Shown here in pieces: positions 1-64,000 of a DNA stretch of 64,000 bases. The position numbers were made by a program, and so were the translations under genes. The notes under the pieces are model-generated. The model was not told the origin of the DNA and ran no database searches. It saw only the letters and a list, made by a program, of their open reading frames with translations. Source of the stretch: Nitrospira tepida (lineage in GTDB: Bacteria; Nitrospirota; Nitrospiria; Nitrospirales; Nitrospiraceae); NCBI RefSeq assembly GCF_947241125.1, contig NZ_OX365700.1:3256001-3320000 (forward strand), in the 5' to 3' direction. The stretch's first letter is position 1; each line of letters starts with the position of its first letter.

Positions 1-1
1 G

Positions 2-1744
2 TACTGCGTCCCCCGTTTCGATTCCGCCGCCTGTTTCGCCGCATTGCTCGGAACTCAGGACAACGGGCGCTGGCTGCTGGCGCCCAAGGACGAGGTACGG
101 AAGACCAGCCGCCGTTATCGAGACGGCACCTTGATCCTGGAAACGGAGTACCGGACCGAGGGCGGGACGGCCACCGTTATCGATTGGATGCCGCCGCACG
201 ACACGAACATCGACCTGATTCGGTTGGTCGTCGGCATCAAGGGCCAGGTCCGCATGGCCATGGAGCTGATCATCCGCTTCGATTACGGATGGGTCGTGCC
301 CTGGGTCAGAAGGCGAGACGGTCTCCTGGAAGCGCTGGCCGGCCCCGATGCACTCGATCTCCGGACCGACATCAAGCTCGAAGGCAAGGGATTCTCCACC
401 GTCGCCGAGTTCACGGTGACAGAAGGACAGGAGATCCCGTTCGTGCTGACCTGGCGTCCGTCTCACGGAGCGCCGCCCGAGCGGATCGATGCCCGCCGGG
501 CTTTGGCCGAGACGGAAACCTGGTGGCGCGGTTGGTCCGGCCGCTGCACCTATCAGGGCCCCTGGCGCGAAGCCGTGCTGCGATCCTTGATCACGCTCAA
601 AGCCTTGACCTACGCGCCGACCGGCGGGATCGTGGCCGCCGTGACCACCTCGCTGCCCGAATGGATCGGCGGGGTCCGCAATTGGGATTACCGCTACTGC
701 TGGGTGCGCGACGCCACCTTTACCCTCTACGCCCTCCTGTTGGCCGGCTACCAGGACGAGGCCCGCGCCTGGCGCGAATGGCTGTTGCGGGCCGCCGCGG
801 GCAATCCATCCGAGTTGCAGATCATGTACGGATTATCAGGCGAGCGCCGGCTCCTCGAATACAACCTGGACTGGCTGCCGGGATACGAAGGCTCGGCCCC
901 GGTCAGGGTCGGAAACGCCGCCTCCCAACAGTTTCAACTCGACGTCTATGGCGAGATCATGGACTCGGCCCACATCGCCAGGCGCAGCGGCATCGAGCCG
1001 AACGAAATGGCCTGGGAGTTTCAGCGACAACTGCTGGAATTTCTCGAATCGGCCTGGGAACGCCCCGATGAAGGCATCTGGGAAGTACGCGGGCCGCGCC
1101 GCCATTTCACGCATTCCAAGGTCATGGCCTGGGTCGGGGTAGACCGTGCGATCAAGGCCATCGAGCGATTCGGACGGTCCGGCCCGTTGGACCGATGGAA
1201 GGCCGTGCGGCACCGCATCCATGAGCAGGTCTGTCGCGAGGGGTACGATCCTGAGCGGGGCGCCTTCATGCAGTATTACGGCGCCGCACAGGTGGACGCC
1301 AGCGCCCTCATGATCCCGCTGGTCGGCTTTTTGCCCGCCACGGACCCGCGCATGGTCGCCACGGTGAAGCGGATCGAGCAGGAGCTGGTCGAGCACGGAT
1401 TCGTCAAACGTTACGAGCCCCAGCCCTCGGTCGATGGGTTGCCGCCCGGGGAAGGCTCGTTCCTGACCTGCACGTTCTGGTTGGCCGACAACCTCGCCCT
1501 GATGGGCCACCAGAAACGTGCCCTTGATCTCTTCGCCCGCCTGCTCGACATCCGGAACGATGTCGGCCTCCTGGCCGAAGAATACGATCCCGTCTCCGGC
1601 CGCCAACTCGGAAACTTTCCCCAGGCCCTCTCCCATATCTCGCTTATCAATACCGCCTATAACCTGACGCGTTGCGCCGAGAAGTCCGCGGAGGATCGAC
1701 CGGCAGCGGCCGCACCGGTCCAACAGCATCCCAGGGCGGAGTAG
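2..1744 (+). CDS. GH15 family glycoside hydrolase (glucoamylase/trehalase-like), 5' truncated by window edge
   Basis: The frame is open from base 2 and the first residues (YCVPRFDSAACFAALLG) match the N-terminal part of bacterial GH15 enzymes, so the true start lies left of the window. About 580 codons are visible. The (alpha/alpha)6 domain carries RNWDYRYCWVRDA near visible residue 226. The two usual catalytic glutamates lie in GEGSFLTC (about residue 483) and AEEYDP (about 526), followed by GRQLGNFPQALSHISL. Family members release glucose from alpha-glucans or cleave trehalose; the exact substrate cannot be told from sequence. No signal peptide can be judged. GH13 enzymes and a GT4 glycosyltransferase also lie in the window, but far away. 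Confidence 0.93.
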   Translation, partial: YCVPRFDSAACFAALLGTQDNGRWLLAPKDEVRKTSRRYRDGTLILETEYRTEGGTATVIDWMPPHDTNIDLIRLVVGIKGQVRMAMELIIRFDYGWVVPWVRRRDGLLEALAGPDALDLRTDIKLEGKGFSTVAEFTVTEGQEIPFVLTWRPSHGAPPERIDARRALAETETWWRGWSGRCTYQGPWREAVLRSLITLKALTYAPTGGIVAAVTTSLPEWIGGVRNWDYRYCWVRDATFTLYALLLAGYQDEARAWREWLLRAAAGNPSELQIMYGLSGERRLLEYNLDWLPGYEGSAPVRVGNAASQQFQLDVYGEIMDSAHIARRSGIEPNEMAWEFQRQLLEFLESAWERPDEGIWEVRGPRRHFTHSKVMAWVGVDRAIKAIERFGRSGPLDRWKAVRHRIHEQVCREGYDPERGAFMQYYGAAQVDASALMIPLVGFLPATDPRMVATVKRIEQELVEHGFVKRYEPQPSVDGLPPGEGSFLTCTFWLADNLALMGHQKRALDLFARLLDIRNDVGLLAEEYDPVSGRQLGNFPQALSHISLINTAYNLTRCAEKSAEDRPAAAAPVQQHPRAE

Positions 1745-2009
1745 CCGCTCGTGCTGCTGATCGGTCCGGGCGGCGCGCCGCCGGCCCCAGTTGCGGAATC
1801 GGCGGCTTGACCGGGGGAGGCGTCGGGTCCGGCAAGGGCGGATCGGGCGTCGGGTTGGGGGGAGGAAACGGATCAGGTTGAGGCTCAGGCGGAAAGGGCG
1901 ATGGATCAGGCTGGACGGGGGCCGGCCGAACGGATCCCCGCCTCCTCGGACGCCTCATCACCGCCCGCCGCGGTTCCAGCCATGATTGCAGACCAACCTC
2001 GCGCGTCAT
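1647..2009 (-). CDS. Small proline-rich hypothetical protein
   Basis: A 120-residue frame starting MTREVGLQSW has a strong ribosome site (GAGGAGGGG, 5 bases before ATG). The middle is a low-complexity P-x-P tract rich in Pro, Asp and Phe; the ends are Arg-rich. No domain is recognised. Its 3' end overlaps the convergent GH15 gene by 98 bases. The composition may partly reflect GC-rich DNA, so reality of the gene rests mainly on the ribosome site. Confidence 0.5.
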   Translation of the reverse strand: MTREVGLQSWLEPRRAVMRRPRRRGSVRPAPVQPDPSPFPPEPQPDPFPPPNPTPDPPLPDPTPPPVKPPIPQLGPAARRPDRSAARAATPPWDAVGPVRPLPVDPPRTSRRNASGYRRY

Positions 2010-2270
2010 AAGCCCCTCCTCTCGGCAGAATGCCTCACCGTACCGCACCCGGCTCCCGGGAAGCACTGGCAAGACCCCCGGCAAGACATCCGATTAGAGC
2101 CGGCGCCCCTTCCCGGCACCAGGGTTGCTCCTAGGTTCGTCGGGCGGCGCCGCGGCGTACAAGAAACTGTATTGGCTACGTACCTTCGCGCATTCGCACA
2201 TTGAGTTTCATTTCGTCATCTGGCGATTCCAGGATAGATCCAGACGACGATCAAATAAGGAGAAGTCGAT

Positions 2271-2735
2271 ATGTTACAGGCCGCTCGGTTCGGACTGTCG
2301 TCTCTTTCGCTCCTCGCGTTGTCGCTGGTCTTGACGGCGCTTGATGTTTCGAGCGGCCTGGCCGCGCTTGTTCCGGCAGATCCCGCTCGATATGAGTCCC
2401 CGCAGCCCGCGTCCACGGAGGATATCCGTCGGGATGGAACCGTTGATCGGGATGGGACCGTTGAATCGTTACCCGCCGAAGACCTGCGCACGAGAGATCT
2501 GGAGAAGGTCCAGAAGATCTTGGAAATGAAGATCGTCAAGCAACGGCTGGAGGACCTCGGCTTATCCGCCGAGGAGGCGCAGAATCGGTTGAATCGGCTG
2601 TCCGACGCGCAGCTTCATCTGTTGGCTTCCCAGATCGACCAGTTGTTCCCCGGCGGCATCGATCACGTGCTCGGGACCATTCTCACGGTCCTGTTGATTA
2701 TCTTGGTTGCGGTCATCATCGTCATTCTAGTCTGA
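2271..2735 (+). CDS. PA2779 family membrane protein
   Basis: This 154-residue protein has an N-terminal hydrophobic segment (about 8-25), a charged middle with the conserved stretch KQRLEDLGLSAEEAQNRL, and a C-terminal membrane helix (about 130-154) ending ILVAVIIVILV. The pattern matches the PA2779 family, whose gene usually precedes a PA2778-type cysteine peptidase, as it does here. AAGGAGAAG lies 7 bases before the ATG. The role is unknown; association with an envelope peptidase and TPR protein suggests secretion or envelope maturation (inference). Confidence 0.85.
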   Translation: MLQAARFGLSSLSLLALSLVLTALDVSSGLAALVPADPARYESPQPASTEDIRRDGTVDRDGTVESLPAEDLRTRDLEKVQKILEMKIVKQRLEDLGLSAEEAQNRLNRLSDAQLHLLASQIDQLFPGGIDHVLGTILTVLLIILVAVIIVILV

Positions 2736-2754
2736 TCGCTGTTCGTGATCGGCC

Positions 2755-3382
2755 ATGAGTGCCAAGGCCTTTCAGATTGGGTTTGGAGGACGGATGGTTG
2801 CAGTGATCCTGTCGGCCTGGTTGAGTTCCGGCTGTGCGGGCACCGGCGAGTCTTCGCCGATCCCATGGGCAACTACCAGCACAACATGGATCGCCGGAGT
2901 GCCGTTTTTCGCGGACGATGGAGACGAATGTGGCCCGGCCACCCTGGCCGCAATCCTTGTCGTACTGGGGGTCGTCGGTGAGTCAGGCCAATCTAGCTGC
3001 GGAGGTGTATGACCGGAGCCTGCGCGGGACCCTGCCCTTCGATCTCCGGCAGGCGGCCGCCGACCGGGGGTTTATCGCGCAACTGGTTCGCGGGACCATG
3101 CCGGACCTGCAAGTGGAGATCACGGCAGGACGGCCGGTCATCGTCCAGTTGAACCTTGGAACCGGCTGGCTCCCCATCGGCCATTATGTACTGGTCACCG
3201 GGTTCGACGAGGACCACGCCCGCATCATCGCCCACTCGGGAACCAGGCCCAACCGTGTTTTTCCCTATGCCGCCTTTCTCCGTGACTGGGCCGGTGCCGG
3301 AAACTGGATGTTGACGGTGCGTCCCGGGCGGAGTTCGACCGAGACCGTCCTTCCCGGGCGAAAAGGGAGCACAGGCTTGTGA
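2755..3382 (+). pseudogene. PA2778-type C39-like cysteine peptidase lipoprotein, frameshifted
   Basis: The N-terminal half (frame starting 2755) has a lipoprotein signal ending LSSGC and the catalytic-Cys block DECGPATLAAIL. It runs into a stop at 3012. The rest continues in the next frame: SQANLAAEVYDRSLRGT, then GHYVLVTGFDEDH with the catalytic His, up to 3382. The switch falls near the GGGGG run at about 2966-2975, so one extra or missing G explains it. The repaired protein would be about 208 residues. This is either a real inactivating mutation or a homopolymer sequencing error. The downstream TPR gene overlaps its stop by 4 bases, as in an intact operon. Confidence 0.8.
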
Positions 3383-3990
3383 TCCATCGTCGGCTTTCGC
3401 TCCTTGCCGCGCTTGTGTTGCTCCTTACCCCGGCCTGTTCGTGGATGCCGCGGCCCCTCATCACCCATGATCCGTTGACTTCCGAGGAACACCTTGCGCT
3501 CGGACAGGCGTATCTCGCCAAGGATCTTCGTCCACTCGCGACGAATGAATTCCAGAAAGCCCTCGACCGTGATCCGCGGAATGTCTCCGCTCATATGGAA
3601 TTGGGAAATTTGGCCTACGAAGCAGGCGCGTTGGCCGAAGCTGGACAGCACTACCGGTCGGTTCTCGACTTGGACGCCCGCCATCCGGGTGCCAACAACA
3701 ACCTCGCCATGGTCTATCTCGCGCAAGGCTCCCATCTGAACGAGATCGAGGTTTTGGCTCGACGGGCCATGGAAGGCTCGGCCTCGTTCCGCCCCTATGC
3801 GCTGCACACCCTCGCCTCCCACTACTTCGAGCAGGGCCGGCATAAGGAAGCGGCCCTGCTTCTGGAAGAGGCGGATCGGCTCGTGGCCGGAGCTCCTCCG
3901 GCTCTGCGGTTTCAATTGGCCCAGTTACGTGCCCGCCTCGAAGCCCAGGACGGCCCCAACCGGTCTTGCTTGTCCGGCCTTTGCCCCTAA
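3379..3990 (+). CDS. TPR-repeat lipoprotein
   Basis: The GTG start overlaps the previous stop (GTGA), so the two are translationally coupled. The signal peptide ends LTPAC, a good lipobox. At least three tetratricopeptide repeats follow (about residues 35-150; for example LALGQAYLAKDLRPLA and AHMELGNLAYEAGALAEA). In Pseudomonas-type PA2778 proteins a TPR region follows the peptidase in the same chain; here it is a separate gene. It is likely a periplasmic scaffold for the peptidase. Confidence 0.82.
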   Translation: MIHRRLSLLAALVLLLTPACSWMPRPLITHDPLTSEEHLALGQAYLAKDLRPLATNEFQKALDRDPRNVSAHMELGNLAYEAGALAEAGQHYRSVLDLDARHPGANNNLAMVYLAQGSHLNEIEVLARRAMEGSASFRPYALHTLASHYFEQGRHKEAALLLEEADRLVAGAPPALRFQLAQLRARLEAQDGPNRSCLSGLCP

Positions 3991-4013
3991 ATCGTGCTGA
4001 GATCCTGCCGATT

Positions 4014-5312
4014 GTGAGCCTATTACGTACCCTGTGTGGTGCCGGTTTAATTTGTCTCGCCGCGACAGCCTTCCTGCTCGCCCTTGCGTGGGCGGGCCGG
4101 GCGGAGGAGCCTCCGACCGGAGTGGCTGGAGAGCCCTATGAGGCCACCCTGTTCGGCCAACAGATCTACGTGCCTCCCAGGGACCGCCGCAGCGTGACCG
4201 CCGCCAACTTCGGCGTGCAGTGGATCATCAACGGCCCCAGCGAACTGGAGGTCCTGCCGTTCGGCTCGCTGTTCGTCTGGCGCAATTGGGATCATGAGCG
4301 GCGCCGCCTGCGCGGGGCCTTCGCCGGCGTCTTCAACGACATCAATTTCAATTTCGGCTCCCGGTGGCTCAAGGGCTGGGAACTCCTGCTGACCTTCGAC
4401 AGCATTATCATCCCGCTGGGAAGGGCCGAATATGTGGAGGGACAACGGATCCGCGATGTCGAGGTGGAATGGAACCAGATCTATGGCGGCATCGGAGTGG
4501 CCTATCGCACCGGCCTCAAGCCCTGGTACCAGGACAACGCCATCGAACTCTCCCTGACCTACGAACCGGGCTACCTCTGGTTCAAGGGCAAACAAGAAGC
4601 GTCGCCGCAATTCAAAGTCCCCACCGACACCTACGAAGGCCGCGTCCGGTTTCGGATGCGCGCCGACGGCATGATCCGCAACCTGATGGAACTTCCCCAT
4701 CGAGGCTTCGCGTTCGGAGGCGATTTCGTCTATGCCAACCGCTCCCGTTGGGAGGAGTGGGGCGGCGTAGCGTTCGACGATCCGGACGTGCGCAAGGAGC
4801 GCAGCTATCTGACGGCCACGGCTTTTGCCGTAGCGGCGGGCGGCGTTCCGTTCGTCGACAGCGAGCGGCACCGGCTCGTGTCAGCCCTGTACGCGGGCAT
4901 CGGGAAGGATCAGGATCGCTTCTCCTCCTTCCGGCTTCCCGGCCGCCCGACCGGATATGAATGGGAAGCCCTCGCTCTCCCGTTGCTGCCCGGCGTCGCG
5001 TTCAATGAGCTGTTTCCAAGGCGGTACCTTGTCACCACCCTCACCTATCGGTACGAGGTCCTCTTTTTCCTGTATCCCTACGTCAGGGGCACCTGGGGAC
5101 TGGTCGAACGGCCGCGGTTCGCCGACGGTGGCGCGGTCCGCATGAGCATGGATCAGTTGCCGTCGCTGGGCGGGGGGGTCATCAGCGGCGCCCCCTGGCG
5201 TTCGCAAATCGAGTTCAGCTATGCGTACAACTTCGGGATGATCCGCGACCCGGGCGGCGAGCGGCAATACGGCAGCCATGGCATGTTTGTGTTCTGGTCG
5301 AAGGAGCTATGA
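4014..5312 (+). CDS. Outer-membrane beta-barrel protein, conserved hypothetical
   Basis: From the GTG at 4014 the protein begins with a clean signal peptide (MSLLRTLCGAGLICLAATAF up to AGRAEEP), which is why this start is preferred over the TTG at 3966. The mature part alternates aromatic and polar residues as in transmembrane beta strands and ends with EL after FVFWSK. I do not recognise a named family. It follows the peptidase/TPR genes by 23 bases and may be co-transcribed with them. Confidence 0.72.
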   Translation: MSLLRTLCGAGLICLAATAFLLALAWAGRAEEPPTGVAGEPYEATLFGQQIYVPPRDRRSVTAANFGVQWIINGPSELEVLPFGSLFVWRNWDHERRRLRGAFAGVFNDINFNFGSRWLKGWELLLTFDSIIIPLGRAEYVEGQRIRDVEVEWNQIYGGIGVAYRTGLKPWYQDNAIELSLTYEPGYLWFKGKQEASPQFKVPTDTYEGRVRFRMRADGMIRNLMELPHRGFAFGGDFVYANRSRWEEWGGVAFDDPDVRKERSYLTATAFAVAAGGVPFVDSERHRLVSALYAGIGKDQDRFSSFRLPGRPTGYEWEALALPLLPGVAFNELFPRRYLVTTLTYRYEVLFFLYPYVRGTWGLVERPRFADGGAVRMSMDQLPSLGGGVISGAPWRSQIEFSYAYNFGMIRDPGGERQYGSHGMFVFWSKEL

Positions 5313-5335
5313 ACAGTCCGCCGGTCAAGACAGGG

Positions 5336-7093
5336 TCAAGGCCGGCCCGAAGGGCGCGGGACGGCATCGACGCCTTGCTCGGACGCCGCGGCACGCGGGG
5401 CCGGCGGCGGATCGATCGATAGCCGCTGTTTCGGCAGATAGCGTCCCTGCTCCAGCGTGCGCACGAATTCGATCAACTCTTCCCGGAGGTGGCATTGCAG
5501 GTCCCAGGCGGAGGGACCGTCTTTCGCGCTGCAGAGCACCCGCAGCTCCATGCATTGCTCCGTAAGATCCGTCACCTGCAACGAGGGCCCGACATGCCGG
5601 TCCCAGGCCGGCGAGGACGAGAGCACGTCGCCGACCTTGGCCCGCAGCACATCGATGTCGATCCCGTAATCCACGTACAGGACGACGGTGGTCAGGATAT
5701 GAGACTCTTTCATGGACCAGTTCTCGAATGGATGGCTGATAAAATAGGACACCGGCACGATCACGCGCTTGGCGTCCCATCGGCGGATGGTCACCGACGT
5801 ATAGGTGATGTCCTCGATATAGCCCCAATGGCCTTCGAACACGACGCTGTCCCCGATCCGGGCCGGCTGGGTGATCGCGATCTGGATGCCCGCCATCACG
5901 TTGCCGAGCACATTGTGCGCCGCCACCCCGAGGATGACGCTGACGATGCCGGCGGACGCCAGCACGGAGGTGGACCAGTTGTCGAACAGGTGGACCTCCT
6001 CGACCGCCAGGACGATCGACCCCAGCACGGCCAGGAAGATCATGAGCCGCCGCGCGACTGAGACGAGCGTGAGCCGGCGCTTGGCCGTCACCGACACCTC
6101 CTGGCCGATCTTGTCCAAATAGGGCTGGGTGTAGGTATCGGCGAGGAAGCCGATGCTGCGGGTCCCCAGCCAGGTCGTGGAAGCGATCACGAGGATCGAG
6201 AGCAGCGGACCGACGGTCGCAAAGATCGGCCCGGACAGCGAGAGCCTCACGAAGCCGAGGTAATAGAACGCCAGGGCGCCGCTCAGCAACGCGATGGGAG
6301 CGGCGATGCGATCAGCCAGGCCGCACAGGGTGTGACTGCGACAGCGGCCCCGCCCCCAAAGAATCAGCCGCCTGACGAGCCAGCCGGCCGCGGCGCCGTT
6401 CACGATCAGCAGCAGCAACAGCCCCGTCTGCCAATCGACATCCCCACTCACCAGACGGGCCCGCACCTGCGGCGGCAGCGAATAGATCAACGGGCCCGGG
6501 CCGTGCTCCTTGTAGAGGTCATCGATCTTCTCGACTGTGCCGGGAGAGAACAGCCACACCGGCTCGCCGCGGGCCGGCTTGAATCGTTCCAGCCTGATCT
6601 CGACATCCCAATTGTCGAGAGGGATCGTCGCGATCGCGATGCTGCGCCTCGGCCTGCCGGCGGCCGGATGATTGGGATTGCGCTCCGCGTCGAGCTGGCC
6701 GTCGTCCCGATCCGAAATGGTCCGCCAGTTGATCCAGGGTTTCTTGTTGAGGACGTAATAGAGGTGTTCGGCCAGATAGGGCGCCAGACGGGTGCGATCC
6801 TTCGGAGGAACCGGCGCGAGGTTGAGCGCCAGGCCGGCTCGGTCAAACTCTCCTTGTCCGGCCGAGGAGAGAAAATGTTTCAGCGCGACCCGTGGAGTTC
6901 GAAGGCTCGGCGGGTTCTTGACGGCCGGAAGTCCCTCATTGAGGCGCTCGTCAAAGAAGAACTCGTCCGTGGTGCCGGGCGCGTTTGGCGGAGCCGCCTC
7001 CGGCGCCGCCCAGCAGGCCGGCCGCGCCGAGAATTCCAACAGTCCAATGATCCCAATGACAAGAAACAGCCGTCGCCACGCCGATCCAACCAT
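5336..7093 (-). CDS. MscS-family mechanosensitive ion channel
   Basis: A 585-residue protein with an N-terminal signal (about 1-30), a soluble periplasmic region (about 35-215), several membrane helices (about 220-395) and the MscS pore and beta domain. Diagnostic stretches are SVILGVAAHNVLGNVMAGI in the pore-lining helix and ARIGDSVVFEGHWGYIEDIT in the beta domain. Such channels release solutes on hypo-osmotic shock. The start has GGAGGCGG just upstream. The extra periplasmic domain makes it larger than E. coli MscS (286 residues). Confidence 0.92.
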   Translation of the reverse strand: MVGSAWRRLFLVIGIIGLLEFSARPACWAAPEAAPPNAPGTTDEFFFDERLNEGLPAVKNPPSLRTPRVALKHFLSSAGQGEFDRAGLALNLAPVPPKDRTRLAPYLAEHLYYVLNKKPWINWRTISDRDDGQLDAERNPNHPAAGRPRRSIAIATIPLDNWDVEIRLERFKPARGEPVWLFSPGTVEKIDDLYKEHGPGPLIYSLPPQVRARLVSGDVDWQTGLLLLLIVNGAAAGWLVRRLILWGRGRCRSHTLCGLADRIAAPIALLSGALAFYYLGFVRLSLSGPIFATVGPLLSILVIASTTWLGTRSIGFLADTYTQPYLDKIGQEVSVTAKRRLTLVSVARRLMIFLAVLGSIVLAVEEVHLFDNWSTSVLASAGIVSVILGVAAHNVLGNVMAGIQIAITQPARIGDSVVFEGHWGYIEDITYTSVTIRRWDAKRVIVPVSYFISHPFENWSMKESHILTTVVLYVDYGIDIDVLRAKVGDVLSSSPAWDRHVGPSLQVTDLTEQCMELRVLCSAKDGPSAWDLQCHLREELIEFVRTLEQGRYLPKQRLSIDPPPAPRAAASEQGVDAVPRPSGRP

Positions 7094-7155
7094 CCCGCCG
7101 CCTCCCCCCTTGGCGGTGCAGTGCTACCTACTTCCCGATTCTGTCCCGGTCTGGC

Positions 7156-7512
7156 TTACGCCGAAACCCGAAGCAATGGCGCCTCGTCCTCGAACTCGGC
7201 GGTGGCGGTAAAGGCTTCCCCCTCGTCCGCCCGGCGTCGCCCGAGCACGGCCAAGCGATTCCGCGCAATGATCGGATCGAGCACGTCCCCGCACTGCACG
7301 CACCGCAAGGCCGAGAACCACCGCTGGCCCTGGTCGTCGTCGATGTCGTAGCAGAGATCGCCGACCAGAAAGCCCTGACATCGAGGACATTGCCTGGACC
7401 GGAGGATCGACTCCAGCCATTGCGCTTCTTTGCTGGCCGCCGCCTGCTCGGTTGTTCTGCCCCTGGTCGATCGGTTGACACGGAACATCGGAGCCGCCGT
7501 GAATGTCGCCAT
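7156..7512 (-). CDS. Small zinc-ribbon-like hypothetical protein
   Basis: A 118-residue protein; the ATG at 7512 follows GAGGAGGAAGTG. CPRC (about residue 47) and CVQC (about 76) form a likely four-cysteine zinc site, separated by an acidic stretch DIDDDQGQ. No catalytic motif is seen. It lies 62 bases upstream of mscS on the same strand and could be co-transcribed. Confidence 0.7.
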   Translation of the reverse strand: MATFTAAPMFRVNRSTRGRTTEQAAASKEAQWLESILRSRQCPRCQGFLVGDLCYDIDDDQGQRWFSALRCVQCGDVLDPIIARNRLAVLGRRRADEGEAFTATAEFEDEAPLLRVSA

Positions 7513-7775
7513 CACTTCCTCCTCATGATGAACAGTGGAGTGGAAATCCAAGCTGATCGGCCACTGATTTGGCCGGCTTTGCCAAATCCCGCTCAAGCGG
7601 CTTGATCACATGCTCCTTCCTTGACTGGCCTCGTTATAGCACCAGACCGCCGGGGGCCTCCCTGGGGAACACCCAAGCCCATAGGAAGCCGGACCCTGGA
7701 TCGGAGAAATGAAAGAACTAGTCGGGATAGGTTAGACTCGAGGGCTTCGAAGAGAACGGAGGATGTGGGCCTGTC

Positions 7776-8243
7776 CTAATTGCGAGTCGGGCGAATCGAT
7801 CGGATGGCTTCGATGAGGCGGGCATGGTCGCCATCCTTATTGAGCACCGCGACCGCTCCGGCCCATCGCAAGGCCTCGGCAAAGTGCGCGGCATTCACCG
7901 AGAGGCCGACGACCTGAACCGAGGGATAGCGATGGCGGATCACACGAGTCGCCTCTACTCCGTCCATGCGCGGCATGTTGATATCCATGAGCACGACATC
8001 CGGCGTCAGCGTCCCGGCCAGTTCCACGGCCTGGCATCCATCAACCGCCTCGCCGACCAATTGAATATCCTCCGTCTCCTCCAGGATGTTCCGCAATTCC
8101 TGCCTGACGAGTCGGTGGTCATCGGCGATCACCACTCGGATCGGCGCCGCATGGCTCACCACGCCTGTGGACGAGTCGTTTGCCCTCACCGTACTGTCCT
8201 CCGTGATCCGGTTGAGGTGCTCCAGCCGTCGGTTCCCGCTCAT
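7776..8243 (-). CDS. Stand-alone NarL-type receiver protein
   Basis: About 155 residues from the ATG at 8243; upstream in-frame starts exist and no strong ribosome site decides between them. The receiver covers residues 35-150 with acidic pocket DD (41-42), phospho-acceptor Asp87 in VVLMDINMP and a Lys in VLNKDG. There is no HTH or other output domain. The receiver closely resembles the C-terminal receivers of the hybrid kinases at 32-41 kb. It may be a phosphate sink or shuttle. A repeat element begins 40 bases upstream of the start. Confidence 0.85.
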   Translation of the reverse strand: MSGNRRLEHLNRITEDSTVRANDSSTGVVSHAAPIRVVIADDHRLVRQELRNILEETEDIQLVGEAVDGCQAVELAGTLTPDVVLMDINMPRMDGVEATRVIRHRYPSVQVVGLSVNAAHFAEALRWAGAVAVLNKDGDHARLIEAIRSIRPTRN

Positions 8244-8283
8244 TCTGCGAGGAACAGGCCCCGGACCGCCACTCTTAAATACC

Positions 8284-8611
8284 CTAGCCCGCATTATTCA
8301 TGACGGTTCTTGACGTTGCACCCGTTGCATATCCAGAGCAACGGGTACCCGAAGACGCCGGGCGTGGGACCCATTGCAGGGAGAAGAGCAATGGGTACCC
8401 CCACGCGGAGCCCCAAGAGGCCGAGGCATACTTGAAACAGTATGTCGAGGCCTTGAGGGGCGAGCCTGCCCGCCATACCAAGCTTCGCTTGAGCCGCCGC
8501 GCTCGATCATGTCGCGGCGGAGAGGCCCTTTGCCTCCGACTTCGCATGCTGGCTCGTCGCAGCGGCGTATCGGCGGTTGCAGTAGAAGCGTTCACGAATA
8601 ATGCGGGCTAG
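8284..8611 (+). mobile_element. Repeat element copy 1 (non-coding, hairpin-rich, CTAG-flanked)
   Basis: The core is 8288-8607, flanked by CTAG at 8284-8287 and 8608-8611. The ends are inverted: CCCGCATTATTCATGA at the left, and the right end read in reverse is CCCGCATTATTCGTGA. Two hairpins lie near the left end: ACCCGTTGC/GCAACGGGT (8320-8328 with 8338-8346) and ACCCATTGC/GCAATGGGT (8369-8377 with 8388-8396). A central block (about 8460-8550) is shared with copies 2 and 3. No convincing ORF or transposase. Confidence 0.88.
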
Positions 8612-8849
8612 GACCAGGTGGATCACATGATGAACGGAGAGGCCCCGGTCAGATGACGGCATTCTCTTATCAAGACAGAGACAGGCCGTTCCCGGGAAGG
8701 CTGAAAACTCAAGGCGACCGCGAAGATCGATGGATGGTTGGCAGTACAGAAACCAAGACGAGTTACAACGCAGGTAGGAATGCCGCCGGTGCACCGCGCC
8801 TGCCGGGAGCCCGAGGTTCTATTTCCATCCCCGGCAGGCGCCGGCTTGC

Positions 8850-8881
8850 GCGCGCCGCGCGTGTCGGCACGCGCGGCGCGC
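8850..8881. terminator. Perfect 14-bp hairpin with TCGG loop
   Basis: GCGCGCCGCGCGTG is followed by TCGG and its exact reverse complement. It sits 8 bases past the stop of the minus-strand DUF1328 gene. There is no T run on either side, so it could stop or protect transcripts without being a classical intrinsic terminator. Confidence 0.55.
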
Positions 8882-8888
8882 TCGTTCG

Positions 8889-9053
8889 TTACGCCGGTGG
8901 TCGCCGCCCCATGAACATTCCGACGATCGAGAAGATCAGGAAGAGCACGAACAACACGTAGGCGATATTGGTCGCCGTGCCGGCCACTCCGCTCAATCCG
9001 ACGATACCGGCAATAATGGCGACCACCAAAAAGGTCACGGCCCAGCTCAACAT
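8889..9053 (-). CDS. DUF1328 family small membrane protein
   Basis: 54 residues starting [16 protein letters not shown], with GAGGAGGG upstream of the ATG at 9053. Two membrane helices (about 3-22 and 27-47) and the GLSGVAGTA linker are typical of DUF1328/YtjA proteins, which are small inner-membrane proteins linked to stress in many bacteria. The same-strand upstream neighbours are a PepSY protein and a YtxH protein. Confidence 0.88.
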
Positions 9054-9109
9054 GGTCAGGCCCTCCTCGCTCTCATGAAAGTGAACTGCGCATTTGGCAC
9101 ATCGGCCTC

Positions 9110-9421
9110 TCAATCCCGCTTGATCTTAAGAGTTTCTCCGGTCTTGGCATCGATCAACACCTCGCACTCCTTCCCCTGCTCGTCGATGATCTCGATTTCG
9201 TACACGACGCGCCCGTCATGTTTCTCCAACTCGGCTTCGACCACGGTCCCGGGGACGTTCCCCACGGCCTTGTCCACCGCCTGCTGGAGGGTGATCGTCG
9301 CCGAAGCGGCCAATTCTTTCTTGTCCGAATCTCCCAAGCCGAACAAGGCATGACCTGGTTCGGCCGTCCCCACCCAGATCAACCCAAAGATCAGCGCCAT
9401 GCGCAGGTATGTGCGAGACAT
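9110..9421 (-). CDS. PepSY-domain periplasmic protein
   Basis: 103 residues with AAGGAGAT before the ATG at 9421. The signal peptide ends near GHALFG. The mature part is one PepSY-like unit: [26 protein letters not shown], then [22 protein letters not shown]. PepSY domains are thought to bind or inhibit peptidases or to sense in the periplasm. It lies in a same-strand series of small envelope genes. Confidence 0.85.
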
Positions 9422-9525
9422 AGGATCTCCTTTCGACCGATTGGCACAACGGTGTAAAAGTTGAAACGGGCCGCGATCCGGTTCAGACGCGATAGGCCCA
9501 GGCGGCCGCACGGGCGGGCGCCCGG

Positions 9526-9849
9526 CTATTTGGCGCCTCGCCCCTGCCGGATCTCCTCGTACCGGTCCCCGATTTCATCAGTGATGGCCGAGGCCTTGTC
9601 GCGCATCGTTTCACGCGCGCCTTCAACATAATCTTTTCCCCGTTCGACGGCGGAATCGACCGCCTGCCTGCCCCGTTCCCATGCGGCTGCTCCCTCCTCC
9701 GCCAACTCCTCACCGGCTTCCCTTGCGTATCGGCCCAGCCGTTGCCTGAGCTGTGCCCCGCTCTCCGGCGCGAACAACAGCATGGCTATCGCACCGACCG
9801 CCATTCCTCCCAGAAACGTCAACAGGCTGTCTTGACCGCTGTCCCGCAT
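9526..9849 (-). CDS. YtxH domain protein
   Basis: 107 residues, AAGGAGG upstream of the ATG at 9849. One membrane helix (about 9-27: TFLGGMAVGAIAMLLFAPESG) is followed by the YtxH motif SGAQLRQRLG and a long charged helix. It resembles the YtxH protein at 57925-58299, including the AVERGKDYVEGA-type stretch, so the two are probably paralogues. Family members are general-stress proteins of unknown mechanism. Confidence 0.85.
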   Translation of the reverse strand: MRDSGQDSLLTFLGGMAVGAIAMLLFAPESGAQLRQRLGRYAREAGEELAEEGAAAWERGRQAVDSAVERGKDYVEGARETMRDKASAITDEIGDRYEEIRQGRGAK

Positions 9850-10221
9850 GAGTGAATCCTCCTTCGGCCTTGATGAGAGATACGTGAACGACCAGACTGC
9901 GCCGCCGCGCATGCCGGTTCCAAGTGTGTGAGGTTCACTATAATCGCCGCCCTCACAGAACCTACTGGTTGAACCCCTAGCCGCCCCATGGATTGCCCCG
10001 AGCCACGGAGGGGACGAACGCGGTTCTCAAACTGGCAGGCGTGCTAGGAGAACGCCGAGTGGCGCTGCTCCGGGTCGCAGGGATAGGCTGAAACTCAACA
10101 GCAAGGCCCAAGCCCAAGGTGGAAGAGAGTGAAGAGAGTGGAGAGTGGATGGGGAACGGGGCGCAGGTCGCTGAGGTCAATCCATGCGTGATCGGATAAG
10201 GGAACAGGAGGAAGGATAGCT
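9850..10221. other. Intergenic, 372 bases, no gene seen
   Basis: Divergent promoter region between the YtxH gene and a plus-strand small membrane-protein gene. A purine-rich imperfect repeat of GAGAGTG/GAAGAGAGTG units lies at about 10122-10148. No RNA gene or ORF is supportable. Confidence 0.5.
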
Positions 10222-10527
10222 ATGAATCATGGAGGAGCCATGCCACCTGATCAATTGCCATCCTCGCGATCCGAGGCGTTCGACACCGAAGGCTCGCCTA
10301 TGGATCTCTACGCCAATGCGGAGGCCTTGCGTCATGATTCTACCGGCCTGCCCGGGGGGACCACATCGACGGCACCTGGGGAAAGAGAAGTGCGACGGAA
10401 GCGGGTCGGCGGGGATAGGTTGGAGGTGAAGAGGCAGGCCGTCAGGAGCTCGGATGCGCTGATGGCTGCGTTGATTCTGATGGTCTTTCTCCTCGGGTTC
10501 CGCCTCGGCCGGACCAGCCGCCCATAA
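10222..10527 (+). CDS. Hypothetical protein with one C-terminal membrane helix
   Basis: 101 residues; GGAGGAAGGATAGCT precedes the ATG. The first 75 residues are polar and probably disordered. A single hydrophobic helix (about 80-95: ALMAALILMVFLLGF) ends in RLGRTSRP. This is a tail-anchored or small inner-membrane layout. No family recognised. Confidence 0.6.
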   Translation: MNHGGAMPPDQLPSSRSEAFDTEGSPMDLYANAEALRHDSTGLPGGTTSTAPGEREVRRKRVGGDRLEVKRQAVRSSDALMAALILMVFLLGFRLGRTSRP

Positions 10528-10567
10528 GCTCATCACAACCCTCCACCCGAGGGCAGCGCCGGGTCTT

Positions 10568-10720
10568 TCAGACTCGACCGAGCAGTACCAACAGCACCAG
10601 GAGCATGAGGACCAGGCCAAGGCCGCCGGCAGGATAATAGCCCCACGAGCGGCTGTATGGCCAAGCCGGAAGGGCGCCGACCAACAACAGTACCAGAATG
10701 ATGATCAGTGCGGTGGACAT
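10568..10720 (-). CDS. DUF3309 family small membrane protein
   Basis: 50 residues from ATG 10720 with AAGGAGGGG upstream. The sequence MSTALIIILVLLLVGALPAW followed by YSRSWGYYPAGGLG and a second helix is the standard DUF3309 pattern. Function unknown; often found with other small stress proteins, as here. Confidence 0.9.
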   Translation of the reverse strand: MSTALIIILVLLLVGALPAWPYSRSWGYYPAGGLGLVLMLLVLLVLLGRV

Positions 10721-10731
10721 AGCCCCTCCTT

Positions 10732-10765
10732 TTCTTGCGCTGTATAGGTTCTTGCGCTGTATAGG
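10732..10765. repeat. Perfect 17-bp tandem duplication
   Basis: TTCTTGCGCTGTATAGG occurs twice with no gap in the 5' leader of the DUF3309 gene (minus strand). It is probably a recent slippage duplication; it could also double a regulatory site. Confidence 0.85.
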
Positions 10766-10800
10766 CCTCACAGGCCGGCCGGCATCTGCCTCCACACAAC

Positions 10801-10843
10801 AAGGGCGAAGACGCCCCTCATGTTGAAAAGGCGCTTCGCCCTT
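10801..10843. terminator. Hairpin between DUF3309 and beta-barrel gene
   Basis: AAGGGCGAAG (10801-10810) pairs exactly with CTTCGCCCTT (10834-10843), extended by CGCC/GGCG inside. On the minus strand it lies 55 bases past the stop of the beta-barrel gene, so it is a likely terminator for that gene. Confidence 0.6.
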
Positions 10844-10897
10844 GCCCTGAGGACGAGCCGCTCGGGGGGTTGAGCGACTCGCTCATGCACACCGTGG

Positions 10898-11485
10898 TCA
10901 GAAATGGAAGTTCAAGCCGACCGTAATCATATGGCCGTTGTCACTGAACTTCTTGTCGTCCAGGCTCACGTTCTTCGACTCGATACTTTCCAGCCAGATA
11001 TAGCGATAGGTGCTGTCGATTGAAAAATGGCGGCTGAGCATGAACTGAAGTCCCCCGCCGGCGTGGGCGCCGAACCGATTCTGCGTGTCGTCAACCCCCG
11101 GCCCCTTCACGGAGGTGTAGTACCAGCCGCCTCCGCCCAGTATGAAGGGAGCCAGTCTGGTATGTCCGAGCGGATAGATCAGCGCCGAGACCTGAACCGG
11201 ATAGGAATGGACTCGCGTATTCTCAAAATCATTCCGGCGATAATCCGCGGACCCCTCGATCGCGAAATAGTTGCCCAAATAAGCCCGCACTTGAGCGCCG
11301 CCGTACCACTTGCCGTCGGCGTCTTTCGGATCATAATAGGTGGCCCGGCCTCCGATTGAGAACGGGCCGTACTCCATTTGCTGAAACATCGGCTCGGCCG
11401 AAGCGATTGGCGCCGACGGTCCCAGGGTTATGACTGTGATCGCGGCTCCCAGAACGAGCGCCGGTCCCCACATCCATTGCCTCAT
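10898..11485 (-). CDS. Outer-membrane beta-barrel protein (OmpA/OmpW-like barrel)
   Basis: 195 residues from ATG 11485 (AAAGGACG upstream). The signal peptide ends near IASAEP. The mature chain has the short beta-barrel pattern, with GPFSIGGRATYYDP, YLGNYFAIEGSADYR, LAPFILGGGGWYY and the C-terminal strand MITVGLNFHF ending in Phe, as required by the BAM machinery. The exact family is uncertain. Confidence 0.82.
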   Translation of the reverse strand: MRQWMWGPALVLGAAITVITLGPSAPIASAEPMFQQMEYGPFSIGGRATYYDPKDADGKWYGGAQVRAYLGNYFAIEGSADYRRNDFENTRVHSYPVQVSALIYPLGHTRLAPFILGGGGWYYTSVKGPGVDDTQNRFGAHAGGGLQFMLSRHFSIDSTYRYIWLESIESKNVSLDDKKFSDNGHMITVGLNFHF

Positions 11486-11543
11486 GTGTGTCGTCCTTTC
11501 TCTGCCGTTATGAATCCCTTTGAGCGAACACAGCGCCCGCTTC

Positions 11544-12122
11544 TCACCGGGACTGCGTCCCTGACTGTTTCCGCTTCTCAAACCATTCGTCCGTCCAGCG
11601 CTTCACTTCTTCCTTCCGGTCGCCGTAACGTTCCTGCACCTTCCCTTCGAATTTGTCCATGTCGCCTTCGATCTGCATCAGGTCGTCGTCCGTCAACTCA
11701 CCCCATTGCTTCTTGACCTCGCCCTTGAACTGCTTCCAGTTTCCCTGGAACTGATCCTTATTGACGACGGTGGTCGCGGCGCCGGCCGCCTGGTCCAGAC
11801 GAGAGAACTGATCGGTGGACTGGTACAGCCCCGGCGCGGCAAAGGCCGGCCCGCCAAGTCCCAAGGCCCCGGCCAGCACGGTCGCTCCGACCAGCGAGCG
11901 CACTCGTCCGCCGGTGCCGGTTGTCTCGCGCTCCTTGAACCATTGATCGGCCCACCGCGCCACTTCGTCCTTCCGGTCGGCGTACCGTTCCTGCATGCGG
12001 CCGACGAATTTGTCGTAGTTCCCCTCGATCTGAAGCAGATCGTCGTCCGTAAAGTTCCCCCACTGTTGCTTCAACTCGCCCTTGAACTGATTCCACTTCG
12101 CCTTAAAATGATCGGCATTCAT
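11544..12122 (-). CDS. Tandem CsbD-domain protein with a hydrophobic linker
   Basis: 192 residues; AAGGAGGGATGTG precedes ATG 12122. Two CsbD domains are present: residues about 4-62 (FKAKWNQFKGELKQQWG) and about 125-185 (FQGNWKQFKGEVKKQWGEL). Between them a hydrophobic stretch ending GLGGPAFAAPG looks like a signal peptide or membrane helix. Usual CsbD proteins are single, cytoplasmic, about 60-70 residues and stress-induced. This layout could be a fusion of a cytoplasmic and an exported CsbD gene. Confidence 0.88.
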   Translation of the reverse strand: MNADHFKAKWNQFKGELKQQWGNFTDDDLLQIEGNYDKFVGRMQERYADRKDEVARWADQWFKERETTGTGGRVRSLVGATVLAGALGLGGPAFAAPGLYQSTDQFSRLDQAAGAATTVVNKDQFQGNWKQFKGEVKKQWGELTDDDLMQIEGDMDKFEGKVQERYGDRKEEVKRWTDEWFEKRKQSGTQSR

Positions 12123-12287
12123 CACATCCCTCCTTTTGATTGATCGTGTTCGCTGTGCTTTCGGCTCCGCCGGCCGTTCCATCTCGGCCGGTTGCCCGGT
12201 ATTCACTTTACGTGTAATCGATTCCGGCCTCCTCAGACACTCGGATCATCCCTAGAGGGAAACCTGCACCACGATTCGAACGACGCG

Positions 12288-13424
12288 CTAAAAGTACAGA
12301 TGGATGCCGACCCCCAGCCATTTGGCCTGTTGGACGAAGAACTGCCCGTCCGGAGAAGGCCCGCTGAAGTATTCGAACAGGACCTGCACCTTGCGATGTC
12401 CGATCTGGACACGCTCCAGTTGCAGGCCCGCCATCAGCGAATGCGCGACTTGCCATTGCGTCCGCTCGTGCGCCTGGAAATCGCCGTAGGCGACCGGGCG
12501 AAGGTGGCCGCCCCACAAGGTCCAAGGACTGGAGAGCTCCACCCCCCACTGCGCCGTGCCGATCCCCATGTCGCCGGGGTCGCGCCGCACGAGCAGGCCC
12601 CCGCCTCCGTACAAGCGCAGCCAGGAAGCCGCGTCGAAGGACAGTTTCAGGTCCAGCTCTTCATAACTGAGATTGATGCGGTTCACCTGGCTGTTGAGCA
12701 CGAATTCATCCCCCAGATGGGAACTTTGATGGTACAGGCGGATGAATCCGGACAGACGGCCCGTTCGGTAGCCGGTCATGAGGCCGAATCGATAATCGGC
12801 GTTCACCAGGTCGTTGGAGCCGGACACGGACGACACATCGAACAGGCTGAAGACGCCGGCTTGCACGCTGAAGTCCCACTGGCCGCCGAACGGCGCCGGT
12901 CCCCGGTAAAAGGCAAAGGTCTCTCCGAAGTTCCCAGCGAACATGTTGGAGAAGTTCGGATCGTTCTGGAACCGCCGCACGGCCGCCGAGAAGTGCGGCC
13001 AGCGCGGGTCCGCGTGAAACGGCACCACCAAGAGATCGTCCGGGAACCAATTCGAGCGCGGCGGCTGCACCGCCGCAGCCGCCGCGGCGCCCGATGCGGC
13101 GGGGACCGGGGCCTCGACCGTTTCCAGCACCTCCACCCGCCTAACCCCGGGAATCTCCTTCAGCGCGACCTTAAGCTTGTCTTCCGGAATTCCACTGAGC
13201 GACTCCGTCCGAATCACGACCACCCCATCCTGCACCTCGACGTGAGCGCCGTGGAGCCGGTATTCCCGTTCGAGAACAGACGCCACGTACCCGGCCAGAT
13301 ATGCGTCATCGGCTGCATAAAGCACCGGGGCCGACAGCAGGAACAACCACAGCACCAAGAGCCGGAGCGTCCTGCCGGCACGATCAGCCCTATGAATCGA
13401 TGGAAAGAAAGATGAGACCGGCAT
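12288..13424 (-). CDS. DUF1207 outer-membrane protein with N-terminal BON-like domain
   Basis: 378 residues from ATG 13424 (AAGGAGTGAC upstream). A signal peptide ends near VLYAADD. A BON-like domain (about 35-95: VEVQDGVVVIRTESLSG, then GVRRVEVLET) and an Ala-rich linker follow. The DUF1207 barrel region starts about residue 125 (WFPDDLLVVPFHADPRWPHFSAA) and ends LGVGIHLYF, a beta-barrel C terminus. Probably periplasm-facing and outer-membrane anchored. Confidence 0.82.
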   Translation of the reverse strand: MPVSSFFPSIHRADRAGRTLRLLVLWLFLLSAPVLYAADDAYLAGYVASVLEREYRLHGAHVEVQDGVVVIRTESLSGIPEDKLKVALKEIPGVRRVEVLETVEAPVPAASGAAAAAAVQPPRSNWFPDDLLVVPFHADPRWPHFSAAVRRFQNDPNFSNMFAGNFGETFAFYRGPAPFGGQWDFSVQAGVFSLFDVSSVSGSNDLVNADYRFGLMTGYRTGRLSGFIRLYHQSSHLGDEFVLNSQVNRINLSYEELDLKLSFDAASWLRLYGGGGLLVRRDPGDMGIGTAQWGVELSSPWTLWGGHLRPVAYGDFQAHERTQWQVAHSLMAGLQLERVQIGHRKVQVLFEYFSGPSPDGQFFVQQAKWLGVGIHLYF

Positions 13425-13673
13425 GTCACTCCTTTTCTTGCTACCGGCTGAAGATGAAATTCCTCCGGCATCGGACCTGTACAGGCGCCCGTTGTCTGGT
13501 AACCCGTGCCGGATCCGCCAGACACTGGGCGATCCCCTAGCCGATGGGCAGACCTTGTGACAGGCCACTGTCCAGGGTAATGCCCAGTTGGGCAGGGAGT
13601 GCATCTTGCGTAGTCTGCACGTCAGGGTCATTAGAGTCCTGTGCGCGACCCTCATTAGCGGAAGGAACTGCTG

Positions 13674-13877
13674 ATGAAAATCGAACTGCCGACTTCCTTA
13701 ACGGATCAGGCTGTCCAGACGCTCCAGGAATTGCAGGCGCAGTCGTCTCGCCTGGCGTCCTCCTTTGACTCGGATATTCGGCCCAGGGCGGAACGGCTTA
13801 TCAGGATCTATCCGATCCCAGTGCTCGCAGTCGGTTTCGGAATCGGCTACCTCCTGGGCCGGGGAACCAAGAGGTGA
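13674..13877 (+). CDS. Small membrane protein (YqjD-like fragment family)
   Basis: 67 residues with GGAAGGAACTGCTG before ATG. A helical N-terminal part precedes a glycine-rich membrane helix at the C terminus (YPIPVLAVGFGIGYLLGRG). That ending is typical of YqjD/DUF883-type ribosome- or membrane-associated stress proteins. It is first of three adjacent or overlapping genes. Confidence 0.75.
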   Translation: MKIELPTSLTDQAVQTLQELQAQSSRLASSFDSDIRPRAERLIRIYPIPVLAVGFGIGYLLGRGTKR

Positions 13878-13879
13878 CC

Positions 13880-14299
13880 ATGCAGGAGAACCAATCTTCG
13901 TTCACCCGCCCCTCGATGGCGGCATTGCTGACTGGCCTCTTGGACGACGTCCGCACCTTGATCCGGCAGGAGTATCAGCTTCTCAAAGACGAGATCGCGA
14001 CCGAGCTGGGCGAGCTGAAAGCCGCGATCGTGGCGTTTCTGGCCGGTCTGTTCTTGTTGACCGCCTCAGCCTTGCTCTTTCTGCTGGCGGTGGTGCATCT
14101 CCTGCATGAGGTGGCCGGCCTTCCCCTGTGGGCCTCCTATGGAATCTTCGCGCTGCTCCTGTTGGGCGGCGGGCTGGTGGCCCTCAAGATCGGCAGCGGC
14201 ACCGCCAGGACCTTCAACCTGGTCCCGACCAGAACCATCCATTCACTCAAGGAAGACACGCAATGGATCAAACAACAGATGCGGTGGAGCAGGACATAA
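13880..14299 (+). CDS. Phage-holin/YqjE-like (Phage_holin_3_6) membrane protein
   Basis: 139 residues from ATG 13880, preceded by AGAGGTGA; a GTG at 13874 is an alternative that would overlap the previous stop. An amphipathic N-terminal helix (LLDDVRTLIRQEYQLLKDEI) leads to two membrane helices (about 50-72 and 80-105). This is the actinobacterial holin 3.6/YqjE pattern; despite the name these are usually chromosomal envelope proteins. Confidence 0.82.
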   Translation: MQENQSSFTRPSMAALLTGLLDDVRTLIRQEYQLLKDEIATELGELKAAIVAFLAGLFLLTASALLFLLAVVHLLHEVAGLPLWASYGIFALLLLGGGLVALKIGSGTARTFNLVPTRTIHSLKEDTQWIKQQMRWSRT

Positions 14300-14913
14300 C
14301 ATCGATCGTCGCGACGCGCGAGGCGATCGCGGATAAGCTCAAACTCCTCGAACGGAGGGTCGAGGAAACCTTCCACAATTCCAGAGAGGCCGTTCATCGA
14401 TTCGTTCGCGAGGGAACCAGCACCATGGAGCGCGCCGCCACAATCGGAAACGGGGCCCGGATGATAGCCAAGCATGCCGAGGAACGACCATGGGCGCTGT
14501 TCGGCGCAGCGATCGCGTTCGGCTTTCTGGCCGGCCGGTTGGCCGGCCAGGCGAGACGGCGGGTGTATCCCTATTACACACCATCTGCCAAGGGCGCCGG
14601 AGTCATGCCGGAGAAGGGAAAGGCCGGAGGGAATCGAACGGACGGGATCTATCCCTATTATCCGACCGGTTCAGTCGCTGGTTCCCCTTCGGCTGCGTCC
14701 GGATCTCGTCCGGCCCGACAGACCGTTCAGACTCCCTTTTTCGTGTCGCTGATCGAGGGGCTCCGGGAGGAAGCGACCGCCGAGCTCGGCCATATGCAAA
14801 CGGTCCTCTTGCAGGCCGGCCGCAAGCTGCTTCGCGACGTGCTGCGTGATCTCATTCCCATCTCCACGCCGCATCGGCCCATCGAGAGAGGAAAGCCGGC
14901 GGCCGGCCGATAA
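14263..14913 (+). CDS. DUF3618/YqjD-like membrane protein
   Basis: 216 residues from ATG 14263 (AAGGAAGACACGCA upstream); it overlaps the previous gene by 37 bases. The N-terminal helix (about 15-75: TREAIADKLKLLERRVEETF) and a membrane helix (about 82-97, FGAAIAFGFLAGRLAG) match DUF3618. Two YPYY repeats lie in a low-complexity linker. The C-terminal part (about 160-210) is a long amphipathic helix. Confidence 0.75.
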   Translation: MDQTTDAVEQDITSIVATREAIADKLKLLERRVEETFHNSREAVHRFVREGTSTMERAATIGNGARMIAKHAEERPWALFGAAIAFGFLAGRLAGQARRRVYPYYTPSAKGAGVMPEKGKAGGNRTDGIYPYYPTGSVAGSPSAASGSRPARQTVQTPFFVSLIEGLREEATAELGHMQTVLLQAGRKLLRDVLRDLIPISTPHRPIERGKPAAGR

Positions 14914-14937
14914 CGGCCCGAGGCGATGCTGACGCGT

Positions 14938-15237
14938 TCACAAGAGACCGTCGGGGCGATCGCGGTCGATGGTCAGGACCAGGCGCCCATATCGGAGCGG
15001 TTTTTCCGGATCCCGCGTGTAGCGGGAAGGGTCCTCCGCCAACGTCACCTCTCGCAGGGGAATCGAGACCGGCTGTTTCACGTGGGGGAGCGATGTCTCC
15101 AGGGAGAGATGAACGACCTCGTCGGTACAGCCGATGACCTCCGCGTTCAAGTTCCACTCGTCGATGAAATTCACGGTGACCCGCTCATCCGGATCGATCC
15201 ATTCGCGAATCTCCCGGGCCTTCTCTGTATTTTCCAT
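14938..15237 (-). CDS. Hypothetical small protein, possibly PilZ- or Sm-like fold
   Basis: 99 residues, GGAGGGTTCCGG before ATG. It is beta-rich and acidic (RVTVNFIDEWNLNAEVIGC and SLPHVKQPVSIPLREVTL). No family is recognised with confidence; a small beta-barrel is only a guess. Confidence 0.6.
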   Translation of the reverse strand: MENTEKAREIREWIDPDERVTVNFIDEWNLNAEVIGCTDEVVHLSLETSLPHVKQPVSIPLREVTLAEDPSRYTRDPEKPLRYGRLVLTIDRDRPDGLL

Positions 15238-15463
15238 CCGGAACCCTCCTTCCGATTAAGCCTTCGTCGCCATCGATCCCGGCTTCACCCTAGCGCCAAG
15301 CCCAACTAATCGTCGCTAGTGATGTCCCCAGTCGCTCATCCATGCGGACTGCGTTACGGTCGGCTCGGATGCAACGAGCAAGGAGCCCGGCCGGCTTGTT
15401 GCCATCGGGCTCGCGTGTTCGCGTGTATCGTTCAACAGAACCCATTCAGTGAAAGGACCTGTA

Positions 15464-16930
15464 ATGACTGACCAACAGCCGCCCTCACAGAATGTTTCTC
15501 GCCGACCCCATGCCGGTCACGCGTTGCTGATCATGGCCCTGTTGGTCGGCTGCTCGCTGGCCACCGTCTGGTCAAGCGAGTCGGCATCGCCGCGGGACAA
15601 GGGTGATCGGGATATACAGGACACGAAACAGAAGGGGGCCGAGGGCGTCGATTTTTCCTATGATGTCTTCGGCGCGCCGCCGGGCCAGGATCCTCAGCGG
15701 ATCGCGGAAGAGGTGAAGGCCAAGGATAAGGCGGATAAGCCAGCCGTGATGGCCCAGCACGCCAAGATCCTTCAGGACCGGTATCAACTCGATTGCAGAA
15801 GCAAGGACGGCGTCGTCATGACCAAGGGCAAGCCGCAGCCGATCGGTCCGACGGTCAAATTGCCGAACGGCGCGACCTGGGATCAACTGTCCAAACTGAG
15901 CCCGGAAGACATCGCGGCCAAGGACCTGTTCCCCGCCGGGTTTCGCCGGCTGCCTCACGTGAAACCGGCGGTCGGCGGCCAAGTGTTTCCGGACGTCCAG
16001 ACCAAGCAGTTCCCGCGTCTGATCCGCTTCGACGTGAACTTCGATCTTCCCGACTGCTTCCTGCCCGAATTCCCGCCTCCGATTTTCCTGACCACCCATC
16101 CGGAATTGGGCGATGTGTCGCAAGGCGAGGTCCTGACGGCGGAGAATTTCGACCGGCTGTTCCGCGGTCTCGTGACGCCGGTGCAACTCGACGGCCTCCG
16201 CATGCTGGTGACGCAATTCCCGCAGGAGGAGTTCAACGCCACCCATGATCGCAAGAGCGAGAAGCCGAGCCTGGGCGTCTCCTGCCTGGACTGCCACGTC
16301 AACTTCCATACGACGGGACAATTCCATCTCAACCCGGACACCAGGCCGCAGCGGGACCGTTTGCGCCTGGACACCGTCAGCCTCCGCGGGCTGTTCAACC
16401 AGCAGATTCACGGATCGAAGCGGAGCCTCCGGTCTGTGGAAGACTTTACGGAGTTCGAGCAGCGGACGGCCTATTTCAACGGCGATCACATCCGTGCCAT
16501 CAAAAAGGGCATGAACATCATCGACCGCGTTGTGGTCGCGCATATGGCCCAGATACAGAACATGATCGACATGCCGCCCGCGCCCAAGCTCGATCCCATG
16601 ACCGGACGCCTCATGCGGAACAAGGCGACCGAGCAGGAAATCAGGGGAGAAGAGCTCTTTTTCGGCAAGGCCCGTTGCGCCGGCTGCCACCAACCGCCTT
16701 GGTATATGGACCAACAGATGCATGATCTGAAACTCGAACGGTTCGGCGCCCAGGCCGACGGCCCGATCAAGACCTTCACGCTCCGCGGCATCAAGGACTC
16801 GCCTCCCTATCTCCATGACGGAAGGCTGCCGACGTTGGAGGATACCGTGGAGTTCTTCAACGTGGTGGGAGGCTTGCAGCTCACGGCGGAGGACAAGGCG
16901 GCCCTGGCGGCCTTTCTCCGCGCCCTGTGA
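15464..16930 (+). CDS. Di-heme cytochrome c peroxidase-like protein (CcpA/MauG superfamily)
   Basis: 488 residues from ATG 15464 (AAAGGACCTGTA upstream; GTG 15449 is less likely). The N-terminal segment looks like a signal peptide. Two heme c sites are seen: CLDCH at about 274 and CAGCH at about 405. The C-terminal TFTLRGIKDSPPYLHDGRLPT is diagnostic for the peroxidase family. It is longer than classical CcpA because of an N-terminal extension of about 150 residues. Likely role: periplasmic peroxide reduction or a MauG-like oxidation. Confidence 0.9.
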   Translation: MTDQQPPSQNVSRRPHAGHALLIMALLVGCSLATVWSSESASPRDKGDRDIQDTKQKGAEGVDFSYDVFGAPPGQDPQRIAEEVKAKDKADKPAVMAQHAKILQDRYQLDCRSKDGVVMTKGKPQPIGPTVKLPNGATWDQLSKLSPEDIAAKDLFPAGFRRLPHVKPAVGGQVFPDVQTKQFPRLIRFDVNFDLPDCFLPEFPPPIFLTTHPELGDVSQGEVLTAENFDRLFRGLVTPVQLDGLRMLVTQFPQEEFNATHDRKSEKPSLGVSCLDCHVNFHTTGQFHLNPDTRPQRDRLRLDTVSLRGLFNQQIHGSKRSLRSVEDFTEFEQRTAYFNGDHIRAIKKGMNIIDRVVVAHMAQIQNMIDMPPAPKLDPMTGRLMRNKATEQEIRGEELFFGKARCAGCHQPPWYMDQQMHDLKLERFGAQADGPIKTFTLRGIKDSPPYLHDGRLPTLEDTVEFFNVVGGLQLTAEDKAALAAFLRAL

Positions 16931-16963
16931 TCCGGAACCAAACCACTCACCCCGGCCCCTCCG

Positions 16964-18142
16964 ATGGCCCTTTTCAAAGATTTCCCTGCGGCGGGCGATC
17001 AGACGCCCGCCGCGTCGCGCGCCCTCGTTCGGAAATGGATCTTCTCGATCACCTTCATCGGCCTGTTCCTGGTCCTGCTCTACCAACTGGCGCTGATCTT
17101 TAGGCCCTTCATCCTTCCGATCGGCTGGGCCATCATCGTCGCACGCATGACCTATCCGCTGTACTCGCGGCTGCGCGCCAGACTCGGCCATCGCGAGACC
17201 CTGACGGCCGCGATCCTGACGCTTGGCGTCATCACGGTCATCATCCTGCCCGCGGTATTTCTCGTCGTGGTCCTGATCGATGAGAGCCTGGCGGCCTATG
17301 AGGAAATCTCCAATTGGGTCAAGGAAGGCGGCCTGGCGAGATTCATGCGCGACATCGCTCACTATTCCATCGGCGGCGTGAGTTTTCAGGAATGGCTGGG
17401 CCGGTTGATTGGCTCGCGCGAACGGATCGAACAGGCGGTCCTCGAAGGAGGCAAGCAGGCCAGCGGGTTCTTCGTCTCACAGCTCGCGGGCATGGCCGCC
17501 GATGCGATGGCATTTCTGATGAACTTCCTCGTCATGCTCCTGACGCTCTTCTTCCTGTACCGGGATGGCGCCCGCGTCTATCGGCGGTTCTATCGCGCCA
17601 TTCCGATGGACGAAGGGCACAAGACCAAGCTGTTCGGACGGTTGAGCGGCATGGTCACGGCCGTCGTGCAAGGCTCGCTGCTGACCGCGGCGGCGCAGGG
17701 GTCGGCGGCCGGCCTCTGCTATTGGTTGTTGGGGGTGCCGTTTCCGGTCGTATTCGGCGCCTTGACCGCGCTGTTCGCCCTCGTCCCCTTCGGCGGAACG
17801 TCGTTGATCTGGGTCCCTTTGGCCCTCTATCTCATGACGACGGCGCCGATCTGGAAAGGGATCGTCTTGATCGGGATCGGAGTCGTCTTGATCGGGCTGA
17901 TGGACAATGTTCTCCATCCGTTGCTGGTGGGATCGGAAACTCAATTGCCCATGATCCTGCTGTTCTTTTCCACCGTCGGCGGCCTGGCCTATTTCGGGCT
18001 CATCGGCTTGATTCTCGGACCGATTCTTCTCGCGATCGCCCTGACCGCTTATGAGATCTATGTGGAGGAGTTCGAAGAAGACCGCCGTTTGCTGGCGGTT
18101 CCGAATGACAGATCACCGGCGCAAATAATCCCTCCCACTTGA
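16964..18142 (+). CDS. AI-2E family transporter (PerM/YdiK-like)
   Basis: 392 residues with about eight membrane helices in the AI-2E arrangement: two N-terminal helices, a long cytoplasmic/periplasmic segment (about 100-180), then FLMNFLVMLLTLFFLYRDG and the conserved LIGLILGPILLAIALTAYEIY ending. It is 33 bases after the peroxidase gene and may share its transcript. Some members export AI-2 and others act in ion homeostasis; the substrate is unknown. Confidence 0.9.
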   Translation: MALFKDFPAAGDQTPAASRALVRKWIFSITFIGLFLVLLYQLALIFRPFILPIGWAIIVARMTYPLYSRLRARLGHRETLTAAILTLGVITVIILPAVFLVVVLIDESLAAYEEISNWVKEGGLARFMRDIAHYSIGGVSFQEWLGRLIGSRERIEQAVLEGGKQASGFFVSQLAGMAADAMAFLMNFLVMLLTLFFLYRDGARVYRRFYRAIPMDEGHKTKLFGRLSGMVTAVVQGSLLTAAAQGSAAGLCYWLLGVPFPVVFGALTALFALVPFGGTSLIWVPLALYLMTTAPIWKGIVLIGIGVVLIGLMDNVLHPLLVGSETQLPMILLFFSTVGGLAYFGLIGLILGPILLAIALTAYEIYVEEFEEDRRLLAVPNDRSPAQIIPPT

Positions 18143-18350
18143 TGTTAGTCCTCTCCACCACCCTTCCCCTTATCTTACGTTACGCCGCGTTGGCGCCTTT
18201 CTTGAGAGGACTCGCCCCTGCGTTGGAACAGCCTGTCAAACGACTTCGAACGCGGCACACGCACCCCGGGGTAGACCTCATGCATTGACCCACCGCCTCT
18301 CAGGATCTAGGATTGTCTCGCTCACTCAACTCCGAAAAGGAGTCCTGATC

Positions 18351-18518
18351 ATGTATACGAAGGACACTCTCACAAAAGAGGTCCAAGATTTCGGCAGGCA
18401 CAGTGAGTATCTTTTGTCCGCAGTCGCCTGCGGCACGGTATTGTCGGACCAGGATCGGGAGGTCATTGCATATTATCTCGCGGACATTCCCAGGACGATT
18501 CAGATTCAATTTACTTAA
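18351..18518 (+). CDS. Small hypothetical protein (55 residues)
   Basis: ATG 18351 is preceded by AAAAGGAGTCCTGATC. The sequence MYTKDTLTKEVQDFGRH then YLLSAVACGTVLSDQDREVI is soluble and mostly helical. No domain recognised. The ribosome site is the main support. Confidence 0.6.
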   Translation: MYTKDTLTKEVQDFGRHSEYLLSAVACGTVLSDQDREVIAYYLADIPRTIQIQFT

Positions 18519-18772
18519 CTCCATTTCTCATTGCCGCCCTCCGAATCTGTTACCACGCCACTATCCGAATAGGCCAAATCAGTCCGGCGCGCAGAACCGT
18601 ATCCGGTATCCGAACTGAACCTGAGCCCGGGATAGTCCAAAGGTTGGATGCCGCCTTGTCGCTTGCCTGCCGTTCTCGCTCATTGGTCTTCTCCGAAACA
18701 ACTCCACAATGCGGCTAATTTCCATCGAAAAGGTTCAGGACGCCGCCAATTAAGAACCAGAGGTCAAAGAAC

Positions 18773-19230
18773 CTAGCCCGCATTATTCATGACGATTCGT
18801 GGCGTTCCACCCGTTGCATGAGCGGCGCAACGGGTACCCGGCAGTCGCCAAGCGTTGGACCCATTGCATGTTCGACCCGTTGCATGGAGCAACCCGCAAC
18901 GGGTCCCCCGGCAATGGGTACCCCCAAGCACAGCCGCGAAGGACCAAGGCGTACGTGAAACAGTACGTCGAGGGGCGCACGGCGCGATGAATAAAGAGCG
19001 CCATGTCTGTGCGCGCCGCCGAGTCGGTGAGGCGGCCGGACCTGAGCGGCGCGCACTCCCGCCATACCAAGCTTCGCATGAGCCACCGCGTTCGATCACA
19101 TCGCGGCGGAGAGGTACTTTGCCTTCGACTTCTCATGTAGGCTCTGTCGCAGCGGCGAATCGGGGTGCCCATTGCTTGTCTGTTGCAATGGGCCAAGGCA
19201 GCAGAAGCGTTCATGAATAATGCGGGCTAG
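18773..19230 (+). mobile_element. Repeat element copy 2 (longest, nested hairpin)
   Basis: Core 18777-19226 between CTAG at 18773-18776 and 19227-19230. Ends CCCGCATTATTCATGA are identical in inverted orientation. Hairpins: 18809-18817 with 18827-18835; an outer ACCCATTGC/GCAATGGGT stem (18859-18867 with 18911-18919) that contains a complete ACCCGTTGC/GCAACGGGT stem in its loop (18875-18883 with 18896-18904); and GCCCATTGC/GCAATGGGC near the right end (19167-19175 with 19185-19193). An extra segment (about 18964-19052) is shared only with copy 4. Confidence 0.88.
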
Positions 19231-19710
19231 TCCCATAGGAGCACTTTTTTCAGGGATGCGGCACAGTAACGTTACGCCTTGGCAGGCAACACACATGGCG
19301 CAACCACAATGGAAACGTTGTACAAGCGTCCATGAACACATTGCGCAATCCAGGGGATGAAAGGCCCGGCGCTATAAAAGTACCGGGTCTTTTTGTTGCC
19401 AAGAGGGCGGCTCTGCAAATCATTTCTTCGCCATCTAAATTGACATCGCTTTGGCGGCCATACTGACTTCACTAAAGAAATCCTTTGTCGGGAGGATTCG
19501 AGCGAACGGATTGAGCATCCAGGGCTCTTCCTAGTACCGCGCGACTGAATCGAGGCGCAGCGTAGCTCCCATCAGCATGATAGACCATCAGTTATCAGAC
19601 TGAATGAGGCTGCCTGCAAGACGCGATATAAAAGGTGTTCACTCACGGGAGGGGCCTGGCCGCCTTCGGTAATGTCGCCCCTGGCCTCAGGCGTATAAGG
19701 AGAACTAACG
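19231..19710. other. Intergenic, 480 bases, contains a terminator-like hairpin, no gene
   Basis: This stretch between repeat copy 2 and the DUF2231 gene looks lower in GC than the window. ORFs here lack ribosome sites and resemble nothing known. The hairpin at 19360-19394 is listed separately; what it terminates is unclear. The DUF2231 promoter presumably lies in the last 150 bases. Confidence 0.5.
19360..19394 (+). terminator. Rho-independent terminator-like hairpin
   Basis: AAAGGCCCGG (19360-19369) pairs with CCGGGTCTTT (19383-19392) with one G-T wobble, loop of 13, and a run of five T at 19390-19394. There is no annotated gene directly upstream on the plus strand, so it may end a small RNA or mark a lost gene. 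Confidence 0.55.
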
Positions 19711-20187
19711 ATGAGTAGTCCTGCGAGCATAAAAGGGCATCCCATTCATCCAATGTTAATTCCATTCCCGATCGCTCTGTGGACGTTCTCGTGTATTTGT
19801 GATCTCGTTTCTATACTGCGCTTTGGAGGTACACTATGGGAGGACATGGCCTTCTTTTCGATGGCCGGTGGCGTGATCGGCGCAGTTATTGCTGCGGTAC
19901 CAGGGTATCTTGATTTCCGCTCTTTAGTGGACACGAATGTACGACGAATCGGCCGATGGCATATGGCCACTAATCTCTTCCTCGTCGGTCTGTTCGCAAT
20001 CAATCTGTGGCTGCGCCTGGATGGCCAGGCGGGCGATATTCTGCCTTTTGGCCTATCACTGATCGGCCTTGCCATGCTCGGCATCTCGGGTTGGCTCGGC
20101 GGCGAATTGGTCTATGGGCACGGTGTCGCCGTAGAGTCCCAGGTGCCTGTGACCACTGGAATGAAGGGGAGCGGTCATGCTGCATGA
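19711..20187 (+). CDS. DUF2231 domain membrane protein
   Basis: 158 residues; AAGGAGAACTAACG before ATG. The opening IKGHPIHPMLIPFPIALW is the DUF2231 signature. Four membrane helices follow (about 18-35, 45-65, 82-102 and 108-128). The last 30 residues are polar. Function unknown; related proteins are often near heme, nitrite or stress genes. Confidence 0.9.
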   Translation: MSSPASIKGHPIHPMLIPFPIALWTFSCICDLVSILRFGGTLWEDMAFFSMAGGVIGAVIAAVPGYLDFRSLVDTNVRRIGRWHMATNLFLVGLFAINLWLRLDGQAGDILPFGLSLIGLAMLGISGWLGGELVYGHGVAVESQVPVTTGMKGSGHAA

Positions 20188-20282
20188 TAGAGACAAGAAG
20201 ATAATCTTCTTGCCGACGCCATGGCTCAAACCCCTATGCAGAAAGCGAGCATGCAAAAGTGATTCGCGATGGTCACGCATCA

Positions 20283-21425
20283 ATGAGCCAGGCCGCTGAT
20301 AGGATGGAGGCCGTGACGTCCGAAAGCCCTTCCCAGGTGCGTCCTTTCATTGACGTTCCCTGTCTGATCTGTGGCGGTGAGCAACTAGACATTGTTGCAT
20401 CGGCAGCCGACATCGAAGCCCAGCTCCGGGATCTTGAAATATTCCATCGGCGGAGGCGAATAGGCAGCCGACCTGCCGACCTCGCCGATCGGGCTGACTT
20501 TACACAAGGTTACCCCACCCATGTAGTGGAGTGCCGCATATGCGGATTTATCTTCAGGAATCCGCGCCCCGTCATGTTAGCTGTGACCTCCGCCTATATA
20601 AGAGATCGCTACAGCGAGTCTCATCTTCGATCCGAATTTGAGTTGCAACGGAAATGGGCAGAAAAGAAATCATTGCTCTTAACCAACTGGTTGCCGGTCG
20701 ACCGAACGCCCGTGGTTATCGAAGTTGGCAGTTTTGTGGGAGGCTTTTTGGCTGCAGGCCAGCGCCGCGGCTGGACCATGCTGGGAGTGGACCCGGGCAA
20801 GCAGGTGACGGAATTCTGTCGCGCTCGAAGATTGCCTGTCTATTGTGGAACGCTAGGGGACGCATCGATCGCTGGCGGCTCGGTCGATGCTGTAGTGATT
20901 TGGAATACTTTCGATCAGCTTCCCAATCCCGATACAACGCTGGCAGCCGCGCGCCGGATCCTTCGACAGGCGGGGTTACTTGTCGTTCGAGTACCTAATG
21001 GTGTGCTGTATCGTAAAGGCGTGGAGATCATAACGGGCCAAAGTGTATTGCACGATATGGCAACGATGGTTCTCGCATGGAACAATCTCCTTGCATTTCC
21101 GTATCTCCATGGCTATTCCATTTCTACCCTGGATCAACTTGTGGGCCGGCATGGGTTCCGTCGGCGCAGGGTCTACCCTGACACACTGCTACCGCTGGCA
21201 GACCAGGATACGAAAACATGGGCACGCTGGGAAGAGAGTTTCGTGAAATGGGTATGCCGTGCGCTGGCGGCTCAGCCATTATGGGATACCCGCCAACTGG
21301 CTCCCTGGCTGGATCTGTATTATGAGCGGAGCGAGGAGATACCTAATACGGCTATTACTGTTTCGAGAAGGCTTCGCCCCTCAGCTAGAAGTCATTGGGA
21401 GCAATTAGAAACCTCGCCCTTTTGA
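20283..21425 (+). CDS. Class I SAM-dependent methyltransferase with N-terminal zinc-finger-like cysteines
   Basis: About 380 residues from ATG 20283 (GTG 20259 is also possible; no clear ribosome site). CLICGG (about 27) and CRICGF (about 85) form a CxxC pair typical of C-methyltransferases of sugar or tailoring pathways. Motif I is VVIEVGSFVGGFLAAG (about 145), followed by VDAVVIWNTFDQLPNP and LRQAGLLVVRVPNG. Substrate unknown. Its 3' end overlaps the convergent methyltransferase by 34 bases. Confidence 0.82.
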   Translation: MSQAADRMEAVTSESPSQVRPFIDVPCLICGGEQLDIVASAADIEAQLRDLEIFHRRRRIGSRPADLADRADFTQGYPTHVVECRICGFIFRNPRPVMLAVTSAYIRDRYSESHLRSEFELQRKWAEKKSLLLTNWLPVDRTPVVIEVGSFVGGFLAAGQRRGWTMLGVDPGKQVTEFCRARRLPVYCGTLGDASIAGGSVDAVVIWNTFDQLPNPDTTLAAARRILRQAGLLVVRVPNGVLYRKGVEIITGQSVLHDMATMVLAWNNLLAFPYLHGYSISTLDQLVGRHGFRRRRVYPDTLLPLADQDTKTWARWEESFVKWVCRALAAQPLWDTRQLAPWLDLYYERSEEIPNTAITVSRRLRPSARSHWEQLETSPF

Positions 21426-22099
21426 GCGGCCAGAAGCACCAAAGCGGGACAACCCAGTCTAGTCTTCCAGACAGGCCGATGAGCGACCATATTCTGATCA
21501 ACCGAAGGCTCCAGTAGGCTTTCGACCGTCAGGCCTACTTGTCGAACGGCATTTGCAATTGAATAGACTTCGTGCACTGTCCCTTCCGTTTGATAGTGGC
21601 GGCCCTGCACGGTGAACCGTACGTTTGATCCCGTCAGACGTTGCATATCCGGATGAACAGTCGACAGGATCAAACGACCGCCAGGTCGAAGCATCGTGGC
21701 GATCTGATGAAAATATGAATGGAGGTTCTCCACGTGATCCAATACCAGGCCAGAAATGACGCGATCGAAGGTTCCACCTATGAACGGGAGCTTTGTGAAC
21801 GATGCTTGGACCCATGCGACCGTCGATTTGGAGAGACATGTCCGCCTTGCGCGGGCAAGCATGCCCTGGGAAAGATCCACCCCAACGATCGAGATTCCCG
21901 GTCGATTCAATATGCGTACATACCGACCGGTGCCGCATCCGAGATCCAGCAGCCGACAGCCGGGAAAGATCTTGACCATGGCGAGCAGGAATGGCTCATC
22001 GAGCAGCGTGCTCGGATCAGCATCATCATATTCTCCGGCCCATTGGTCGTAGGCGTCTGCAGGAGCCAGCCACTCAAAGGAACCGATATTTCTTTTCAT
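21392..22099 (-). CDS. Class I SAM-dependent methyltransferase (Methyltransf_11 type)
   Basis: 235 residues. SAM motif I is LLDLGCGTGRYVRIL (about 50-64), then VGVDLSQGML, FDRVISGLVLDHVEN and MLRPGGRLILSTVHP. It resembles UbiE/BioC-like enzymes but lacks anything that sets the substrate. It is convergent with, and probably functionally linked to, the neighbouring methyltransferase (inference). Confidence 0.87.
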   Translation of the reverse strand: MKRNIGSFEWLAPADAYDQWAGEYDDADPSTLLDEPFLLAMVKIFPGCRLLDLGCGTGRYVRILNRPGISIVGVDLSQGMLARARRTCLSKSTVAWVQASFTKLPFIGGTFDRVISGLVLDHVENLHSYFHQIATMLRPGGRLILSTVHPDMQRLTGSNVRFTVQGRHYQTEGTVHEVYSIANAVRQVGLTVESLLEPSVDQNMVAHRPVWKTRLGCPALVLLAAQKGEVSNCSQ

Positions 22100-22323
22100 G
22101 CGGCGGTCACATCGTTAAACAACTGCATTTTATATCACGTTGCCTCGCCATGCTCCGGTTTCTTGTCCGCGACTTTCGATGAAATGTTTGAATGGCGTCA
22201 GAGCTGGTACTAGGCAGAAGCCAAGCCGGAAACCTCGCGTTCAACGATCCTGATTCAGAATAATAGTGAGAAGGCGGTCAACTCAGTTGCGAGAAATTCT
22301 CATAGTGCTCTGGCCGATCGTTG

Positions 22324-23430
22324 TTATTGGCTCGGAGGAGTGGCGTGGAATTCGCGCGGTTTTTTCACGGAGGGTTTGGTGCGGACGCGCCGGCGAGAGG
22401 GCCTTTCAATGGCGGGCATCGCGGCCAACGCCACCGGCCGGCCCGTCTCCGCGGATCGATAGAGCGCCCGGATGATCCGGACATCCCGCAGCCCCTCTTC
22501 GCCGGAAGGCTGAGGCCGGCGGTTATTAAGGATGCAGTCTGAAAAATGAAGGAGCTGCGGCGCGAACTGGTCCCGCTTGGGATAGGTTCGGCTCATGGAC
22601 TTGCCGTTGACGGTGATCGTCTGTTTGATCGGCAAGGCATATTCGTAGGCCTGGTCCAAACGAAGGACCCCTTTCGTTCCCACGACTTCGTAGGCGGACA
22701 CGTCCGTCGCGCCGAAGCTGCATGCGAAAATGGCCAATCGGTCGCCCGGAAACCGGAGCGTCGCCGAGACCATTTCCTCCACTTCGCGGAATCGCGCTTC
22801 CCCGTTGTTGGCGGAAAACGCGAAGACCTCGACCGGCTCATCCCGGAATAAATAGCGCGCCGCGTTCACGCAATAGATCCCGATATCCCAGAGGGGACCT
22901 CCGCCGAATCGCCGCTTGACCCGGATATTGCCAGGCTTGACCTGAAGGGAGAAGACCGATTGAAATATTCGAGACTGCCCGATCCGGCCCTTGCCGACCT
23001 CTTGCACGGCCGTCATGTTGGCCGCATCGAAGTGGAGCCGGTAGGCCGTCATGAGCTTCACGTCGTGGCGCCCGGCCGCGTCGATCATCTGTCGGCATTC
23101 CCGCTCGGACAGGGCGAGCGGTTTTTCACACAGCACATGGACTCCGGCACGGGCAGCCCTGACGGCATAGGATTCGTGAAGGTGATTCGGCAGGGCCAGA
23201 TACACCGCATCCACCCGGCCGCTGCGCAGGCAGCGGTCATATTGGTCATAGCGATAAAGGTGTGGTACTCGGTATTGGCGCCCTAGCGCCGCCAGTTTCT
23301 TCCGGTCTCCTGATACCAATGCGACCAATTCGGAGTTGTGCTTGGCATGGCCGAATGCCGGCAACACGGCGGCCTGGGCGATATGGCCCAGGCCCACCAC
23401 GGCATAGCGAACCTTCCTGGCCGCCGCCAT
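22324..23430 (-). CDS. Gfo/Idh/MocA family NAD(P)-dependent oxidoreductase
   Basis: About 368 residues from ATG 23430; the frame extends to 23505 with earlier starts, but the Rossmann strand VRYAVVGLGHIAQ lies directly after this ATG. The catalytic EKPLAL motif (about residue 95) and the GGGPLWDIGIYCVN block are the family hallmarks and resemble glucose-fructose oxidoreductases. The likely reaction is oxidation or reduction of a sugar or sugar derivative. The Arg/Lys-rich tail is unusual. Confidence 0.9.
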   Translation of the reverse strand: MAAARKVRYAVVGLGHIAQAAVLPAFGHAKHNSELVALVSGDRKKLAALGRQYRVPHLYRYDQYDRCLRSGRVDAVYLALPNHLHESYAVRAARAGVHVLCEKPLALSERECRQMIDAAGRHDVKLMTAYRLHFDAANMTAVQEVGKGRIGQSRIFQSVFSLQVKPGNIRVKRRFGGGPLWDIGIYCVNAARYLFRDEPVEVFAFSANNGEARFREVEEMVSATLRFPGDRLAIFACSFGATDVSAYEVVGTKGVLRLDQAYEYALPIKQTITVNGKSMSRTYPKRDQFAPQLLHFSDCILNNRRPQPSGEEGLRDVRIIRALYRSAETGRPVALAAMPAIERPSRRRVRTKPSVKKPREFHATPPSQ

Positions 23431-23529
23431 GGACGACCGCCGCCTGCTTCTCGGAACGACTTGTGTCCCCATTGTTGCGAGGCCGCCTCGCCAGCGGTCG
23501 ATCATGCTCCTCTTGCGCGTCGGCTGCCG

Positions 23530-24366
23530 CTAGCGGATCGGCTTGGCCTTCGCGATGTCGATGACATAGTTTTCAGAATCCAGGAAAATGGCCAGATCTT
23601 CGCCCTTTGATAGGCCGGCCACCTGGGACCCGATCAAGGGCCGGACGGCATAGGTCTTCTCCTGATCATCCGCGGTCCGCACGCGCAATTCGGTTTCATT
23701 CGCCGAAATCACGGTGGCGTCCAACCGGGTATGCACGGATTTGGGGGTTGATCCAATGTCGCTCTGGCCGCCGTCGCCCGGCGAGGACTGAGAGTGAAGG
23801 TCGGCGATGTGATTCTGCTCGTTCAAGACGAATTCCGCCGGCTCATTGACCTGCAGCGCAGCAAGTTTGGCCTTGGCCAAGGGAGACACATAGAAGGACA
23901 GTTCCTTCCCCTCCTCGGTCCTGATCACCGCGCGGTCCTGGCCCACCGGCAGACTCTGCGCCAGAGCGCCACGCAACACCTTCGTGCTGATCTGGCCCGG
24001 CCGTTGGTAGGACACGACCAGGTTCTGCTCGTTAACCACGATATCGATCGCATCCCCCTTCCGAAAGGAGGCGGCTTCTTCTCCACCCGCCTTCAGCGGC
24101 AGATACCGCGGCTGCGGCTCACCGGTATCAACCTTGATCTGCCCGCCGGCGATCTCCGTCACCGTGCCCTTGATCGTCCGTTCGCCTTTGACCATTCCCT
24201 TGGACACCTTCGCCTCCGAAGCGGTTCCCGTGCGCGCGGTCCTCGCATGCATGGAGGACTGGTGATCGGCGCAAGCCGTCGCGCTTAAGCCCAGGCCCAG
24301 TACGCCGAGTGCGCAGCCCCACATCATCACCGTCCTTGCTTTTCCCGACAGTTCGACACGTACCAT
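23530..24366 (-). CDS. Periplasmic hypothetical protein with repeated beta modules
   Basis: 278 residues; AAGGAGGAACTT before ATG 24366. The signal peptide ends around GLSATACADH, possibly a weak lipobox. Three related segments of the type GTVTEIAGGQIKVDTG, RAVIRTEEGKELSFYVSPL and ATVISANETELRVRTADDQEKTY suggest repeated small beta-barrels. No named family. Confidence 0.65.
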   Translation of the reverse strand: MVRVELSGKARTVMMWGCALGVLGLGLSATACADHQSSMHARTARTGTASEAKVSKGMVKGERTIKGTVTEIAGGQIKVDTGEPQPRYLPLKAGGEEAASFRKGDAIDIVVNEQNLVVSYQRPGQISTKVLRGALAQSLPVGQDRAVIRTEEGKELSFYVSPLAKAKLAALQVNEPAEFVLNEQNHIADLHSQSSPGDGGQSDIGSTPKSVHTRLDATVISANETELRVRTADDQEKTYAVRPLIGSQVAGLSKGEDLAIFLDSENYVIDIAKAKPIR

Positions 24367-24428
24367 AAGTTCCTCCTTCACTGATCACCAGTCATTGAAG
24401 CCCATGCGCAACAGACAGATGGCGCGCG

Positions 24429-24506
24429 CTACAGAATCTTGAAGAACCAGAGCAACAGCAGCACGCTGGCCGGCACGCCCAGTAACCACAGGATCAAGTA
24501 TCGCAT
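24429..24506 (-). CDS. 25-residue hydrophobic membrane peptide
   Basis: ATG 24506 is preceded by GGGAGGAGGAGGCT. The peptide begins MRYLILWLLGVPASVLLLL and ends WFFKIL: one membrane helix with a GVP kink. Similar tiny proteins with a ILWLLGVP core occur in many proteobacterial and Nitrospira-type genomes (recollection, not checked). It lies between two same-strand envelope genes. Confidence 0.65.
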   Translation of the reverse strand: MRYLILWLLGVPASVLLLLWFFKIL

Positions 24507-24597
24507 AGCCTCCTCCTCCCGTCGCGATGCGGCGGCCGGCGTCGTCCTCTGATGCGCTTCCGGCCTCGACCGACCGCAGGTCTGTTCGCACGTGCGA

Positions 24598-24912
24598 TTA
24601 TTTCCGCACTTGCAGATTATTGACGATGCGTTGTACCCCTTCGACGCTTCCGGCTATCCGTTCGACACGCTCCTTGTCTTCGGCGTTGTCGACCACTCCA
24701 TTCAAGTGGACGATGCCGCGCGTCGTCTCCACGTCGATCCGGGTCACCGTTGCCATCTGATCCGACGCCAGGCGTGCCTTGACCGAGGTGGTGATGCTGG
24801 TGTCGTCCAGGTAGGAGGAGGCCGACTGGCCGTGCGTGGTTTCGCACCCGGCGGAAACCAGCAGGACGGCCGACACAAGAAGCACGTAGAAGCTCGGCAT
24901 CGCAGCTTTCAT
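24598..24912 (-). CDS. BON-domain lipoprotein
   Basis: 104 residues with lipobox LVSAGC. A single BON domain covers about 37-102: ITTSVKARLASDQM, then TTRGIVHLNGVVDN and VEGVQRIVNNLQV. BON domains bind phospholipid or act in osmotic-stress protection (OsmY-like). It is close in sequence to the BON lipoprotein at 57579-57884. Its ATG overlaps the stop of the gene upstream. Confidence 0.9.
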   Translation of the reverse strand: MKAAMPSFYVLLVSAVLLVSAGCETTHGQSASSYLDDTSITTSVKARLASDQMATVTRIDVETTRGIVHLNGVVDNAEDKERVERIAGSVEGVQRIVNNLQVRK

Positions 24913-25112
24913 CGGCTCACTCTCCCTTCGAGGCCGGTAACATTGGCAGCGACTGAGTGCTCGCTTGATTCACGCTTCAATTCGGGCCAAAGTTGGTCCA
25001 CACGGACCTTCATGAATGTCCTGAAAGGAACGGTCGCGCCCATGATCGGGCGACGCCCCCTATGCCCGGGTGCGATGGTCCGTAACGGCATTGTGGCTTC
25101 CGCTGGTTGCAT
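24909..25112 (-). CDS. Small hypothetical protein upstream of BON lipoprotein
   Basis: 67 residues, AAAGGAGTCTCTC before ATG 25112, and a 4-base stop/start overlap (ATGA) with the BON gene. The sequence is basic, without recognisable domain. Context and ribosome site support it; composition does not. Confidence 0.42.
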   Translation of the reverse strand: MQPAEATMPLRTIAPGHRGRRPIMGATVPFRTFMKVRVDQLWPELKRESSEHSVAANVTGLEGRVSR

Positions 25113-25152
25113 GAGAGACTCCTTTCCGGGCTCCGGTTTGTCCTCTTGACGG

Positions 25153-25467
25153 TTACTTCTTGAAGATCAGCTTCGGCGCGGCGAGATCGCCCATGCCGAC
25201 CGCAACCAATTCCCAGCCGCTGTGTCCATATTCATTGAGAATCGCCTGCATGTGGTCCGTCTCTTTGGACACTTCGACGATCTTGTATTGATACCGTTTG
25301 GGCTCCTCGGCGAAGACGCGTGGTTGGTAATACTGGACGATTACGACCACGACGGCCAAGCTCAGCAAGAGAACCGCTCCCAGCCAGATCAACAGATAGT
25401 TCCGCTTCATCGGCATGGTTCCGCCGACGATGTGCTCTTCACTTGATAATCGAGGCCTTCGATGCAT
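25153..25467 (-). CDS. DUF4177-like membrane-anchored protein
   Basis: About 104 residues from ATG 25467 (AGGGAAGGG upstream); an ATG at 25416 is also possible. A membrane helix (about 21-42, LLIWLGAVLLLSLAVVVVIV) leads to a small domain with YQYKIVEVSKETDHMQ and LNEYGHSGWELVAVGMG, the DUF4177 signature. Function unknown. Confidence 0.75.
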   Translation of the reverse strand: MHRRPRLSSEEHIVGGTMPMKRNYLLIWLGAVLLLSLAVVVVIVQYYQPRVFAEEPKRYQYKIVEVSKETDHMQAILNEYGHSGWELVAVGMGDLAAPKLIFKK

Positions 25468-25592
25468 CGATCCCTTCCCTGTGTCCTTCATATCTCTTTG
25501 AAAGGCCGGACCCACCTGGCTGAATCCCTGGTCCGTCCTGGTTTTCTCCCCCATCAGCTCAACGGCTCGCGGGGAAAGCGAACGCGCGCGCG

Positions 25593-27341
25593 TCAGATCA
25601 ATTCTCGGACTCGGTCATGCAGCAGGGTCCAGGCGATCTTGTCGGCATTCGGCTGGCCCTTGGCCAGGGCTTGGGCGAACTTCGCTGCTTGATCGAAGGT
25701 GATGGCGGGGGGCATCGGCGGAACGAAAGGATCAACCAACACCTCGACGACCGCCGGCTCCGGGCAGTTCAATGCGTCCGCCAAAATGCGATCGCAATCC
25801 GCCGGATCCTCGATCGTGAAGCCCCGCCCTCCGCAGGCCCGCGCGACGGCGGCAAAGTCAATGGGACTCAAGTCGCAGCCGAACTCCGGATGGCCGAGAA
25901 ACACCATCTGCTCCCATTTGATCATGCCGAGCGTATTGTTCTTCACGACGATCACTTTGATCGGCAATCGGTACTTGACGGCCGTGGCGAATTCTCCCAT
26001 CAACATGGAAAAGCCCCCGTCGCCCACGAAGGCCACGCACTGGCGATCGGGATAGGCGATCTGCGCCGCAATCGCGTAGGGCAACCCGTTGGCCATCGAC
26101 GCCAGGGTTCCGGAGAGGGAAAATTGCTGCGTGCGCTTGGCGTGGATATGCCGCGCAAACCAGGTGGCGATCGTGCCGGAATCCGACGAGACGATCGCAT
26201 CGTCCGCAAGGCGCCGGCCTAGGTTCCAGGCGACGACCTGCGGCTTCATCGGCTTGTCGGGCTGCGTGCCCTGATGCTCCATCAGGTTCCGCCAGTCTTC
26301 CATGGCCCGTTGAGCCTGATGCAGAAATGAGCGGTCCGCCTTTCGCTCCAGCAGCGGCAGCAGCGCCGCGAGCGTCTTGCGCGCATCCCCGACCAATCCC
26401 ACCTCCACCGGGTAGCGGAGCCCGATCCGGGCTGGATTGATGTCGGCCTGCACAGCTCTGGCCTGTCCAGGCTGGGGCAAAAATTCAATGTAGGGAAAGG
26501 ATGTGCCGACCATCAGGAGGGTGTCGCAGGCCTCCATGGCTTCCTGCGAAGGTTTGGTGCCGAGCAATCCGATTCCTCCGGTCGTCAAGGGACTGTCGTC
26601 GTCCACCACCGCCTTGCCCAGGATCGTTTTGATGATCGGTCCGCCCAGTAGCTCGGCCGCCTGTTCCAACAGATCTCCTGCGCGCAACGCTCCTTGTCCG
26701 GCAAGAATCGCGACACGACGCCCCTCGTTGAGGAGGGCAGCGGCCCGGCCTAGATCCTCATCGGAGGGCAGCCGCGCGCTCGTGGCAAACACATCGGACG
26801 GGTAGCCCGGCACGTTACGCTTCGAGCGGGCACCGCAGCTCTGCTCTTGAAGATCGACCGGAAAATTGATATGGGCCACCCCGCGGCAGGCCAAGGCCGT
26901 CCGGCAGGCAAGGTTCGCGACCGCTTCGACATGGGCCGCTCCCATGATCCGCGTGTTGTAGCAACTGACGTCCGCAAACACGCGATCCAAGCTGACGTCC
27001 TGTTGGGCGTGCGTGTCGATCAGGTCGTGAAAATGATGGCCGGTGATCGCGAGCACCGGGGCTCCGTCCAGCTTGGCATCGTACAACCCGTTCAGCAGGT
27101 GCAGCCCGCCCGGGCCGGATGTGGCGAGGCACACGCCCAACCGGCCGGTGTACTTGGCGTAGGCGCAGGCCATGAACGCGGCCGACTCTTCATGCCTCAC
27201 CTGTATGAAACGGATCCGGTCTTGCCGCTTGCGCAGGGCCTCCATAATGCCGTTGATGCCGTCTCCGGGCATCCCGAATACCACCCGGACGCTCCAGGCC
27301 TCCAACGTATCCATCAACACATCGGCCGCGTTGTCCGACAT
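25593..27341 (-). CDS. Thiamine-pyrophosphate enzyme, pyruvate oxidase/acetolactate synthase type
   Basis: 582 residues from ATG 27341 (GGAGGAGAGACGTC upstream). The N-terminal TPP domain has the activating Glu51 in RHEESAAF. The central domain is about 190-325. The C-terminal TPP-binding domain has the GDGGFSMLMGE to KNNTLGM motif (about 440-470). Length and layout are closest to PoxB-type pyruvate oxidase/quinone-dependent dehydrogenase, but sulfoacetaldehyde acetyltransferase or related enzymes cannot be excluded. FAD and quinone sites are not obvious by eye. Confidence 0.85.
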   Translation of the reverse strand: MSDNAADVLMDTLEAWSVRVVFGMPGDGINGIMEALRKRQDRIRFIQVRHEESAAFMACAYAKYTGRLGVCLATSGPGGLHLLNGLYDAKLDGAPVLAITGHHFHDLIDTHAQQDVSLDRVFADVSCYNTRIMGAAHVEAVANLACRTALACRGVAHINFPVDLQEQSCGARSKRNVPGYPSDVFATSARLPSDEDLGRAAALLNEGRRVAILAGQGALRAGDLLEQAAELLGGPIIKTILGKAVVDDDSPLTTGGIGLLGTKPSQEAMEACDTLLMVGTSFPYIEFLPQPGQARAVQADINPARIGLRYPVEVGLVGDARKTLAALLPLLERKADRSFLHQAQRAMEDWRNLMEHQGTQPDKPMKPQVVAWNLGRRLADDAIVSSDSGTIATWFARHIHAKRTQQFSLSGTLASMANGLPYAIAAQIAYPDRQCVAFVGDGGFSMLMGEFATAVKYRLPIKVIVVKNNTLGMIKWEQMVFLGHPEFGCDLSPIDFAAVARACGGRGFTIEDPADCDRILADALNCPEPAVVEVLVDPFVPPMPPAITFDQAAKFAQALAKGQPNADKIAWTLLHDRVRELI

Positions 27342-27441
27342 GACGTCTCTCCTCCACAAGCGAACGGTAACGGCTGGGACTGGATTCCGGCGGTCGATTC
27401 ATGACGCCACCTCACCGGCACCGAGCCACCTCACACAATCA

Positions 27442-27476
27442 GGCCTTCCGGCAGCATGTCGCGCTGCCGGAAGGCC
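27442..27476. terminator. Perfect 14-bp hairpin downstream of PRC-barrel gene
   Basis: GGCCTTCCGGCAGC and its exact complement are separated by 7 bases. It lies 25 bases past the minus-strand PRC-barrel stop. There is no long T run, but stem strength and position favour termination. Confidence 0.6.
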
Positions 27477-27500
27477 ATGTTGTTCCCCTTCGACAATGAC

Positions 27501-28121
27501 TTACTTGCCGCCCTCAAAACTCGGGGCGGGGCCAGGCGGCCCGGGAACCGGCGCCGGCGGCTCCGTCATATCGACGTTCGGAGCTGGTGCGCTGCTACCC
27601 TTGGTGCCCTTGAACTCTTGGCGCTTCTTCTCGACCTCCTTCATGATCCTGTCCATGTCCGGCCCATCCTTGTCCCTCATGGCCTGCTCGCCGGTCGGCT
27701 GAAGGGCGCTCGCGCTCGTTTTCAGCCGCACCTCTTTCTCTCCCTTGTTCACGTTGAAATTCGACCAGGCGACCGGCATGCGGCGTTGGTTCTCGTCCAA
27801 CAACACGACCGCGTAGGCGATCTTGCCGCTGGCCGAATCGACAATGACGTCTTCCAACTTGCCGACCGGCTTCCCGTTCTTGTCGAGGACCTTTGCATCT
27901 TCCAATTGATGTCCATCGACCGATTGCGGCTGTCCGTGGAGGAGCGGCAGGATGTTGTACTTTTCCGGAATATCGCCCTTCTCCAGGGAGTCGGTGATAT
28001 TCGTCTGATCCTTACCCGGTGCGGGCGTATGGCCTTGACCGGAACCCGTGGCGTCGGCGAACGCCGCGGTTGTGAGGGCCAACCCGCTTGCGAACATGAA
28101 CGTGCTCAACACCGTCTTCAT
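27501..28121 (-). CDS. PRC-barrel domain periplasmic protein
   Basis: 206 residues with a signal peptide ending TTAAFADA. The PRC-barrel lies at about 70-140: GHQLEDAKVLDKNGKPVGKLEDVIVD and IAYAVVLLDENQRRMPVAW. The tail is Pro-rich. Exported PRC-barrel proteins are common in stress clusters; ligand unknown. Confidence 0.86.
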   Translation of the reverse strand: MKTVLSTFMFASGLALTTAAFADATGSGQGHTPAPGKDQTNITDSLEKGDIPEKYNILPLLHGQPQSVDGHQLEDAKVLDKNGKPVGKLEDVIVDSASGKIAYAVVLLDENQRRMPVAWSNFNVNKGEKEVRLKTSASALQPTGEQAMRDKDGPDMDRIMKEVEKKRQEFKGTKGSSAPAPNVDMTEPPAPVPGPPGPAPSFEGGK

Positions 28122-28239
28122 CGCGCTCCTCCTGTTCTGTTCCTCACGATCCCGTGAGGGGTGATGGTGATCCCCCCGATGGTCAACCGTCGTTTCTGTC
28201 TCCGGGGACCGATGGCTCCCCGCCGGCTCGATCCGCTGA

Positions 28240-28881
28240 TCAGGCCGACCCCGCGCCGGCCCAGGCCGGCATCGGCATGTTCATCCGCTGCTCCACCACC
28301 TCCCAGTTCACATTGCTCATGAACGCGGCGATGTATTCGCCTCGCTCCGAGGGGGCGTAATCGAGCAGGTACGCATGTTCCCACATGTCCATCACCAGCA
28401 GCGGGACGAAGCCGGCGATATTGCCGTTCTGGTGCAGGCTGACCCAGTGATTGCTCAACCGCCCGTTTCTCGGATCCAGATAGCAGATCGCCCAGCCGAC
28501 GCCGCGCATCTGCCCCACGCTGGCGAAGGCCTCTTTCCACGTATCGAAACCTCCGAAACAGCGTTCCGTCGCCGAGCGAAAGGCGGAATGCTGGCCGGGA
28601 GCCGGCGCCCCCCGGCGCGTCAGGTTTTCAAAGTAGGCTTCATGCAGCACCATGCCGTTATATTCGAATCCCAATCGGCGGACCAATTCCGAAAAGGCCG
28701 GCATCGTCTCCTGATCGACCACGCCCTGTTTCACGATGTCGTCGATTTGCTCCGTCAACTGATTGGCCGCCTTGACGTAGCCGTCGTACAGCTTCAGGTG
28801 CGTCTCGACGGTGCGGTCTGAAATTCCCTGCAAGCCGTGAAGATCAAACGCTCTGGCCCGATAGACTCGCGACTGTCCCAT
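28240..28881 (-). CDS. Fe/Mn superoxide dismutase family protein
   Basis: 213 residues from ATG 28881 (AAGGAGGAGGGCC upstream). The four metal ligands are present: His28 (THLKLYDGY), His80 (LHEAYFENL), Asp165 and His169 (DMWEHAYLLDY). The N-terminal helix differs from the usual HHxxHH pattern but keeps the first ligand. No signal peptide, so cytoplasmic. It converts superoxide to peroxide and oxygen; metal preference cannot be assigned. Confidence 0.93.
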   Translation of the reverse strand: MGQSRVYRARAFDLHGLQGISDRTVETHLKLYDGYVKAANQLTEQIDDIVKQGVVDQETMPAFSELVRRLGFEYNGMVLHEAYFENLTRRGAPAPGQHSAFRSATERCFGGFDTWKEAFASVGQMRGVGWAICYLDPRNGRLSNHWVSLHQNGNIAGFVPLLVMDMWEHAYLLDYAPSERGEYIAAFMSNVNWEVVEQRMNMPMPAWAGAGSA

Positions 28882-29220
28882 GGCCCTCCTCCTTCCTGAC
28901 TGCGCTGAACGGTGTGCGGCGCCGGTATGACGGAACGAACCCGATAACGCCATCCTATGCAGCGGGACGCGCCCTGCGGACTAGGACGAACCCTTGAAGG
29001 AAACCGGGGAAGGACCCAGTGGATGAAGAAAGGACACACGCGATAGGGTCACGGTCAACGGCGGTAGAAGCGACCCATGTCCGAAGTTGCGGCGCCGGCG
29101 CTCTTGAACTCGGCGGGCGGCTGGTGGATACTGAGTGGGTCACGCCCAAACGCAGACTGCCAGTCGATTGATCACCGTCACACAGAAGCTGCCTTCAACT
29201 CTTCATGTGAGAACAGGATC
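28882..29220. other. Divergent intergenic region, 339 bases, no gene seen
   Basis: Lies between the superoxide dismutase gene (minus) and a LuxR-type regulator (plus). Short ORFs here lack ribosome sites. It should hold both promoters; no clear operator was picked out by eye. Confidence 0.45.
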
Positions 29221-29874
29221 ATGTACAAAGCCAGGCTCGCATTGGCCGACGATCATCCGTTGGTCTTGGATAGTCTCCGGCAACTGCTGGAGCCGGATTT
29301 CTCCATCGTCGGGGCTGCATCGAACGGGAAGGACCTCCTGGACTTGGCGGCACGCACCAAGCCGGATGTGATCTTGCTCGATGTGTCGATGCCGGACATG
29401 AACGGATATGAAGCCGCCCGCCGTCTCAAGATCGACGTCCCGACGGCCAAAATCGTCTTTCTCACGATGCTGTCGGAACCGATCCACATCAGCGAGGGAT
29501 TCCGGGCCGGCGCAAGCGGCTATGTGTTGAAGCAATCGGCATCGGACGAGCTGAGAGCCGCTATCAACAGCGTGCTCGCCAACAAGCGTTATCTTTCGGA
29601 AAAGATCGCCTCCGAAGTCCGTGAAGTCATCGAGCATGAGTGGCTCCGCCCCGAAGGTTTCACCGGAGACCTGACTCCCCGCCAGCGGGAAATTCTGGTC
29701 TTGCTGACCAAGGGTTGCACGACCAAACAGATCGCCGGCGAGTTGCGGATTTCCATGAAGACGGTCGAATTTCACAAGGCCAACATCACCCGCAAACTCG
29801 GCCTCCACACGATTTCCGACCTCACCAAGTTCGCCCTGGCCCAGGGGATGACCTCGCTCCATCCGCAGGAATAA
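29221..29874 (+). CDS. LuxR/NarL-type response regulator
   Basis: 217 residues starting MYKARLALADDHPL (ATG 29221; weak AGGATC upstream). The receiver has Asp54 in VILLDVSMP and a conserved Lys in GYVLKQSAS. The LuxR HTH covers about 150-210 (LTPRQREILVLLTKGCTTKQIA then KTVEFHKANI). It is a DNA-binding output protein. No kinase is adjacent; the hybrid kinases at 32-41 kb are the nearest candidate partners. Confidence 0.93.
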   Translation: MYKARLALADDHPLVLDSLRQLLEPDFSIVGAASNGKDLLDLAARTKPDVILLDVSMPDMNGYEAARRLKIDVPTAKIVFLTMLSEPIHISEGFRAGASGYVLKQSASDELRAAINSVLANKRYLSEKIASEVREVIEHEWLRPEGFTGDLTPRQREILVLLTKGCTTKQIAGELRISMKTVEFHKANITRKLGLHTISDLTKFALAQGMTSLHPQE

Positions 29875-30042
29875 GGTCGGCCTCTCGCTTCATACAGACG
29901 CGCAGCGGTGTCAGTCGAAGCGGTCGGACCATCACGCACGTCGTTCGCGCGAGGCTCAGAATGGCCGGAAGGAAGTCGGAAAGAGCGCGGCGAGGAGTCA
30001 GCCCGAGATCAGGAGAGCGGACGATTCGTTGCGGAAGATTCG

Positions 30043-30714
30043 TTATTGGATCGACACCAGGCCGTTCGCAATGGCGTACTTCGTCAATTCGGCCGTCGTG
30101 TGGAGCTTGAGTTCTTTCATGATCCGGGTCTTGTGAAACTCCACCGTTTTAATCGAGACATTGAGGATCGCGGCGATTTCCTTGATTGACTTGCCTTCGG
30201 CCACGAGCTGCAACACTTCGCGCTGACGCATGCTGAGTCCCTGCGCAAAATCTCCGCCTTCCGCCGACGGCCCCTCCGGAGCCGCGGGATTCACGGCGCG
30301 ATCCACCAGGCCCTGGGCCACCATCGGCGAGACGAAGGTCCTGCCCTTCAACACTTCATTGAGGGCCAGCACCAATTCGGAACTCACGGACTGCTTAAGG
30401 ACATAGCCCGACACTCCGACTCGGAACGCTTCCCGCACGAAATTGTTTTCGCCATGCATGGTCAGGATGACAATCTTGATGCCGGGACTCGCCTTGAGGA
30501 TCTGCCGGGATGCGTCCAACCCGTTGAGCAACGGCAGCGCGATATCGACGACCGCAATATCCGGCTTCTGGTCTTCTACGGCCTTGAGCAGGGCCCGGCC
30601 GTCCGCGACCCGCCCAACCAGCGTGCAATAGGGTTCGAGCAACTTTTGAATCCCTTCGGCGACGAGTTCATGGTCGTCGGCGACAATCACCCTGGGCTTG
30701 CTGGCCATGGTCAT
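30043..30714 (-). CDS. LuxR/NarL-type response regulator
   Basis: 223 residues; GAGGAAG precedes the ATG at 30714, with a second ATG two codons on. The receiver has Asp57 in IAVVDIALP, where the usual M-P is L-P, and GYVLKQSVS. The HTH is LSMRQREVLQLVAEGKSIKEIA then KTVEFHKTRIM. It is convergent with the regulator at 29221 and clearly paralogous to it. Confidence 0.93.
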   Translation of the reverse strand: MTMASKPRVIVADDHELVAEGIQKLLEPYCTLVGRVADGRALLKAVEDQKPDIAVVDIALPLLNGLDASRQILKASPGIKIVILTMHGENNFVREAFRVGVSGYVLKQSVSSELVLALNEVLKGRTFVSPMVAQGLVDRAVNPAAPEGPSAEGGDFAQGLSMRQREVLQLVAEGKSIKEIAAILNVSIKTVEFHKTRIMKELKLHTTAELTKYAIANGLVSIQ

Positions 30715-31105
30715 CTTCCTCTCTTCTTCATGGGTGGTGTTCGACGGTTCGGACTCGGCCGTCTGTGTCGGCCCGCCGATGTGGAGAATGGAGAAGTATG
30801 CGCAAGTGTACTCCCTTTCGCTACAGACAAGTCAACCGCCTCGAATGGCCCGTCCCGGGCGGATTTCCAGACCCCCCACATTCTCCATGAACGGTTCTGC
30901 TGCTTCGGCCCATTGCAACAGAAGAACAAAGGGGGGAAACACGACGAACCGTCATGAACCAGCATTGAACAAGGCGCAATAGAAGTCGTTTCAAGCCCTC
31001 CGTTCACCCTTCGACCGACTCAGGGCGAACGGATCTGCTCCTGAAGACAGGATATATCTCGGTTCGTGCTTGTCAAAGCACGGTCATGGGGTTTTCAAAT
31101 GACTT
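30715..31105. other. Intergenic, 391 bases, holding a decayed repeat copy
   Basis: Between the regulator start and repeat copy 3. It contains the short degenerate repeat at about 30875-30967 and otherwise no gene. ORFs here derive from the repeat sequence. Confidence 0.5.
30875..30967. repeat. Degenerate, internally deleted repeat copy 5
   Basis: The left end CCCACATTCTCCATGAACGG matches the copy-3 type terminus, followed by GGCCCATTGCAACAG as in the right-end hairpin of copy 2. The other end, GTCATGAACCAGCATTG, is a decayed inverted terminus. Almost the whole interior is missing. No CTAG/TTAG flank remains. Confidence 0.6.
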
Positions 31106-31463
31106 CTAGCCCACATGATTCATGACCGCTTTTACTGCAACCGCCGTGGGACCCGTTGCGATCAAAGAGCAACGGGTGCCCCGGCTGCGACAAGCCAGCA
31201 TGCGAAGTCGGAGGCAAAGGGCCTCTCCGCCGCGACATGATCGAGCGCGGCGGCTCAAGCGAAGCTTGGTATGGCGGGCAGGCTCGCCGCTCGCGGCCTC
31301 ACCGTACTGTTTCAAGTACGCTTCAGCCGCTCAGGGCTCCGCGTGGGGGTACCCATTGCTCTTCTCCATGCAATGGGTCCAACGCCTGGCGTCTTCGGGT
31401 ACCCGTTGCTCCGTGCGTGCAACGGGTGGAACGTCACGATCCGTCATGAATCATGTGGGCTAG
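31106..31463 (-). mobile_element. Repeat element copy 3 (variant termini)
   Basis: Core 31110-31459 between CTAG at 31106-31109 and 31460-31463. Both ends read CCCACATGATTCATGA, differing from copies 1 and 2 at the same two positions on both sides. Internal order is the reverse of copy 1, so it is inserted in the opposite direction. It has the CCCGTTGC/GCAACGGG and CCCATTGC/GCAATGGG hairpins and the shared central block. Confidence 0.88.
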
Positions 31464-31529
31464 GGATTCTTCCAGTTCGATCCTGCTTGCCTTGCATTAC
31501 GCTTATACGAGGGGCAGAAGGACAAGAGC

Positions 31530-32321
31530 ATGTCCACTCGATCGACACGAACGTGGCGCATTGCCGCGATGCCCAGGCAGGGATCAGGCCCGCGCCCCTG
31601 CATCGGCGCCGTGGCGGTCGTCGCGCTTGCGCTCTGGACGGCGGTCGATGCGGCTCCCTGTCGCGCGCTGGAGCCTCCATCCGACGAACAGATCACCGCC
31701 GGCGTGACCCGACGGTTGACCGAACAGACTCCTCCGCTGGACCGCGTGCTCGTCCGCGTCGATCACGGCCATGTGCTCCTGTCCGGGCTTGTCCCGACCG
31801 CCAAGATGAAAACGCTGGCCACTCAGGAGACGCTTTCGGTGCCGGGTGTCCAATCCATCGCCAACAATCTCTGGATCGAGACGGAACCGCCGACCGATCA
31901 ACAGATGATGCTCGCGGTCCAGGAGGCGTTGCAGCTCGGACGGTTGACGCCCGGCAATAACATCATTGTCCAAGTTTCCGAGCGAGTCGTGACGCTGGCC
32001 GGCACCGTCGGCAGCGAAGCCCAACGAGCGGACGCCTTCCGATTGGCGCAGACCGTGCCGTTGGTCGAGGACGTCCATAATCAGATCGAAGTCGCGGGGC
32101 CGGCCAGAAGCGACCCGGACATCGCCAATGAGGCCGAGACGATCTTGAGGCTGTCGCCCGACATCAGCCTCGGCAGGCTGGTCCTCCGCGTCGTCAACGG
32201 CCTCATGACGCTTGAAGGTCCCGCCGAACAGCGGGAAGCCTTGACAACGGCCGCCGCACAACTCCGGACCATCCAGGGAGTCAGGGACGTGCAGGTGAAG
32301 GTCATCGATCAGGCTCCGTGA
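31530..32321 (+). CDS. Triple BON-domain exported protein
   Basis: 263 residues; AGAAGGACAAGAGC before ATG. The signal region ends near APCRALEP. Three BON units follow: about 52-112 (VRVDHGHVLLSGLVP), 118-180 (QVSERVVTLAGTVGS) and 190-260 (RVVNGLMTLEGPAEQ), each closing with a V-x-x-V/I-x-N/V pattern. OsmY-like proteins with repeated BON domains protect the envelope in osmotic stress. It starts 66 bases after repeat copy 3. Its 3' end overlaps the convergent kinase gene by 20 bases. Confidence 0.9.
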   Translation: MSTRSTRTWRIAAMPRQGSGPRPCIGAVAVVALALWTAVDAAPCRALEPPSDEQITAGVTRRLTEQTPPLDRVLVRVDHGHVLLSGLVPTAKMKTLATQETLSVPGVQSIANNLWIETEPPTDQQMMLAVQEALQLGRLTPGNNIIVQVSERVVTLAGTVGSEAQRADAFRLAQTVPLVEDVHNQIEVAGPARSDPDIANEAETILRLSPDISLGRLVLRVVNGLMTLEGPAEQREALTTAAAQLRTIQGVRDVQVKVIDQAP

Positions 32322-34089
32322 CCCCGTTCCTCGCGCCCCCGTTGCAGGCCGGCGGGGACAACGCAGTCTGGATAGCCTGATAGAGTTCGCTCGCCGCACA
32401 TTCCTTGCTCACGAAGGCTGCCGCTCCCGCCGCCCGCATGGCTTCCTGCATCGACTCCGTATTGACCACCGAGAGCCCGATGACGGCCATGTTCGGCATC
32501 TCCTGTTTGATGCGCGTGGTGGCGGCAATCCCGTCCAGACGGGGCATGTTCACGTCCATCACCACCACATCCGGCCGCACCGATCGCATCGCCTCCAAGG
32601 CCTCCCACCCGTCGGCGGCCTCTCCCACGACCGTGAGGTCGTCATAGTGTTCCAGCACCCGTCGCAATCCTTCGCGGACCATGGCATGATCGTCCACCAG
32701 CAGCACTCGAGCCGGACGCTGCCCGAGCGGGATCACCGGAACCTTCGATTCACCGGCGTCGTCATGAGCCGCCGCCCGGTTCGCGGCCCCGTCCGGCGCC
32801 TGCTCCGGAGGATCGCAAGGGACGCGCAAGACGATCCGGCTCCCACAACCGGGCGTGCTTTCGATCATCATGCACCCGCCCATGGCTTCCATTCGTTCCC
32901 GCACGCTGAAAAGCCCGAATTGCTTGAGTTGCCCTCCCGCGTGCCCCATGGCAACCGAGGCCGGGTCGAACCCGCAGCCGCGATCTTCGACCGTGACCTC
33001 CAGCTCTCCCTTCGGGGTACAGCCCACGGTCACCGTGGCCTGCGAAGTCCCCGCATGCTTGACCACGTTGAACAGCAACTCGCGCACCGATTGAAACAAC
33101 AGCACCGTGTGGTCCTCGACCGGCTTGGGCATGACGGCCTGGGTGATCACCTCGACGGTCAGGCCATGGGTGCGCATGCGCTCCGCGAGCCAGCAGAGGG
33201 CGGAAGCCAGCCCGAATTCTTGCAGCATGGGCGGCGCCAGCTCCGCCATCACCGACCGGGTATAGTCGAGAGAGTCGTGAAAGATCTGATCGACCTCCTT
33301 CAGCGCGGCCGCCGCCCGTTGATCGGAGATCTGCTGGTGGATCTGCTGCAGCTTGATGCGGCCCAGCACGAGCAGTTGGGCCAGATAGTCATGCAGCTCG
33401 CCGGCCAGCCGCCGCCGTTCCCGCTCCTCCGTCAGGGTCAGCTCGGAAGCCAGCGACCGCAGCCGTTCCTGGGACTGTTTGAGCTCGCTCGTGCGCCGGG
33501 CCACCCGGCGTTCGAGCTCCGCCTCGCTCTGCCGCAACACGTGCTCGATACGCCGGCGTTCCGCCAGCTCGTGGGCCAGTGATCGGTTCGCCTGCTCCAG
33601 CTCAACCGTCCGCTCGGCGATCCTCCGCTCCAGCTCTTCGTTCAACCGGCGGAGCGCATCCTGGGCGGCCTGGGCCTGCTCGCGAAGGCGTTTTTGCTCC
33701 AGCGCGTGCCGGATCGCCTCGCCGAGCCGGCTCAGCCGATCCTTCATCAGATAATCGGCGGCCCCGGCCCGCAGGAGCGCCACGGCCTGTTCCTCGCCGA
33801 TGGCGGCGGAGACCACCACGAACGGAATGTCGCTGCCCAGCGCCCGGACGTGCGACAACGCCTGCGCGGCGCTGAACTGGGGCAATCGATTGTCCGACAG
33901 GATGACGTCGTAGGAGCGGCCGAGGTGCTCCAGAAAAGCCTCCTCGGTCTCGACCCGGTTCCAGACCGGTTGAAACCCGGCCCGTCGCAGTTCACGCGCG
34001 GCCAGCTCGGCGTCGGATTCTTCGTCCTCGACGATCAGGACTCGAAGGATCTCGGGCATGCCGTCGCTCTCGTTCACCGGGGCCGCCAT
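32302..34089 (-). CDS. Hybrid histidine kinase: receiver - coiled coil - HisKA_3/HATPase - receiver
   Basis: 595 residues from ATG 34089; the open frame runs further upstream, but that part is antisense-like and overlaps the real receiver gene. An N-terminal receiver (Asp66 in VILSDNRLP) is followed by a long coiled coil (about 135-230), HisKA_3 with GELHDYLAQLL, and HATPase (EDRGCGFDPASV). A C-terminal NarL-type receiver has VVVMDVNMP. There is no membrane segment, so it is cytoplasmic. The start is 5 bases after the stop of the preceding receiver gene: one operon. Confidence 0.9.
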   Translation of the reverse strand: MAAPVNESDGMPEILRVLIVEDEESDAELAARELRRAGFQPVWNRVETEEAFLEHLGRSYDVILSDNRLPQFSAAQALSHVRALGSDIPFVVVSAAIGEEQAVALLRAGAADYLMKDRLSRLGEAIRHALEQKRLREQAQAAQDALRRLNEELERRIAERTVELEQANRSLAHELAERRRIEHVLRQSEAELERRVARRTSELKQSQERLRSLASELTLTEERERRRLAGELHDYLAQLLVLGRIKLQQIHQQISDQRAAAALKEVDQIFHDSLDYTRSVMAELAPPMLQEFGLASALCWLAERMRTHGLTVEVITQAVMPKPVEDHTVLLFQSVRELLFNVVKHAGTSQATVTVGCTPKGELEVTVEDRGCGFDPASVAMGHAGGQLKQFGLFSVRERMEAMGGCMMIESTPGCGSRIVLRVPCDPPEQAPDGAANRAAAHDDAGESKVPVIPLGQRPARVLLVDDHAMVREGLRRVLEHYDDLTVVGEAADGWEALEAMRSVRPDVVVMDVNMPRLDGIAATTRIKQEMPNMAVIGLSVVNTESMQEAMRAAGAAAFVSKECAASELYQAIQTALSPPACNGGARNGVTEPDR

Positions 34090-34094
34090 GAGCC

Positions 34095-34535
34095 CTACCG
34101 GGGCGCTTCGTTCAACAACAGCCAGTAGAGGCCCAACTGCCGGACGGCCTCGTTGAACTGCTGAAAGTCCACCGGCTTCACGATGTAGCTGTTCACGCCG
34201 AGCCGGTAACTCTCCACGATGTCGCGCTCTTCCTTGGACGATGTCAGGACGACGATGGGAATCTTGCGCGTGCCTTCCTCGCTCTTGCAGCGGCGCAAGA
34301 CTTCCAAGCCGTCGACCTTCGGCAGCTTCAAATCGAGCAGGACCAGCTTGGGGACGCGCCTGTCGGCTCGATGCGCGTACTTGCCGGTGCCGAACAGGTA
34401 TTCCAACGCTTCGGCCCCGTCGGTGACGACCTGAACATGGTTCGTCACCTGATTCTTCTGCAGCGCGCGCAGGGTCAACTCCACGTCTTCCGGACTGTCC
34501 TCCACCAGCAGGATTTCCACTCCGTTGATCGTCAT
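34095..34535 (-). CDS. Rcp1/CheY-like single-domain response regulator
   Basis: 146 residues from ATG 34535, which overlaps the upstream kinase stop by 4 bases (ATGA). [18 protein letters not shown], Asp68 in [13 protein letters not shown] and the ending [12 protein letters not shown] are typical of phytochrome-associated Rcp1 receivers. It is likely phosphorylated by the PAS kinase encoded just upstream. Confidence 0.92.
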
Positions 34536-36730
34536 AGGGCCTTCTCCAAGGTGAAAGAGAGCGTCGCGCCTTCGCCGAGCCGGCCTTCCGCCCACACCCG
34601 GCCGCCGTGCCGCGTGATGATGCGGTGCACGATCGCCAATCCGACGCCGGTGCCCTCGAATTCATCGGCGCGATGCAGCCGCTGAAACACGCCGAACAGC
34701 TTGCTCACATATTTCTGATCGAACCCCACGCCGTTGTCCGCCACATGGATGACGATCCGATCCGCCGCCTCTTCATCGGGCCGCCACCCGACTTCGACCC
34801 GCGCCTGTTCCCGATGCGCCGTATACTTGACGGCATTGGCGAGCAGGTTCATCCAGACCAGCCGCAACAGGCGGCGGTCCGCCAGGCACTGGGGCAGGTC
34901 GGCGACCGTCAACTCGACGGCCCTCCCTTCCCGCTGCGGCTTCAGGTCCGTCCACACCTCTCCCACGAGTTTGTTCAGGTCCACGGGCCGGCAATCTACC
35001 GCAGCCCGGCCGACCCGGGAAAACTCCAGCAGATCGTCGATCAAGTCGCCCATGCGCTGCGCGCCCTTCTGGATCGTCCGCACATGGCGCTGAGCTTCCG
35101 GATCCAACGTCGCCCCGAAATCTTCCATCAAGATCCTCGCGAACCCGGCCATAGTCCGGACCGGAGCCCGCAGGTCGTGCGAGACCGTGTAGGTAAAGGC
35201 TTCCAACTCGCGATTCGCAGCCAGGATCGCCTCCTCCGCCCTCTTGCGTTCGGTCACGTCCACGACGGTGCAGAGCGTCATCATGCCCTGAAGAGTCTCG
35301 ATCGGCGTCAGCCCCATCTCCATGGGAAATTCCCTCCCGCTCTTATGCAGACCGGAAAAGGCCGCTCCGTTGTCCATGGTCTTGAAGGATGTTTCACCGG
35401 CGGCCTGCCCGCGATGAAGTTGAAGCGCAGCTTCTTCCCGCAGGCGCTCCGGCAGGAGCATGTCAACGGGACGATTGAGCAATTCCTCTCGCTTGTAGCC
35501 GAAGATCCGTTCGATCGCCCGGTTCACGAGCGCAATCCGGCCTCGAGCGTCGACCGTCAAGATGCCGTTCGGCGATTGCTCGACAAGCTGCTGGAACTGC
35601 GTCTCGATGAGCTTGCGCTGGGTATTGTCCCTCCACACCTTGGTGAATCCCCGCAGGGTGCCCGTCTCGTCCCGGAGCGGCGTCGTCACGATATGGGCCC
35701 AGAAACGTGACCCGTCCTTCCGCATCCGCCACCCTTCCTGTTCATACATCCCGCGGGCCGACGCCTGCTCCAGCTCAACCGTCCAAGCGTCGCGCGCCTG
35801 AGGATCGAAGAACAATGACAGGGGTTTTCCGATAACTTCCTCCTGTGCATAGCCGGTGAAGCGCTGCGCGCCGGCGTTCCACGTCGCGACGCGTCCGTCC
35901 GGATCGAGCATGATGATGGCGTAGTCGCGGACCTGTTCGACCATCACCCTGTGCCGCTCCTCGCTCTCGCTCACGGCTTCCTCGGCCCGTTTGATGACGG
36001 TCATATCGCGTGAGGTCGAAACCAGCCTCGTCGGCTGCCCATCAAGCCCCCGGACGGTGCCGATGATCACATCCCACCACTTGGGCGTGCCCTTGGCCGT
36101 CGGACAGAACCCTTGAAACCGGGCCGTCCCGTTGGCCACCGCCTCCTGCACGGCGGCCTGAACCGTCCCTTTCGAGGATTCGGGCCAGAGATCCCACCAA
36201 TATCGTCCAAGGACCGAGGCTGCATTCTCGATTTCCATGAGACAGAGCCCCTGGGGGTTGAGGCTCAAGAGACGGCCTTCCCGGTCCAGAATGTTCATGC
36301 AATCCGGACTGCTCTCCACGACAGCGCGGTTGAAGGCTTCGCTTTCCTTGAGCGCCTCTTGAGACCAGCGGACCCGCTCTTCAATCGTCCTTGACTTCAG
36401 CAGCACGGCGGTCAGCACCCAGAGAACCATCGCGCCCATCAGCCGGTTATAGGCGGCCGTCTCCAGAATCGACCCACCGGGCGGGCTCACGAAATAGCCC
36501 GCGACGATCAAGGCCGACGAAGCGGCCGCGGCGGCGAGCGTGATCGCCGCCGACCGGGGCGACAGCCTGGTCGAATACCAGACCGGAAACACATAGAGGA
36601 ACCACACCGAGTAGCCCAGCGGCGTGACGCTGTCGAGCGTGAAGATGCCCAGCAGGCCGGCCATGATGACCGCCATGGCCAGATGCCGGTGCACCTGCGC
36701 CTTATCCGGAATGACGGAGGCGTCCGTCAT
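34532..36730 (-). CDS. Membrane-anchored multi-PAS sensor histidine kinase
   Basis: 732 residues. About four membrane helices (15-110) precede three PAS domains (about 125-250, 255-380, 385-500; for example [20 protein letters not shown]). HisKA carries [18 protein letters not shown], and HATPase_c carries [10 protein letters not shown] and [12 protein letters not shown]. This is the phytochrome-like kinase class that pairs with Rcp1-type receivers, such as the next gene. The start overlaps the previous kinase by 4 bases. Confidence 0.93.
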
Positions 36731-39273
36731 GGCCGCTCCGTCGATTCCCCGGACGAGCTGGTTGCGGACCTGATGAGCCGGTAGAGCTGATCCGCGGCCG
36801 AGTCCTTGGTGAGATAGGCGGCGGCCCCCGCCGCCCGCATCGTCTCTTCCATCAGCGCGTCCTGATGCACGGAGAGGCCGACGACCGTGATGGACGGCTG
36901 TTCGCGTTTCAACCGCTTGGTGGCTTCCACCCCGTCCAGGCGCGGCATGTTGATGTCCATGACCACCACGTCTGGGGAGAGCCGGCCGGCCAACTCGACC
37001 GCTTCCTGTCCGTCCATCGCCTCTCCGACCACCTGCAACTCCGGATAGCCTTCCAGAATGCTCCGCAGGCCCTGTCGCACCAGCGCATGGTCGTCCGCCA
37101 ACAGTACGCGCAATCCACCGGCCCGCCTCACCGGACTCTTCGCGTGTCCGGTTCCGGAAACGGCCGGCACCGCGTCGTTCGTCGCCGCCGGATTCCCTCC
37201 ATGACAGGGCATCGCCAACAACGCGCGGGTTCCTCGGCCCGGAGCGGACTGCACGTCGAACCGGCCTCCCATGGCCTCCATCCGCTCGCGGATGCTGAAG
37301 TGCCCGAATCCCGAGCCGGGCCGCCGTTCTTTCGATGACTCGGTCAAATCAAAACCGCACCCGTCGTCCTGCACGGCGATCTGCAACTCACCGGCGGGAT
37401 TCACGCCGATCGACACCGCCGCCCGGCTCGCCCGCGCATGCTTCACCACATTGAACAGCAGCTCGCGCACCGATTGAAACAGGAGAATGGCCTGGTCCTC
37501 GGTCAACGACGATACCGGCTGGTCGGCCTCGATCGTCACTTCGAGTCCGTGCAATTGCTTTTGCTCGGCGAGCCATTGCAACGCCATCACAAGCCCGAAC
37601 TGATGCAGGACCGGCGGGCTGAGCGTCGCCACCAGCGAGCGGGTGTAGTTCAAGGCCTCGCCGAGGAGCCGATCGGCGTCGCGCACGCCGGCACGATGGT
37701 CGCCGTCCGAGGCGTAGGCCTGCTGGATTTTCATGCGCACGACCACGAGCAACTGGGCCAAATAGTCGTGGAGATCAGTGGCCAGCCGCTGCCGCTCCCG
37801 CTGTTCCGCCAGCGTCAACTGGGCAGCCAGACCCCGCAGCCGCTCGCGCGAGGCGACCAACTCCCGCGTCCGTTCGGCGACGGACCGCTCCAGTTCCTGA
37901 GTCCATTGCCATCGTTGCGATTCGGTCTTCTTCCGGTCGGTCATGTCCGTGGAGACCCCGACCAGGGCCCAGGGTGCTCCTTGCGCATCCATCAGGGGCG
38001 TCTTGACCGACGCATAGATATGGACGCCGTCCCGGAGCGGCACCCGCTCCTCGAACTCCATCGTCCGCCCTTCGCGGAAGACGGTCCGGTTGTTCAGCTC
38101 GAACCCGGCGGCGACCTCCGGCGGAAACAAATCGGCAATCGATTGGCCGACGACGGCTTCGTTGGTCACGCCGAACAGCCGCTCGAATTCCCGATTGATA
38201 TGGAGAAACCGGTTGTCGGGCGTCATCAGATAGATCACTGCCGCGGTGTTCTGGAGAATCGCGTTGAGCCGCGCTTCGCTTTCCCGCAGCGCGCCCTCGG
38301 TCCGGTGGTGCTGGATCAGGTCCGCGGCTTGCCTCGCAAAGAGATCCACGAGACAAAGCGTCCGTTCCGACGGCCGACGGGGCTCATGGAAACAGGTGGA
38401 CAACAGGCCGAGGAATTGGCCCGTGCGGCTGAGCAAGGGAATAGACTGCATCGCCTGCACGCCTGCGGCCAGCAACGCCGCGGCGGCGGGACTGCCGGCG
38501 CAGGCCGGATCCGTGCGAAGATCCTCCACCACCAGCCGCTGCGCCTGCTTGGCGAGAGCGAGACAGGCGCCCTGTTCGTTGGTCGCCCAATCGAAGACGC
38601 TCAAGGTCTGTGGCGAGAACCCCCGCTGGACGAGCACCTCCAGAGTGCCCGCGGCGGGATTGAACAACTGGATCAGGCCCTTGTCCGCCTTGGTGAAAAA
38701 GATCGAGGCATCCAGCACTTCTTGCAGCAGTGACGAGAGGCGCCCTTCCTGCAAAAAGCGTGTGCCGATCTCGTGCAGCCGGACCAGCCCTCCCAGCTCG
38801 TTGATCAACTGGTCGCTCAGCGTTCTCAGGTCCCGCTCGATCTCCTTCCGTTCGGTGATATCGAGCATCGACCCGGCATGGCCGAGGAAGACTCCCTCCT
38901 CTGACAGACGAGGCCGGCCGACAACCATGACCCAGCGAAAGGCCCCTGTCACGTCCCGCAGCCGGCAGTCCATCGTGAAGAACAGGCATTGTTCGACGGC
39001 ATCCGCCAGCACGCGGCCAGCCCGGTCCCGATCTTCGGCATGAACGGCATCGAGCCAGCCATGACCGAGCCAGGCGGCTTCGGCTTGCCCGGTCAGCTCC
39101 TCCCACCTTCGATTGAAGAAGGTGCCGGCACCCGTCTCATCCGTCATCCACAGAATGGCCGGGGCGGTATCGACCAGGGCACGGATCTGGTCGTCCGGCA
39201 GGGAGGCCGGTCGGTTCTCCTGGTCTGGTTGATCCTGAGGAAACGGCACTGGTTGATTCTCTGATCTTGTCAC
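36727..39273 (-). CDS. Hybrid histidine kinase: PAS-GAF-PAS-HisKA_3-HATPase-receiver
   Basis: 848 residues without membrane segments. A PAS (about 28-150) with a PAC tail (GSMLDITERKEIERDLR) is followed by a GAF (about 175-320), a second PAS (about 330-450), HisKA_3 (TDLHDYLAQLLVVVRMKIQQ), HATPase (QDDGCGFDLTES) and a C-terminal NarL-like receiver (VVVMDINMPRLDG). It is first gene of a tightly overlapping four-gene row (39273 to 32302). The kinase core is paralogous to those at 32302 and 39361. Confidence 0.92.
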   Translation of the reverse strand: MTRSENQPVPFPQDQPDQENRPASLPDDQIRALVDTAPAILWMTDETGAGTFFNRRWEELTGQAEAAWLGHGWLDAVHAEDRDRAGRVLADAVEQCLFFTMDCRLRDVTGAFRWVMVVGRPRLSEEGVFLGHAGSMLDITERKEIERDLRTLSDQLINELGGLVRLHEIGTRFLQEGRLSSLLQEVLDASIFFTKADKGLIQLFNPAAGTLEVLVQRGFSPQTLSVFDWATNEQGACLALAKQAQRLVVEDLRTDPACAGSPAAAALLAAGVQAMQSIPLLSRTGQFLGLLSTCFHEPRRPSERTLCLVDLFARQAADLIQHHRTEGALRESEARLNAILQNTAAVIYLMTPDNRFLHINREFERLFGVTNEAVVGQSIADLFPPEVAAGFELNNRTVFREGRTMEFEERVPLRDGVHIYASVKTPLMDAQGAPWALVGVSTDMTDRKKTESQRWQWTQELERSVAERTRELVASRERLRGLAAQLTLAEQRERQRLATDLHDYLAQLLVVVRMKIQQAYASDGDHRAGVRDADRLLGEALNYTRSLVATLSPPVLHQFGLVMALQWLAEQKQLHGLEVTIEADQPVSSLTEDQAILLFQSVRELLFNVVKHARASRAAVSIGVNPAGELQIAVQDDGCGFDLTESSKERRPGSGFGHFSIRERMEAMGGRFDVQSAPGRGTRALLAMPCHGGNPAATNDAVPAVSGTGHAKSPVRRAGGLRVLLADDHALVRQGLRSILEGYPELQVVGEAMDGQEAVELAGRLSPDVVVMDINMPRLDGVEATKRLKREQPSITVVGLSVHQDALMEETMRAAGAAAYLTKDSAADQLYRLIRSATSSSGESTERP

Positions 39274-39360
39274 GAGAGCAGAATCGAGCGACGGATCACG
39301 GGGGCTCCATTATGGAGGATGTTGGGACCGGAACGGCCTAGGGGAACCCCTAGCCTTCAA

Positions 39361-41688
39361 TCAGGCGTCGGCGCGCGGCGTCGCTTGGGATCGGTCTTCC
39401 CAAATGCGCCGGACGATGTTGTAGAGATCGGTGGCCATCCCATCCTTGACGAGAAAGGCCGCCGCTCCCGCCTCCTTCATCGCTTGCTGGACGCGTTCGT
39501 CCTGCTCGACGGAAAGACCGATCACTTTGACGTTCGGCAGGGCCCGCACGATCCGTTTGGTCGCCTCCACCCCGTCCACCTTCGGCATATACACATCCAG
39601 GATGACGAGTTCCGGCTGGAGCCGGCAGGCCAGCTCGACGGCCTGGGCGCCATCTTCCGCCTCCGCGACGATTTCGACCGGCACATCCGGGTAGGTCTCC
39701 AACAGACAGCGAATGCCCTGGCGCACCATAGCCCGGTCATCGGCCAGCAGGCAGGTCAGGTCGGCCGCCAGAGCGGCCGGCTTTTCCACCTGCAACGGCA
39801 CCCGCAATTCAACGCGGCAGCCCTGCCCCGGAGCGGACGAGAGGCGCACGCTGCCGCCGAGCGCATCCAACCGCTCCTGGATGCTGAAGAGCCCGAAGCG
39901 CGAGCCAGCTCCGGCTCCCTCATCCGACAGTTTTCCGGCGTCAAACCCCTTGCCGCCGTCCGACACGGCCACGACCAGCGAGTCCCCTTCCATCCTCACC
40001 GTCACGGCGGCTTCGCCGACGCCCGCATGTTTGAGCACGTTGAAGAGCAGCTCGCGCACGGACTGATACAACAAGACCGCCTGCTCGTCTTTCAGCGGCG
40101 GCACGCCGTCCGCCGCCTCGACCGTCACCGTCAGCCCCTGCCGGCCCATCCATTCGCCGAGCCATCGAACAGCCGCGACCAATCCGGCTTCATAGAGGAC
40201 GCGCGGACTCAGTTGCGCGACCAATGTGCGGGTGTAGGCCAGTGATTCGTCGAGCATGCTTCGCATCTCCGTCAACTGTTGCCTGACCGCAGCCTCTTCC
40301 GTGCGCCGCATCGCCTGGTGAAGCTTGATGCCGCAGACGACCAGCAGTTGCGCCAAGTAATCGTGCAGATCCTTGGCAAGCTGCTTGCGTTCGCGCTGCT
40401 CCGCCATGGTCAGCTCGGTCGCCATGCGGCGCAGCAACGCCGTTTTCCGTTCCAGCACCTCCGTCCGCTTGGCCACCTGGTCTTCCAGGCGGGCGTTCAG
40501 TTCCTGAAGCGCCATTTCCGTCCGCTTCAGGTCGGTCACATCCGTGATGAGTCCTCCATAATAGAGGGCTTCGCGGTCGGAGGCGTCTTCGACAGGAACC
40601 GCCCGATGCTTGACGTAACGGACCGTCCCGTCCCGGACGTGCAGGATCCGGTGTTCGCAGTCGATTTGATCTCGCCGAATGACGGCCTCACGGATCGTCC
40701 GGATCACGGACTCCCGATCGTCGGGGTGGAGGATCGATTCCCAGACATTCGCGCAGCGGTAGGATTCTTCCTCGGTCAAACCGGTCCATTCGGTCCAGAG
40801 CTTGGACACGAATGTCACGGCGAACCGCTGGTCGGGGACGGCCCGGTACACGGCCTCTGGCACGCTGGTCACGAGCAGCCGGTATTGTTCTTCCCGCCGC
40901 CTCAGGTTCCGTTCCAGTTCCTTCCGGTAGCTGATGTCGATCACCGTGCAGAGCACCAGATTCTTGCCCGAAAGCCGCAGGGGCGTTAGCGCGATCTCGA
41001 CCGGGACGTGCTCGCCGCCGTTTCGGCGCAGCCAGAGGTCCCGGCCGATTCCCATGACGCGCGACACCGGCCTCTCCATGAATTTCTCGCGGAAGGCGGT
41101 ATGACCCTGCCGAAGCTGCTCGGGAATCAACTGCTCCACCGATTGGCCCAACAGCTCCTCCCTCCGATAGCCGCTCAATCGTTCCACCAGGCCGTTGACC
41201 TGCCGGATGATCCCTGCGGCATCCACGATCAGCATGCCGGTGGGGGCCGATTCGATGATGGATGACACGTTGCGTTCGGCCTGGCGTCGCTGGGCGCGGA
41301 ACCAGGCCGCGCCCCAGATAGCCAGCACGCTGATGGCGCGATTGACGTAGGCCATCCAGTAGGGGCCGTCGCCCGGAGCGGAGAACGGGATGTCGATGAC
41401 GATCAAGACCGTACAGAGACCCGCGGCCGCATACATGATCCAGTCCGGCCGGATCAACGAGGTCATGGCGATCACCGTGACATAGAGGATACCGACGGCC
41501 AGGCCGGCCGGGAGTTGAAGGTCGAGCAGGAAAATGGCGAGGGCTGTCAGCAGACTGGCGGCCAGCAGTCCGGGCCGATCTGGAAGCGACATGGAGCGCG
41601 AAGGAGGAGAGGATGAAGCCAAGCGATCGGGGTCGGTGTCGATCCTTGGTGAGGAGTGGTTCATTGTGCCATCGCGGAAGGGTGGCAT
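39361..41688 (-). CDS. Hybrid histidine kinase: membrane - PAS - PAS - HisKA_3 - HATPase - receiver
   Basis: About 775 residues from ATG 41688, next to AGGAAGGGT; an adjacent ATG at 41691 and later starts are possible. Hydrophobic helices (about 30-125) are followed by two PAS domains (SAPTGMLIVDAAGIIRQVNG and TFVSKLWTEWTGLT), HisKA_3 (KDLHDYLAQLLVVCGIK), HATPase (SDGGKGFDAGKL) and a receiver with LVILDVYMPKVDG. It lies 87 bases upstream of the four-gene kinase row on the same strand, perhaps co-transcribed. Confidence 0.91.
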   Translation of the reverse strand: MPPFRDGTMNHSSPRIDTDPDRLASSSPPSRSMSLPDRPGLLAASLLTALAIFLLDLQLPAGLAVGILYVTVIAMTSLIRPDWIMYAAAGLCTVLIVIDIPFSAPGDGPYWMAYVNRAISVLAIWGAAWFRAQRRQAERNVSSIIESAPTGMLIVDAAGIIRQVNGLVERLSGYRREELLGQSVEQLIPEQLRQGHTAFREKFMERPVSRVMGIGRDLWLRRNGGEHVPVEIALTPLRLSGKNLVLCTVIDISYRKELERNLRRREEQYRLLVTSVPEAVYRAVPDQRFAVTFVSKLWTEWTGLTEEESYRCANVWESILHPDDRESVIRTIREAVIRRDQIDCEHRILHVRDGTVRYVKHRAVPVEDASDREALYYGGLITDVTDLKRTEMALQELNARLEDQVAKRTEVLERKTALLRRMATELTMAEQRERKQLAKDLHDYLAQLLVVCGIKLHQAMRRTEEAAVRQQLTEMRSMLDESLAYTRTLVAQLSPRVLYEAGLVAAVRWLGEWMGRQGLTVTVEAADGVPPLKDEQAVLLYQSVRELLFNVLKHAGVGEAAVTVRMEGDSLVVAVSDGGKGFDAGKLSDEGAGAGSRFGLFSIQERLDALGGSVRLSSAPGQGCRVELRVPLQVEKPAALAADLTCLLADDRAMVRQGIRCLLETYPDVPVEIVAEAEDGAQAVELACRLQPELVILDVYMPKVDGVEATKRIVRALPNVKVIGLSVEQDERVQQAMKEAGAAAFLVKDGMATDLYNIVRRIWEDRSQATPRADA

Positions 41689-42036
41689 CATACCCTTCCT
41701 GGCAATCTGGTACAAGCCGAGGTAGCTGTCTGGTAGAACTCACAGGCCGATCACGGCACAAGGCCTTCTTCCGGTTCGATCCGCTCCTCCCGAATCAATA
41801 GTGCACGGCACAACAATTCCAGATCCTGGCTCATCAAGCTGATCATCGATTTCAGGTGATCGTACAGGGCGGCCCGGATTCGCAACTCCTGGCTGTTGTA
41901 GGCACAGGGGCGCCGCCCTCGCCGACAAACAGGCGGAGCCGGAGGCGCTCTTCACCGCTTCCCGGTTCGCCCAGATAGGTTTCCTGTTTCCAGCTTGCAA
42001 GGAGCTGTTCTCGCGGCCAACACCGGTGCCTTCTGG
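41689..42036. other. Intergenic, 348 bases, with a possible small ORF
   Basis: Between the kinase start and a cupredoxin-like lipoprotein gene. Apart from the small ORF listed at 41751-41885 nothing is supportable. Confidence 0.4.
41751..41885 (-). CDS. Possible 44-residue helical protein or gene remnant
   Basis: From a TTG at 41885 the frame reads LRIRAALYDHLKSMISLM then SQDLELLCRALLIREERIEP, a convincing amphipathic helix with normal amino-acid use, ending at a TGA. There is no ATG at the front (internal ATG only), and AGGAG sits too close to the TTG. It may be the tail of a decayed gene. Confidence 0.3.
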   Translation of the reverse strand: MRIRAALYDHLKSMISLMSQDLELLCRALLIREERIEPEEGLVP

Positions 42037-42483
42037 CTACTGCACCGTAATGGTGCCTTGCGTGTCCGGAGCCTTGTCGTCGGAGGAATCGGACTTGACG
42101 GCGTACCGGGCGGTGCCGAGACGGGTGAAACAGAGGCTCGCCGTCTCGTTGGGATCGAGCGTGGTGACATTGTCGGTACCCATGCCCAAGGCTTTGGTGA
42201 ATCCTTTCTTGCATGAGATGCTGTGATCGATCGGATCGAGGAAGGTGATCGTCACCGGGTGCCGGCGTTGATTGAGCCATCGCACCTCGTCGCCCGCATT
42301 CACCGTCAGCGACTCCGGCGTGACCGTTTCCTTGATCAGGACGTTCTTGACGGCGCCGGTTCTGGTGCCGGCTTCCGTCTCCGCTGCCGTGGTCTTCGCC
42401 GAAGGCGAATGGGACGCGCAGGCGGTCATGACCAGCGCCGCCGCGAGCAAGGGCATGATCGAAGCAGAGGTCAGGCGGTTCAT
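42037..42483 (-). CDS. Cupredoxin-like lipoprotein
   Basis: 148 residues from ATG 42483 (AAGGAGGACCTTCG upstream). The lipobox is LVMTAC. The mature part resembles a cupredoxin fold: VNAGDEVRWLNQRRHPVTITF, then ISCKKGF and a C-terminal TITV strand. A His and a Cys are in the expected loops, but the usual Cys-x(n)-His-x(n)-Met copper loop is not complete. Copper binding is therefore uncertain. Confidence 0.72.
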   Translation of the reverse strand: MNRLTSASIMPLLAAALVMTACASHSPSAKTTAAETEAGTRTGAVKNVLIKETVTPESLTVNAGDEVRWLNQRRHPVTITFLDPIDHSISCKKGFTKALGMGTDNVTTLDPNETASLCFTRLGTARYAVKSDSSDDKAPDTQGTITVQ

Positions 42484-42919
42484 CGAAGGTCCTCCTTCTG
42501 TCGTGGTGGACAAACGTTCCAACATTCCAACAGGGCCCGCGGCGAGGACCCTCGCGCGGGCCCAATTCCTCTTTGCCGCCACACTAGATTCACAAACCAT
42601 CGCCGAACACTAGGACAACGCCCGGTTTGAGCGATAATTGCTCCCTGGTTACGCACATTGATCCGGGAGGAATTGTCCAAGCCATAAGACAATTCATTCC
42701 GTTCGTCGGACGGCAGTCTTTCCATCATGGCTGATAGACCTAGTCATAAACCCTGGATCTCTGTCGCAGGAACCCCAGCCTGAGTTGAGTTTCGCGAGGA
42801 TAGAGAGCGGCATGATACGGGAATCATTTTTGCACAGAAAGGTGTGCGACTCGTCTTCTGGGTAGTCACACCAATTCTTAAGAATGAGGAAGCTCTTAAG
42901 AACGATGGAGGTGAGAACG
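42484..42919. other. Divergent intergenic region, 436 bases, no gene seen
   Basis: It looks lower in GC than the window. It carries the paired TCTTAAGAA sites listed separately. No ORF with a ribosome site is present. Confidence 0.5.
42875..42902. promoter_or_regulatory. Paired palindromic TCTTAAGAA sites
   Basis: TTCTTAAGAA (42875-42884) and TCTTAAGAA (42894-42902) are spaced 18 bases apart, just upstream of the ribosome site of the small secreted protein. Two identical palindromes at nearly two helical turns suggest a repressor or activator operator (inference). Confidence 0.4.
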
Positions 42920-43231
42920 ATGAATGCGATCGCCTTGTTTCTTGCGTTGGTCTTGAATGGTAATCCGACTTGCCCGGCGGAAACGCCAGATCGCGCAACG
43001 ATGGGGAATCACATTGTGCAGGTCCAGGTTTATAACTGTTTTTGGCGAGAACAGGCTCAACCCTCTCACCAATTTGTCGTGGTATCGCCGGTTTGTTCGA
43101 CTTATGTGGCGCAACCGATCCTTATCAAGGAGTCCCATGAACGGAAAGGTTGGGTCTTGAACCGTTTCGGCGAGTTTTATCCGGCAAGCGTCAATATCGA
43201 GATGATGGAGGTCTATACACCTCCCTGCTGA
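42920..43231 (+). CDS. Small secreted hypothetical protein
   Basis: 103 residues from ATG 42920 (GGAGGTGAGAACG upstream). The signal peptide MNAIALFLALVLNGNPTCPA is followed by a compact domain with Cys residues (VYNCFWRE, VSPVCSTYVAQP, final PPC) that could form disulfides. No family recognised. Confidence 0.65.
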   Translation: MNAIALFLALVLNGNPTCPAETPDRATMGNHIVQVQVYNCFWREQAQPSHQFVVVSPVCSTYVAQPILIKESHERKGWVLNRFGEFYPASVNIEMMEVYTPPC

Positions 43232-43241
43232 GAGAAGAAAG

Positions 43242-43784
43242 TCAGACCGTCGGCGTGACCGATGTTTCCAAACGAGGACATTGGATCTCAGAGTCAGGGG
43301 GCGCGACCGTGCTCGCGAGCGCATCGAAGGCCATGCCGCTTCGTCGAGGCGACAGTGAAAGGGTATATCGACCAAGACCGGAAAGTGACAATTGGATTTC
43401 GCCCGTTCGGCTGAGTCTATCGACCTCCAATAATATCTGGTTCCACGTGAAGGGGAGACATGCTTGCATTAATGCTTCGAGACTACACCCTGGGTTATAC
43501 CCGATCGTTCGCAAGATCAGACGGGTAATTGGCTGGACCCGGTCTGTGATGAGCTCCCTTTCATCCGCAGAGCTGGCTCCGCCGAGGGCATATCGCTCGA
43601 TACAGACCGGGCAATAGCCATGAGTCAATTTGTAGTCGTTCCCGCGAAGACGATGTCGCTCCAGATAGGAATTGAGATCGTGCCACAAGCTTTCATCATC
43701 ATGGTCCGATGTCGGTTCAGGCTCTCGCACGAGTCCACAGACGTAGCACACCTGTAACGAGAGCTGTTTGACCACGGTGCTCAT
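43242..43784 (-). CDS. Hypothetical protein with CxxC pairs
   Basis: 180 residues. CYVCG (about 13) and CPVC (about 58) suggest a zinc or redox site, with DDESLWHDLNSYLERH between. A middle part (about 80-140) looks like a small winged-helix (LILRTIGYNPGCSLEALM, then LSRTGEIQLSLSGLGRYTLS). No start ribosome site stands out. It is possibly a regulator, unproven. Confidence 0.6.
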   Translation of the reverse strand: MSTVVKQLSLQVCYVCGLVREPEPTSDHDDESLWHDLNSYLERHRLRGNDYKLTHGYCPVCIERYALGGASSADERELITDRVQPITRLILRTIGYNPGCSLEALMQACLPFTWNQILLEVDRLSRTGEIQLSLSGLGRYTLSLSPRRSGMAFDALASTVAPPDSEIQCPRLETSVTPTV

Positions 43785-43986
43785 GGCGGTCCCAACATTG
43801 GCCTCAACCGGACATAGGATGGCTGTTCATAGACAACCATCATACTAGGATGATCCCTAGGGTGCGCATGAAGCTGAACCGGGGACGCTCCCAGGTGCAA
43901 CGGCGGTCGGCCCGCCATATGGTCAATAGCTAGGAATGTAGCTCCATACCATCGGCAGGTAGCTGGAAAACAAGGAGATTTTCGTG

Positions 43987-44685
43987 ATGTCATCGCATCC
44001 ACGCCGTTGGTTCGTGTCACCCTTGGCCACGATCTTCAGCCTGGCACTGGGATGCGTGTGGCAGATGAGCATGGCGGCGCCCGTGGCAACCGCCGGGATG
44101 GAGCGCAGCCAAATCATTACTTTTCTCGGGGTCAGCGTTCCCCATCACGCCTGGGATTACGGTCGGGGTGCGGTCGGCCGGATGGTCGTCGAATGGGAGC
44201 AGCGCAAGGATCGCCATGGGATCATGGTGAGTTTTCTTCAAGGGAGGGGCTCGTTGAGTTCCGGCACCGAACTCGCCATCCTGCTGGCCATCGATCGGGC
44301 CGCGCATGCCGCGGGTTTGCAGACGGACAGTTGGACGGTCACGTTTAAGGTCCACGAGCCGGCCGGAACCATTTACGGCGACAGCCTCTCGGGGTTGGCG
44401 GGGTTGACTGTCGTCGCACTGGCCAAGGGGGATATCATACCCTCCGACCGCACCATGACCGGCACGATCACCCAGGACGGCGGCATCGGCCCGGTCAGCT
44501 CGATCCCGCTCAAAATCGAGGCGGCTTCGAAGCAACATCTCCGGCGCGTGATCATTCCGGACGAGCTTGATATCACCGATTCGGACTGGGTCAATCCATT
44601 TCTCATGCAGGTTTCGCCGATCCAATCGGCAGCCCTCGCCTATCAGGCGCTGACTGATCACTCGATGAAACCGACGCATGAATAG
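43987..44685 (+). CDS. Secreted Lon-like (S16) protease-domain protein
   Basis: 232 residues; AAGGAGATTTTC lies upstream, with GTG 43984 as alternative start. A signal peptide ends near MAAPVATA. The rest is a stand-alone S16 fold: DSLSGLAGLTVVAL with probable Ser135, RTMTGTITQDGGIGPV, and SIPLKIEAA with probable Lys176. These match the Ser-Lys dyad region of Lon. There is no AAA+ or LON N-terminal domain, so it would act in the periplasm without ATP. Substrate unknown. Confidence 0.84.
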   Translation: MSSHPRRWFVSPLATIFSLALGCVWQMSMAAPVATAGMERSQIITFLGVSVPHHAWDYGRGAVGRMVVEWEQRKDRHGIMVSFLQGRGSLSSGTELAILLAIDRAAHAAGLQTDSWTVTFKVHEPAGTIYGDSLSGLAGLTVVALAKGDIIPSDRTMTGTITQDGGIGPVSSIPLKIEAASKQHLRRVIIPDELDITDSDWVNPFLMQVSPIQSAALAYQALTDHSMKPTHE

Positions 44686-44764
44686 GCCTGTCATCCCAGG
44701 CCATGATGACATCTGCCCATTCCATCCTCACTCCTGCGAATGAGTCCCACAAGAGGAGGCCACG

Positions 44765-45142
44765 ATGGAAACCTATGAAAAATGCATCCTCCTGGTCGAA
44801 GATGATCAAGATATCCGGTACCTCCTATGCGATCTCCTGACCGAAGAAGGATACAAGGTCTATGAAGCCAGTAATGGCACAGAGGCCGTACAGGCCATGA
44901 ATCGACGACAGTATGATGTTGTGTTGTCCGACTATCACATGCCGCAAATGGACGGTCTGAAGTTTCTCACGATCAGCCAATCTCTCTGGCCGGAAACACC
45001 CGTTGTCTTGACCTCGTCTGATCCCGATCTCATGGAAAAAGCGATGCAGAAAGGACGGGGCGCGTATGCATGCCTGCCGAAGCCGTTCGAATTGGATCGC
45101 CTTCTGCAGGTCATTCACGACGCCGTGCAGGTGCGCGGGTGA
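44765..45142 (+). CDS. Single-domain CheY-like response regulator
   Basis: 125 residues, AAGAGGAGGCCACG before ATG. ILLVEDDQDIRYLLCDLL, Asp56 in VVLSDYHMPQMDG, TSSDPDLM and CLPKPFELDRLL are all standard. No output domain and no adjacent kinase. Confidence 0.92.
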   Translation: METYEKCILLVEDDQDIRYLLCDLLTEEGYKVYEASNGTEAVQAMNRRQYDVVLSDYHMPQMDGLKFLTISQSLWPETPVVLTSSDPDLMEKAMQKGRGAYACLPKPFELDRLLQVIHDAVQVRG

Positions 45143-45237
45143 ACGATGGGACGTATAACATACGAACCGACCCCCGCTGTCCTTAACAGACGAATGGTCA
45201 CGGCTTTCAAGCCCAGGAAGTGATCAGGAGCCTTGGT

Positions 45238-45744
45238 ATGGGCGCCCCGATCATTCGCATCGGCGAGTTGGAGATTAACCAGGACTTGTCGGTTCAGGTC
45301 CTCACGTGGAACATCCAGCGGGCCGGGTGGGCTGTGATGGGCTTCATCACAATGCTGGCTTTGGCCGGCCTGTTCGGCCACGGCCCTATCAGCAAGGTCA
45401 TGGAGGGCGAGGTTTCCGAGGGCCTGCATGTCGAATACGAGCGGTTCGGCCGCCAACAAAGCCCGACTGAAGTCCGCGCGTTGGTCCGCCCGACGCATGA
45501 CGGCCCTCCCTCTCTCTGGATCGAGCAGTCGTATCTCGCACAGGTAGAAATCCAGCAGATCGTTCCGCAGCCTGAGCACGCGACCTTGACAGATGGCGGG
45601 GTGCGTTTCGAGTGGCGGACCGATAGCCGCGAACCCGCCATGGTGACGTTTTACCTGCAGCCCCACACCGTCGGTCCGCTATCGGGAGCACTCCACGCAT
45701 CCGGCCAGGCGGACGCACGGATACAGCAGTTCATCTATCCCTAA
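45238..45744 (+). CDS. Membrane-anchored hypothetical protein
   Basis: 168 residues from ATG 45238 (CAGGAGCCTTGGT upstream). It has one membrane helix (about 33-50, AVMGFITMLALAGLFG) and a beta-rich exterior domain ending VTFYLQPHTVG. It directly precedes the YetF-like gene by 24 bases, suggesting a two-gene unit. No family recognised. Confidence 0.7.
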   Translation: MGAPIIRIGELEINQDLSVQVLTWNIQRAGWAVMGFITMLALAGLFGHGPISKVMEGEVSEGLHVEYERFGRQQSPTEVRALVRPTHDGPPSLWIEQSYLAQVEIQQIVPQPEHATLTDGGVRFEWRTDSREPAMVTFYLQPHTVGPLSGALHASGQADARIQQFIYP

Positions 45745-45768
45745 CCCGGCGCAACCAAAGGAGCGATT

Positions 45769-46221
45769 ATGGATGCCATCATCCGAGCGTTGGTTGTCTA
45801 TGTTGTATTGTTGATCGTGTTTCGATTGGCAGGCCGGCGAACCTTGAGCGATATGACCAGCTTTGATTTCGTGCTGTTGCTGATCATCAGCGAGGCCACG
45901 CAAAATGCCATGCTCGGCAACGATTATTCGATAACCAACGGCATCCTGGTCATCATCACCTTGGTGGGGCTGGACATTCTCCTGACCAACTGGAAACATC
46001 GGAGCGCCTTCATTGAACGCTGGCTGGACGGACTTCCGATGGTGATCGTGGAGCATGGTCGCCCATTGAAGACGTTGATGGATCGGGCCAGGCTCGATGA
46101 GGAAGACATATTGGCCGCCGCTCGAAAATCACAGGGCTTGGAGCGAATGGAGCAGATCAAGTATGCCGTGCTGGAAGTGGGGGGCGGGATTTCGATTATT
46201 CCGCACAAGCAGGCCGAATGA
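45769..46221 (+). CDS. DUF421/YetF-like membrane protein
   Basis: 150 residues; AAAGGAGCGATT before ATG. Three membrane helices (about 5-22, 32-48, 55-73) are followed by the cytosolic DUF421 domain (FIERWLDGLPMVIVEHGRPL, then LDEEDILAAARKSQGL and KYAVLEVGGGISIIP). This matches YetF/YdfR proteins of unknown role, common in spore and stress settings. Confidence 0.92.
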   Translation: MDAIIRALVVYVVLLIVFRLAGRRTLSDMTSFDFVLLLIISEATQNAMLGNDYSITNGILVIITLVGLDILLTNWKHRSAFIERWLDGLPMVIVEHGRPLKTLMDRARLDEEDILAAARKSQGLERMEQIKYAVLEVGGGISIIPHKQAE

Positions 46222-46279
46222 CAGGCATGAGATGCTCACCAATTACTTGATGTATGTCATGTAAGACATTCTATTCTTG

Positions 46280-47512
46280 CTATGAATCGAAGGCCAAGAC
46301 GAGGGACAACAACAGCAGGTGTTGGCTCGGGACCAACCGCGGCACGCCGGGCGCCATGTCCCCGCCTTTAAAGAACCCGCCGTCCTGTCCAGTCGAGTGG
46401 TCATAACGGTATTCTAGGCGCGTCAGCCATAATTGCGGCCTGACATGGCGTCGGTACTCGAGCGTGGTGGTGACCGCCCACAGCAGTTGTTCGAACTCGG
46501 TCAGGCGTCCGTTTCGGTCCCAAAACCATTCCGGCCTCACCGCCAGGCTCCACGGCCCGCTGATGTCCCAGCGGGTAAAGAGCGCCGCACCCGTCCAAAA
46601 CGTCCGCGCCTGATTCGGTTGATCGGCGGCCCGTTCTGTGCCGATATCATAGGCGAGGACGATCGTGACCTCGTCCCCACGCCACTGAACCTGCGTGTCG
46701 GAGAAGAATCGCCAAAACCGGAGCGATGTGTCCGCCTGATCCGGTCCGTAATAGAGATTCTGGGCGACGACGAGCCGCTTGGTGACTCGCCAGTCCAATT
46801 CCGCACCGTAGCTGGGGAGGTCGTTGGCATGGGCGAGGTATTGAAACCCGTTCATCACGTGGAATCCCACATCGACGTTGTGATTGATCGCGTAGCGGCT
46901 CCCCACGCCGAAGACAAAATTCGGGGAATAATCGGTGAGATACGACCGGGAATAGTTGAAATTGTGCTTGGCGTAAAATGACTCAAAGTTGATATAGCCC
47001 TTCATCAGGCCCGCCGTCAGCAGGAGACCCGAGCCGATCGGGGCCAGATAGCTCACGTTGGCGCGGGCGAGATGCCGCAACAGGTCCGCTCCGGGGACCG
47101 GGCGATCCCGGCCGTCTTGCTCGCGCGGCACCAGCGCGTCGGTGTCGTAGCCGGCCTGCGCGGCGAGCTCCATCCCCCAATCGCGCGCTCGATGCGGTTC
47201 CTTATGCACATAGCCGAGCGCCATGTTCGGCGAGACCTCATTCGTGCGCGGAGTCGTTTGTTTGCTGCGGAACTGATGATTCTCCGGAAAATTAAAATTG
47301 AGGCCGTAGCTGACATCGAGAAGGGCTCCATACTGCCAGGGATTCGGTTCGGTCTTCTCCGGCATGGATTCGGCGGCGCCCGGCCCGGCGCACAGCACCA
47401 TGCCGGCGCATACGACGGGCAAGACCTTAAGGTTGCACTTGCACCTTATTGACCACGGCCGTGACGCCGTCCACTCCCCGCGCGAGTTGCCCGGCTCGTT
47501 CCTTGAATGCAT
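46280..47512 (-). CDS. Outer-membrane beta-barrel porin (BBP2-like)
   Basis: Up to 410 residues. The 47512 start overlaps the upstream BON gene by 86 bases and gives an odd long basic leader; the signal core LPVVCAGMVLCAGPGAAES may start later, so the start is uncertain. The mature part has DVSYGLNFNFPENHQF and TAGLMKGYINFESFYAKHNFNYSR, and ends with barrel strands and LVLAFDS. The pattern resembles the putative OmpL-like beta-barrel porin-2 family. Confidence 0.8.
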   Translation of the reverse strand: MHSRNEPGNSRGEWTASRPWSIRCKCNLKVLPVVCAGMVLCAGPGAAESMPEKTEPNPWQYGALLDVSYGLNFNFPENHQFRSKQTTPRTNEVSPNMALGYVHKEPHRARDWGMELAAQAGYDTDALVPREQDGRDRPVPGADLLRHLARANVSYLAPIGSGLLLTAGLMKGYINFESFYAKHNFNYSRSYLTDYSPNFVFGVGSRYAINHNVDVGFHVMNGFQYLAHANDLPSYGAELDWRVTKRLVVAQNLYYGPDQADTSLRFWRFFSDTQVQWRGDEVTIVLAYDIGTERAADQPNQARTFWTGAALFTRWDISGPWSLAVRPEWFWDRNGRLTEFEQLLWAVTTTLEYRRHVRPQLWLTRLEYRYDHSTGQDGGFFKGGDMAPGVPRLVPSQHLLLLSLVLAFDS

Positions 47513-47825
47513 ACAGATCCACTTCTCCGCTGAGGTAGACGGTGTCGCCGTCGACGGTCACGTCCACTTGCAGCAGATTCACGGCTGGCTCGTCATAGAG
47601 GACCTGCTTGACCGCACGCCCAAGCTCGTCGTCCGTTTTCCGGACCCGGCATGCGCCGTTTCCTGTGATCGCGAATGCGATAAGGACGATCAGGGCCGTC
47701 CATTGCCCTGCGGTGATCAGGCGGGCACCTTCCCCTTCCGTGCTCTTCACCGGACGGTACGCGCTGGTTGGCTTATCCATCCCATCGGCGGTCTGGACCA
47801 TGGGAGAGGGCCGCGTGAGCGCCAT
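47427..47825 (-). CDS. BON-domain protein with membrane anchor
   Basis: 132 residues from ATG 47825 (GGAGGCGATA upstream). A hydrophobic segment (about 40-57, TALIVLIAFAITGNGAC) precedes one BON domain (about 65-130: LYDEPAVNLLQVDVTV, TVYLSGEVDL, GVTAVVNKVQVQ). It lies between the endonuclease-like and porin genes on the same strand. Confidence 0.85.
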   Translation of the reverse strand: MALTRPSPMVQTADGMDKPTSAYRPVKSTEGEGARLITAGQWTALIVLIAFAITGNGACRVRKTDDELGRAVKQVLYDEPAVNLLQVDVTVDGDTVYLSGEVDLYAFKERAGQLARGVDGVTAVVNKVQVQP

Positions 47826-47849
47826 TATCGCCTCCATCCGTCGCTCTTC

Positions 47850-48527
47850 CTACCATTCCACCGCGGCCTTGAGCGGGAGATGGTCGGAAGCTTGGCGCGA
47901 GCGCGGCGTCTTGTGCACCTCCATGCGCAAGAGCGTCGCCGGCGGGCGGACCCAAATCCGGTCCAGCGCGAAGATCGGAACGGCCGACGGAAAGGTGCGC
48001 AAGGCCGGCGCATGGCCGAAGATGCGCTTGATCCACCGAAGCGGCCTGCCCCACAGGAACCACTCGTTCAAATCTCCCATCAGAACACAGTGGCGACGCG
48101 AAAAGCGTTTCAGCAGTTCCTCGACCTGAAGACGCCGTTCCCAGGGCCTGAGTCCCAGATGCGTGGCGATCACTTGAAGCCGTTCCCCATTGCACGCGAT
48201 CTCCATATCGATTGCGCCACGAGGTTCCCGCCCCGGCTGGCTGAGGTCCATCAGCCGCACGTCCGCCGGGGAACAGCGGGTCAAGACCGCATTGCCGTAA
48301 TGTCCCTTGCGCTCGAGCAAGGTCGGGCCGGCGATGGGCGTGAGCTTGACCTCGTGCGCGAGCCGCCACAACAGTTCGAGCCCGTGGTGTCCCGGCGAGT
48401 CCACCTCTTGCAGCGCCACGATGTCGGCATCCAGCTCCCTCAACACCTCGACGATGCGGCCTGGATCATATCGGCCGTCGAGGCCGACGCAACCATGGAT
48501 GTTGTAGGTCGCCAGGGTCAGCCGCAT
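47850..48527 (-). CDS. Endonuclease/exonuclease/phosphatase family protein
   Basis: 225 residues from ATG 48527 (AAGGCGGA upstream), overlapping the PLD stop by 10 bases. Motifs: LATYNIHGCVGLDG, IVALQEVDS (metal Glu), IATHLGLRPWERR, VLMGDLNEW and the final SDHLPLKA. This is the EEP fold; members cut nucleic acid or phosphoester or phospholipid head groups. Coupling to a phospholipase D gene favours a lipid-related substrate (inference). Confidence 0.9.
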   Translation of the reverse strand: MRLTLATYNIHGCVGLDGRYDPGRIVEVLRELDADIVALQEVDSPGHHGLELLWRLAHEVKLTPIAGPTLLERKGHYGNAVLTRCSPADVRLMDLSQPGREPRGAIDMEIACNGERLQVIATHLGLRPWERRLQVEELLKRFSRRHCVLMGDLNEWFLWGRPLRWIKRIFGHAPALRTFPSAVPIFALDRIWVRPPATLLRMEVHKTPRSRQASDHLPLKAAVEW

Positions 48528-50677
48528 TCCGCCTTCATGCCTTCCGTCCGCGGGATCGCGGTACGCCTGGCCAGCCATCGTCTGAGCCACCACAAGCCGC
48601 CGAGGATCGCGGCGGCCGAGCCTGCCAGGAGGGCATAGCTGGCTGCGCCCGGATGGCGAATCGTGCTGGTGATCTGATCCACGAAGATCGACAACGCGAT
48701 CAAGCCAGGCAGCTCGCCGATGATCGTGCCTATGAGAAAGTCTCTGGTACGGATATGGGTGGCCCCGGCGATCATATTGACTACCGTGAATGGAGCGACG
48801 GGCAGCACCCGCACGGTGACGACGGCCAGGACGCCCTTCTCGGCGAGGCGATGGCTGAGGCGATGCAAGCGGCGGGACCAGCGCTCGACCGCCTTGCGTC
48901 CCATCAAGCGTCCGATCAGAAACGTCAGCCACGCGCTCAACGTCATGCCGATGAAGGAATAGATGAATCCGTGAATTGGCCCAAACGTCAGGATGGCGGC
49001 GGCGATTAGGACCGTCACGGGGGCCACCAGCAATCCTCCGAGGAGGAACACGCCGACCGTGATGAAGGGCGCGGCAGGACTCCGCTCGAATGCCTCCGCG
49101 TACGCCAAGAGCCGGGACAACTCCAGCCATTCGCCGAGTGGCGACCACCGCCAGGCCGCTGCCAATGCCACGACCGCCAGCAACATCCCCGCCCCCATCG
49201 CCAGTTGCCGGCGGGCCGAGGGACGATGTTCGACAGGGATGAGCTGAGCGTCGTAGGGACGGCTCGGATCGACGAATTCCTCATCCGGAACCAGCTCGTC
49301 CACTTCCGGCGGAATCTGCTGGTCAAAGATTGCCAATGAGCGGCCGTCGCCGCGGAGCGAGTTGATCGCGGCGATCAGACCGGGGGCCTCCTCCAGCGCC
49401 CGCTCGACATCCTCGGGAGACACATTCAGATGCTCCGCCAACAGACCGTTACGGAAGGCCGCCACCCGCGCTTCCAGCCGGGGATCTCCGCCGGCATGAA
49501 AGGCCACGTCACATTCCGAATCCAACCCCATGGAACGATTGCTCATGTTCGCGGACCCGATGCGCACATAGGCGTTGTCGATCACGCAGACTTTGCTGTG
49601 CATGCTGATGCATTGCCCCCGAAAATCCGAAAGCCGCGGGTAATACAGGCCGAGACGCCGGCGCCGATCCATGCTTTGCAGAAACGCGAGCACCCGGCCG
49701 CGCAGGACATCCATCGTATGCTGTTCCAGCCATCCGTCGCTGTTCGGATGCAGAATCATCACGATGTCCGGCCCGTCCGGCTCCTGCAGGCGTTCGGCCA
49801 AGACGGCGGCCAAGATCTTGGAGGTAAAATACTGTGTCTCGATATAAATGGAGCGGCGGGCGGCGCGAAGCAGATCCACCAACAACCGCTCCACCTCGCG
49901 AATTTCCGGTTGTTGTTCCCCTTCCGGCATCGTCCGCGCGATCGCCATCCGAATGTCTTGGACGTGGGGAACGACTGAGGCGGGCCAAGGGTCTGCTCCT
50001 GTACGTGACGGGGCAGCCGGAATCAGGCGCCCGGTGGCGGTCCGCCACCGCTGCCTCGCCAGTTGGCCCAGAGCAGCCGCCGCAGGTCCATCGACGACCA
50101 TCTGGACGTCATGGAACGGCCGGCAGGGGCTGCCGTCGGAGAGCATCACCCGGCCGGGATGGTCGGCCCGATGTTCCGGCGTGTCCCAGCGGCAGGACGC
50201 GAAATCGAGCCCGCCGACAAAGGCCACGGCATCGTCGATCACGACGATCTTCTGATGATGGGAGGCGCCGACCGGGTGAGCGCCGTCTTTCACGAAGTGG
50301 AGCCGGCGCTGGGCCAGGAGATGGGACGGCAGCCACCACTGCCGTTCTCTGAAATAGATGACGTGGAAATCCCAGACCAGCACGTAGATATGAAGCCTGC
50401 GGCGGCGGACCAGCAGCGCGCTCAGGAACGGTCCCAACCGATCCGGATAGCCGTCCGGCTCGCGATCGACAACCAACCGGACCCGCGTGTCGAAGTCCCA
50501 CCCGAGGATGACCAGCGAGTGGCGCGCCAGAAGCGCCGCTTCACGGAACGCCGTGAAGTAGGCCTGGCCGTCCACCAAAAACGCGGCGCGTGAGCAAGGC
50601 TCGACACGCCAGCAGTTATGGCCGGGATCAAACAACCGGCCCGGCTGGACTGTGCGGGCTTCCGGACTGAGTACCAT
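48518..50677 (-). CDS. Phospholipase D/cardiolipin-synthase-like protein fused to a VTT (DedA-like) membrane domain
   Basis: 719 residues. Two HKD motifs: H141-x-K143-x4-D148 (HHQKIVVID) and HSKVCVIDNAYVRIGSAN (about 360). From about 500 on comes a membrane part with the VTT/SNARE-associated signature (APVTVLIAAAILTFGPIHGF, then FTVVNMIAGATHIRTRDF). Such fusions are known and probably transfer or hydrolyse phosphatidyl groups at the inner membrane. First gene of the row PLD, EEP, BON, porin. Confidence 0.92.
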   Translation of the reverse strand: MVLSPEARTVQPGRLFDPGHNCWRVEPCSRAAFLVDGQAYFTAFREAALLARHSLVILGWDFDTRVRLVVDREPDGYPDRLGPFLSALLVRRRRLHIYVLVWDFHVIYFRERQWWLPSHLLAQRRLHFVKDGAHPVGASHHQKIVVIDDAVAFVGGLDFASCRWDTPEHRADHPGRVMLSDGSPCRPFHDVQMVVDGPAAAALGQLARQRWRTATGRLIPAAPSRTGADPWPASVVPHVQDIRMAIARTMPEGEQQPEIREVERLLVDLLRAARRSIYIETQYFTSKILAAVLAERLQEPDGPDIVMILHPNSDGWLEQHTMDVLRGRVLAFLQSMDRRRRLGLYYPRLSDFRGQCISMHSKVCVIDNAYVRIGSANMSNRSMGLDSECDVAFHAGGDPRLEARVAAFRNGLLAEHLNVSPEDVERALEEAPGLIAAINSLRGDGRSLAIFDQQIPPEVDELVPDEEFVDPSRPYDAQLIPVEHRPSARRQLAMGAGMLLAVVALAAAWRWSPLGEWLELSRLLAYAEAFERSPAAPFITVGVFLLGGLLVAPVTVLIAAAILTFGPIHGFIYSFIGMTLSAWLTFLIGRLMGRKAVERWSRRLHRLSHRLAEKGVLAVVTVRVLPVAPFTVVNMIAGATHIRTRDFLIGTIIGELPGLIALSIFVDQITSTIRHPGAASYALLAGSAAAILGGLWWLRRWLARRTAIPRTEGMKAECG

Positions 50678-50824
50678 CCCTCGCTCAGTTGACCATTTCC
50701 CGACCAGGTCCCGAACCTAGGCATGATCCTAGTCTCTTTCGGCGCCTTCTCATTCGTATGTTGGATCATGAGATCATCAACTCTCAGCCGTGCTTCCATC
50801 AAGAGGGAAAGGAGTGCGTGGACC

Positions 50825-51679
50825 ATGTCAACACCGCAACGGCCGCCTCAGCAGCAACATCGGCAGCCAGGTCTGGAATCAGACATGACGCCTCGACCGA
50901 AGACAGAGGATCAGAAGCATCACGGTAGAGGCAAGCTCGCGGGCAAGGCGGCGCTCATCAGCGGCGGTGACAGCGGCATCGGACGGGCGGCGGCCGTGGC
51001 GTTCGCCCGGGAGGGCGCCGACGTGGCCGTGCTGTATTTCGACGAGCACAAGGATGCAGAGGAGACCAAACAGTTGGTCGAACAGGAAGGGCGCCGTTGT
51101 CTCGCATTATCCGGCGATATCGGCGATGCCGCGTGGTGCGGGCAGGCGGTCGAGCAGACCGTGCGGGAATTCGGACGGCTCGACATCCTCGTCAACAACG
51201 CCGCCGAACAACACCCTCAAGACGGGATCGAGAAGATCACCCCCTCTCAATTGGAGCGGACGTTTCGCACCAATATCTTCTCGTACTTCTACCTGACGCA
51301 GGCGGCTCTCCGCCATCTGGGCGAGGGTTCGACGATTATCAATACGACGTCGGTGACCGCCTACAAGGGCAGCGCGCACCTTCTGGACTATTCGGCTACC
51401 AAAGGCGCCATTGTCTCATTGACTCGCTCCCTCTCGCTGTCGTTGGCCGAGCACAAAATTCGCGTCAATGCCGTGGCCCCTGGTCCGGTCTGGACGCCGC
51501 TGATTCCCTCGACGTTCCCCCCGGATAAGGTCGCCAGTTTCGGGTCGGACGTTCCGCTACATCGGGCCGGGCAGCCGGAAGAGATCGCCCCCTGTTACGT
51601 CTTTCTGGCTTCGGAAGACAGCTCCTACATGACCGGCCAAGTGCTGCACCCGAACGGCGGCACGGTGATCAACGGGTAG
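50825..51679 (+). CDS. Short-chain dehydrogenase/reductase (YhdF/YghA-like)
   Basis: 284 residues from ATG 50825 (AAAGGAG upstream). A disordered Gln-rich N-terminus precedes the Rossmann motif ISGGDSGIGRA (about 47). Further motifs are VNNAAEQHPQ and the catalytic Ser/Tyr/Lys region (TSVTAYKG, DYSATKGA). The ending SSYMTGQVLHPNGGTV is typical of the stress-linked YhdF/GsiB-neighbour SDRs. Substrate unknown. Confidence 0.93.
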   Translation: MSTPQRPPQQQHRQPGLESDMTPRPKTEDQKHHGRGKLAGKAALISGGDSGIGRAAAVAFAREGADVAVLYFDEHKDAEETKQLVEQEGRRCLALSGDIGDAAWCGQAVEQTVREFGRLDILVNNAAEQHPQDGIEKITPSQLERTFRTNIFSYFYLTQAALRHLGEGSTIINTTSVTAYKGSAHLLDYSATKGAIVSLTRSLSLSLAEHKIRVNAVAPGPVWTPLIPSTFPPDKVASFGSDVPLHRAGQPEEIAPCYVFLASEDSSYMTGQVLHPNGGTVING

Positions 51680-51791
51680 CCATGCGGGCGGGTCCGTATT
51701 CTCAGGTCCCCGGTCACGAGCCTGCTCTCCCGGGACTCACTGACGGCGCCGGCCACCGCCCCGAGCCGCACGGCTGGTGAAGAGCTGATCG

Positions 51792-53459
51792 ATGGATGAA
51801 CGAGAGCGTCCGCTTTGGTACAAGAACGCGGTGATCTACGGGCTCGACGTCGCCACGTTTCAGGATTCCAACGGCGATGGAGTGGGTGATTTTCCAGGCC
51901 TGTGCCGGCGTCTGGATTATCTCGCCGACCTCGGCGTGACCTGCCTGTGGCTGCTTCCGATGTTTCCCACGCCGGACCGGGATAACGGCTACGATGTCAT
52001 GGATTACTTCGGCATCGATCCGCGGTTGGGCACCTTCGACGACTTTCTGATGTTCGTGCGCAAGGCCGGAGAGCGGGGTCTTCGCGTCATTCTCGACCTG
52101 GTCATGGACCATACCTCCAACGAGCATCCCTGGTTTCGCGCGGCTCGGCACGATCCCGCGTCCCGGTTTCGCCGATACTACACCTGGACCGACATGCCCC
52201 CGCCCACCGAGCCGGGACAGGGAAATATCTTTGCGGGCCAAGAATCCTCGGTGTGGACGTTCGACGAGATCGCCGGCCAATACTATTACCATCGCTTTTA
52301 CCATTTCGAACCGGACCTCGACGTAACCTGTCCGGAGGTCCGGGAGGAGATCAAGCGCGTCATCGATTTCTGGCTGTCCTTCGGCATCTCAGGATTCCGG
52401 GTGGACGCCGTCTCGCACATGATCGAATCGCCGCTTCCAAGTCCGGATCCCGCGTTGCGCCATGATGCGCATCACATCCTGCGGGATCTGCGCGCCTTCA
52501 CGTCATCCCGGCGCGCCGATGCGGCGCTTCTCGGGGAAGCCGACGTGGAGCCAAATGAGTTGGCGGCGTTCTTCGGCGAGGGCAACGAGCTTCACCTGCT
52601 CTACAACTTCCTGCTCGATAATTACCTGTTTCTGGCGCTGGCGACCGGCCGAGCTGAACCGATCGGGCGGGCCCTTCGCTTGTTGCCGTCCATCCCTGAA
52701 GGGTGCCAATGGGTGAACTTTCTCCGGAACCTGGACGAATTGGATCTGGAGCGTCTGACGGAAGACGAGCGTGAGTCGGTCTACGACGCCTTCGCGCCCG
52801 ATCAGGAGATGCGCATCTTCGGCAGGGGCATCCGCCGCCGGCTGGCTCCGATGCTGGGCGACCGCCGAAGGCTGGAGCTGGCAATGAGCCTGCTCTTTTC
52901 TCTTCCGGGCGCGCCCATGCTTGTCTACGGCGATGAAATCGGCATGGGTGACGACCTTTCCTTGGACGGCCGCAACGCGGTGCGGACTCCCATGCAGTGG
53001 AGCAAAGCCCGCCACGGCGGATTTTCCACGGCGCCGACACGCACGCTGACGATGCCGGTCGTGGCCAAAGGGCCGTTCCGATACCGACAGGTTAACGTGG
53101 AGGCGCAGGCGGGCGATCCGGAGTCGGTCCTCAACGCGATCAAGCGGTTCATCCGGCTCCGACGCGAATGTCCGGAATGGGGCTCCGGCCTGTGTCGAGT
53201 GTGGCAGACGGGCGAGCCGAGCGTCTTCGTCCATAGCTGCGAATGGAGAGGGAAGCGGCTCGTGGCCGCCCACAACTTCGCCAACAAATCGGGCATCGTG
53301 CACCTCGAACAGGAGCCGCACCATACGCTGGTCCCGCTCTGTTCAAGCCGTCATCGCGAGGCGCCGGCCCCGCCCCGACTGGAATTGGACCCCTATGGAT
53401 ACGTCTGGTATCGGGTCCTGAACCGGACTGCTCAGACGATCGGCGCCAGCGTGACATGA
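51792..53459 (+). CDS. GH13 alpha-amylase family protein, trehalose-synthase-like
   Basis: 555 residues. The TIM barrel has nucleophile Asp205 (GFRVDAVSH), acid/base Glu249 (LLGEADV) and the region-I DHTSN. Region IV reads FLRNLDEL with Asp315 but Leu in place of the usual His of N-H-D. That is unusual and could alter substrate binding. Overall most like the GH13_16 trehalose synthase group, without the C-terminal maltokinase. The next GH13 gene starts inside its stop. Confidence 0.9.
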   Translation: MDERERPLWYKNAVIYGLDVATFQDSNGDGVGDFPGLCRRLDYLADLGVTCLWLLPMFPTPDRDNGYDVMDYFGIDPRLGTFDDFLMFVRKAGERGLRVILDLVMDHTSNEHPWFRAARHDPASRFRRYYTWTDMPPPTEPGQGNIFAGQESSVWTFDEIAGQYYYHRFYHFEPDLDVTCPEVREEIKRVIDFWLSFGISGFRVDAVSHMIESPLPSPDPALRHDAHHILRDLRAFTSSRRADAALLGEADVEPNELAAFFGEGNELHLLYNFLLDNYLFLALATGRAEPIGRALRLLPSIPEGCQWVNFLRNLDELDLERLTEDERESVYDAFAPDQEMRIFGRGIRRRLAPMLGDRRRLELAMSLLFSLPGAPMLVYGDEIGMGDDLSLDGRNAVRTPMQWSKARHGGFSTAPTRTLTMPVVAKGPFRYRQVNVEAQAGDPESVLNAIKRFIRLRRECPEWGSGLCRVWQTGEPSVFVHSCEWRGKRLVAAHNFANKSGIVHLEQEPHHTLVPLCSSRHREAPAPPRLELDPYGYVWYRVLNRTAQTIGASVT

Positions 53460-55063
53460 TGAACGCTTCCACAGCCGGCTCCGCCGTTCAGTGGTGGCAG
53501 CGCGGGATCATCTATCAGATTTATCCCCGTTCGTTCGCCGACAGCAACGGCGACGGCCTCGGCGACCTGCCGGGCATCATCGGGAAGCTCGACTACCTCC
53601 GCTGGCTCGGGGTGGACGCCATCTGGCTCTCGCCGATCTATCCTTCGCCGATGGCGGACTTCGGTTACGATATTTCCGACTACACGGCCGTCCATCCGAT
53701 GTTCGGGACCATGGAGGATTTCGACCGACTGCTGGCGTCGGCCCATGCGCTCGGCCTCAAGGTCCTTCTCGACCTGGTGCCCAACCATACGTCTGACCAA
53801 CATCCCTGGTTCCTTGAATCCCGCGCGTCGCGCAACAATCCGAAACGGAACTGGTACATCTGGAAGGACCCGGCCCCTGACGGCGGCCCACCGAACAATT
53901 GGCTCAGCACCTTCGGCGGCAGCGCCTGGGAATTCGACCGGCGCACCGCCCAGTACTACTACCATGCGTATCTGAAAGAGCAGCCGGACTTGAATTGGCG
54001 CCAGCCGGCGGTCCAAGAGGCCGTCCACGGCGTGATGCGCTTCTGGTTGGATCGCGGCGCAGACGGGTTTCGCGTGGACGTGATCTGGCACCTCATCAAG
54101 GACTCGGAATTCCGCGCCAACCCGCCCAATCCCGAATATCGCCCGGGCGAGTGGGCCTATCGCCAGTTGCTGGCCACCTATACCACCGATCGACCGGAGA
54201 TCCATCAGATCATCGCGGGAATGCGGGCCGTCATGGACGGCTATCGGGATCGTCTGATGATCGGCGAGGTGTACCTGCCGGTGGAGCGGCTCGTGACCTA
54301 TTACGGCGCCGGTGGCGACGGCCTCCATTTGCCGTTCAATTTTCAGTTGATCGAGTTGCCATGGCGGGCCGACGCCATTGCCTCCGCGGTGCAGGCCTAT
54401 GAGGCGGCGCTGCCCCCTTATGGCTGGCCCAATTGGGTGCTCGGAAATCACGACAAGCCCCGCATCGCGAGCCGCGTCGGCCGCGCGCAGGCCCGCATTG
54501 CCGCCCTGTTGCTGCTCACCCTGCGCGGCACGCCCACGCTCTATTATGGAGACGAGATCGGAATGACCGACGTGCCGATCCCACCCGAATTCATCCAGGA
54601 CCCTTGGGAAAAGAATGTTCCAGGCTTCGGCTTCGGCCGCGATCCCGTCCGGACCCCGATGCAATGGGATGGTTCCCCGCAAGCCGGCTTTACCGCCGGC
54701 ACGCCCTGGTTGCCGATCTCCCCGTTCGCGGCGACCACTAACGTCGCGGCAGAGCGCGACGATCCCACATCCCTGCTCTCGCTCTATCGACGACTGATCC
54801 AACTGCGGCGGGCCGAAGCGGCCCTCTCTGTCGGCTCATATAGACCAGGACTCGCCGAGGGAGACCTGTTGTGCTATTACCGAGAATCGGTCTCGAATCG
54901 GTTCCTGATCGCGCTCAATTTCTCAAATCGGCCGAAGTTGACCCTTTGCCCGGGCCGCGGCGCCATCGCCCTGTCGACGCATCTCGATCGGCAGGATGCC
55001 CCTTGCGAAGACAAACTGGAGCTTCGGCAGCACGAGGGTGTCATCGTGAGGCTCCTGTCATGA
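53456..55063 (+). CDS. GH13 alpha-glucosidase/oligo-1,6-glucosidase
   Basis: 535 residues; ATG 53456 overlaps the previous TGA (ATGA), so the two are coupled. All GH13 residues are present: Asp208 (GFRVDVIWH), Glu272 (IGEVYLP) and Asp334 (GNHDKPR), plus IYQIYPRSFADSNGDG and TLYYGDEIGM. No signal peptide, so cytoplasmic. Likely hydrolyses or transfers glucose from short maltooligosaccharides or related alpha-glucosides made or processed with its partner. Confidence 0.93.
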   Translation: MMNASTAGSAVQWWQRGIIYQIYPRSFADSNGDGLGDLPGIIGKLDYLRWLGVDAIWLSPIYPSPMADFGYDISDYTAVHPMFGTMEDFDRLLASAHALGLKVLLDLVPNHTSDQHPWFLESRASRNNPKRNWYIWKDPAPDGGPPNNWLSTFGGSAWEFDRRTAQYYYHAYLKEQPDLNWRQPAVQEAVHGVMRFWLDRGADGFRVDVIWHLIKDSEFRANPPNPEYRPGEWAYRQLLATYTTDRPEIHQIIAGMRAVMDGYRDRLMIGEVYLPVERLVTYYGAGGDGLHLPFNFQLIELPWRADAIASAVQAYEAALPPYGWPNWVLGNHDKPRIASRVGRAQARIAALLLLTLRGTPTLYYGDEIGMTDVPIPPEFIQDPWEKNVPGFGFGRDPVRTPMQWDGSPQAGFTAGTPWLPISPFAATTNVAAERDDPTSLLSLYRRLIQLRRAEAALSVGSYRPGLAEGDLLCYYRESVSNRFLIALNFSNRPKLTLCPGRGAIALSTHLDRQDAPCEDKLELRQHEGVIVRLLS

Positions 55064-55104
55064 TAGCCAGTCTCTGGATGGGGAGATGTCGTGTCTGGTA
55101 TGCG

Positions 55105-55127
55105 TCGCACCAGCCGGAGTGGTGCGA
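55105..55127. terminator. Short hairpin after the GH13 pair
   Basis: TCGCACCA (55105-55112) pairs with TGGTGCGA (55120-55127) around a 7-base loop, 41 bases past the GH13 stop. No T run follows. Confidence 0.4.
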
Positions 55128-55164
55128 TGCGGATCACGAATGACCCGAATGGAAGGAGTGAAGC

Positions 55165-55638
55165 ATGGCCCCGACCCTGACCATACCGGACACGCCGGCG
55201 CGTGTGCCGCAACAGACACATGAAGGCATCAACCGGCAAATCCGTGGCGAAACCGAACGCCGTATCGCCTCCTACCGCCATCGTGGTTCACGAGCCATCC
55301 GCCGGCGGTTGGCCGAGTTGGATCGCGAATGGGATATCGAGCGGACGCTCGAAAGCAACGCCGCCTTCGTCTCGCTGATCGGACTGGGCTTGGGACGTTT
55401 CGTGAACCGCCGCTGGTATCTCCTGCCCGGGCTCGTCGCGGCGTTTCTCTTCCAGCATGCCGTGCAGGGTTGGTGTCCGCCCCTGCCGATGTTCCGCCGC
55501 ATGGGCCTCCGAACGGCACGGGAGATCGGCTACGAACGGTATGCGCTCAAGGCCCTGCGGGGCGACTTCAAGGAGCTGGACGAGCGCGGCGCGAGGGAGA
55601 TGATTCCGAGGCAGTTGCTTGAGATGATGGCGCGCTAG
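55165..55638 (+). CDS. DUF2892-like membrane protein
   Basis: 157 residues; AAGGAGTGAAGC before ATG. A basic soluble N-terminus (about 1-65) precedes a membrane hairpin (about 70-105: FVSLIGLGLGRFVNRRWYLL and VAAFLFQHAVQGWCPPLP). The CPPLPMFRRMGLRT ending is the classical DUF2892/inner-membrane YgaP-tail pattern. Function unknown. Confidence 0.82.
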   Translation: MAPTLTIPDTPARVPQQTHEGINRQIRGETERRIASYRHRGSRAIRRRLAELDREWDIERTLESNAAFVSLIGLGLGRFVNRRWYLLPGLVAAFLFQHAVQGWCPPLPMFRRMGLRTAREIGYERYALKALRGDFKELDERGAREMIPRQLLEMMAR

Positions 55639-55794
55639 CCAATCGAGAGCGACCATAACGGCCCTCTCTCGGTCATCCGATCGGTCAGGTCACACCTTCG
55701 TCCTTGCCGCGACCTCGGATGGTGGGCAGCGCACATGGTCGGAGGAATTGGACTCACAAATCAAGATCGGCATGAGAAGCGTCGTTCTCCGCCG

Positions 55795-57339
55795 CTACTC
55801 TTGCCCATTCTTCATCAACGCGAGGTCGCTATTCGCCGGACCGTTGATGACCGTGCCAAGCTTATCAAACCGCGATCCGTGGCAGGGGCAATCCCATGTC
55901 TTTTCGTTCGCATTCCAGGAGACAAGACAACCCAAATGAGGACACACAGCCGACCGCTCATGGACAAGACCCATCTGATCCCGATACACCGCCACCTTGG
56001 CGAGACCACGCCGAAGGACCGCTCCACTGTCCTTGGGAATCTCTTCAGCCGCTTTGACGGACCCTCCAGTAACCCAATCGACATATTGCGCCGCCATGTT
56101 GAGCGTGTCCTTCGCATATTGTCCGGCGGCGCGAAGCGTCTTGCGCGACGGGTCATAGAGCGACGACCATGGGCAATCCCGCTTCATGATGAGGTCGGTC
56201 AGCAAGATGCCGGCGATCATCCCGTGAGTCATCCCCATTCCGGAATCACCCGTGGCAATATAGACATTCTCCGAGCCTCCGGGATCATGCCCGATGAAGC
56301 CGATGCCGTCGACCGGTTCCATCACTTGTCCCGACCATCGATATTCGATGCGTTCGATCATACGGAATCGGTCCCGCGCCCACTGCTCTAACCTGGCATA
56401 CCGCATCTCGGCATCGTCGGCCTGTCCCGTTTTATGATCCTCTCCTCCCGCGATGAGTACGTCATATTGACCGTCCCGATCGGAACCGCTCTGAATTCTG
56501 ACATAGTGATAGGGATCGTCCATATCCCAATAGAGCGCTTTGGGAACGGAACCAGTTGGAATGCGCGCTCCGATGACATACGTCATATAGGGAGCCTGTT
56601 TGGTATGGATGGCAACCGTATCTACAATCGACGTATTGGTCGCTGCGACGATGGCGCCGGCCGTCACGATGGCTCCACCGTCCGTTTCTACCTGCGCCTG
56701 CGGTCCATCTTTGACGGACTTCACATGCGTGCCACCGAAAATTTGGCCTCCGCGCCGGTGAACCGCGCCGGCCAGGCCAATAAGATATCGCAAGGGATGA
56801 AATTGCGCCTGACGGGGAAAGCGCAAGCAAGGGCCGGCCTCAAGCGGAATCACTGGTGATCGTTCAAGCCGCTCCACGCGCATCCCGGCGCACTGAGCGG
56901 CCAGAAACTCATCGTCGAGAGTTTCGTTCGATCCTCCCGACTTGGAGAACAAATATCCGTCTATTCGTTCGAAATCGCAGGCGATGCGTTCCTCGGCGAC
57001 AATCTTTTCAATGCGGTCGATGGCGGCCGCATGACTGCTGGCCGCCAGTCGGGCTCCTTTGTGCCCGTGAAGACGCTCGATCTCAACATATCCCTCATCC
57101 ATGACGTTCGAAAGGTGCGCGGTCGTCCGCTGCGTCATTCCGCTGCCGATTCGGCCATCCTCCAGCAGGATCACGGATTTCCCTTCGCACGCAAGGCAAT
57201 AGGCAGTGGATAATCCGGCGATGCCTGCGCCAATGATGCACACATCGGCATGAAGCGATTGGGCGAGCGGCGCCGGTTGCGGCATATCGACCGTCGCCAT
57301 CCATACAGAGGACGTTTGACCCGATGAATTGTGGACCAT
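55795..57339 (-). CDS. FAD-dependent oxidoreductase fused to a C-terminal Rieske domain
   Basis: 514 residues from the third ATG of ATGATGATGG at 57339, 6 bases after AAAGGAG. The dinucleotide motif [21 protein letters not shown] lies at about 32; a DAO-type fold runs to about 400, with [17 protein letters not shown] Rieske [2Fe-2S] domain (about 445-505) has CPHLGC and CPCHGSRFD. The layout matches the YhfW/IphC-like DAO-Rieske family; substrate and electron partner are unknown. Confidence 0.92.
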
Positions 57340-57392
57340 CATCATCTCCTTTCGAAATCGTTGCCCTGGGATGAACGCGGGTCTTGCGATCC

Positions 57393-57557
57393 TCACAGGA
57401 GAAAGAGAATGTCCGCTTGCTCGGCCACATTGCCAAAAAGACGGTGCAATTCTTCCGGCGACGTGCGAGGACAATGTAGATCGCCCACCGCAGCAAGCCG
57501 GGTCATCTCCGTGATGCGGAGCCATGCCATTTCCGCATTCATGGTGACAAGCGGCAT
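57393..57557 (-). pseudogene. Truncated metallophosphoesterase (N-terminal fragment)
   Basis: 54 residues from ATG 57557 (AAGGAG upstream). The sequence [16 protein letters not shown] holds the D-x-H metal motif of calcineurin-like phosphoesterases and continues ADILFLL, then stops. A shift of one base at the stop gives LFLLCEDRK, close to the usual LLCGDL continuation, but the rest of the domain is absent. So it is a remnant left by frameshift plus deletion next to the FAD-Rieske gene. Confidence 0.68.
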
Positions 57558-57578
57558 TGTCTCCTTCTGGCTCGTCAC

Positions 57579-57884
57579 CTACCGCTGAATCTGCAGGTTG
57601 TTATTGACGCGCCTCACGCCTGCGACCTGACGCGTGAGGTCCTCCGCCCGGCTCTTCTGCTCGGCCGATGGCACGATCCCGCTTAGGTTCACCACGCCTC
57701 GCTCGGTATCCACGTCCACCCTGGCAAAATTCGACATCCGGTCCGCGGTCAGCTTCGCCTGAACCGCCGCAGTGATTCGGCTGTCCGTCATGGTTTGACC
57801 GCCTGTCTTTCCGGTTGTCGACTGACAGGCTGCGAATCCCAGGACCGCCGTGAGACAGAACGCCCCCACAAGTGTCTTCAACAT
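57579..57884 (-). CDS. BON-domain lipoprotein
   Basis: 101 residues from ATG 57884 (AAGGAGGCGAT upstream). Lipobox LGFAAC; one BON domain (about 35-100: [42 protein letters not shown]). Strongly similar to the lipoprotein at 24598. It follows the YtxH gene by 40 bases. Confidence 0.92.
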
Positions 57885-57924
57885 ATCGCCTCCTTGTTGT
57901 TCAACCGAATTCAACGACAATCAC

Positions 57925-58299
57925 CTATGTGCGGTTGCTGGCCTCTTGACCCATATTTTTGAATTGAGCCACCGTTTCCTTTCCTACATCCTTCAGTTTC
58001 TCCTGTCCGCTCCGCGCGTATTCCCGGGCGGCCCGTCCGGTTTCCTGTACAGCCTCCTGACCACGCTCGATATAGTCCTTTCCGCGCTCAACCGCCGTAT
58101 CCAGAGCCTCGCGGCCTCGCTCCACCAGATCGTCGGTTGCCCGGGAAGCATAATCGCGCAGCATGCCGCGCAGCTCGGAGCCGGTTCGCGGCGCAAAGAG
58201 CAGCGCCAATCCGGCCCCGAGGAAGGCTCCGGCGAGAAACGTGGACCAGCCGGCCGCATCGTTCCCATAGTTGTCATCGTATTGATCATCCCTATGCAT
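57925..58299 (-). CDS. YtxH domain protein
   Basis: 124 residues from ATG 58299 (AAGGAGATGACC upstream). One helix (about 21-37: FLAGAFLGAGLALLFAPRTG), then SELRGMLRDYASRATDDL and a long charged helix with ERGKDYIERGQEA repeats. Paralogue of the YtxH protein at 9526. General-stress family. Confidence 0.88.
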   Translation of the reverse strand: MHRDDQYDDNYGNDAAGWSTFLAGAFLGAGLALLFAPRTGSELRGMLRDYASRATDDLVERGREALDTAVERGKDYIERGQEAVQETGRAAREYARSGQEKLKDVGKETVAQFKNMGQEASNRT

Positions 58300-58364
58300 G
58301 GTCATCTCCTTCTTACTTATTAGGTATGCCTGGGTGGCTCGTTTTTTCTCTATTCGTTTCGCCC

Positions 58365-59078
58365 CTACTGGCGAAGGCTGGTTTCTTCCTGATCGCCGCT
58401 TGATTCCCGTGCCAATTGCTTGATCGTCGTGGCGGTGCCCATATCGGAGGCTTCGACACGGACGATATCGCCCACGTTGAACCGGCAATCTCCGACGGTG
58501 AAACCCGAGCCTCGGGCCACATCTTCATTGGCGCGAGCGTCGGTGCTTCCAACCTTTCCCTTGAGCTGACTCGGATCTTGTGCGGACTTGCGAGAATCCC
58601 CTTGATGTTGTTGCCGCGCCATCTGCTGTTCGGCTTGTGCTTCTTCCGGCGCGCCACCCTTTCTCGCCTGTTGTTCCATGAATGGGGTGGGAGGAATTTC
58701 TTCATGCTCCTTGGCCCCTTCGCGGCCAGTGGCCAACTTGTCCTGTTGCGATCCCGCACAGACCATGTTGGTATCCTTGGTAACCTTCAGACGGATTTCC
58801 TGCCCCCGGTCGCCTTTGATCAAATACTGCTCGCCGTCGATGTTCGCGATTCGCCCCGTAATGATTTCCGGCCCGCCCATGATCACGTTTGAAGACTGCG
58901 GTTCGTTGGTTCCCTGCTCGTGAGCGCCTTTACCCAAACCGACGCCTTGCTGGCCCTTCTGCTGTGTGGATTCACCCTGCGAAACGCCGTCTGCGGAGAA
59001 CCCGCCTGTTGGAAGGCTTAAGCTTATGACCCCCGATACGGCGATCACCGTCTTGGCTATGCCTGGAATTCGTTTCAT
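58365..59078 (-). CDS. Exported hypothetical protein with Gln-rich middle
   Basis: 237 residues from ATG 59078 (GAGAGGTG upstream). The signal peptide ends near GGFSADG. A small beta unit (ITGRIANIDGEQYLIKGDRG then IRLKVTKDTNMVC) and a C-terminal one (CRFNVGDIVRVEASDMG) flank a long disordered stretch rich in Gln, Glu and Ala. The beta units resemble modules in the periplasmic protein at 23530. No named family. Confidence 0.65.
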   Translation of the reverse strand: MKRIPGIAKTVIAVSGVISLSLPTGGFSADGVSQGESTQQKGQQGVGLGKGAHEQGTNEPQSSNVIMGGPEIITGRIANIDGEQYLIKGDRGQEIRLKVTKDTNMVCAGSQQDKLATGREGAKEHEEIPPTPFMEQQARKGGAPEEAQAEQQMARQQHQGDSRKSAQDPSQLKGKVGSTDARANEDVARGSGFTVGDCRFNVGDIVRVEASDMGTATTIKQLARESSGDQEETSLRQ

Positions 59079-59289
59079 GTTGCACCTCTCGTCAATGGTG
59101 AAAGGGTGATGAGAACGATTATGGAATCCTTCATGTGACCTTGATATGAAGAGGCTCGGTCGACGCTCACGAACGGCCATCGCATTCAACATGGGCACAT
59201 GGTGAATGTGTCTCTGGCTCTCACTTCGCCCAGCGCACTTAGGCAGGATACCCGACGTTCATCGAATGCTCTTCTGGTAAGCTCCCTAG

Positions 59290-59632
59290 TTAGCCCGCAT
59301 TGTTCACGATGACTTCCACTGCAACCGCCGTTCGACCCGTTGCTGGCAAAGAGCAACAGGTACCCCGGCTGCGACAAGGCTGGCCGTGCCCGAAGGGCCG
59401 CCAGCCGGGCGGGCTCGCCGCTTAGGTCCGGCCGCCTCACCAACTCGGCGGCGCGCACAGACGTGGCGCTCTTTATTCATCGCGCCGTGCGCCCCTCGAC
59501 ATACTGTCGCAAGTATGCCTCGGGCTCTCGTGGCTCCGCGCGAGGGTACCCATTGCTCTTCTCCGTGCAATGGGTCCAACGCGTGGCATCTCCGCGGTTT
59601 CGTCACGAATTCTCGTGAATAATGCGGGTTAG
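59290..59632 (-). mobile_element. Repeat element copy 4 (TTAG-flanked)
   Basis: Core 59294-59628 between TTAG at 59290-59293 and TTAG at 59629-59632, a direct repeat and not an inverted one. Left end CCCGCATTGTTCACGA; right end in reverse CCCGCATTATTCACGA. It lies reversed relative to copy 1. It shares the segment at about 59417-59505 with copy 2 and lacks the CCATACCAAGCTT block of copies 1-3. It ends 157 bases before the GT4 start. Confidence 0.85.
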
Positions 59633-59789
59633 CGAGGTGCTGCAGTTACGGCGCTTTCAGATACCTAGGTTATCGCCTAGCTTTGCTCGTTTGAATCGGC
59701 GGCTATACTCCCGCTCACCTGAGTGGCCGCTGGAGTCCCGCTACCCGCCTCCAGCCTTTCATTTCTTTCACCAATCCAAAGGGGTCCCC

Positions 59790-60896
59790 ATGAAAATTGC
59801 ACAAGTTGCCCCGCTGTGGGAAAGCGTGCCTCCGCAATGTTATGGCGGCACGGAGCGGATCGTGTCCTATCTCACGGATGAGCTGGTCCGCTTGGGACAT
59901 GACGTCACCCTGTTCGCCACCGCGGATTCCGTGACGGCCGCCAAGCTCGACCCGGTCTATCCAAAGGCCCTTCGACTGGCCAAAGACCTCTCCTGCCGCG
60001 AGGCGCCGATCTTTTTGCAGCTCGAACAGGCGTTCGGCGCTAAAGCCGAGCAATTCGATCTCATCCATTCCCACGTCGATCTCATGGGGTTTCCATTCGC
60101 GCGCCGCTGCCGCACTCCGGTCGTGACAACGCTCCACGGCCGGCTGGACCTGCCCGAGTTGCTGCCGATCTTCGAGGAATTTCCCGAGATGCCGGTGGTT
60201 TCCATTTCCAACGCGCAACGCCGGCCTCTCGGCTGGGTGAATTGGCAGGACACCGTCTACCATGGGCTCCCGCCCACCCTGTATGATTTTCATCCGCAAC
60301 CGGGCCAATACCTGGCGTTCCTCGGCCGCATCGCGCCGGAGAAGCGTCCCGATCATGCGATTGCCGTCGCGAAGGCCGTCGGCATGCCGATCCGGATCGC
60401 GGCCAAGGTCGATCCGAGCGACCGCGACTATTTCACGACGAAGATTGAGCCGTTACTGGATCATCCGCTGGTGGAATATGTCGGGGAGATCAACGATGCA
60501 GAAAAAAACGATTTCCTCGGCGACGCGTACGCGCTCCTCTGCCCCTATGACTGGCCCGAACCCTTCGGACTCGTGCTGATCGAGGCCCTGGCCTGCGGCA
60601 CGCCGGTCTTGGCCTATCGGCGTGGCTCGATTCCCGAGGTGATCGAAGACCGGGAGACAGGAATCATTTGCGAGGATCTGTCCGAGATGATCCGCTCGGT
60701 GGAGGGCGTTGAGCGGATCGATCGGCGGCGCTGCCGCGACCATTTTGAAGCGCGTTTCACGGTCCAGCGCATGGTGCGCGATTATGTCACCGTCTACGAA
60801 CGGTTGCTCGAAGGACGGAGCCTGGTTCCGACGGCGGCCATGCCCGCCGCTCTGGAGCAGCCGATCAGATTGCCCGAGCCGGCCGCGGGATTTTAA
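59790..60896 (+). CDS. Glycosyltransferase family 4 protein
   Basis: 368 residues from ATG 59790 (AAAGGGGTCCCC upstream). The GT-B fold starts MKIAQVAPLWESVPP and YGGTERIVSYLTDEL, with IHSHVDL in the N-terminal half. The donor-site motif in the C-terminal half is PYDWPEPFGLVLIEALACGTPVL then GSIPEVIED. No membrane segment. Likely adds a sugar to a glycan or lipid; acceptor unknown. Confidence 0.94.
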   Translation: MKIAQVAPLWESVPPQCYGGTERIVSYLTDELVRLGHDVTLFATADSVTAAKLDPVYPKALRLAKDLSCREAPIFLQLEQAFGAKAEQFDLIHSHVDLMGFPFARRCRTPVVTTLHGRLDLPELLPIFEEFPEMPVVSISNAQRRPLGWVNWQDTVYHGLPPTLYDFHPQPGQYLAFLGRIAPEKRPDHAIAVAKAVGMPIRIAAKVDPSDRDYFTTKIEPLLDHPLVEYVGEINDAEKNDFLGDAYALLCPYDWPEPFGLVLIEALACGTPVLAYRRGSIPEVIEDRETGIICEDLSEMIRSVEGVERIDRRRCRDHFEARFTVQRMVRDYVTVYERLLEGRSLVPTAAMPAALEQPIRLPEPAAGF

Positions 60897-60949
60897 GGCC
60901 GGAGACGCTGGTCACAGGCACAGGAGCCGTGCAGCCCTCACGCCATCGG

Positions 60950-63580
60950 TTATCGCATGCCGAGGGCCCGCACCATGCGGCCGGTCAATCGCTGCTTGAC
61001 CGTGAAGTAGTCTTTCCATGGGTCCCGGCGCAATTCTGCCAAGCGGCCCGGGACGTTGGCGACCGTGAAATGGTCGGAGCGAAGATCAACCGACAATTCA
61101 TCCCAGGTCAACGGCACCGAGACCGGGGCGCGGGGTTTGGCACGGGTCGAATAGGGGGCGATCGCGGTCGCTCCCTTCGCGTTCCGCAGAAAATCGAGAT
61201 AGATTTTTCCTTTGCGCTTCTGTTTCGACATGTTCGCGACAAACCGATCGGGAATGAGCCGGGCGAGATGCTCGGCAAGGGCTCTCGAAAAGGATTTCAC
61301 CTCATCCCAGGCATGGACCTGTTGAAGCGGCGCGACTACATGGAGGCCCTTGCCGCCGGTGGTCTTGAGAAAGCACTCCAGCTCCAATTCGTGGAATAAA
61401 CTCCGGACGAGCTGCGCTGCTTCGACGACGGATTTCCAGGGCACCTCCGGGTCCGGATCCAGATCGACGACGAGGCGATCGGGCCGGTCGAGGCGGTCTC
61501 GTCGCGCTCCCCAGGTATGCAGTTCGAGCACGCCCATCTGCACGAGCCCGATCAGCGCGGGCAACGAATCCGCCGTCATGTAGACGGCCGTCTTTCGGTT
61601 TTCTTGAACTTTCACCCGGCCTACGATCTCAGGCACCGTGTCCTTCGCGTGCTTTTGATAGAAGCATTCGGCGGCTCGGCCTTCCGGGCAACGGACAAGC
61701 GTCAAGGGTCGCTGTTCAAGATGCGGCATGATCCAGTCGGCCACCTGCTCGTAGTATCGAGCCAGCCCGATTTTGGTCAGGCCCTGCTCGGGATAGAGCA
61801 CACGATCAGGATGAGACAGGGTGACGCCGGCGACCATGGTCGGACCGTTCGCGGATCTCCCGTCTCCGGCAGATGGTTTGTTCCGCCGTCCGGCTCGGAT
61901 GCCGGCCCAGCGGCGGCGCCGAGCCCTGGCTGCCCGCCCCTCACGATCATCTTGCTGCCGCTTCCGTTCCGGCTGTTCCATGACGATCTCCTTCGCCGGC
62001 TTATCCTCCCGCAAACCTTGAAACGAGGCTTGGCGAAGCAGCCCGTCGCCGGTCCATTGCGCGAAGGCCACTTCGGCCACCAGTTCAGGTCTCACCCAAT
62101 GGACCCCGCGGGCCTCGGAGCCGGTCGGCGGATTGACGAACGGCGATGTCGTGTGCTCGAGCGCGGTCAGCCGCCGATGCAATTGCCTGAGCGATCGCTC
62201 GGAAAATCCGGTTCCGGTCCTGCCGACAAACCGCAGCCGTCCCTGTTCATCATGGACGCCCAAAAGCAATGCCCCGAACCCCACTCGCGCCCCGGAGGGG
62301 TCCGTAAATCCGCCGATCACGAATTCCTGTCGCTGTCCGCATTTGACCTTGACCCAGTTCCTGTTACGCCCGGCATGATAGGATGCCGCGGCCTTCTTCG
62401 ACACCAATCCCTCCATCCCACGACGGCAGGCCTCGGCGAAGACGACCTCTCCCCGCCCTTCAATGTGATCGCTGTACCGGATCAACGGCGACGGCCCCAT
62501 GGATTCCAGCAGCGAGGCGAGCAGGCGTTTGCGCTCGACCAGCGCAACGGACCGGAGGTCATAGCCGTCGAGATAGAGAAGGTCGAACAGATAGTAAACC
62601 AGATTGGCTTCGGATCGCGTATCAAACGAATTCTGAAGCGATTGAAAACTGATCGTCCCGTCCGGCTCGACGGCGACGATCTCTCCGTCCAGCCAGGCCT
62701 CCCTGACCGGTAAACCTTCCGCCGCGTGAGCGAGGCGCTGCAACCTGGACGTCCAGTCATGGCCGTTCCTGGTGAACAGCTTCGCCCGGCCGTCACGAAT
62801 CGAGCAGAGGATGCGGTAGCCGTCGTACTTGAGCTCATGGACCCAGTCAGCCCCTTCAGGCGTCCTGTCGACGAGCGTCGCAAGCTGGGGCGGCGCCCAC
62901 TCGGCCATGGCCGCCTTCCGCGACCGCGGAACCTCGGCGGGATCGAGCGCCTTCGGCTTCGCCCTGGACCTCGTTTTGGAACGACCGTCGCGGTTGGACT
63001 GCCACACTCTCCGGCGGTCGGCGGCGATCTGTTCCATGGTTCGTCCGCTGGCCACGCTCTCTGTCAGCGTGGTAATGTCACGATCCTTGCCGCGGTTGGC
63101 TTCCTCATCGTCCTCCTTGATCAGCAACCAGTGTTCCTTGCCCTTTTCTCCACGGGACCCCATGCGGACCAGGTTCCAAGCTCCCCGGAGTTTCCGGCCG
63201 AACAGGAGGAATTTCAGCCTGCCGCGCCGGTATCCGCTCCGCGGATCTCCGATCGGAGACCAGGTTCCTCGGTCCCACAGCAGGACCGTCCCCGCTCCAT
63301 ACTGTTTGGGCGGGATGATCCCTTCGAAATCGGCGTAATCCAGCGGATGGTCTTCGACGTGAACGGCAAGGCGTTTATCAGAGGGGTTCAGGCTGGGACC
63401 TTTTGGGACGGCCCAACTTTTCAGCGTCCCGTCCAACTCCAATCGGAAATCATAATGCAACCGGCTGGCGGCATGTTTTTGAATGACGAATTGCCATCGT
63501 CCGGACGCAGGCTTGGCGTGTCCCCGCGGCTCCGGGGTCTTCTTGAAGTTCCGCTTGTTCCAATATTGCCGAAGGCCCAT
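60950..63580 (-). CDS. ligD: Multifunctional DNA ligase D (phosphoesterase - ligase - polymerase)
   Basis: 876 residues. The N-terminal 3'-phosphoesterase domain is at about 28-165 (HAASRLHYDFRLELDG, HVEDHPLDYADFEG). The ATP-dependent ligase domain is at about 228-540, with adenylated Lys251 in ELKYDGYR. The C-terminal primase-polymerase domain is at about 590-870 (LSHPDRVLYPEQGLTK, VVDLDPDPEVPW, LKTTGGKGLHV). The order PE-LIG-POL is that of Pseudomonas-type LigD. It starts 5 bases after the ku stop, so the two are one operon for non-homologous end joining. Confidence 0.96.
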   Translation of the reverse strand: MGLRQYWNKRNFKKTPEPRGHAKPASGRWQFVIQKHAASRLHYDFRLELDGTLKSWAVPKGPSLNPSDKRLAVHVEDHPLDYADFEGIIPPKQYGAGTVLLWDRGTWSPIGDPRSGYRRGRLKFLLFGRKLRGAWNLVRMGSRGEKGKEHWLLIKEDDEEANRGKDRDITTLTESVASGRTMEQIAADRRRVWQSNRDGRSKTRSRAKPKALDPAEVPRSRKAAMAEWAPPQLATLVDRTPEGADWVHELKYDGYRILCSIRDGRAKLFTRNGHDWTSRLQRLAHAAEGLPVREAWLDGEIVAVEPDGTISFQSLQNSFDTRSEANLVYYLFDLLYLDGYDLRSVALVERKRLLASLLESMGPSPLIRYSDHIEGRGEVVFAEACRRGMEGLVSKKAAASYHAGRNRNWVKVKCGQRQEFVIGGFTDPSGARVGFGALLLGVHDEQGRLRFVGRTGTGFSERSLRQLHRRLTALEHTTSPFVNPPTGSEARGVHWVRPELVAEVAFAQWTGDGLLRQASFQGLREDKPAKEIVMEQPERKRQQDDREGRAARARRRRWAGIRAGRRNKPSAGDGRSANGPTMVAGVTLSHPDRVLYPEQGLTKIGLARYYEQVADWIMPHLEQRPLTLVRCPEGRAAECFYQKHAKDTVPEIVGRVKVQENRKTAVYMTADSLPALIGLVQMGVLELHTWGARRDRLDRPDRLVVDLDPDPEVPWKSVVEAAQLVRSLFHELELECFLKTTGGKGLHVVAPLQQVHAWDEVKSFSRALAEHLARLIPDRFVANMSKQKRKGKIYLDFLRNAKGATAIAPYSTRAKPRAPVSVPLTWDELSVDLRSDHFTVANVPGRLAELRRDPWKDYFTVKQRLTGRMVRALGMR

Positions 63581-63585
63581 ACCGT

Positions 63586-63999
63586 TCAGGCGCTCTTGCG
63601 CCGGACTGTCCGGTCATGGCGGCCGGCCGCCCGCTTGCCCCGATTCCTCTGCCCGTTCTTGTGTTCCTTGGCCCGGACGCTCTTCTTCAGCAGCGCCATG
63701 AGATCGATGACCTCTGCGGGGGCTCGCGTTGCGCCTTCTTCCTCCGGCTCCGAAATGACCTCCGTCTGTCCGGCCTTGATGCGCTTCTCGATCAACTTCA
63801 TGAGGTCCTCATGGTACGTGTCCCGGAACTTCTCAGGGTTCCAGTCCTCCGTCATCTCCTCCACCAGCTTGGCCGCCATCTCGATTTCTCGCGCGGTGAC
63901 GCCGACCGTTTTCAGGTTGGCGGACGGCACATCGAGGTCCTTCGTGGATTTCAGCTCGTCGGCATAGCGCAGGGTATTCAGGACGATGACCTCGCCCCG
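63586..63999 (-). CDS. ku: Ku protein, C-terminal part (cut by window edge)
   Basis: The frame is open to the window end; the visible 137 residues include GEVIVLNTLRYADEL, then DVPSANLKTVGVTAREI and MTEDWNPEKFRDTYHEDLMKLI. This is the conserved Ku C-terminal region, followed by a basic tail ending TVRRKSA. Ku binds DNA ends as a homodimer and recruits LigD, encoded next. Confidence 0.95.
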   Translation of the reverse strand, partial: RGEVIVLNTLRYADELKSTKDLDVPSANLKTVGVTAREIEMAAKLVEEMTEDWNPEKFRDTYHEDLMKLIEKRIKAGQTEVISEPEEEGATRAPAEVIDLMALLKKSVRAKEHKNGQRNRGKRAAGRHDRTVRRKSA

Positions 64000-64000
64000 C

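Follow-up and report, generated by a model that had tools for sequence, protein, structure and literature searches.

The window, a 64,000-nucleotide stretch of Nitrospira tepida DNA spanning 3256001-3320000 of the complete genome, contains at 31106-31463 a 350-bp repeat copy (copy 3, 31110-31459) with CTAG on each side, and the locus raises the question of how both ends of one repeat came to carry the same two base changes. The sequence CCCACATGATTC stands at 31110-31121 (+) and again at 31448-31459 (-); in copies 1 and 2, each end reads CCCGCATTATTC. Relative to these copies, position 4 is changed from G to A and position 8 from T to G at both ends of copy 3. An earlier note on this DNA had described these paired changes and the CCCACATT start of the decayed copy at 30875, and both descriptions were borne out. 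It had attributed the paired changes to a matching transposase, to pairing of the ends or to a separate lineage, and had judged independent mutation unlikely.

Copy 3 and the other copies in the window

With up to one mismatch allowed, the end pattern had 8 matches in the window, where 1.7 would be expected (Table 1). With the flanking CTAG included, the inverted repeat of copy 3 spans 21 bp at 100% complementarity. The CTAG is a target-site duplication and lies outside the terminal repeat, because copy 4 has direct-repeat TTAG flanks and 39 of the first 69 complete genome copies have identical 4-bp flanks, nearly all of them YTAR. The left flank was YTAR in 57 of these 69 copies, and non-palindromic flanks are direct repeats (TTAG/TTAG, CTAA/CTAA). 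Copy 4 is mixed at position 9 (CCCGCATTGTTC at one end, CCCGCATTATTC at the other) and matched at position 14, where both ends carry the variant CACGA.

Palindromes of the two kinds nested in copy 3 were also present at 8368-8396, 18874-18904 and 59548-59576. Every match to the nested-palindrome pattern in the window fell inside a MITE copy (chance expectation 0), and in some MITE copies the palindromes occur on both arms. Judged solely by reading, copy 3 and the decayed copy are intergenic (30055-31530), between an apparent response-regulator ORF (-) and a rightward ORF. Gene context was surveyed with a crude ORF caller. No Rfam family reached its gathering score in the window.

Table 1. Positions of the MITE copies and their parts in the window, with insertion-sequence loci discussed in the text
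Feature	Coordinates	Strand	Remarks
Target-site duplication of copy 3, left, CTAG	31106..31109	.	YTAR direct repeats across copies
Copy 3, hairpin MITE, 350 bp	31110..31459	- (canonical orientation)	folds with z = -8.2
16-bp terminal repeat, left, CCCACATGATTCATGA	31110..31125	+	A4 and G8
16-bp terminal repeat, right, CCCACATGATTCATGA	31444..31459	-	identical to left
Target-site duplication of copy 3, right, CTAG	31460..31463	.	
Apical core hairpin, conserved, ...GCGTACTTGAAACAGTACG...	31276..31357	-	covariance model R1, 60.8 bits, E 8.6e-11
Palindromic insert nested in copy 3, ACCCGTTGC..GCAACGGGT	31150..31177	.	
Palindromic insert nested in copy 3, ACCCATTGC..GCAATGGGT	31351..31379	.	
Copy 1, G/T ends	8288..8607	+	nearest body relative of copy 3
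Copy 2, G/T ends	18777..19226	+	carries nested inserts
Copy 4	59294..59628	-	target-site duplication TTAG; ends unlike at position 9, alike at position 14 (CACGA)
Short decayed copy	30875..30973	+	left end CCCACATTCTCCATGA, right end degenerate
IS1380 loci, related Nitrospiraceae	L228, L229, L230, L231, L242, L247, L248		
IS110-carrying MITEs	L061 2001-3361, L062 2001-3360, L084, L111		genome 2469196, 2769059, 1088291, 2800356

End types across the N. tepida genome

The element is roughly 200-450 bp long, has terminal repeats of 16 bp and is flanked by target duplications of 4 bp (YTAR); the basic copy measures about 190-211 bp, and nested inserts lengthen copies. It is a MITE: short, without a transposase ORF, bounded by terminal inverted repeats and target duplications, and dispersed in many copies. 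We assembled 75 complete copies in the 4.73-Mb genome, gathered by end patterns, by copy 3 as a query and by the core covariance model. The first end pattern was biased to CCC starts and missed CGCGC and CCTGC ends; these were recovered by the core covariance model, which mended the bias for the N. tepida genome only.

Plain G/T was found at both ends of 33 of the 75 copies and plain A/T at both ends of 19. At position 4, the 5′/3′ states were G/G in 43 copies, A/A in 27 and mixed in 5, an association of the two ends that is significant in a test that ignores shared descent (Fisher 3e-14). Position 8 was T/T in 69 copies, one-sided in 5 and G/G in copy 3 only, which was also the sole copy with A4 and G8 at both ends. 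Other matched end types were CGCGC/CGCGC (3 copies, on three different bodies) and CCTGC/CCTGC (2 copies), and copy 4 falls in a CACGA type, with C/C at position 14 in 7 of the first 69 copies. Matched changes in the genome were limited to positions 2, 3, 4, 8 and 14, whereas one-sided differences at many other sites were never matched, which suggests that functional end variants also matter.

The body of copy 3 was closest to that of copy 1 (89.5%), which has G/T ends. When compared in 50-base blocks, its first 100 bases were nearest to G-type copies and its next 100 to A-type copies; oriented positions 201-250 matched copy 1 exactly, and the final 100 bases were nearest to the A-type copy L123. 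The body is thus a mosaic of G-type and A-type copies. Because of this mosaic, and because the nearest relative has other ends, the end types do not define clean subfamilies. Of the lineage proposal in the earlier note, A-type ends stood as a genuine class, with 27 of 75 copies A/A at position 4; the assignment of copy 3 to a second subfamily was not supported.

Two minimal copies, L106 (36 bp, at genome position 2492578) and L069 (76 bp, at 191410), comprise little beyond the two terminal repeats. Both are small hairpins and A-type at both ends.

End types in related genomes

The end pattern was present in 101 of 147 same-family genomes, where relatives were represented by one genome per species; the named genomes that carry the repeat are mostly Nitrospira assemblies. 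Copies of 182-212 bp from the 147 genomes, counted by exact patterns that miss decayed ends, were 209 G/G, 40 A/A and 39 mixed at position 4 (n = 288), against 181, 12 and 94 expected under independence. The two ends are thus associated in the family, yet mixed ends are common. Mixed-end copies have also multiplied: three near-identical A/G copies occur at separate loci in G128, and several in G074. The earlier note had suggested sorting copies by end type and had named many mixed-end copies as the finding that would refute its proposal. Such copies were rare, though present, in N. tepida; family-wide they were nearly as numerous as A/A copies, which is the refuting outcome that the note had named.

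In a collection of 219 copies, G at position 8 was found at both ends in 11, at one end in 11 and at neither in 197. About 1 copy with G at both ends was expected (Fisher 4e-11, again ignoring shared descent). The 150 copies from relatives were partly picked for mixed or A-type ends, and their proportions are not those of a sample, unlike the 147-genome counts.

To separate ancestry from coupled change, we used a tree built from the bodies without their terminal 17 bases (174 columns); these sequences recombine, and recombination among copies blurs any tree. On this tree, T8G occurred at both ends on the same branch about nine times, compared with a mean of 1.8 and a maximum of 6 in permutations. 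One-sided changes at position 8 numbered six at the 5′ end and six at the 3′ end (the latter including five T to G). A comparison of 94 disjoint closest pairs gave 9 that differed at position 8 on both ends (1.5 expected) and 6 that differed on one end. In one such comparison, L189 (G/G) and L319 (T/T) have bodies that are 96% identical and differ at position 8 at both ends. The excess of both-end changes at position 8, on the tree and in close pairs, upholds the earlier judgement that independent mutation is unlikely. In contrast, both-end changes at position 4 (7 against 6.5 expected) were barely above independence, and the A/G difference alone therefore fits shared ancestry with recurrent transitions. 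Weak coupling at position 4 is as expected for a frequent transition in CpG.

Covariation along the whole hairpin

The basic copy folds with z = -9.5, and the structures predicted from the two strands have 71 pairs in common. We aligned 96 diverse copies from many genomes. The full-length stem had 73 pairs, with 94.1% of cells paired and 45 pairs changed on both sides. The covariation score was 0.254; shuffled alignments gave 0.122 ± 0.003, and sliding the partners gave 0.04-0.06. Among close copies (45 disjoint pairs), the terminal repeat had 11 matched double changes to 25 single ones, the arm stem 25 to 101 and the inner stems 56 to 180, against 5 to 419 when stem columns were re-partnered. 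By this measure the MITE behaves as a structured element: compensatory changes exceed the shuffle and sliding controls and are also seen in close pairs. Because the arms and inner stems covary as well, the matched ends are best seen as the outer part of a general phenomenon and not a property of transposase sites. Equality of the ends through pairing, one of the options raised in the earlier note, fits these data, as paired changes run along the entire hairpin.

Misoriented copies were dismissed as a source of spurious covariation, since a reverse-complemented Watson-Crick pair is the same pair. A protein-coding role was also rejected: a frame from the terminal repeat is open in some copies, yet the amino acids vary while pairing is kept.

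Interior mispairs counted on one strand were more often G-T than A-C (197:89 in all copies, 121:61 in close pairs), whereas those in the terminal repeat had no strand preference (21:18, all copies). The bias would favor folding of one single strand over strand-neutral correction between arms, but it is suggestive only, because few columns carry much of it: about half of the interior bias came from six columns.

Relationship to IS1380-family elements

A search with PF13701 (IS1380 family) in copy-rich relatives yielded elements of 1.68-1.71 kb (E 4e-128), most with YTAR-type 4-bp duplications. One end of L228 and L247, CCCGCATTATTCATGA, agrees with the MITE ends at 16 of 16 bases, and the other end reads CCTGAATAATTCAYGA. 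The remaining IS1380 loci of the relatives have close variants of this end. The second end, CCTGRATAATTCAYGA in L228, L229, L242, L247 and L248, is unlike the first. Because L228 and L247 have CCCGCATTATTCATGA at one end only, the one distal to the transposase, both MITE ends match the same one of the parent's two unlike ends. The IS1380 insertion sequences (about 1.7 kb) share an end and YTAR duplications with the MITE, but carry a transposase and two unlike ends. Since end identity and duplication size agree, we infer that the MITE is moved in trans by an IS1380-family transposase.

In the N. tepida genome, no L228-type second end was found, no IS1380 copy with MITE-type ends was detected by the PF13701 search, and no relative of the L228 transposase was found in a search run without a positive control. 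With no cognate transposase, second end or matching IS1380 found, it is unlikely that a transposase is now equalising the ends in N. tepida. A different IS1380-family element is present in four nearly identical copies (L235, L244, L249 and L251, at genome positions 3751557, 1333097, 3139240 and 3238784); it was considered as the parent and rejected, as its ends are CCCTATTCTCCGGCTAAGC.

Discussion

The two ends of copy 3 most likely share their base changes because the arms of the hairpin change together along their whole length. With moderate confidence, we regard the matched ends as the outermost pairs of a hairpin whose arms co-evolve, in an IS1380-mobilised MITE. An IS1380-family transposase would act in trans, cutting the 16-bp ends and duplicating four bases of YTAR target. 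Beyond its ends, the element as a whole is a single long, imperfect hairpin around a conserved apical core, and bases on the two arms change jointly with pairing preserved. G4A and T8G in copy 3 would then be changes in the outermost helix, placed on a body assembled from G-type and A-type copies. We infer that the coupling may arise through selection for the folding of a single strand during spread. The main alternative route would be quasipalindrome correction, in which one arm serves as template for the other in hairpins formed at replication.

The main rival, which we think rather doubtful, proposes old lineages (G, A, CG and CT) with ends equal by descent, among which ectopic gene conversion swaps bodies and spares the outermost bases. 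It agrees with the mosaic body of copy 3, with L099, which is A-type at both ends and has a G-type middle, and with the lack of a clear excess of coupled change at position 4. However, the neighbouring subterminal bases were unchanged in the directly read cases among the repeated both-end T8G switches, so every conversion tract would have had to end no more than about 10 bp from the two ends of the element, and the compensatory changes in internal stems are not a conversion product. The same covariation of internal stems counts against a separate IS1380 transposase for each end type, under which only matched-end copies would be mobile and multiply. This is improbable, although the matched variants fall at few positions and autonomous IS1380 ends vary at several of them too. 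The two ends of an autonomous element are unlike each other, copies with mixed ends have multiplied in G128 and G074, and the cognate transposase was not found in the N. tepida genome. The matching transposase of the earlier note is disfavoured on the same grounds. Chance, that is, independent mutations at the same positions of both ends, is very improbable. Position 4 is a CpG transition site and often changed on one side, but the association of the ends at position 4 and the surplus of copies with G8 at both ends are far from expectation; the Fisher tests take no account of shared descent, but for position 8 the tree and the close pairs point the same way.

Beyond the preferred explanation of co-evolving hairpin arms, it is possible, though on balance not probable, that the MITE body functions as a structured nucleic acid, with one strand folded and kept by selection during spread and the terminal repeats as its outer helix. 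This tentative reading includes an apical core, GGCGTAC...GTACGTCGAGG, common to IS1380-ended hairpin MITEs beyond Nitrospira. If it is true, such elements would make up a class of 'structured MITEs', with folding involved in transposition or host tolerance.

MITE terminal repeats are usually read as transposase binding sites only; end identity can instead reflect folding or arm-to-arm copying. Correia elements are related to IS630. Prokaryotic MITEs with long predicted stem-loops are known, among them MITEPye1, which is tied to IS1182 (PMC11578231), and such elements are described in general terms in PMC2229807. For Correia elements, PMC2649163 describes an interaction with RNase III. MITEPye1 (PMC11578231) and Correia elements (PMC2649163) resemble the Nitrospira MITE in being short, transposase-less and intergenic, with terminal inverted repeats, target duplications and a long stem-loop. 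The Nitrospira MITE differs in its full-length compensatory covariation over about a hundred diverse copies and in its conserved apical core. Searches of open-licence papers turned up no account of this repeat, of any IS1380-ended MITE in Nitrospira or of covariation along the full length of such a MITE. Correction of quasipalindromes by template switching is described for inverted repeats in yeast and E. coli (PMC3820800, PMC8604942, PMC7202029); these papers concern no MITE family, and the one-strand G-T bias seen here would sooner suggest that a folded strand is under selection. With so many copies in nitrifying bacteria, it is testable whether the hairpin has a role in spread or the arms correct each other.

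Four loci in MAGs labelled Deltaproteobacteria, Binatota, Gammaproteobacteria and Saprospiraceae (L371, L396, L414 and L417) have the same terminal repeats and largely different bodies. They seem to keep an apical hairpin like the GGCGTAC..GTACGTCGAGG core; with the core model, only L396 scored reasonably (28 bits, E 0.0014). A further locus, L386 (labelled Betaproteobacteria), contains the same MITE at 84% and is possibly mis-binned.

An IS110-family insertion (PF01548 and PF02371) lies inside at least four MITE copies. L061 and L062 (1.36 kb) were therefore rejected as a transposase-bearing parent, their ORF being the nested IS110-family transposase. In the two fully read copies, the insertion point is the same, beside the apical hairpin (GGACCAAG|GCGTAC). 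This arrangement resembles the IS elements known to target REP palindromes (PMC1525189), and our guess is that a bridge RNA chose the target in these MITEs.
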